The notes beneath the pieces are model-generated. The model made no database searches, was not told the origin of the DNA, and saw only the letters and a list, made by a program, of their open reading frames with translations. Source: a virus. From it: 20,840 nt of DNA. This document shows positions 1 to 20,840 of this stretch, piece by piece. The translations under genes and the position numbers were made by a program. Numbering within the stretch: the first letter of the stretch is position 1; every line of letters begins with the position of its first letter. Location of the stretch: the IMG/VR virus record IMGVR_UViG_3300049810_000294, positions 1 through 20,840 of that record, one strand, 5' to 3'.

Positions 1-995
1 GCATCTTTTGCAAAATACTTGGCTGGTTGAGTTCCCTTTTTATCTTTAATATCTTTATCTTGTTTTTCACTTGTCGGAACACAGTTAGGAACATCCTTGC
101 CATTCTTTTTCTTCATTCCAACTTGTTTGAAACCATTCCAACAGTCTTCTGATAGTTCTAACTCATATAACCACTTACGATGTGTCTTGCCATCTTCTTC
201 TGCAAAGGTAACATAATTTGTTCCTCTACGAATTACTTTACCAGAAACTCCAGAATAACTATCAGTAACTTCTTCACCAATGTTTAAAATTTCACCTTTG
301 ATGTATAAATCTCTAAAAACATCTTCATCAGTTACTTCCATAGAAGTTGGAAGAAATGATTCTCTGATACCCATTGCTTTACGAACATCTTTGAACAAGT
401 TTTTGCCGTTAGTAAACCCTTTTGGAAGTCCAGATTCAAAACCAGCTTTCTTAATCTTTCCTCTTTCGTCATATTCATTTTCGTATCTATTTTCAGATGC
501 TGCAGCTCTCATCTTAGATGCAGACATACCTTCAACACCTTCTGCATCTGGGTCTCTTTCTCCAGCAGATATAACTTCAATACTATCAAAGTTATAAAAA
601 CCATGTCTACCTTCTACATTGTTATATTTTGTCAATAGTGATTTGAATTCGTCAACTCTATCAGAACCAACGACCATAATCACATTTTTAAATCCTTTGT
701 CAAACAACTCAGTTGCAATCTCAAACACATTTCTTTGTTTGGATGCAATAATGTTTTTCTTATGTTTTGGAAACATTGCTCTCATATATGCAATCTTCTT
801 TGCATGTGGAAGAGGGTCTTTTTTTGGATTCTGTGAATGTGAAGGATATACAAAATACTTTGCACCATTCGACTTCGCAACAGACGCCAACTTCATGATT
901 AATTTCTCATGCCCAGTAGTGGGTGGATTGAATCTACCGAAAGTAAACACGGCAACACTTTCTCGTGCTTCAACTATTTCTGAAAACTTTTTCAT
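1..995 (-). CDS. HIGH-type nucleotidyltransferase (cytidylyltransferase-like), 3' end outside window
   Basis: The reading frame is open from the ATG at 995 to the window edge (331 residues seen, no stop). Residues 20-29 read GRFNPPTTGH, the HIGH-like nucleotide-binding motif of the cytidylyltransferase/NMN-adenylyltransferase superfamily. A VVGSDR segment (108-113) and SASKMR (158-163) match the later ISxxxxR-type motif, so the catalytic domain fills about residues 12-170. After about residue 205 comes a separate beta-rich region and a Cys-containing tail (SEDCWNGFKQVGMKKKNGK), a kind of tail I recall in other marine T4-like phage proteins. Family knowledge: such enzymes transfer a nucleotide to a phosphorylated substrate; the substrate here is unknown (NMN, a sugar phosphate or other). 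The start ATG directly follows the stop codon of the upstream gene. The N-terminus MKKFSEIVE resembles a T4 capsid-targeting peptide with an I-V-E cleavage site, shared with the three genes upstream, so packaging in the head is inferred. Confidence 0.8.
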   Translation of the reverse strand, partial: MKKFSEIVEARESVAVFTFGRFNPPTTGHEKLIMKLASVAKSNGAKYFVYPSHSQNPKKDPLPHAKKIAYMRAMFPKHKKNIIASKQRNVFEIATELFDKGFKNVIMVVGSDRVDEFKSLLTKYNNVEGRHGFYNFDSIEVISAGERDPDAEGVEGMSASKMRAAASENRYENEYDERGKIKKAGFESGLPKGFTNGKNLFKDVRKAMGIRESFLPTSMEVTDEDVFRDLYIKGEILNIGEEVTDSYSGVSGKVIRRGTNYVTFAEEDGKTHRKWLYELELSEDCWNGFKQVGMKKKNGKDVPNCVPTSEKQDKDIKDKKGTQPAKYFAKD

Positions 996-1385
996 TTAAT
1001 TATTACCTTGTTTAACTTGTTTCAGTCTTTCAACTTCAGCCTTTTTTAATTTAACCATCATCTTCTTTGCAATCTTTTGAATCACCATATGTTTTTTTGA
1101 TGTAATCCTGTTATCTACCTCTATCCTAGCAGCAGGGGGTAACTCTGCATATTTTTTTGCATCCAATCCAGCAAACTTCTTTAGAACTAACATCTTTGCT
1201 TTCTTTAATGCTCTCTTGTGCAACATATCTGGTGTTGCAAGTTTATTTTTCCTTCGTGCAACCTTTGCTTTAAAAGCAGAAGACTTAGTAAGCTTCTTCA
1301 TACGCAACGCCATTTTTCTTCTCTGTTGCATAGAGACCGCTTTCTTCTCGTTCAATTCGAGCATTAATTCTTCAAACTTCTTCAT
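996..1385 (-). CDS. Very basic conserved phage protein, possible capsid-internal protein
   Basis: I do not recognise a functional family. The 129-residue product is extremely rich in Lys and Arg (for example QQRRKMALRMKKLTKS and KRALKKAKMLVLKK) and predicted helical throughout, consistent with binding DNA or RNA. Similar small basic proteins are recurrent hypothetical genes in marine T4-like phages (from memory). I chose the ATG at 1385 because it makes an ATGA overlap with the upstream stop; a TTG nine bases earlier (1394) could extend it by three residues. The N-terminus MKKFEELMLELNE carries L-N-E, the (L/I)-x-E form cut by the T4 gp21 prohead protease. With its basic charge and late-block position, a T4 internal-protein-like role is plausible but inferred. 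Confidence 0.72.
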   Translation of the reverse strand: MKKFEELMLELNEKKAVSMQQRRKMALRMKKLTKSSAFKAKVARRKNKLATPDMLHKRALKKAKMLVLKKFAGLDAKKYAELPPAARIEVDNRITSKKHMVIQKIAKKMMVKLKKAEVERLKQVKQGNN

Positions 1386-2623
1386 CTGTCCCAAGCCTTC
1401 ACTGCTGTAAAATTGTTAAAACTAAATTCCATTCTATCTACTAACTTAACTGCACCACCACTGACTCTATCAATGGCAACATACCCTTCGGCATCCGTTA
1501 CTTTGAAACCATTCTTTGTTCTAATGAATGTTCCTATTTGCTTAACAGTATTTAGTTTCTTTACAACACCCATTTTTGCCTCTACGATATGATTTTGAAA
1601 GGCAATTATTGCGTCTAAGTTCTTAATATGTTTCTTTAATTCACGAATAACTTCTTTTTTTGTATTCTCAATTTCTGCCTTTTTGGCAGGAGTTTTGATA
1701 GAATCTATTCTTTTATTATATGTTCCCTCTACCCATGTCAAATATCCCTTTGCATGAGCAGTTGTATTAGTAATCTTTTGTCCTTCTCTAACCTTGCTAT
1801 TATTATAGGTTTTAAGGGACGCACCAGCAAGTTGATTAACAAAAGTGTTATTTTGTATATCCAAGAACTTCTTCAATAAAGAAGAGTTAATCTTTCTAAA
1901 TGTCTTGCCTGCGTTAGATAAATGTTTTGTAACTTCTTCTGTTTCTTTATCATTCATTGTTGCAGAACCAGATAAGTCTTTATAGGATGCATCATCCATC
2001 CAAATAGAAGATGTTGGTTTCATCTTAGATGTGTCTGCACCGAAAGATGCTTTCATATCTTGTAAAGCACTTCCTTTATATGTGGTATGCCAGACAACAC
2101 CAATCTTTGATTTGTTCATTTGTTTACCAAGGTCACTATTCACTGGAACTGCATATACAATTGTATTTGGTTGGAAAGTGTAATAAGACTCCCCATCAAT
2201 TGTTTCAGTTTCCAAGTCTGTGAACATAAGGTCACCCTGTAATACTCCAGTAATTCCCAACTTAGGAAACTCTGCAAATGCAACCTTAAACTTAGCATTC
2301 AAGTCACCAGAAGTATCTGCATCAATATCTGCATTTGACTTATAAAGTTTTGGTGTTGCATTAAATACTGATTTCTTTGCAACAAAAAACTTACCATCAT
2401 CTGGGTCAATACCAGCAAAGATTGCTGGAGCACCATCCCACTTAACAGTCATATTGATAGAAGAACGAGAGGAACCAGCAAGCATATCTCTTAGGGAACG
2501 AACAAAATTAATAGATGCTCTACCACCGTCAATTCCGTAATTTAGAATCTCATCTTCGATATGTTCAAGGTGTAGGTTTTTACCACCCTTATCTTCTTTA
2601 AGAAATGAATTAAAATTTAACAT
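1382..2623 (-). CDS. KxDG nucleotidyltransferase / ligase-like phage protein
   Basis: The 413-residue protein has KWDGAPAI at 61-68. This matches motif I (K-x-D-G) of the covalent nucleotidyltransferases (ATP-dependent DNA and RNA ligases, capping enzymes), where the Lys becomes adenylylated. A following GVLQGDLMF segment (126-134) and IGVVWHTTYKG (174-184) sit where the later ligase motifs would be, though they match only loosely. Close relatives are common in marine T4-like phages as an uncharacterised family (I believe DUF6267, from memory). Substrate is unknown: RNA or DNA end joining or an AMP-transfer reaction would fit. It starts one base into the upstream stop (TAATG) and overlaps the downstream start (ATGA), so translation is coupled. 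Its N-terminus MLNFNSFLKE ends in L-K-E, resembling a capsid-targeting peptide. Confidence 0.75.
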   Translation of the reverse strand: MLNFNSFLKEDKGGKNLHLEHIEDEILNYGIDGGRASINFVRSLRDMLAGSSRSSINMTVKWDGAPAIFAGIDPDDGKFFVAKKSVFNATPKLYKSNADIDADTSGDLNAKFKVAFAEFPKLGITGVLQGDLMFTDLETETIDGESYYTFQPNTIVYAVPVNSDLGKQMNKSKIGVVWHTTYKGSALQDMKASFGADTSKMKPTSSIWMDDASYKDLSGSATMNDKETEEVTKHLSNAGKTFRKINSSLLKKFLDIQNNTFVNQLAGASLKTYNNSKVREGQKITNTTAHAKGYLTWVEGTYNKRIDSIKTPAKKAEIENTKKEVIRELKKHIKNLDAIIAFQNHIVEAKMGVVKKLNTVKQIGTFIRTKNGFKVTDAEGYVAIDRVSGGAVKLVDRMEFSFNNFTAVKAWDR

Positions 2624-4137
2624 TAAATGAAACCCTCAATATCTTTTGGAATAGATGCCTTCACCTTTGAAACGGTAATATTAAGAAAACCAAATAGTGC
2701 CTCATACATTTTAGACCCCATATTTTTAATTTTATCAAATACAACTTTAACCTTTTCTAGAATTCTTGTCAATAGGTTATTGAACCATATTTTAATATCT
2801 TTACCCATTTTCTTTAGTTTACCAAATGCCTTTTTTACAATGGCAAATTCGTCTAGTTGATGAATATCTTCAACCAACATATTACAAATCTTATCGTTTA
2901 TAATTTCTTCTCTGATTATACCAGCAAGAGTTGATGTTGTTTCAAATGTTTTATTATCTTCCGTCAAACCAAGTCTTAATGTTGAATAAGGATTCCCTCC
3001 ACCAGACTTGTATGCCGCATATACTTTTACTTTAGATGAAATACCAATTACTTTGGAACCAACAGATGGGTTTTCTTTTAGTCCAGAACTCTTACCATCT
3101 GAAGTCACTTCAATAAACTTAGATACTTTACCGTTGTCTGCATTAAATTCCATACAAACAGATGCCGCACATGTTTTATCTGAGAACTTCTTATAACCAG
3201 ACATTGCCTCATAAGTATACCACTTTAGAAATTCTGGTTGTCTTTCAAAATTCAAATGTTTTTTTATTTCTTTGTTTAAATCGGTGTGAAATTGTTGAGT
3301 TTCTGTAAACTGTGCAACGGCAGCTGCATCTTCTGGTTTTAATTGTCCTTTGGTTTTCTTTGCCATATCAGACAATGCACCCACAGTATGCTTAGTCGCA
3401 ATCTTTTGGAAACCCTCTTCAATCATGTTGAGAATTTTTTCCATCTCTGGAGTAACACCATTAGAACCCATATATTCAAGTGCCGCATTATATGTTGCAA
3501 CGGTTTCACCTTTTGCACCAGATGCCAATTGTGAGCCACCAGCCTTTTTAAGTGAAATGTTATATTGTTTATTGAACATATCAGTCTTTGGTGTTCCATC
3601 GGAACCACCATGTCCAATCCAGAAATGTGATAGGTTTGCTTTTGATTTGCCTTTACCAAACTGAGTCATTGGTGATTTACCAATCTCTTTGATAAATGCA
3701 GTTGCAATCTTTTCACCAGTTTCATTATGCCAATCATCAAACTTTTCTGACTCTGTATCTGCATCAGAATCAAATCCTTCTGCACCGCAAAGACGGTTAT
3801 AATTTGATGTAATAATGTTTTCCCAATCTGCACCAGAAGCAACACCAGCACCTTGAGTTGAGAATCCATTCTCAATCTTGTCGATTGCTAGTGCAGTAAG
3901 TGATTTACCATATGTGCGTGTTAGTGCATTCTGAAAATCTTTATTATTCTCTGCATCTCTACGATTCAGAAAACCAATAAGTTCAGAATTTGGGTCAACT
4001 GGTGGGAGCTTCTTGCCTTTTACGTCAACAAGTTCCCCTTTGACTGCTTTATCTATGAATGCGACTTTGTTATTACGTTTAAAAACGTCTGCATAACCCA
4101 TCGCACCTTCTGATAAGGAATGTTTAAAACTCTGCAT
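2623..4137 (-). CDS. Possible PD-(D/E)XK-type nuclease, first gene of the late block
   Basis: The 504-residue product is not a family I can name. Residues about 100-205 have the look of a restriction-like core: a helix with E106 (DWENIIT), then IGHGGSDGTPKTDMF with D186, then the strand YNISLKK with S195-x-K197, a spacing like PD-(D/E)XK with Ser in place of the acidic residue. The last 90 residues are amphipathic Lys-rich helices (IVKKAFGKLKKMGKDIK and later). The ATG at 4137 has an AAGG element about 6 nt upstream, and a perfect T4 late promoter lies 38 bases upstream. The N-terminus MQSFKHSLSEGA ends in L-S-E, like a gp21-cleaved capsid-targeting peptide. An injected nuclease or host-takeover protein is one reading; an ordinary structural protein is the alternative. 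Confidence 0.7.
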   Translation of the reverse strand: MQSFKHSLSEGAMGYADVFKRNNKVAFIDKAVKGELVDVKGKKLPPVDPNSELIGFLNRRDAENNKDFQNALTRTYGKSLTALAIDKIENGFSTQGAGVASGADWENIITSNYNRLCGAEGFDSDADTESEKFDDWHNETGEKIATAFIKEIGKSPMTQFGKGKSKANLSHFWIGHGGSDGTPKTDMFNKQYNISLKKAGGSQLASGAKGETVATYNAALEYMGSNGVTPEMEKILNMIEEGFQKIATKHTVGALSDMAKKTKGQLKPEDAAAVAQFTETQQFHTDLNKEIKKHLNFERQPEFLKWYTYEAMSGYKKFSDKTCAASVCMEFNADNGKVSKFIEVTSDGKSSGLKENPSVGSKVIGISSKVKVYAAYKSGGGNPYSTLRLGLTEDNKTFETTSTLAGIIREEIINDKICNMLVEDIHQLDEFAIVKKAFGKLKKMGKDIKIWFNNLLTRILEKVKVVFDKIKNMGSKMYEALFGFLNITVSKVKASIPKDIEGFI

Positions 4138-4174
4138 TTACACCTTTTCCATTTAAACAAATATGTTATGTATC

Positions 4175-4182
4175 TATTTATA
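4175..4182 (-). promoter_or_regulatory. T4-type late promoter (TATAAATA)
   Basis: The minus strand reads TATAAATA, an exact match to the T4 late-promoter consensus used by the gp55 sigma factor with gp45 sliding clamp. It lies in the only intergenic gap of this region, between the gp41 stop (4194) and the start at 4137, so transcription should start about 30 bases upstream of that gene. It separates early replication genes from the four-gene block at 4137-1. Confidence 0.75.
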
Positions 4183-4193
4183 AGGAAAGGGAG

Positions 4194-5591
4194 TTAGAAC
4201 TTGATATCGTTGAACTTATCGTATTTTGCGTTCTGTCCCTTGTCGAATAGAGGAGTGTCATCTTGTTGTGCTTGTCCACTATCAGTTATGCCATCCTGTG
4301 CATCCTGTTCACAATCATACAACTTCATTTTTGCTCGGTCTACTCCAATAACAAATCGTTTATTCATGCCAGGGTCATTGTAACGGTTCTTTAGTTGTTT
4401 CACCATAATCTGACCTAGATTTTCTAGTTCTTCTGTTGTTATCAACGCAAACATTAAATCAGCAGTTGCAGGCAATCCAAATGATTCAGAAGTATCTTCA
4501 AGTCCTACATCAGAGTTTGCATAACCACCACGAGTTGTTTGTGTCGCAGACATGATAGGAACATTTGTTTCAACAGCAAGTCCACGCAACTCTTCTGCAA
4601 TGGCCTTGATATAGAAGTAAGAACCTACATTTGCGTTACCCTTGAATCGTGCAGAAGAGCAAATGTTTAGATAGTCAATAAAGATGATATCTGGGTGAAA
4701 TGATTTCTTCAAAGATAACTCTTTTAACAATGCACGAAAGTGTCCACTATGAGCAGATGCAGTAGGATATTCTTTGATGATTAGTTTACCATTTGTCTTA
4801 CCTTGAATCTTAGATAGTCGGTCAGTAAACATTTTCTTTGGAAGTTCTTTCAAATCATCCATAGTGATATTCATCAAGTTTGCATCAATACGTTCTGCAA
4901 TCTTTTCCTCTGCCATCTCCATAGTAATATAGAGAACATTCTTACCTTGCATCAACGTATTCGCAGCCATGTGACACATGAACAACGATTTACCAACACC
5001 AGTTCCAGCAAGTGCAATGTTTAGTGTCTTTTGTGGAATACCACCATTAGTAATCTTATTGAAGTAGTCCAAGTCAAATGCAAGTTTCTCTTCTTTTTTA
5101 TGATAGAACTCAAAACGGTCTGCACCATCTTCAACATAATCGTGTCCAACATTATTATCAAATGCAACTGCAAGTGCTTCTTGTAGGATAGAAGGGATTG
5201 CCTCTGGAGTATGGTTTTTGTCTTTACCCTCAATAATAGAGATACCATTAAGGATTGCATTATATACTGCTTTGTCTTTACAGAACTTTTCAGTTGTATC
5301 TACCAACCAGTTCATATCAACCTGTGCGTCAGAGAGTGACTGAATAATATCAATTACCTTTTTAAACCCATCATCAGACAAGTCTTTACGACCATCCAAT
5401 TCGATAGATAGAGATTCTTTAGTTGGTTGTGTATTGTATTTCTCAACAAACTTATTAATCTCCTCAAACACCACTCTTTCTTGTGGGTCTAGAAAATATT
5501 CTGCTCGCAAAAAAGGCAAAACCTTACGAGCATAAGGTTCATTGTAAACTAGATTACTGAGTGTTGTTCGTTCTATCGTCTGTGTTGACAT
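4194..5591 (-). CDS. 41: Replicative DNA helicase, T4 gp41 family (DnaB-like)
   Basis: This is the ring-shaped hexameric 5'-3' helicase that unwinds the fork and recruits the gp61 primase (not in this window). The 465-residue length matches T4 gp41 (475). Walker A GTGVGKS lies near residue 196-202, a YITMEMAEEKIAERIDAN segment follows as in T4 (YISMEMAEE..KRIDAN), Walker B is in IIFIDYLNI, and AIAEELRGLAVET and ESFGLPATADLM match T4 gp41. The ATG at 5591 (MSTQTIERT) is preferred by resemblance to homologue N-termini; an ATG at 5603 has an AGGA directly abutting it, which is too close, while the same AGGA is 12 bases from 5591. It overlaps the upstream gene by 38 bases and is the last gene of the operon. 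Confidence 0.95.
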   Translation of the reverse strand: MSTQTIERTTLSNLVYNEPYARKVLPFLRAEYFLDPQERVVFEEINKFVEKYNTQPTKESLSIELDGRKDLSDDGFKKVIDIIQSLSDAQVDMNWLVDTTEKFCKDKAVYNAILNGISIIEGKDKNHTPEAIPSILQEALAVAFDNNVGHDYVEDGADRFEFYHKKEEKLAFDLDYFNKITNGGIPQKTLNIALAGTGVGKSLFMCHMAANTLMQGKNVLYITMEMAEEKIAERIDANLMNITMDDLKELPKKMFTDRLSKIQGKTNGKLIIKEYPTASAHSGHFRALLKELSLKKSFHPDIIFIDYLNICSSARFKGNANVGSYFYIKAIAEELRGLAVETNVPIMSATQTTRGGYANSDVGLEDTSESFGLPATADLMFALITTEELENLGQIMVKQLKNRYNDPGMNKRFVIGVDRAKMKLYDCEQDAQDGITDSGQAQQDDTPLFDKGQNAKYDKFNDIKF

Positions 5592-5880
5592 ATTGTAAAT
5601 CATTCCTATCTAATTGTTGTTCTAACAAATCCTCTAATATACTACCAGCAAGTTTAAAGAAATCATCTTTAAACATTTCTTGAGATAGTCCATTAGAGTC
5701 TAACATATTCCATTCGAATTGTAAAGTAGCATCTGTTTTTTCTTCGTTCTCAACAAGACTTACTTTACCATATTCATATACTACACCTTGATACTTACCG
5801 GCCTCTTTAGTGAGTCCAATACCACTCCAAGTTTTATCCTTGTTTTCTACAAAAGTATACATGTCTCTAACCTTAGACAT
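5554..5880 (-). CDS. Orphan protein between 2OG oxygenase and gp41
   Basis: The 108-residue product is not one I recognise. It has a beta-rich, aromatic first half (MYTFVENKDKTWSGIGL, GVVYEYGKVSLVE) and an acidic helical end (DDFFKLAGSILEDLLEQQLD). No membrane segment, signal peptide or Cys cluster is visible. It overlaps the upstream oxygenase by 8 bases and gene 41 by 38, so it is translated from the replication operon and is probably a small replication accessory protein, by context only. The ATG at 5880 is the only sensible start. Confidence 0.65.
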   Translation of the reverse strand: MSKVRDMYTFVENKDKTWSGIGLTKEAGKYQGVVYEYGKVSLVENEEKTDATLQFEWNMLDSNGLSQEMFKDDFFKLAGSILEDLLEQQLDRNDLQYVNTDDRTNNTQ

Positions 5881-6418
5881 AATGCAAATAACTCCCTATA
5901 ATATATTTTGGTTTATCTATCGGTTTTCTTCCAGCATGTAAGTGTGTCCACATTGGTGGAAACATTAACATACGTCCTGTTTTTGGTGGAACAGAAATAT
6001 TAAACTGAGGAAAGTCTGTATGTCCACCTTCATTATCATCAAGATATAAAAAGAACACTAGAAACCGCCTTGCACTATCATGATTACCTACATCAACATG
6101 GTCACGAAACTCATCTACATCGTTAGGCATGTATCTCTTCATACGAAACATTTCATATGAATATTGTTGTGGGAACATCACATCTGTAACATTACAGTCT
6201 TTCATGTAACGTGAAATATATGTGTTAAAAACCTCTTGGAGTGCATTACCAAAAGGTCTTAACTCTGTATGTTGTTGAAGTGTAATCTGTTTGAATGAAC
6301 GATGTCCGTCTAATACAATCTCCTCATGCAACTGAGGAGAAGATTCAAACATATTAATCAGTGATTCACAAAGTTCTTTTGTAACCACATCATCATATAC
6401 ACGAACAAAATCACTCAT
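5873..6418 (-). CDS. 2-oxoglutarate/Fe(II)-dependent oxygenase (prolyl-4-hydroxylase-like)
   Basis: The 181-residue protein has the double-stranded beta-helix pattern of the 2OG-Fe(II) oxygenases. H107-x-D109 (FRDHVDVG) supplies two iron ligands, and the second half of the motif is GGHTDFP followed by [19 protein letters not shown], where H161 is the likely third ligand and the basic residue in [12 protein letters not shown] binds 2OG. Members hydroxylate proteins, nucleic acids or small molecules; the P4H-like subgroup is common in marine T4-like phages, with substrates mostly unknown. It overlaps uvsX by 8 bases upstream and the orphan by 8 downstream. Being in an operon with a C5-cytosine methyltransferase makes a role in base modification possible, but nothing in the sequence shows that. 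Confidence 0.85.
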
Positions 6419-7469
6419 CTACTGGTTCTTCAACCTCTTCTACTTCTTCAACAGATTGATTACCATACTTGAACTCTTTAGATGCAAATTCGTCTAACTG
6501 TTTCATAACATCCTCAGTGAAAAACTTCTCTGGGTTATTATTAATAGTTTTACCGAATGTCTTAGTTCCATCTGGCAACTCAATACGAGTAGATACAGAC
6601 TTGAAGATACCATACTTCAGTGCAAGGTCAAGCAATCCATAGTAACGGTCTAGTCCTTTATCGTATGATAAACGAACATCCACCATTTTGTTTTCTATAG
6701 TCAAACGTGACTTTGCATTCTTACAGTGAACGATGTTACCGATAACTTCAGTTCCATCTTTTTCTTTCTTCTTGGAAAGATACACGATAGATGATGCCGC
6801 ATATTTCAATCCAGAACCACCACCCATTTCTTTGGTAGGGAACATAGAACCAACAACGTCATATGTGTGATTAGTGACAACCATAGGAACTTTTGCCTTA
6901 CCAAGTTTCAATGTCAATACACGAAACGCAGCCTTTAGAACTTGAGCCCGTGTCATATCACGAGTCTCTTTACCATCAGCAGTGTCTTCTACTTCTTTCG
7001 TTGTAGACAACATACCAAGGGAATCAAGACAAAGCATCAGAGGTTTACGGTCACCTTCTGGTGTTTCAAGAAACTTATCAAGAACACGAATTGCTTGTGT
7101 TCTAAATTCTTGAACTGTAGTTACTGGTAGAATTACCATACGAGATGGGTCAATACCTCTGTCAACAACCATTTGTTTTGTGATAGCAGATTCCGACTCA
7201 AAATACAACACACCAGCATCTGGGTTTGCATCAAGGAATGACTTTACCATACCCATCACAAAGAATGTTTTACCTGTTGCAGACTCGCCCGCAACAGCGG
7301 TTATCTTGTTTGCTGGTAATCCACCGTAAATACTACCAGACAATAGTGCATTAAAGATGTAAGAACCAGTGTCGATAAAAGAGTCTACATCACCTGCCTC
7401 TACACCGTCTGACACTAGGGCAGCATATTCGTTGCCTGCTGTCTTGGCAATATCTTTCAAAAAGTCCAT
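6411..7469 (-). CDS. uvsX: RecA-like strand-exchange recombinase UvsX
   Basis: UvsX is the T4 RecA/Rad51-family ATPase that forms filaments on single-stranded DNA and drives recombination-dependent replication and repair. The 352-residue product has Walker A GESATGKT at 61-68, the catalytic Glu region VLYFESES near 91, Walker [12 protein letters not shown] around 144-154, and the DNA-binding loop region [19 protein letters not shown] followed by [12 protein letters not shown]. The C-terminus is a short acidic tail ([13 protein letters not shown]), like the regulatory tails of RecA proteins. An AAGGAG element precedes the ATG at 7469, three bases after the MazG gene stop. Length is slightly below T4 UvsX (391). 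Confidence 0.95.
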
Positions 7470-7472
7470 AAA

Positions 7473-7967
7473 TTAAATGTCTCCTTCTTCTCTGTTTTCA
7501 GAACGAAACGATTCGAATCCATCTGGATATCGTGTTTCAAGTTTTTCTGTGTTCATATAAATGATATCTTCGAATGAAGTATCCAGAGCAATACAGGCCT
7601 GTGCAACATACCAAAGTATATCACCCAATTCTCTCTTAGCATGATATATAGTATGTTCGTCCATAGGTTTCCCTTGGAACACACACTTCTTTACAATCTC
7701 TGTAAATTCACCACCTTCTGCACAAATGCCAAGTGCGGCAGTAATCATGCGTTCTGGTGAAATACCAGAGGACTCTTCAATAATATCTAGTGAAGTATTA
7801 AAAGCTTCAGAATCCTTAGATTCATCACTTGTCACCGCATCTACAAATCTAGTATAATCTAGAAGTAGTCTTTCATCAGTATCGCTCATTTTGGGTTCTC
7901 CGTTAATCATATTAATCATTTGGTCTAATATACCAGTTTTATCAGTGTTTGTCAATAGATTATTCAT
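7473..7967 (-). CDS. MazG-like nucleoside triphosphate pyrophosphohydrolase
   Basis: The 164-residue protein belongs to the all-alpha NTP pyrophosphatase (MazG/dUTPase-2) superfamily, which hydrolyses NTPs or dNTPs to the monophosphate. The metal-binding pattern is AEGGEFTE (E84, E87, E90) and, one helix later, ELGDILWY (E113, D116), with LETRYPDGF near the end. Start choice is open. The ATG at 7967 makes an ATGA overlap with the CmoA-like gene but has only a distant GGAG. An internal ATG at 7889 (MSDTDER, 138 residues) has GGAG at 7901-7898 eight bases upstream and matches the homologue N-termini I recall. Cleaning the nucleotide pool or lowering (p)ppGpp are proposed roles in marine phages; next to a DNA-modification pair it may serve the dNTP pool. 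Confidence 0.85.
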   Translation of the reverse strand: MNNLLTNTDKTGILDQMINMINGEPKMSDTDERLLLDYTRFVDAVTSDESKDSEAFNTSLDIIEESSGISPERMITAALGICAEGGEFTEIVKKCVFQGKPMDEHTIYHAKRELGDILWYVAQACIALDTSFEDIIYMNTEKLETRYPDGFESFRSENREEGDI

Positions 7968-8671
7968 TTAATAACAATCGCTCCTACGAACATGTGATTT
8001 CTCCAAAAGGGTTGAATCTTAATAGGGTCAAACCCTGCCTCTATAAGGTTGTTTACAATCTCACTCCAAGTATTCGGTTTCATCATATGTCTTAGAGTTC
8101 TTTCCTTATCCATAATATCCTCTGTGTCAAAATTCTTTCTCTTATAATCATAATAATTAAAAGTAATCATTTCTTGAACACGAGGGTCTTCTGCAACAGT
8201 TTTCTCTGCAAAAATAAATGCACCACCAGTATTGAGTCCTTTATATATTTTCTCCAACACTTCCTTACGATGTCTTGGTGGCATGAATTGTAATGTAAAG
8301 ATAGAAGTAATAAAGGAACAGTTTGTAAAATTACAATCTCTAATATCACCCTTTATAAACTCCAAATCAACCCAAGGGTTGTTTGCTGTAATAGCATCTT
8401 CACGTTTATCTAAATTATCATAAAATCCTTCTGCAAGTTCAACCCCAATATAATGTGCCTCTGCACAATGGTCTTGGTTTTCTAAAATGAGCTTTTCAGT
8501 GACTTTACCAGTAGAACATCCAAGGTCAACAACACTAGTTCCATTCTCTACAAAATAACGAGAGTATGAAACAATATCATCTACTAGGTTACTATACCCA
8601 CGAATAGAATGTTCTATGTGGTCATCAAAACCTTCATCCCTGTGGGCAAAGGTAAAATCATATTCAGCCAT
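7964..8671 (-). CDS. cmoA: CmoA-like carboxy-S-adenosyl-L-methionine synthase
   Basis: CmoA converts SAM and prephenate to carboxy-SAM (CxSAM), normally for CmoB-dependent tRNA U34 modification. The 235-residue product (E. coli CmoA 247) aligns along its length: FDDHIEHSIRGYSNLV with the CmoA FPDMIQRSVPGYSNII, VVDLGCSTG (47-55) with the SAM-binding YDLGCSLG, KGDIRDCNF with EGDIRDIAI, FTLQFMPP (125-132) with FTLQFLEP, KIYKGLNTGGA with KIYQGLNPGGA, and YDYKR (174-178) with HDFKR. Counting on without gaps from DYKR, R191 falls on E. coli Arg199, which holds the CxSAM carboxylate. A plain SAM methyltransferase is the alternative but would not share these segments. AAGGAG lies 7 bases before the ATG. 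It overlaps the DNA methyltransferase by 8 bases, and no CmoB is present, so the CxSAM probably feeds the methyltransferase. Confidence 0.83.
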   Translation of the reverse strand: MAEYDFTFAHRDEGFDDHIEHSIRGYSNLVDDIVSYSRYFVENGTSVVDLGCSTGKVTEKLILENQDHCAEAHYIGVELAEGFYDNLDKREDAITANNPWVDLEFIKGDIRDCNFTNCSFITSIFTLQFMPPRHRKEVLEKIYKGLNTGGAFIFAEKTVAEDPRVQEMITFNYYDYKRKNFDTEDIMDKERTLRHMMKPNTWSEIVNNLIEAGFDPIKIQPFWRNHMFVGAIVIK

Positions 8672-9821
8672 TATTTAACTCCTTGTAAGGTTTTAATACT
8701 TTTTCATAAACAGCATCAGCGATTGATTTCATCATTAGTGGTGGAACCATTCTACCAATTCGTTCTGCTTGTTGAACCCATTTACCAGTAAGAACAAAAT
8801 CGTCTGGAAGGGATTGAATTCTTTTCAATTCCCCAATAGTTAGTTTACGAGATTCTATCCAATGACATGCACCAGCAGTTGTCTCACCAGAACCCATTGC
8901 AGTGAGTGTAGGTGCAGGCACATATTGTGAAGCCCGTTTAATATTAAAGTGATGTCCCTTCACATGGAAGTCATCACCATTCAATACTTTTTCTGGGTCA
9001 GTAGGCATTTTAGAAACCGTATCTCTCCAGTATGCAGTTCCCAAAAACTTTTCAGTTAAATACTTAACTTCTTCTTCATCATACTCCAACCCTTCAAGTG
9101 CATTCTTCAAAGGAATAGTTTCTCTACTTTCCTCTGGATACACAGTTCCAATTGTCATAAAGTTTAATCCTACTGCCTCTGATACATCTTCACGAACTGC
9201 AATAAAAATTACACGAGTTCGTGTTTGTGATACACCAAAATAACGAGAATCCAAAACCTTTACCACAACATCATAACCAATCTGTTCGAATGTGTTCTGA
9301 ATCTTGTTTAAATATTCTTTTGCTTCACCAACAGTCAATCCCTTTACATTCTCTGCAATAATAACTTTAGGTTTAATCTCTTCTGCCACACGCAAGAACT
9401 CAAAAAATAAATCTTCAATGTTCTCTACAACTTTATCATCTGAATATTTCTTAGTCTTTCCCCAACCATCAGAATGTTTACCATCTTTGTTTCTACACAA
9501 TGCACCAGCAACTGAGAATGCAGAACATGGGGGTGAACCATCCAACAAATCTAACTCACCAGATTTCAATCCAGTAAGTTCTAAAAAATCTTTACCTGTT
9601 AGGTCTTTAATATCTCCAGGCAAGATTGGTGTATTCGGATAATTCTCTGCATAAGTGTTTCTTGCTTCCTCAACAAATTCATTTACTGCGAGTATCTTAC
9701 CACCAGCAAGTCTATATCCTGTAGAAGAACCACCACCACCAGCAAACGTAGAAATTACATTAAACTTAGATTGTGTTTCTGCTTCAATAACATCTTTTAA
9801 TTTGTATGGTGTGTATTTCAT
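8664..9821 (-). CDS. DNA (cytosine-C5) methyltransferase with Arg in motif X; candidate carboxymethyltransferase
   Basis: The 385-residue protein shows C5-cytosine methyltransferase motifs in order: SAM-binding FAGGGGSSTG (26-35), motif IV GSPPCSAFS with nucleophile C99, motif VI ENV (157-159), motif VIII QTRTR (199-203), a short target-recognition region, then PTLTAMG and SLPDDF. Motif X reads RIGRMVPPLMMKSIADAV, with R357 replacing the nearly invariant Asn of GN-x-VPP. That Asn corresponds to N374 of M.MpeI, where a basic residue allows use of carboxy-SAM and yields 5-carboxymethylcytosine. The ATG at 9821 forms an ATGA overlap with the polymerase stop and has GGAGG ten bases upstream; a longer frame from 9875 lies inside the polymerase gene and lacks support. 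It overlaps the CmoA-like gene by 8 bases. Family membership is clear; cofactor choice is inferred. Small target-recognition region suggests short or relaxed target specificity. Confidence 0.92.
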   Translation of the reverse strand: MKYTPYKLKDVIEAETQSKFNVISTFAGGGGSSTGYRLAGGKILAVNEFVEEARNTYAENYPNTPILPGDIKDLTGKDFLELTGLKSGELDLLDGSPPCSAFSVAGALCRNKDGKHSDGWGKTKKYSDDKVVENIEDLFFEFLRVAEEIKPKVIIAENVKGLTVGEAKEYLNKIQNTFEQIGYDVVVKVLDSRYFGVSQTRTRVIFIAVREDVSEAVGLNFMTIGTVYPEESRETIPLKNALEGLEYDEEEVKYLTEKFLGTAYWRDTVSKMPTDPEKVLNGDDFHVKGHHFNIKRASQYVPAPTLTAMGSGETTAGACHWIESRKLTIGELKRIQSLPDDFVLTGKWVQQAERIGRMVPPLMMKSIADAVYEKVLKPYKELNNG

Positions 9822-12346
9822 CCGAAAAAATCCTCCAGTGTTGTTTGTGTCCCATAACTCCTGTCGATAGTCCAACCAATTTGATTCATAATAAAAGTGA
9901 GAGGTTCTACAAAAGCCTTCTCGAATTGTTTATCATAGTCTAAATACTTGTGAATGTCAAGTTCTTTTGGTAACTTTGTAATAAAAGAGATAACATTCGA
10001 TTGCATAGGGTTAGGTGTTCTCATATTAAGGAACTTGATTTTGTCACCCTCATTAATGAGAGGGTATTTGTTAGTCAACCGTTTCTGATTAGAGAAGTGG
10101 TTGTAAAGGATTGCACCCTTGACATGCATTGGTGTTCCAGATTGGAAGATGTTAGAACCACTACTCCACTTCTTAATACCATTTACAGAACGAGGGAATG
10201 CAATCTCCTCTGGAGGCAGGGCCATAAACTCTTTGCGAAACTCTTGGATAAAGTCGTTTACATCCTTTTCTGTTCCAGACATAATAACCTTTAGTGCATC
10301 CTTAATCTTCTCACGACATGGGGCAGGGGTTGAAGACTTGACAGCCTCAATACCCATAATCTTTAGTTTAGGTTCACCATAACGAACCCCCTCAACATCC
10401 CACGCATTGAGAATATATCTTTTCTTTGCCGTCCAGATACCTTTGTCTGCGATAACTTCACGTTTCATCTGCATCTTTTGGGCATAGGCATTCATAGTTT
10501 GAGCAAGAACTTGATAAGACTTATCAATAAAAGGTTCCACCTTCTGTGAAGCCACTGCGTCCAAAAAGTCAACGACTTTCTGGGTATACTCGTCTTCCGA
10601 TAAGTCAGTTCGATTTTTAAACGACTCACTAACCAACCTGTCAAAAGTGATATAAACCGAATCTGTGTCAGACGCAATGATGTAATCATGCGATTCTGTG
10701 TTAAGTATTTTATTAAGGTATTCATTCAATCTCCTTTCAATCCAACGGATAGAGAGTTGGCCAGAGGTGGTAATCCCTTCGGCAATCCTCAAGTCATAAT
10801 AACGAAACCACTCATTACCAATCGCACCATAAGCAGAGTTCAATGAAATCTTACGAGCCATCTGGATGTTAGTGAACTTCGAAACATCTTTTAGATATTT
10901 AGCATCCTTTGTATCTTCATATTTTTGTTTGGCGTCCAACATCTTCTTTTTGTAAATGGTTCTATCATTATACATCTCTTGCATCATCTCAGGCAAGAAC
11001 CCAAGTTCATGTTTTGAGAACACAGCACCGTTTGGTGTTGCGGTAAAATCTGTTGGAAGTTTGGACATATCCATCTCACCATCAATAATCTTGTCGATTG
11101 CATCAGAACCCAAGTTGAGGTTTTTTTCAAACAGGGTCTCTGGAGAGATGTTGTATTGCATAATAAGGTGTGGATATAGAGAGTTCAAGTCAAAAGAAAG
11201 AACCCACTTGTGTTGTCCAACTTGTGGTTCCTTTACAAATGCACCGACATACTTCTCACCCTTACTCTTGTTTGACTTCTTCTGAGGGATGACAATCTTT
11301 TTACTACGCAAGTGGTTGTAGATAAGAACGTCCCAATACTTAACAGAAGTAAAAGCATCAGACATATTCACCTTGGCCTCATAGGTCATAGTCAACAGCA
11401 AGTCGATTAGTTTCATCTTGTCATCAAGTCTATCAACTAGTTCAACGTCTGTGATGTTGTAGTCAATAAAGGACTGATAGTCTTCTGTATACCACTGTCG
11501 AAAAGTCTCATAAGGATTCTCATCCTTACGTTCACCCAACTCAACAAAGGCAATGTGGTCAAGACGATATGACTCTTGATTTTGGTAAGTAAACTTCTTA
11601 TATAATTGTAGATAGTCAAGGTCAGTAACACCAAGGATGTCATAAGTCTGGTCTTTACGTCCATAACCAGAATTCACCCAACGAGAGTTTACGATACCCC
11701 AAGGAGAAAGTCTACGAACAGACTCTTCACCAAGAACCTTTTGAATACGGTTACAGATGTATGGAATATCAAAGAATTCAGTGTTCCAACCAGTTACAAC
11801 GTCTGGGTGGTCTGCATCCCACCAACCAAGGAAACGAGCAAGCAACTCTCGTTCATTAGGACAATGGATGTATTTTACATCATCTCTGCTTGTTGTATAA
11901 TCATGCAATCCCCAAACAATGATTTCACCAGTAGAGTGGTCTTTGATAGTAATAGACAACATAGGTTCCTCAGCCTTGTCTGCATAAGGAAATCCATTTT
12001 CACACTCAACCTCAATATCAATAGTAATTTTTTTGATAAGGTCAGAGTCGAATTGTATTTGTCGAGGATACTTTTCAGAAAGATAGGTATAAGGAAACTG
12101 TGCCATGCCATAGACAAGCCACGGTTGACTTTCGTATTGTTCTACAAAAGCCTTTGCCTCCTTGATAGAAAGAAACTTCATAGGATTGACATTCTTGCCC
12201 TCCAAGGTCTTCCAACCAGTTTCTTTCTTCACAGGGACATATAATGTCGGTTCGTATTTTACTCGTTTAGTGTATCGTTCCCCTTTGGAAACACCACGAA
12301 CCAACAAGTCGTTACCCCACTGGGCAACATGTGTATAAAAATCCAT
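9818..12346 (-). CDS. 43: Family B DNA polymerase, T4 gp43
   Basis: This is the replicative polymerase with 3'-5' proofreading. The 842-residue product (T4 gp43 898) has Exo I TIDIEVE (D110, E112), Exo II NTEFFDIP (188-195) and Exo III YNITDVELVD (296-305), then polymerase motif A SFDLNSLYP (D386), motif B KISLNSAYGAIG (499-510) and motif C SDTDSVY (D560, D562). The C-terminus TTLEDFFG resembles the sliding-clamp-binding peptide that tethers gp43 to gp45. All catalytic residues are present and no inteins or splits are seen. The ATG at 12346 is preceded by AAGGTGG and by a perfect sigma70-type promoter, so it is the first gene of an operon running to gene 41. RegA, encoded upstream, represses gp43 translation in relatives. 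Confidence 0.97.
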   Translation of the reverse strand: MDFYTHVAQWGNDLLVRGVSKGERYTKRVKYEPTLYVPVKKETGWKTLEGKNVNPMKFLSIKEAKAFVEQYESQPWLVYGMAQFPYTYLSEKYPRQIQFDSDLIKKITIDIEVECENGFPYADKAEEPMLSITIKDHSTGEIIVWGLHDYTTSRDDVKYIHCPNERELLARFLGWWDADHPDVVTGWNTEFFDIPYICNRIQKVLGEESVRRLSPWGIVNSRWVNSGYGRKDQTYDILGVTDLDYLQLYKKFTYQNQESYRLDHIAFVELGERKDENPYETFRQWYTEDYQSFIDYNITDVELVDRLDDKMKLIDLLLTMTYEAKVNMSDAFTSVKYWDVLIYNHLRSKKIVIPQKKSNKSKGEKYVGAFVKEPQVGQHKWVLSFDLNSLYPHLIMQYNISPETLFEKNLNLGSDAIDKIIDGEMDMSKLPTDFTATPNGAVFSKHELGFLPEMMQEMYNDRTIYKKKMLDAKQKYEDTKDAKYLKDVSKFTNIQMARKISLNSAYGAIGNEWFRYYDLRIAEGITTSGQLSIRWIERRLNEYLNKILNTESHDYIIASDTDSVYITFDRLVSESFKNRTDLSEDEYTQKVVDFLDAVASQKVEPFIDKSYQVLAQTMNAYAQKMQMKREVIADKGIWTAKKRYILNAWDVEGVRYGEPKLKIMGIEAVKSSTPAPCREKIKDALKVIMSGTEKDVNDFIQEFRKEFMALPPEEIAFPRSVNGIKKWSSGSNIFQSGTPMHVKGAILYNHFSNQKRLTNKYPLINEGDKIKFLNMRTPNPMQSNVISFITKLPKELDIHKYLDYDKQFEKAFVEPLTFIMNQIGWTIDRSYGTQTTLEDFFG
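9832..9836 (-). promoter_or_regulatory. Ribosome binding site deciding the methyltransferase start
   Basis: GGAGG on the minus strand, ten bases before the ATG at 9821 and inside the last codons of the polymerase gene. It is one of the best Shine-Dalgarno matches in the window and favours the 9821 start over the upstream in-frame start at 9875. Confidence 0.7.
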
Positions 12347-12373
12347 TCAACCACCTTCAATTCAATTAGTTAC

Positions 12374-12402
12374 ATTATATAGCAAGTAGGGGGTATTGTC
12401 AA
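12374..12402 (-). promoter_or_regulatory. Consensus sigma70-type promoter upstream of gene 43
   Basis: On the minus strand: TTGACA at 12402-12397, a 17-base spacer, and TATAAT at 12379-12374, a perfect match to the host vegetative promoter at both boxes and spacing. Transcription should start near 12367, about 20 bases before the polymerase start codon. This indicates early, host-polymerase-driven expression of the 43-to-41 operon including the DNA-modification pair. Confidence 0.85.
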
Positions 12403-12620
12403 GAGAAAAGTGGTAATTGTTCCTCAGATGAGAAGTGTTTATCAATCATATCAATAATATCTTGAGAGTGTGCAATCTTTGCCAGTTCACCTTCTACTGC
12501 TTCTGCAATATCGGGATGTTCCCCAATACCAGCAGGATTCTTTAGGTAGATACCAACATTTGCTTTATGTAGTGCAATTTTACCTTCATTGTGTTTTTTG
12601 ATTGCTTCGAGTAGTGTCAT
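12399..12620 (-). CDS. Small conserved phage protein of unknown function
   Basis: The 73-residue product is predicted all-helical with a central IYLKNPAGIGEHPDIAEAVEGEL segment. Small proteins with a similar PxGIGEHPD core occur in marine T4-like phages as hypothetical genes (from memory), with no known function. The ATG at 12620 (MTLLEAIKKHNEGK) has AAAGGG seven bases upstream; ATGs at 12626 and 12644 would lengthen it by two or eight residues. It overlaps the ATP-grasp gene by 35 bases. The next promoter's -35 box overlaps its last codons, so it ends the regA-side operon. Confidence 0.65.
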   Translation of the reverse strand: MTLLEAIKKHNEGKIALHKANVGIYLKNPAGIGEHPDIAEAVEGELAKIAHSQDIIDMIDKHFSSEEQLPLFS

Positions 12621-13701
12621 TATCATTCCCTTTCCAATGTTCACGATTCATAAAAGTGATAAGAATCTCTTTTGTTATACTTCGTTTCTTATCTTTAATT
12701 AGAGGCTTTGATGCGGCACTATTAAATACTGCCTCAATCCCCATAAGGCCAGGTGTTGAATTAACCTCAATCATATAAGGTTTTTCCTTTTCCCTGTTCT
12801 TTGCTGGAATAAAGTCTACTCCAACCACTTGTCCATCAACAGCCTCTGCGGCTCTTAATGCTTCAGTTCTTTCTAATTCTGTCAATTCATGAACCTCTGG
12901 TTCAGAACCTTGTGATACGTTGCTTCTGAAATCCTGTTCAATAACTGGTCTTTTTATTGCACCAATCACTTCTCCAGCAACAATAATCACTCTTACATCA
13001 TAATCAGTTTTTATATACTCTTGTAAAATAATATCTACATACTGGTCTTCTCTATATAACAGTTGTATTACACTGTGTAGAGATTTAAGACTTTCAATCC
13101 ACATAACCCCAATACCTCTAGAGCCAGTAGATGTTTTTAAAATCATTGGAAACTTATTACCTAATTTTTCTGCGGCTGCATCTGCACCTTCGGCATGACG
13201 AACCAATACAGTTTTAGGTGTATTAAAATCATTCGTATGAAAAACAACTTGGTTATACCACTTATCACTACAAATATCATGACATACTGTAGAATTAATA
13301 ACAGTGTAACCTTTTTCTTCTAAATTCTTTACAGTTACCCACCAAGAACGGTTACCAGTTTTTACTGTTGAACCCATCCCTCTAGCCATAATAAGTGTGT
13401 CTTTGGGATTAATCTTGAAGGGTTTGTCGTATTTTGCATCCGTCTTCATTGTAGGCAAATCTGCACTACCATCTTCTCCAACTGGAAAAGAATACACATT
13501 AAAACCAACATCATCTGTTGGTTCCATATACATTCCACTAAACTCACCCAAGTGACATGAGATACCCATAGACTTCGCAACCTTGCGAATCATTGGCCCA
13601 GTTTCGTTTGGGTCATGAGGGTCATCATGAGACAGCACCAATAATTTATATGGTTTGTCTTTAGGTTCCTCAGTAATAAATTTAGAAAATGTTTGTGCCA
13701 A
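12586..13701 (-). CDS. RimK-like ATP-grasp ligase
   Basis: The protein is an ATP-grasp carboxylate-amine ligase of the RimK type; RimK adds glutamates to the C-terminus of ribosomal protein S6. Visible elements (numbering from the TTG at 13701, 371 residues): MILKTSTGSRGIGV with the ATP-binding K189, ILQEYIKTDYDVRVIIVAGEV, VVGVDFI with D296, and MIEVNSTPG with metal-binding E312 and N314. Family role is forming a peptide or amide bond using ATP; the phage target could be a host ribosomal or a phage structural protein, which the sequence does not show. No ATG is available near the 5' end: TTG at 13701, one base past the regA stop and with GAGAG upstream, is preferred to TTG at 13725. The N-terminus TFSKFITEE resembles a capsid-targeting peptide with I-T-E. 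It overlaps the downstream orphan. Confidence 0.83.
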   Translation of the reverse strand: MAQTFSKFITEEPKDKPYKLLVLSHDDPHDPNETGPMIRKVAKSMGISCHLGEFSGMYMEPTDDVGFNVYSFPVGEDGSADLPTMKTDAKYDKPFKINPKDTLIMARGMGSTVKTGNRSWWVTVKNLEEKGYTVINSTVCHDICSDKWYNQVVFHTNDFNTPKTVLVRHAEGADAAAEKLGNKFPMILKTSTGSRGIGVMWIESLKSLHSVIQLLYREDQYVDIILQEYIKTDYDVRVIIVAGEVIGAIKRPVIEQDFRSNVSQGSEPEVHELTELERTEALRAAEAVDGQVVGVDFIPAKNREKEKPYMIEVNSTPGLMGIEAVFNSAASKPLIKDKKRSITKEILITFMNREHWKGNDNDTTRSNQKTQ

Positions 13702-13702
13702 C

Positions 13703-14107
13703 TTAGATTTCTCTCTTCTTACCAATGTTATATTTAGTTTCTAACTCCCACTCATCTTTCTCTTTGAAAGATATTACTTTGATTTGTGAGAGTGGAGCCT
13801 TTGGCTCTGCACTACCAATAATTTCAACAAGTCCCCAATCTCCTAAAAGATTAGCAATCGAATTTCTACGAGAGATATCATTCTCATTGATATTAGTTTC
13901 TTTACCGTCAAGAGCGAACAACTCTTTAAAGTGAACGATAAAATATCTACCTTGTTTGTGTAGGATATGACAGGACTGATATAGTTTCTTTTCTTTGCGA
14001 GAGGCCACCCCAATTCTGGATAGTGTCTCCCTCACCTTTAAGAAATCGTCTGGTTCTTTTAACTTGATTTCTAGCATCTTCTCTGGATGCCACAATATTT
14101 CATTCAT
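13703..14107 (-). CDS. regA: Translational repressor RegA
   Basis: RegA binds the start regions of early phage mRNAs, including gene 44, 45 and its own, and blocks ribosome binding. The core from MLEIKLKEPDDFLKV (residue 11 on) matches T4 RegA MIEITLKKPEDFLKV, with GVASRKEKKLYQSCHILHK, YFIVHFKELFALDGK, LLGDWGLVEI and VISFKEKDEWEL in register. The ATG at 14107 has AAGGTGG about six bases upstream and an ATGA overlap with gene 62, but gives ten extra residues; an ATG at 14077 matches the T4 start but has only an abutting GAGAAG. I keep 14107 with that doubt. Position between 62 and the polymerase operon matches the T4 order. Confidence 0.95.
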   Translation of the reverse strand: MNEILWHPEKMLEIKLKEPDDFLKVRETLSRIGVASRKEKKLYQSCHILHKQGRYFIVHFKELFALDGKETNINENDISRRNSIANLLGDWGLVEIIGSAEPKAPLSQIKVISFKEKDEWELETKYNIGKKREI

Positions 14108-14490
14108 TTTTTTCCACCTTTATTCAAACTATTTTTAATAGCCTTTATTTGAGAATCATTTAATATAGAGAGAGCAGACTTGGCCTTTTCATTACTATAT
14201 CCATAATACTCTTTTATAAACTCTAAGTCTTTCAACTTACTCGCTTTCACCCAAGGAGCATATCGCTTCCTAGACCTAATACTATTTAGTAAAAAATCAT
14301 ATTGAAGCTTAGAGTCAAGGTGGTGTCTCTGATTGATTTCATTGACTAACATAATGGTATCATTAAATGGTGCAAGACACTTATTCATAATAAAGGAAGA
14401 ATACTTTTTCTCCCATACAGGGTCATCCCCATCCATTAAGTTTTCTTTTGTTTCGTTGATGGATTTTAGATAATCTTTTAACTCATACAT
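14104..14490 (-). CDS. 62: Clamp-loader small subunit gp62
   Basis: gp62 joins four gp44 subunits to load the gp45 clamp on DNA. The 128-residue product resembles the shorter gp62 of marine T4-like phages rather than T4's 187-residue protein: MYELKDYLKSINETK, WEKKYSSFIMNKCLAPF, LQYDFLLNSIRSRKRYAPW and YYGYSNEKAKSALSIL. RKRYAPW corresponds to T4 GKRYGKW. The ATG at 14490 has a GGGG element eight bases upstream, whereas the ATG at 14526 would add 12 Cys-containing residues inside the upstream gene with no homology. Position between gene 44 and regA supports the call. Confidence 0.88.
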   Translation of the reverse strand: MYELKDYLKSINETKENLMDGDDPVWEKKYSSFIMNKCLAPFNDTIMLVNEINQRHHLDSKLQYDFLLNSIRSRKRYAPWVKASKLKDLEFIKEYYGYSNEKAKSALSILNDSQIKAIKNSLNKGGKK

Positions 14491-14846
14491 TCTATAATCC
14501 CCTTTATAGGAACAAGAACACCCCATGAAGTATTATTATCTCCACCACGAACTCTTTTATGTTTGTATTTCAAAACAATTTCACGCATGTCTTTAACTGT
14601 TACTGTCATGTTGAAACAGAAGGTATCACCCTTGTAGAAGTTAATAGACCAATACTTTGCATGTGTTGTGCAGATTCCACTAGGTTTACCCCTAGATTCT
14701 GTCTCCACAAAATGATTACCAGTTTTTACCCAAAGGTCACGTTCAGACTTAACCTCTGTTTTATCACCAGCAACAATGTCTGCGACAACCTGTTCTCCAA
14801 GTTGTCCCCATTCTAAATCATGTTTAAAGTCTGAGTTGTATTTCAT
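14478..14846 (-). CDS. Possible PD-(D/E)XK nuclease-like protein between genes 44 and 62
   Basis: The 122-residue product is a hypothetical gene seen at this place in marine T4-like phages. It shows a helix GEQVVADIV, then KTEVKSERDLWVKTGNHFVETE with E31-x-K33, then a Cys/His-rich SGICTTHAKYW. That order (acidic helix, E-x-K strand, strand with aromatic residues) resembles small PD-(D/E)XK resolvases or restriction-like nucleases, but I cannot confirm it. It overlaps gene 44 by ATGA and the gene 62 start by 13 bases, so it is translated together with the clamp loader. A structure-specific nuclease or a clamp-loader accessory would fit. Confidence 0.62.
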   Translation of the reverse strand: MKYNSDFKHDLEWGQLGEQVVADIVAGDKTEVKSERDLWVKTGNHFVETESRGKPSGICTTHAKYWSINFYKGDTFCFNMTVTVKDMREIVLKYKHKRVRGGDNNTSWGVLVPIKGIIECMS

Positions 14847-15781
14847 TTGAACTTCACCTGTGACATAATCTCAATCATAAATGCAAGCATATTGATTTCT
14901 TGGTCAGCAACAAATGCAGATTTGTATTGATAGTCTGCAACTGCAAGAACAAGATGTGGCACAGTGTTGGGTTCAATCTCATCGTAGATTGTATCATAGA
15001 TTTTACGATACACACGAGTAGGGTCATTGTCCAGATTGTTTGCAACCCACTTACGAATAGACTTGAAATCTTTCTCTTTAAGAAACTTTACCAAGTCTTT
15101 TAAGTTTGTTTCCGAAACATTTACAAGAATACCAGCATCAATTTCACCAGATGCAGAATATCTTTGCAATTCATTCAGAACCCTACGCCAATCTGGGAAG
15201 TGTTTCTCAACAACACCAGCAACTGCCTTTGGTTCGAACTTCACATTCTCAGTAGATAAAATATCTTGAACACGATTGAAGAACTGACCAGCAAGTTTTG
15301 GTTTGTCAGAAGTAGGGATTTTAAATTCAATAACAGAACACCTAGAGTGTAGAGGTTCAATAATTCTGTTCTTGAAATTACATGTAAGAATAAACCCACA
15401 GTTTTTATGAAATTCTTCCATAAAACCACGCAACGCAGGCTGAGTTGACTGTGGGTTTAGATAGTCTGCCTCATCAAGAATAACAAATTTTCTCTTACCA
15501 TCCATAGAGACAGTAGAGGCAAAGTTCTTGATTTTGTTTCGCAGAACATCAATGCCTGATTCTTCTGAGCCATTTATCATCATGTAGGTTGCACCAATCT
15601 CTTCCAACATTGCTTTCGCAACAGTGGTCTTACCTACACCTGGCCCACCAGACAATAAGAGGTTTGGAATATACCCCTCATCAACAAAGGTCTGGAAAGT
15701 CTTTTTCAAATCATCAGTAAGAATAGTCTCACTGATTTTAGATGGACGGTATTTCTCCACCCATAGTATCACATCATTCAT
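14843..15781 (-). CDS. 44: Clamp-loader ATPase gp44
   Basis: gp44 is the AAA+ subunit that opens and loads the sliding clamp. The 312-residue product (T4 gp44 319) has VEKYRPSKISE at the start, Walker A GGPGVGKT (45-52), Walker B VILDEAD (D103, E104), and the arginine-finger SRC motif (146-148) in EPLHSRCSV; sensor 2 lies in FPDWRRVLNELQRY. An AGGAG element precedes the ATG at 15781. Upstream is a 58-base gap to gene 45 that contains a short perfect palindrome (15813-15827) that may be an mRNA hairpin. Expressed with 45 and 62, and in T4 repressed by RegA. Confidence 0.96.
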   Translation of the reverse strand: MNDVILWVEKYRPSKISETILTDDLKKTFQTFVDEGYIPNLLLSGGPGVGKTTVAKAMLEEIGATYMMINGSEESGIDVLRNKIKNFASTVSMDGKRKFVILDEADYLNPQSTQPALRGFMEEFHKNCGFILTCNFKNRIIEPLHSRCSVIEFKIPTSDKPKLAGQFFNRVQDILSTENVKFEPKAVAGVVEKHFPDWRRVLNELQRYSASGEIDAGILVNVSETNLKDLVKFLKEKDFKSIRKWVANNLDNDPTRVYRKIYDTIYDEIEPNTVPHLVLAVADYQYKSAFVADQEINMLAFMIEIMSQVKFK

Positions 15782-15812
15782 TATATATCTCCTGTTTAAA
15801 ATGTTTCTTATA

Positions 15813-15827
15813 CTTTACAATGTAAAG
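15813..15827. repeat. 15-bp palindrome between genes 45 and 44
   Basis: CTTTACAATGTAAAG is a perfect inverted repeat with 6-7 base arms. In the mRNA it could form a weak 6-bp, 3-base-loop hairpin 30 bases before the gene 44 start. It may be a transcript-processing site or operator between clamp and loader, or chance in AT-rich DNA. Confidence 0.35.
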
Positions 15828-15839
15828 AATATGAAACAA

Positions 15840-16499
15840 TTATGCGGCTTCAAGTGCAATAAAGTATTCAACAGGTTTATCAACATTCACAAAACGTGAA
15901 ATACCTTTTGTTGAAACTTCTACTTTATAATTGCCAGACAGGAGTTTTAAGTTTTCTACTTTAAAGAAGTGTGTGAAGTCAGACGCAGAATTGTCACCTA
16001 CTTTGATACTGAAATCATTAGAGGTATCATTCTTACGGTCAGTCACAGTTAGAAGGATGTCACCACCAGTAGTTCCTTTAAGAACCACATCAGGCACACC
16101 TAGAACTGCCGATGCCTTCTGAATCTGATTAAATGTGTCTTGTGTAAAAGTAAATTCTACATCCACAGACGGCATTGTAATCTCAGTCTTTGGTGAAGTT
16201 ACCACAGAAGGGTCAGAGAAGAAATAGTTTACAGCACTACCACCACCCTCTTCATTCAGTTTGACTGCTTGGTCTTTGAAATCCAGTGTTGGATTTTTGA
16301 ACAAAGACAATGCAGATAAGAACTCGTTCAAATCATAGATTGCGAATTCGTTATCAAATGTGTCTGGAATCGTTGCCTTCGCCACGATATTTTTCATCGC
16401 AGACATTGTGTTAATCACATTACCACTCTTAACCAAAAGGTTTTGATTAATCGTGGAGAAGTTCTTTAGAACATCCTTTGTATCATTACTAAGTTGCAT
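15840..16499 (-). CDS. 45: Sliding clamp gp45
   Basis: gp45 is the trimeric processivity clamp that tethers gp43 to DNA and, in T4, also activates late transcription with gp55 and gp33. The 219-residue product (T4 gp45 228) has the expected organisation of two processivity folds: LSNDTKDVLKNFSTINQN, then AIYDLNEFLSALSLF and TMPSVDVEFTFTQDTFNQIQKASAVL, ending in KPVEYFIALEAA (T4 clamps end similarly). The ATG at 16499 has GGAG about 11 bases upstream. The TATAAATA late promoters in this window imply that this clamp is also used for late transcription. Confidence 0.95.
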   Translation of the reverse strand: MQLSNDTKDVLKNFSTINQNLLVKSGNVINTMSAMKNIVAKATIPDTFDNEFAIYDLNEFLSALSLFKNPTLDFKDQAVKLNEEGGGSAVNYFFSDPSVVTSPKTEITMPSVDVEFTFTQDTFNQIQKASAVLGVPDVVLKGTTGGDILLTVTDRKNDTSNDFSIKVGDNSASDFTHFFKVENLKLLSGNYKVEVSTKGISRFVNVDKPVEYFIALEAA

Positions 16500-16501
16500 A
16501 A

Positions 16502-16789
16502 TTATTTACTCTCCGTTATGTCATGATTGTGTAAAGCCATTATACCATAATGGATTACTTTTAGCAAGTCATTTCTGTTCTTGCCATCCTTTTTTCCGTA
16601 TCGTTGTGAATACTTCAATATATTCCCGATACAAAAACCTTCGCCATGTCCAGAGTCCATAATAAACTCTGTGGCTTGAAACTTGTTGTGTGAATAGTGT
16701 GCAGAGTATGTTTTGTCAATATATACTTGCAGTTCTTTCAGAATCTTATCTTCTGAATATTTGTAGTCAATGTTTTTCAAATTTTCCAT
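16502..16789 (-). CDS. DUF3310-type phage protein
   Basis: The 95-residue product ends in ATEFIMDSGHGEGFCIGNILKY and SQRYGKKDGKNRNDLLKVIHYGIMAL, matching the DUF3310 (nucleotide-kinase-like, SaV-type) pattern FCxGNxLKYxxRYGKKxGxxDLLKxxxY common in phages. Function is unknown; older annotations call relatives nucleotide kinases without good proof. The ATG at 16789 is preferred to a GTG at 16822, which lies inside a GC-rich hairpin. The stop is two bases from the gene 45 start. Confidence 0.82.
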   Translation of the reverse strand: MENLKNIDYKYSEDKILKELQVYIDKTYSAHYSHNKFQATEFIMDSGHGEGFCIGNILKYSQRYGKKDGKNRNDLLKVIHYGIMALHNHDITESK

Positions 16790-16803
16790 CCTATATGTTT
16801 GGA

Positions 16804-16822
16804 GTGGGGGACGAGCCCCCAC
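16804..16822 (-). other. GC-rich RNA hairpin upstream of the DUF3310 gene
   Basis: The minus strand reads GTGGGGG, loop CTCGT, CCCCCAC: a perfect 7-bp stem with six G:C pairs in an otherwise AT-rich sequence. No U-run follows in either direction, so it is not a classic terminator. It sits 15 bases before the ATG at 16789 and 14 bases after the upstream stop. It may be a transcript-processing, attenuation or mRNA-stability element. Confidence 0.6.
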
Positions 16823-16835
16823 ACCCTTTAACTAA

Positions 16836-17114
16836 CTATCTGACAAACTCAGAATCACTACGAGCCGAGTAAGAGTAATCTTCACCGAGAATACTTCTTA
16901 GTCCAGCAGCAATGACACCCTTAGAGGGTTCACCTAGTCTGTAAGCAGTCTTCCCATTAACCTTATTGGTATAGATGCAATGACCCTCATTTCTGAGTGT
17001 ATCAATCATTGCTCTTGGGGAAGAGAGGTCAAATTTATCCCTAATCTTTTGCCAAGTAATATTCTTACCAGACGATAAAAGTTTAAGAACTTTTTGCTTT
17101 TTAGTTTGTGCCAT
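16836..17114 (-). CDS. Small winged-helix-like DNA-binding protein
   Basis: The 92-residue protein reads as a helix-turn-helix or winged-helix domain: QKVLKLLSSGKNITWQKIRDKF, then SSPRAMIDTLRNEGHCIYTNKVNGKTAYRLGEP, with the recognition helix in PRAMIDTLRNEG and the wing in NKVNGKTAY. Similar small proteins are frequent near replication genes of marine phages (from memory). Role probably transcriptional regulation, unproved. AAGGAG precedes the ATG at 17114. Its promoter overlaps the terminator of the upstream Hsp20 gene. Confidence 0.78.
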   Translation of the reverse strand: MAQTKKQKVLKLLSSGKNITWQKIRDKFDLSSPRAMIDTLRNEGHCIYTNKVNGKTAYRLGEPSKGVIAAGLRSILGEDYSYSARSDSEFVR

Positions 17115-17141
17115 ATTATATCTCCTTCAATAATTAACATC

Positions 17142-17170
17142 ATATTATCAAAAAAAGGGGAGAATGTCAA
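17142..17170 (-). promoter_or_regulatory. Sigma70-type promoter upstream of the winged-helix gene
   Basis: On the minus strand, TTGACA at 17170-17165 then, 17 bases on, TAATAT at 17147-17142; GATAAT at 15-base spacing is an alternative -10. The -35 box is inside the downstream arm of the preceding terminator hairpin, so the two overlap. It should drive the winged-helix to gene 62/regA operon. Confidence 0.6.
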
Positions 17171-17185
17171 GACATTTTTCCCCTT
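17150..17185 (-). terminator. Intrinsic terminator after the Hsp20 gene
   Basis: On the minus strand an AAGGGGA...ATGTC arm, a TT loop, and GACATT...CCCCTT form a stem of about 12 pairs with one mismatch and one bulge, followed by seven T. It starts 12 bases after the Hsp20 stop. Confidence 0.75.
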
Positions 17186-17197
17186 AACTAAAAGTTG

Positions 17198-17641
17198 TTA
17201 CTTGATTTTAATCACACGAGGTTTCTTTTCCTCTGGAATGATTCTTTCAAGTTCAACATTGAGCAACCCATTTTCATAAGTTGCACCTTTGACCACCACA
17301 TCATCTGCGATAGTAAAAGACCGTGTAAATGCACGAGCAGAAATACCTTTGTGTAGGTAATTAGTTTCTGGTTCTGCATCTTCTTCAGACTTATCTTTTG
17401 TTTTAATAACAAGAGAGTTTTCCTTGATTTCCACTTCAATATCATCTTTACTGAAACCAGCAACAGCAATCTGAATTGCATAATGCTCGTCATCAACCTT
17501 TATGATATTGTATGGGGGATAACTTGGTGACGATGCATGTGTATACACTTCGTCAAAAAGTTTATCGAACATTCTATCAAAACCGATAGAATAAGTTTTA
17601 ACCCTGTCGAAAGGGTCGTGTGTTAGAGTAGTATTTACCAT
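17198..17641 (-). CDS. hsp20: Small heat shock protein Hsp20 (IbpA-like)
   Basis: Small heat shock proteins hold unfolded proteins in a refoldable state. The 147-residue product has N-terminal FDRMFDKLFDE, an alpha-crystallin domain from YNIIKVDDEHYAIQIAVAGFSKDDIEVEI to the conserved GLLNVELERIIPEE, and a C-terminal PRVIKIK containing the I-x-I/V tail. T4-like marine phages often carry it near these replication genes. The ATG at 17641 has AGGAG eight bases upstream; a start at 17692 would have no such site. A TATAAATA late promoter lies about 60 bases upstream, so expression is probably late, perhaps to help capsid protein folding. A terminator follows. Confidence 0.94.
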   Translation of the reverse strand: MVNTTLTHDPFDRVKTYSIGFDRMFDKLFDEVYTHASSPSYPPYNIIKVDDEHYAIQIAVAGFSKDDIEVEIKENSLVIKTKDKSEEDAEPETNYLHKGISARAFTRSFTIADDVVVKGATYENGLLNVELERIIPEEKKPRVIKIK

Positions 17642-17702
17642 AGTCTTTTCTCCTTTGTTAAGCAAGATACTATTGTGATACCCATTAGGCATATCACAGG
17701 TT

Positions 17703-17710
17703 TATTTATA
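17703..17710 (-). promoter_or_regulatory. T4-type late promoter upstream of Hsp20
   Basis: TATAAATA on the minus strand, exact match to the T4 late-promoter consensus, inside the gap between the DUF932 and Hsp20 genes. It predicts late transcription of the chaperone gene. Confidence 0.7.
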
Positions 17711-17711
17711 A

Positions 17712-17737
17712 TGTCGGTTTTTGGGGGGATACCGACA
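17712..17737 (-). terminator. Possible hairpin/terminator before the late promoter
   Basis: TGTCGGT and ACCGACA form a perfect 7-bp stem around a 12-base C- and A-rich loop on the minus strand. It follows the DUF932 gene but lacks a U-run, so it may be a weak terminator that insulates the late Hsp20 promoter. The rest of the 17693-17819 gap has an 8-base direct repeat (AAGACTTA at 17782 and 17815) and nothing else I can name. Confidence 0.4.
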
Positions 17738-17819
17738 AACCCTAATTTGTGACACAGAGTAGGTATTTTTGCGTCAACAGGAAGACTTACGAACTGCTCC
17801 CTTACACTATATATAAGAC

Positions 17820-18779
17820 TTAGGCAGCCTCAGCATACTCTAGAGCCTTATCTAGTGCGTTCAGTTTAACTTTACGGTTACGTCCATACCATGCAGACTG
17901 CAAACGTGAATCACCTTCACGACCTTGCAAGTGGTCTGTCATGTAAGTAACAGAGTTAAATGCCTGCCACCATGAACCTTGGGCAAAGTTTGCACCAGGC
18001 TGAGTATTTAGATTTTCCATCGCAATTTTAGCATTACGAGAAGTGAAAGGAAGAACCCCATCTACTTTCTCTTTTGCAGGGGCACCAAATACCTCATTGA
18101 AATACTGAATTACATTTTCACCAGTAGCACGTTTTCCACCAAGGAACTCTGCCATTGATTTGTATTGTTCCATCTTCTCACGAGCAATACCCATTTGTTC
18201 CTTCACCATTGAAGGGTCAAATGCTTTACGGTGATTTACCGAAACCATTTTATCACTCTCTTGTGAAAGAGACAGTGTAAGAGTATTGTTACATACTACA
18301 CGGATTGGTGTCATACGAATATTGATAGACTTACCAAACTGGTGTGGGTTAGTAAACAGAAAGTAGTTATCTGTTTGGTCACCATTAAACAGTTCGAAAG
18401 ATTCTTTCGTTTTCGCAAGAGCCCAAACCATCTGTCCATCTTTCAATGAACCAGCAGTGTGCATCTCCATGTCACCAGCCAGAACATAGTCATGGAAAAA
18501 CTCAAATGCCTCTGAGTTCTGACAAGGTTCCCAACCATTACCGACAACATCCAATACAGAGTTGTCAGAAGTTCGAACAAGTGCTTGTTTATTCTTAACC
18601 ATTGCACCATTGGCAGTAGTGAGTTTCTGTTTTTCAACTTGCCAATCTAGACCAGCAGTAACCATAAATTGGTCTGGGGTCAAATCGGCAGGAACTCGTT
18701 TACCTAGACCATGCCAAGGGACATCCCCAACATAAGCCATTTGTGCTTCACCGTTCACCATTTCTAATTCGTGTGCCAT
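17820..18779 (-). CDS. DUF932 / TIGR03299 phage-plasmid-like protein
   Basis: The 319-residue protein matches the phage/plasmid-like TIGR03299 (DUF932) family: WHGLGKRVPADLTPDQFM, then VGNGWEPCQNSEAFEFFHDYV, then RMTPIRVVCNNTLTLSL and SWWQAFNSVTYMTDHLQGR. The family is widespread in phages, plasmids and chromosomal islands with no proven function, often near recombination genes. The ATG at 18779 is preceded by AGGAG and by a TTGACA-17-TATACT promoter. It appears to be a single-gene transcript ending before the Hsp20 late promoter. Confidence 0.9.
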   Translation of the reverse strand: MAHELEMVNGEAQMAYVGDVPWHGLGKRVPADLTPDQFMVTAGLDWQVEKQKLTTANGAMVKNKQALVRTSDNSVLDVVGNGWEPCQNSEAFEFFHDYVLAGDMEMHTAGSLKDGQMVWALAKTKESFELFNGDQTDNYFLFTNPHQFGKSINIRMTPIRVVCNNTLTLSLSQESDKMVSVNHRKAFDPSMVKEQMGIAREKMEQYKSMAEFLGGKRATGENVIQYFNEVFGAPAKEKVDGVLPFTSRNAKIAMENLNTQPGANFAQGSWWQAFNSVTYMTDHLQGREGDSRLQSAWYGRNRKVKLNALDKALEYAEAA

Positions 18780-18818
18780 AATATATTTCTCCTAGTTAAT
18801 TTTTCAGTTTGTATACAT

Positions 18819-18847
18819 AGTATACTTTGTTTTGACAACAATGTCAA
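18819..18847 (-). promoter_or_regulatory. Sigma70-type promoter upstream of the DUF932 gene
   Basis: TTGACA at 18847-18842, 17-base spacer and TATACT at 18824-18819 on the minus strand (one mismatch at -10). The -35 box is half of a 16-base inverted repeat, TTGACATTGTTGTCAA, that could be an operator. Confidence 0.75.
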
Positions 18848-18870
18848 GATGTTTTTGAAACATTTTCAAA

Positions 18871-19113
18871 TTAAACTCGCATCTCAACAGCTTCTTTCCA
18901 AAGGTTCTTCGCACCATCATAGTGGTCAAACCCATACTCATCAGCAAAGTCCATGCTACTTGTGAACATCACTTCACCATAAACCTTGTGGGTATCAAGG
19001 ATATATTTTAGCATACTAGCAGTCTTTGCAAATCCGACCTTGTTACTAACACCTTTGTAAACTTCAATACCACCGTTGTTAGCACCGATAAAAATTGTCT
19101 CTCGATTTGTCAT
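18871..19113 (-). CDS. Small orphan protein
   Basis: The 80-residue product is not a family I can name. It starts MTNRETIFIGANNGGIEVYKG and looks like an alpha/beta fold, with an acidic aromatic C-terminal half (DFADEYGFDHYDGAKNLW). No membrane or signal segment is visible. AAGGAC precedes the ATG at 19113 and a perfect promoter lies just upstream, so it is probably an early gene, transcribed alone or with DUF932. Confidence 0.65.
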   Translation of the reverse strand: MTNRETIFIGANNGGIEVYKGVSNKVGFAKTASMLKYILDTHKVYGEVMFTSSMDFADEYGFDHYDGAKNLWKEAVEMRV

Positions 19114-19144
19114 GTCTAAGTCCTTTCTCTCAACTTATACATAC

Positions 19145-19173
19145 ATTATATGTTATCAGAGCATGTTTGTCAA
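19145..19173 (-). promoter_or_regulatory. Consensus sigma70-type promoter upstream of the orphan at 19113
   Basis: TTGACA at 19173-19168, 17-base spacer and TATAAT at 19150-19145 on the minus strand: a perfect match. It lies immediately after the intrinsic terminator of the gp46/deformylase operon. Confidence 0.85.
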
Positions 19174-19193
19174 GGCTTTTTTTCAAAAAAATC

Positions 19194-19223
19194 AAAAAAA
19201 AAGCCCTTGAAAAACAAGGGCTT
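19194..19223 (-). terminator. Intrinsic terminator after peptide deformylase
   Basis: AAGCCCTTG, TTTTT loop and CAAGGGCTT make a perfect 9-bp stem followed by a run of nine T on the minus strand. It ends the gene 46-def operon. Confidence 0.93.
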
Positions 19224-19244
19224 CTAAAAAAAGTTAAAAAAAGT

Positions 19245-19784
19245 TTATTTTTTTTGTTCTCTTTTCAGTTTTTTCATCTTTTTGCGGGCCTTTGTATAAC
19301 CCCTATCTAACTTAAACTTTGATACCCACATGGTGAAGTTCTTACCTTCCATATGGTCATATTCGTGTTGGAAGATTCTAGAGGTCAATCCCTTCCACAC
19401 TCGTTCTTGTCTTTCACCATTAATATCAGTGTAGGTAACTTTCACTGTGTTTGGACGTTTAACATCCAAAAATAGGAATGGATATGTCAAACAACCCTCT
19501 GTAAACAAAACTTGGTCATCTAACGATTCTGCCTCAATCTTTGGATTCAGCATAAACTCAACTTCCTTTTCATCAAAGTTGGTATACATTACAAAGGCAC
19601 GAATAGAAAGTCCTACTTGATTTGCAGACAATCCTATACCACCAGTTGCAGCCATTGTCCCTTTCAAGTTGTCATATAACTCTTGTATTGTAAGATTATA
19701 TTTTTCTTTAATTTCTTCTGGTGTAATTTCTGGTAATTTCACAAAAAGTGATGGGGAGTCAGAGGGGAGTAGGTTGTATATCAT
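19245..19784 (-). CDS. def: Peptide deformylase
   Basis: Peptide deformylase removes the formyl group from new proteins using a metal ion. All three motifs are present: GIGLSANQ (49-56), EGCLTYP (96-102, with metal ligand C98 and Thr in place of the usual Ser), and QHEYDH (H140, E141, H144). The 179-residue length is typical of bacterial deformylase rather than the shortest phage forms, with a basic C-terminal tail KKMKKLKREQKK. Marine T4-like phages carry this gene, proposed to favour processing of host or phage membrane proteins. It overlaps gene 46 by ATGA, and the terminator follows. Confidence 0.96.
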   Translation of the reverse strand: MIYNLLPSDSPSLFVKLPEITPEEIKEKYNLTIQELYDNLKGTMAATGGIGLSANQVGLSIRAFVMYTNFDEKEVEFMLNPKIEAESLDDQVLFTEGCLTYPFLFLDVKRPNTVKVTYTDINGERQERVWKGLTSRIFQHEYDHMEGKNFTMWVSKFKLDRGYTKARKKMKKLKREQKK

Positions 19785-20840
19785 TTCGCAATCCTTGAGA
19801 AGTTTTTGACCTTTTCAAATTTAAGAACACTTCTAAACTTGTCAAATAACATATCCTGTTTATGTGAAATAACAAATACATTCTGGTCATGGAATGTGTT
19901 TAGAATTTTCAAGAAGTCATCGGTTCCTGTGCCGTCCAACGAACTATCAAAGATTTCATCTAAGATAAGAAGGTTAGTATTCGTTGAGTTTTTCATCTTT
20001 GCAATGGCTCTCCATGTAAATAGAAGTGCCAAGTCAATACGCATTTTCTCACCTTCAGAGAATGATGCATATGAGAATTCATCACGAAAACGTGACTTAA
20101 TAGTTTCATTAAAGTTTTCATCTAAGTGAAACTGAACAAAGAAATCCATAGAACTGAGATATGTGTTTACCAACTTGTTCATAATTGGTAAATATTGTTT
20201 TACAATCTTTGTCTTAATACCAGAGTCTTGCAGAAGTTCTCTTGCAATATTATTGTAAAACTTGTCTTCATTTAGTTTTGTTTTTTGTTCTTCTATATGT
20301 GCAATTCGTCCCTTTAGTTCTGAAAGTTTTTGTTTGTCTTCATCAGAGATTGAACCTTGTTCATATGTCTCAATATCTTTCTGTAGTTTTGCATTGAAAC
20401 TTTCAAGTTCTGCAATGGAAGAACGAACCTTTGCAATCTCTACATCATTGTTTCGGATTTGGTCTAGATTTTGAAGAACGATATCTAATCTTGTTTGTTC
20501 TTCAGATTCCATTCTTTGTAAATCTCTGATGCCGTTTTCAATCTCTGTGATTTTGTCGGTGCGTGTAGCAATCTGCGTCTGCTTAGTTGTGTCTGTAATC
20601 GACTGTTCGCAAGTCGGGCATTCATCGTTTGTCTGGAAAAATTGAATTTGACGGTCATGTTCACCCTTCCTATTTTTAAGTGCAGCTTCTGTTCTTGATA
20701 GTTTACGAATCTTATCTTCTAGTGTAAGTCTCTCATCAGTATCCTTAGAGAGTTCATCTGACTCAATTTCTAATGCCTTGATATCTTTATTCTTACCTAC
20801 AATTGTAGAACTATTATCAGAAATCTTCTGTTTGTTTTCT
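19781..20840 (-). CDS. 46: Recombination nuclease ATPase subunit gp46 (SbcC/Rad50-like), 5' end outside window
   Basis: gp46 pairs with gp47 to resect DNA ends for recombination-dependent replication. The frame is open from the window edge to the stop at 19781 (352 residues; T4 gp46 is 560), so the N-terminal Walker A half is missing from view. Visible parts are long coiled-coil (heptad-like E/K/L/I runs), the zinc hook CPTCEQ at about 20612-20629, the signature FSEGEKMRIDLALLF, Walker B LLILDEIFDSSLD and the H-loop VISHKQ. An internal ATG at 20512 is just after the hook and is not the real start. It overlaps peptide deformylase by 4 bases. Confidence 0.94.
   Translation of the reverse strand, partial: ENKQKISDNSSTIVGKNKDIKALEIESDELSKDTDERLTLEDKIRKLSRTEAALKNRKGEHDRQIQFFQTNDECPTCEQSITDTTKQTQIATRTDKITEIENGIRDLQRMESEEQTRLDIVLQNLDQIRNNDVEIAKVRSSIAELESFNAKLQKDIETYEQGSISDEDKQKLSELKGRIAHIEEQKTKLNEDKFYNNIARELLQDSGIKTKIVKQYLPIMNKLVNTYLSSMDFFVQFHLDENFNETIKSRFRDEFSYASFSEGEKMRIDLALLFTWRAIAKMKNSTNTNLLILDEIFDSSLDGTGTDDFLKILNTFHDQNVFVISHKQDMLFDKFRSVLKFEKVKNFSRIAK

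Follow-up and report, generated by a model that had tools for sequence, protein, structure and literature searches.

In phage T4, the first 10 residues of the internal protein IPIII are enough for packaging, as summarized in a review of Black's work (PMC9026906). According to the mutagenesis of IPIII, targeting depends mainly on residues 4 and 7 and processing on residues 8 and 10, and gp21 cleaves after L/I-x-E (PMC9026906). In cyanophages, several groups have reported an NMNAT-like enzyme in the virion, leaving undecided whether it represents cargo or contamination. Orthologues of the gene 4 described below were identified by mass spectrometry in purified virions of S-SM1 (T4-GC190), S-SCSM1 (ORF91), S-SZBM1 (S-SZBM1_140) and S-CREM2 (ORF154), and the authors of the proteomes caution that carry-over is possible. 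T4 capsid-targeting sequences (CTSs) and virion NMNAT-like enzymes are each already known; in the open literature, we found no paper linking the two, none on DUF6267 and none describing CTS leaders in marine T4-like phages, cyanophages included.

Here, we analyzed 20.8 kb of sequence (the window, i.e. the whole stretch of 20,840 nucleotides) from a T4-like marine virus that has not been cultured. Among sequenced phages, Methylophilales phage Melnitz EXVC044M is the closest to it, with the same gene order and 74% identity in DUF6267. Behind a gp41-like helicase gene, four late genes extend on the minus strand from position 4137 to <1 and form one operon, in which neighbouring genes overlap by 1–4 nt or abut. 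The features of this operon are the following:

4175..4182, minus strand: T4-type late promoter TATAAATA, kept 5' of gene 1 in 14/14 distinct loci
2623..4137, minus strand: gene 1, 504 aa, possible PD-(D/E)xK-like nuclease (E106, TPKTD186, SLK198)
4108..4137, minus strand: capsid-targeting-like leader of gene 1, MQSFKHSLSE, then GAM
1382..2623, minus strand: gene 2, 413 aa, DUF6267 (PF19782, E=3e-106), ligase-superfamily-like motifs
2594..2623, minus strand: capsid-targeting-like leader of gene 2, MLNFNSFLKE, then DKG
996..1385, minus strand: gene 3, 129 aa, strongly basic protein
1347..1385, minus strand: capsid-targeting-like leader of gene 3, MKKFEELMLELNE, then KKA
1..995, minus strand: gene 4, 331 aa, cut by the contig end, HxGH-type (TTGH) nucleotidyltransferase, NMNAT/cytidylyltransferase-like
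969..995, minus strand: capsid-targeting-like leader of gene 4, MKKFSEIVE, then ARE

All four proteins open with M-x-x-F-x(2-6)-(L/I)-x-E, in line with the shared N-terminal pattern of the original prediction. In the window, only these four ORFs carry such a leader at a plausible start codon, and two further matches are internal methionines (in the DNA polymerase gene and a gp46-like gene). Homologues were obtained from about 95 IMG/VR loci (about 90 related contigs) found with three queries, their starts were reassigned by alignment to reference proteins, and the pattern M-x2-[FY]-x1-8-[LI]-x-E was scored on distinct proteins. The leader is present in 15/15 homologues of gene 1, 67/73 of DUF6267, 36/36 of gene 3 and 59/66 of gene 4; pooled over these four unrelated families, it closes in (L/I)-x-E in 177 of 190 distinct homologues. 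The control, a DnaB-like helicase encoded by the neighbouring gene, carries it in 0/35 cases, and 23 of about 1,900 internal methionines (about 1%) match, mostly within gene 4. In cyanophage-type loci, the leader is found on the nucleotidyltransferase (58/58), on DUF6267 in 0/60 and on the protein at the gene-1 position in 0/35. The cyanophage DUF6267 proteins begin just past the point where the leader ends in the window homologue, and residues 1–17 of the gene 2 model, which comprise the leader region, have low pLDDT.

The leader is 9–13 residues long, compared with the roughly 10–19 expected of the T4 internal-protein class, with Phe or Tyr at position 4 in 180/190 homologues and mostly F/Y/L/I at position 7. 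Gene 1 of the window has Ser at position 7 and therefore agrees only in part with this position-4/7 pattern. Overall, the conserved columns are 4, 7, 8 and 10. Among regex-selected leaders, Phe4 and the Glu of the site are invariant and show solely synonymous changes (328 synonymous and 0 non-synonymous pairs for Glu10 of DUF6267) and positions 2, 3, 6 and 9 vary; here the filter itself demanded F/Y4, L/I and E, and unfiltered counts show the same preference. The leader is thereby confirmed as real and under selection, beyond chance.

The columns conserved in the marine leaders are those controlling targeting and cleavage of IPIII, which points to the T4 signal. A weight matrix trained solely on marine leaders from related contigs ranked T4 IPII, IPIII and IPI at places 1, 2 and 3 among the 202 ORFs of a 100 kb stretch, and in leave-one-family-out models the T4 internal proteins ranked 1–3, or 1, 2 and 4. 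Among 652 phage proteins, these latter models placed each window protein in the top 7 to top 26; the matches are weaker for genes 1 and 2, whose scores were only moderate with their own family left out. In addition, the Melnitz genome has homologues of gp21 and gp22, and in Melnitz and two cyanophages the major capsid protein keeps L-x-E, the site of the T4 gp21 cut in gp23. For Melnitz genes 15–18, the predicted cleavage would fall right behind FLSE, YITE, ELIE and EIIE.

The late promoter proposed in front of the block was recovered as well. The minus-strand TATAAATA at 4182–4175 lies 38 nt ahead of the ATG of gene 1, and all 14 homologous loci have it upstream of gene 1. Its occurrence in the AT-rich window (2 seen vs 1.56 expected) is not above chance, and it is therefore the positional conservation that makes the promoter convincing. 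The octamer is found upstream of DUF6267 in 18/58 loci and of the helicase in 0/36, and there is none before gene 3 or gene 4 in the homologous loci; in Melnitz, it also stands ahead of structural genes including gp18, gp22 and gp23. From its sequence, the operon is predicted to be expressed late. The second TATAAATA of the window, at 17703–17710, is located just 5' of an Hsp20 gene, likewise in Melnitz, and this position fits the idea of an Hsp20 serving head assembly.

The encapsidation of the four proteins, as originally predicted, stands in part: the targeting leader is strongly supported, and detection in virions applies only to gene-4 homologues in other phages. Of the 219 S-CREM2 proteins, the four with the highest leader scores, namely the nucleotidyltransferase gp154, the APH-like kinase gp14, gp136 and the SAM hydrolase gp6, are all among the 52 proteins listed for the virion (Fisher p=0.003). 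Such an association between leader and virion was found in one of the two usable proteomes. S-SZBM1 has the one complete virion list in which leaderless neighbours could be checked; its 30 proteins include the leader protein 140 and lack 141 and 142, which are leaderless and encoded in the same operon. Also absent from this list are S-SZBM1_191 and _192, the top two of the model with excellent leaders, where a detection limit is possible due to their small size (105 and 165 aa). Leaderless neighbours detected in virions (S-SZBM1_139, S-CREM2 156 and 160) indicate that the leader is not the sole packaging route.

Several individual leaders in these two phages are worth listing. In S-CREM2, gp6 begins with MKDFDSFLEE (L012:3837-5081) and gp14 with MKRFDAFLTE (L012:10579-12846), and the further virion proteins gp13 and gp15 have a degenerate form of the leader (MKDLHSFLTE, MNFSEFNE). 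S-SZBM1_191 and _192 (L016:22311-23125) carry the near-T4 leaders MKSFKSFLSE and MKTFKQYITE and are located between gp16 and gp17. A simple leader regex turned out to be too loose as a virion predictor (6 virion vs 5 non-virion proteins in S-CREM2). Similarly, when proteins were ranked solely by their BLOSUM similarity to the T4 leader, 4 of the top 5 were virion proteins with no significant Mann-Whitney test, and an overall shift in this score is not expected since leader proteins are a minority class.

Leader conservation, the recovery of the T4 internal proteins, the agreement with the mutagenesis columns, the virion association, the late promoter and the L-x-E of the capsid protein make packaging by a T4-type capsid-targeting sequence well supported. 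As four genes bear the T4 head-loading label and the relatives of one of them are found in virions, these phages probably carry a small enzyme kit in the particle alongside the DNA.

With respect to cargo identity, the nucleotidyltransferase assignment of gene 4 was corroborated by a PF01467 match above the cut-off. Conserved FGRFNPPTTGH and SASKMR represent the motifs of HxGH nucleotidyltransferases, and a profile search of the PDB gave sub-threshold matches to MJ0541/NadR NMNATs. The C-terminal part of gene 4 (window 1–150) contains a cysteine motif, CWNGFKQVGMKKKNGKDVPNCVP, common to Melnitz 18, S-CREM2 160 and S-SZBM1_139, of which the latter two are virion-detected; the stretch with CWNGFKQVGMKKKNGKDVPNCVP matches several PHROG families of unknown function. 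The C-terminal motif CW..YKQVG..K..GK.VPNC of gene 4 was weighed as a further packaging tag and set aside, as the proteins that have it are too few for a test.

For gene 2, predicted to be ligase-like, all motifs are present and lend moderate support, and the fold matches are weak. Motifs I, III, IV and V follow in ligase order (K61-W-D-G64, QGDL, E379-G-x-V, K393-L-V), with KWDG, QGDL, EG(F/Y)VA and KLV invariant or nearly so among 44 sequences. A Pfam ligase family match was absent, and the model (mean pLDDT 76) gave no match in a fold search of the PDB; in the viral library, DUF6267 relatives came first, followed by weak hits to RNA ligases at E=0.01–0.2. We consider gene 2 with moderate confidence to be similar to the KxDG (DNA/RNA ligase) superfamily. 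The nuclease proposed for gene 1 retains its PD-(D/E)xK-like motif, with E106, D186 and S-x-K198 invariant in 14 homologues, and nothing beyond the motif. No Pfam or other family matched gene 1, and its AlphaFold model is poor (mean pLDDT 49.5), giving no fold match in a search that is meaningless at this confidence. PDB searches with the profiles of genes 1 and 2 gave nothing significant. Gene 3 is, as predicted, a strongly basic protein of 129 aa.

We regard it as likely that the locus is a late operon of head cargo, with T4 internal-protein-type leaders and with enzymes delivered to the next host. One alternative accepts that the proteins are prohead-targeted and processed and places their activity in head assembly or DNA packaging and not in the next host. 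Such roles are known for T4 IPIII and core proteins (PMC9026906), a set of nuclease, ligase and basic protein would suit DNA handling, and the late timing would be the same. However, T4 IPI, with the same leader type, and Alt target host defence or host enzymes after delivery into the cell. In addition, the leader cargo varies by lineage (SAM hydrolase, kinase, zeta-like P-loop protein), which would not be expected of a conserved assembly function. An assembly role appears rather unlikely.

The restriction of virion detection to gene-4 orthologues, together with Ser7 of window gene 1 at a T4 targeting position (PMC9026906), would also suit a scenario in which gene 4 alone is packaged and the leaders of genes 1–3 are non-functional or route the proteins to degradation in the core. 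Against this, these leaders are position-specifically conserved in 15/15, 67/73 and 36/36 homologues, and we consider the scenario improbable. Even less credit is given to the view that the leader is some other docking motif or a gene-fusion relic and that the nucleotidyltransferase in virions reflects carry-over of an abundant late protein. Carry-over is conceded by the proteome authors, and the leader proteins S-SZBM1_191/192 are missing from the virion list, but the model of marine leaders recovered the T4 internal proteins blind, four independent cyanophage studies detected the nucleotidyltransferase in virions, its leaderless neighbours from the same operon are unlisted in S-SZBM1 virions, and the leader closes in the same L-x-E as the site of the major capsid protein; altogether, this explanation seems very improbable.

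According to the favoured reading of head cargo delivered to the next host, each protein would be made late, bearing at its N-terminus a capsid-targeting sequence of 9–13 residues of the kind found in T4 internal proteins. Through aromatic residue 4 and hydrophobic residue 7, the leader would attach the protein to the scaffold core of the prohead, and a gp21-type protease would cut it after (L/I)-x-E, as in T4. Following the T4 example further, the mature enzymes would remain in the head with the DNA, enter the next host together with it and act there ahead of phage gene expression. By analogy to T4 IPI and Alt, a role in early host take-over or genome protection may be proposed. Speculatively, the task would most likely be to protect and prepare the entering genome and the host, with the nuclease-like, ligase-like and basic proteins processing DNA ends or nicks and the nucleotidyltransferase perhaps contributing nucleotide or NAD+ chemistry.

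Strong leaders are also seen elsewhere in related phages. In Melnitz, they occur on gene 118 (L003:15855-16523), a zeta-toxin-like P-loop protein starting with MKTFAELQE, and on gene 27 (L002:21306-21701), a 131-aa protein starting with MKNFKNHIAE. The DUF6267 protein of the cultured Stenotrophomonas phage DLP_6 starts with the leader MMKFTQFLAE. Phage C48C1 (L231) has three small leader genes 3' of the nucleotidyltransferase (11028-11300, 12598-12801 and 14265-14582) with MITFKKYLEE, MKKFTEIRE and MKKFKQYIDE. Besides that, S-CREM2 gp12 (L012:7704-10313), annotated as Cas9, is HNH-like with a leader-like LRFASFMAEAA at residues 17–27; the Cas9 name is doubtful.

The proteins that bear this leader include the nucleotidyltransferase, the DUF6267 ligase-like and nuclease-like proteins, the SAM hydrolase, the APH-like kinase and the zeta-like P-loop protein. 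We lean slightly towards the broader view that a single portable leader serves the marine T4-like phages (Kyanoviridae and relatives) and that its cargo is gained and lost per lineage, amounting to a lineage-specific kit of injected effectors predictable from sequence. The T4-type label on exactly these NMNAT-like proteins offers a mechanism, and a sequence test, for the question of cargo versus contamination. If true, genome sequences would reveal which proteins are injected by some of the ocean's most abundant phages, and many genes now labelled 'hypothetical' or 'auxiliary metabolic' would be better read as effectors acting ahead of phage transcription.

Among known systems, the NMNAT/cytidylyltransferase of cyanomyovirus virions is a homologue of gene 4, and its gene neighbourhood is shared in S-SM1 and S-SZBM1; in these loci, however, the neighbouring DUF6267 and gene-1 proteins are without the leader, and a shared leader is not mentioned in the proteome papers. 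The ejection proteins of the giant phages phiKZ and SPN3US are likewise head cargo cut after Glu by a gp21-like protease, but their propeptides are mostly much longer, with the motif S/A-x-E and other cargo. The T4 ADP-ribosyltransferase Alt is a head-packaged, gp21-processed enzyme that enters with the DNA; it is an unrelated enzyme, and its N-terminus, MELITELFDE, does not belong to the F4 type and was missed by the leader model. In comparison to T4 IPI, IPII and IPIII, the marine cargo consists of larger, enzyme-like proteins (DUF6267, NMNAT-like, possible nuclease) encoded in one operon conserved across marine phages, and its leader cleavage and delivery would follow the T4 example. Shared with these internal proteins are the 10-residue leader with an aromatic residue at 4, a hydrophobic residue at 7 and (L/I)-x-E at 8–10, the late genes, and the T4-type prohead protease present in the relatives of the window.

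Follow-up and report, generated by a model that had tools for sequence, protein, structure and literature searches.

The closest described system is that of Synechococcus phage S-B43, in which CmoA and CmoX together produce 5-carboxymethylcytosine (5cxmC; Yang et al., Nat Commun, December 2025; PMC12783734). The S-B43 CmoA (SpCmoA) makes carboxy-SAM (Cx-SAM) from SAM and prephenate; wild-type SpCmoX takes Cx-SAM, refuses SAM, and makes 5cxmC in DNA at the motif GC, its Arg350 contacting the carboxymethyl group, and the product resists HhaI (PMC12783734). A further enzyme, CmoY, ligates glycine onto 5cxmC, and in native S-B43 DNA the glycine amide was found and no free 5cxmC (PMC12783734). A partial parallel, as cited in that paper, is the engineered bacterial enzyme M.MpeI N374K, whose motif X Asn is replaced by a basic residue, the type of residue also found in the locus described here; this permits Cx-SAM use, but the specificity is for CG, against GC in SpCmoX (PMC12783734).

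We analysed a 20,840-base contig of a marine phage (the window), which is a fragment of a genome, and the gene absences given below hold within that scope. We consider it very probable, by analogy with S-B43, that the window carries a CmoA-CmoX cassette for DNA hypermodification, yielding 5cxmC in the phage's own DNA. The initial annotation had proposed this chemistry while knowing of no natural example; the S-B43 system is one, so the mechanism is not new: what was proposed is probably correct, and it is already published. Yang et al. drew up a list of 5,615 CmoX candidates, using IMG/VR among other sources (PMC12783734), and the window record, a virus record like those searched, may already be among them. 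The window adds sequence support for natural 5cxmC being widespread in marine T4-like phages. New here are a Glu/Arg pattern in phage CmoA, the changes of the adjacent ligase on the CmoX tree, and the Melnitz-type cassette that fills the same slot; what keeps the locus of interest is the absent ligase, the change in the CmoA active site, and cassette exchange at the slot after the polymerase (pol).

The CmoX and CmoA genes in the polymerase operon

Both genes are present where the initial annotation had placed them (Table 1), and their ORFs share 8 bases (8664-8671). Transcription runs in the order pol-CmoX-CmoA-MazG-uvsX, which we also found in other contigs. The pol stop contains the CmoX start (9818-9821, a 4-base overlap) and the MazG start contains the CmoA end (7964-7967), bearing out the proposed placement within the polymerase operon. 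The perfect promoter just upstream of pol was likewise confirmed as a consensus match (12402-12374); its "early" class had been inferred in the initial annotation, and our scan gives the consensus match only. Two perfect TTGACA-17-TATAAT sites occur in the window (0.01 expected from shuffles), the second at 19145-19173 (reverse strand). A search for the CmoB family found no member in the window, in agreement with the earlier reading, and neither tRNA genes nor Rfam RNAs were found in it; CmoB or another tRNA client within the window was rejected, none being present. The window also encodes a DUF6267 protein (1382-2623, reverse strand; E 3.4e-106), which relatives without CmoX carry too.

Table 1. 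Coordinates of the cassette, its neighbours and its key codons in the window.
Feature	Position	Strand	Basis
MazG-like pyrophosphohydrolase, next operon gene, neighbour outside the pathway	7473..7967	-	PF03819, E 2.5e-07
CmoA homologue, carboxy-SAM synthase type, 235 aa	7964..8671	-	TIGR00740; SpCmoA identity; predicted fold
Codon AGA, CmoA Arg194, one helical turn past the E. coli Arg199 position	8090..8092	-	alignment
CmoX homologue, DNA cytosine C5-carboxymethyltransferase type, 385 aa	8664..9821	-	ATG at 9821; PF00145; SpCmoX identity
Codon AGA, CmoX Arg357, motif X, predicted carboxymethyl-binding residue	8751..8753	-	alignment; codon read from sequence
Codon TGT, CmoX Cys99, predicted catalytic (HhaI Cys81, SpCmoX Cys98)	9525..9527	-	alignment
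gp43-type DNA polymerase, heading the operon	9818..12346	-	ORF; position kept in relatives
Perfect sigma-70-type promoter-like site, TTGACA-N17-TATAAT	12374..12402	-	upstream of pol
RimK-like ATP-grasp protein, adjoining regA, upstream of pol	12586..13725	-	best PDB matches RimK/LysX

Compared with S-B43, the window has in common both enzymes (59% identity for CmoA, 63% for CmoX), the motif X Arg, the Cx-SAM contacts, and the lack of an adjacent CmoB; it differs in that no CmoY adjoins the pair, whose genes overlap pol and MazG directly. The Synechococcus phage S-CRM01 (HQ615693), a complete genome, also has adjacent CmoA and CmoX genes, but in the order CmoA-CmoX before regA, as opposed to CmoX-CmoA after pol in the window.

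Conserved and altered residues in the two enzymes

The window methyltransferase has the C5-cytosine DNA methyltransferase fold (PF00145, E 1.3e-53), and in the PDB it matches 8yf3 (E 1.2e-154) far better than any other entry; 8yf3 is the crystal structure of the S-B43 enzyme, SpCmoX (PMC12783734). The Arg at motif X seen in the initial annotation is real: Arg357 aligns with HhaI Asn304 and SpCmoX Arg350. The SPPC catalytic motif is present with Cys99, and every SpCmoX residue published as contacting Cx-SAM or as catalytic (F25, E47, F48, D69, C98, and R350) is kept in the window (F26, E48, F49, D70, C99, and R357). Identity to SpCmoX is 63% overall and 72% in the N-terminal core, falling to just 44% in the target-recognition region. 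Thus the same chemistry is to be expected, whereas the precise DNA motif is less certain, since a target-recognition region this divergent may read a different motif. By analogy with its S-B43 homologue, the window CmoX would use Cx-SAM rather than SAM and make 5cxmC.

For the window CmoA, the best NCBIfam model is TIGR00740 CmoA (E 2e-36), at 125.9 bits, below the equivalog cut-off of 193.3. By sequence it matches just two proteins in the PDB, E. coli CmoA and H. influenzae YecO. Its predicted structure (pLDDT 90.9, pTM 0.88; the structure prediction rows left out the S-B43 and S-CRM01 sequences) has CmoA structures as its top fold matches (TM 0.82-0.88), E. coli CmoA first. The fold and most of the SAM-binding residues are shared with E. 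coli CmoA, which serves the tRNA cmo5U34 pathway; in contrast to it, however, the window enzyme likely has a DNA enzyme as client, not CmoB, and lacks Arg199, which in E. coli CmoA forms a salt bridge to the carboxylate (PMC3663124). That column holds Glu in 138 of 138 aligned phage CmoAs, including the active SpCmoA (Glu190 in the window), and the column four residues on (E. coli Glu203) holds a near-invariant Arg (137 of 138). Glu190 and Arg194 lie in one predicted helix (183-196). We infer from the alignment that Arg194 may take over the role of Arg199 in phage CmoA, provided that the register is right: it hinges on the placement of a one-residue gap, and the other register would set Arg199 against Arg191, a residue that is not invariant. 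Yang et al. do not mention Arg199 in their main text (PMC12783734). Both the sub-threshold score and the missing Arg199 count against the assignment of the window CmoA, but the active S-B43 CmoA lacks Arg199 at the aligned position too. Synthesis of Cx-SAM from SAM and prephenate by the window enzyme would carry over from SpCmoA, to which it is 59% identical.

Because the two enzymes are so close to the tested S-B43 pair (59-63%), the following mechanism is supported, with its chemistry, motif, and protective role predicted for this phage. The phage CmoA would convert SAM and host prephenate to Cx-SAM; Cys99 of CmoX would form an adduct at C6 of a cytosine in double-stranded DNA, and the carboxymethyl group, held by Arg357, would pass to C5, giving 5cxmC, most likely within a short GC-containing motif. 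Since the cassette is encoded among replication genes, new DNA would be modified while it is made, and the purpose would most likely be resistance to host nucleases.

Final base, ligases, and alternative readings

On the CmoX tree (128 rows; a quick build with some long branches), 72 loci have CmoY, two have an AsnB-like ligase, 28 have neither, and 26 are unscored, so that CmoY lies beside the pair in 72 of the 102 scored loci. Many relatives carry CmoY, placed either between pol and CmoX or downstream of CmoA. The adjacent-ligase label requires at least 12 changes on the tree, vs at least 20 in 100 shuffles. The window forms a supported ligase-less group with loci L002 and L004, which L003, a locus with CmoY between pol and CmoX, joins at weaker support (86). 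No Asn-synthetase-like ligase (CmoY) was found in the 20.8 kb fragment, in which pol, CmoX, CmoA, and MazG abut; in L002 and L004, as in the window, the slot is closed, with pol, CmoX, and CmoA abutting. The initial annotation had allowed for 5cxmC or a further-modified form: the latter has a counterpart in relatives, where CmoY often modifies the base, but not in the fragment itself, where CmoY is not visible.

It is exceedingly improbable that the pair is an ordinary 5mC DNA methyltransferase beside an unrelated, tRNA-modifying CmoA. The classical CmoA client is CmoB, a tRNA enzyme, and a host CmoB could use phage-made Cx-SAM; however, the window has no CmoB, the CmoA and CmoX genes overlap and stay paired in many contigs, and wild-type SpCmoX accepts Cx-SAM and not SAM (PMC12783734). 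Motif X Arg also tracks CmoA, as a co-occurrence search of the kind that the initial annotation suggested indicates: in the loci that we fetched, 135 C5-methyltransferases carrying a motif X Arg lie within 2.5 kb of a CmoA gene, which is never missing where such an enzyme has room on both sides, although most Arg loci were fetched with CmoX or CmoA queries, which biases the association; all seven Leu enzymes of the same family with enough flank lack CmoA. A more serious contender, though short of probable, is that 5cxmC is an intermediate only, amidated with glycine or another amine by a CmoY-type ligase whose gene lies beyond the 20.8 kb fragment. The state of native S-B43 DNA, the frequency of CmoY or an AsnB-like ligase beside the pair, and the CmoY of neighbouring L003 point that way; the closed slot in the window, L002, and L004 points the other way, as does S-CRM01, in whose complete genome CmoA and CmoX are accompanied by no PF00733 protein, no SpCmoY match, and no Asn-synthetase-type ligase anywhere. 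So either some phages end with bare 5cxmC, or there are ligases of other kinds; the S-CRM01 genome suggests the former, a bare, negatively charged base. That the window lineage in particular finishes its 5cxmC without CmoY, whether as the bare base or through an unrecognised class of ligase, is a reading that we hold tentatively.

ATP-grasp enzymes of the RimK and LysX type couple carboxylates to amines, and the RimK-like protein is the sole visible ligase-like candidate in the window, a weak one. That it is the phage's amide ligase, standing in for CmoY, fits this type of chemistry and its presence in the window, but its distribution makes the idea very unlikely: the gene occurs in 17 CmoX loci but also in 13 Leu-methyltransferase loci and in six with neither, and is missing in 11 CmoX loci in which its slot is visible. 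The complete genomes of Melnitz and Mosig have the RimK-like gene without CmoA, S-CRM01 has CmoA-CmoX without the RimK-like gene, and L013 has it alongside CmoY. As a dedicated ligase it was rejected on this co-occurrence, and we regard it as an independent gene of the phage group, not specific to CmoA-CmoX. A RimK-like ATP-grasp gene next to regA was also seen in several marine T4-like phages. Returning to the CmoA-CmoX reading, two questions are raised: whether the bare acid is the final base in some phages, and how the active site of phage CmoA functions when the classical Arg199 is lacking.

Other genes in the slot after the polymerase

Methylophage Melnitz (MZ577097) shares with the window the C5-methyltransferase family and its slot downstream of pol, but has Leu rather than Arg at motif X, no CmoA in its complete genome, and a Tet_JBP oxygenase as partner. 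This oxygenase gene (L084:5208-6194), annotated as hypothetical, directly follows and is overlapped by the methyltransferase gene, and matches Tet_JBP with E 3.6e-11; the two probably constitute an oxidised-5mC route. The C5-methyltransferase and Tet_JBP pair lies directly after pol in several contigs, and Tet_JBP following a Melnitz-type C5-methyltransferase in the CmoX-CmoA slot was seen in L092, L095, L096, L157, L220, L223, L230, and L233. The slot after the polymerase may be a general exchange site for cytosine-modification cassettes.

Several other genes were observed near this position. In L219, L221, L232, L235, L248, and others, which lack the C5-methyltransferase, a protein of ~370 aa with a weak DruA match directly follows pol, often together with a cytidylyltransferase-like gene and a possible glycosyltransferase gene. 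A protein of ~427 aa with a sub-threshold match to N6/N4 DNA methylases follows pol in four loci (L222:12136, L226:4440, L242:2306, and L257:9482). In addition, a protein of ~355-361 aa is encoded 3′ of CmoA in L006, L012, L023, L025, and L165; a look-alike of it (L226:7674) matches IMP dehydrogenase/GMP reductase.
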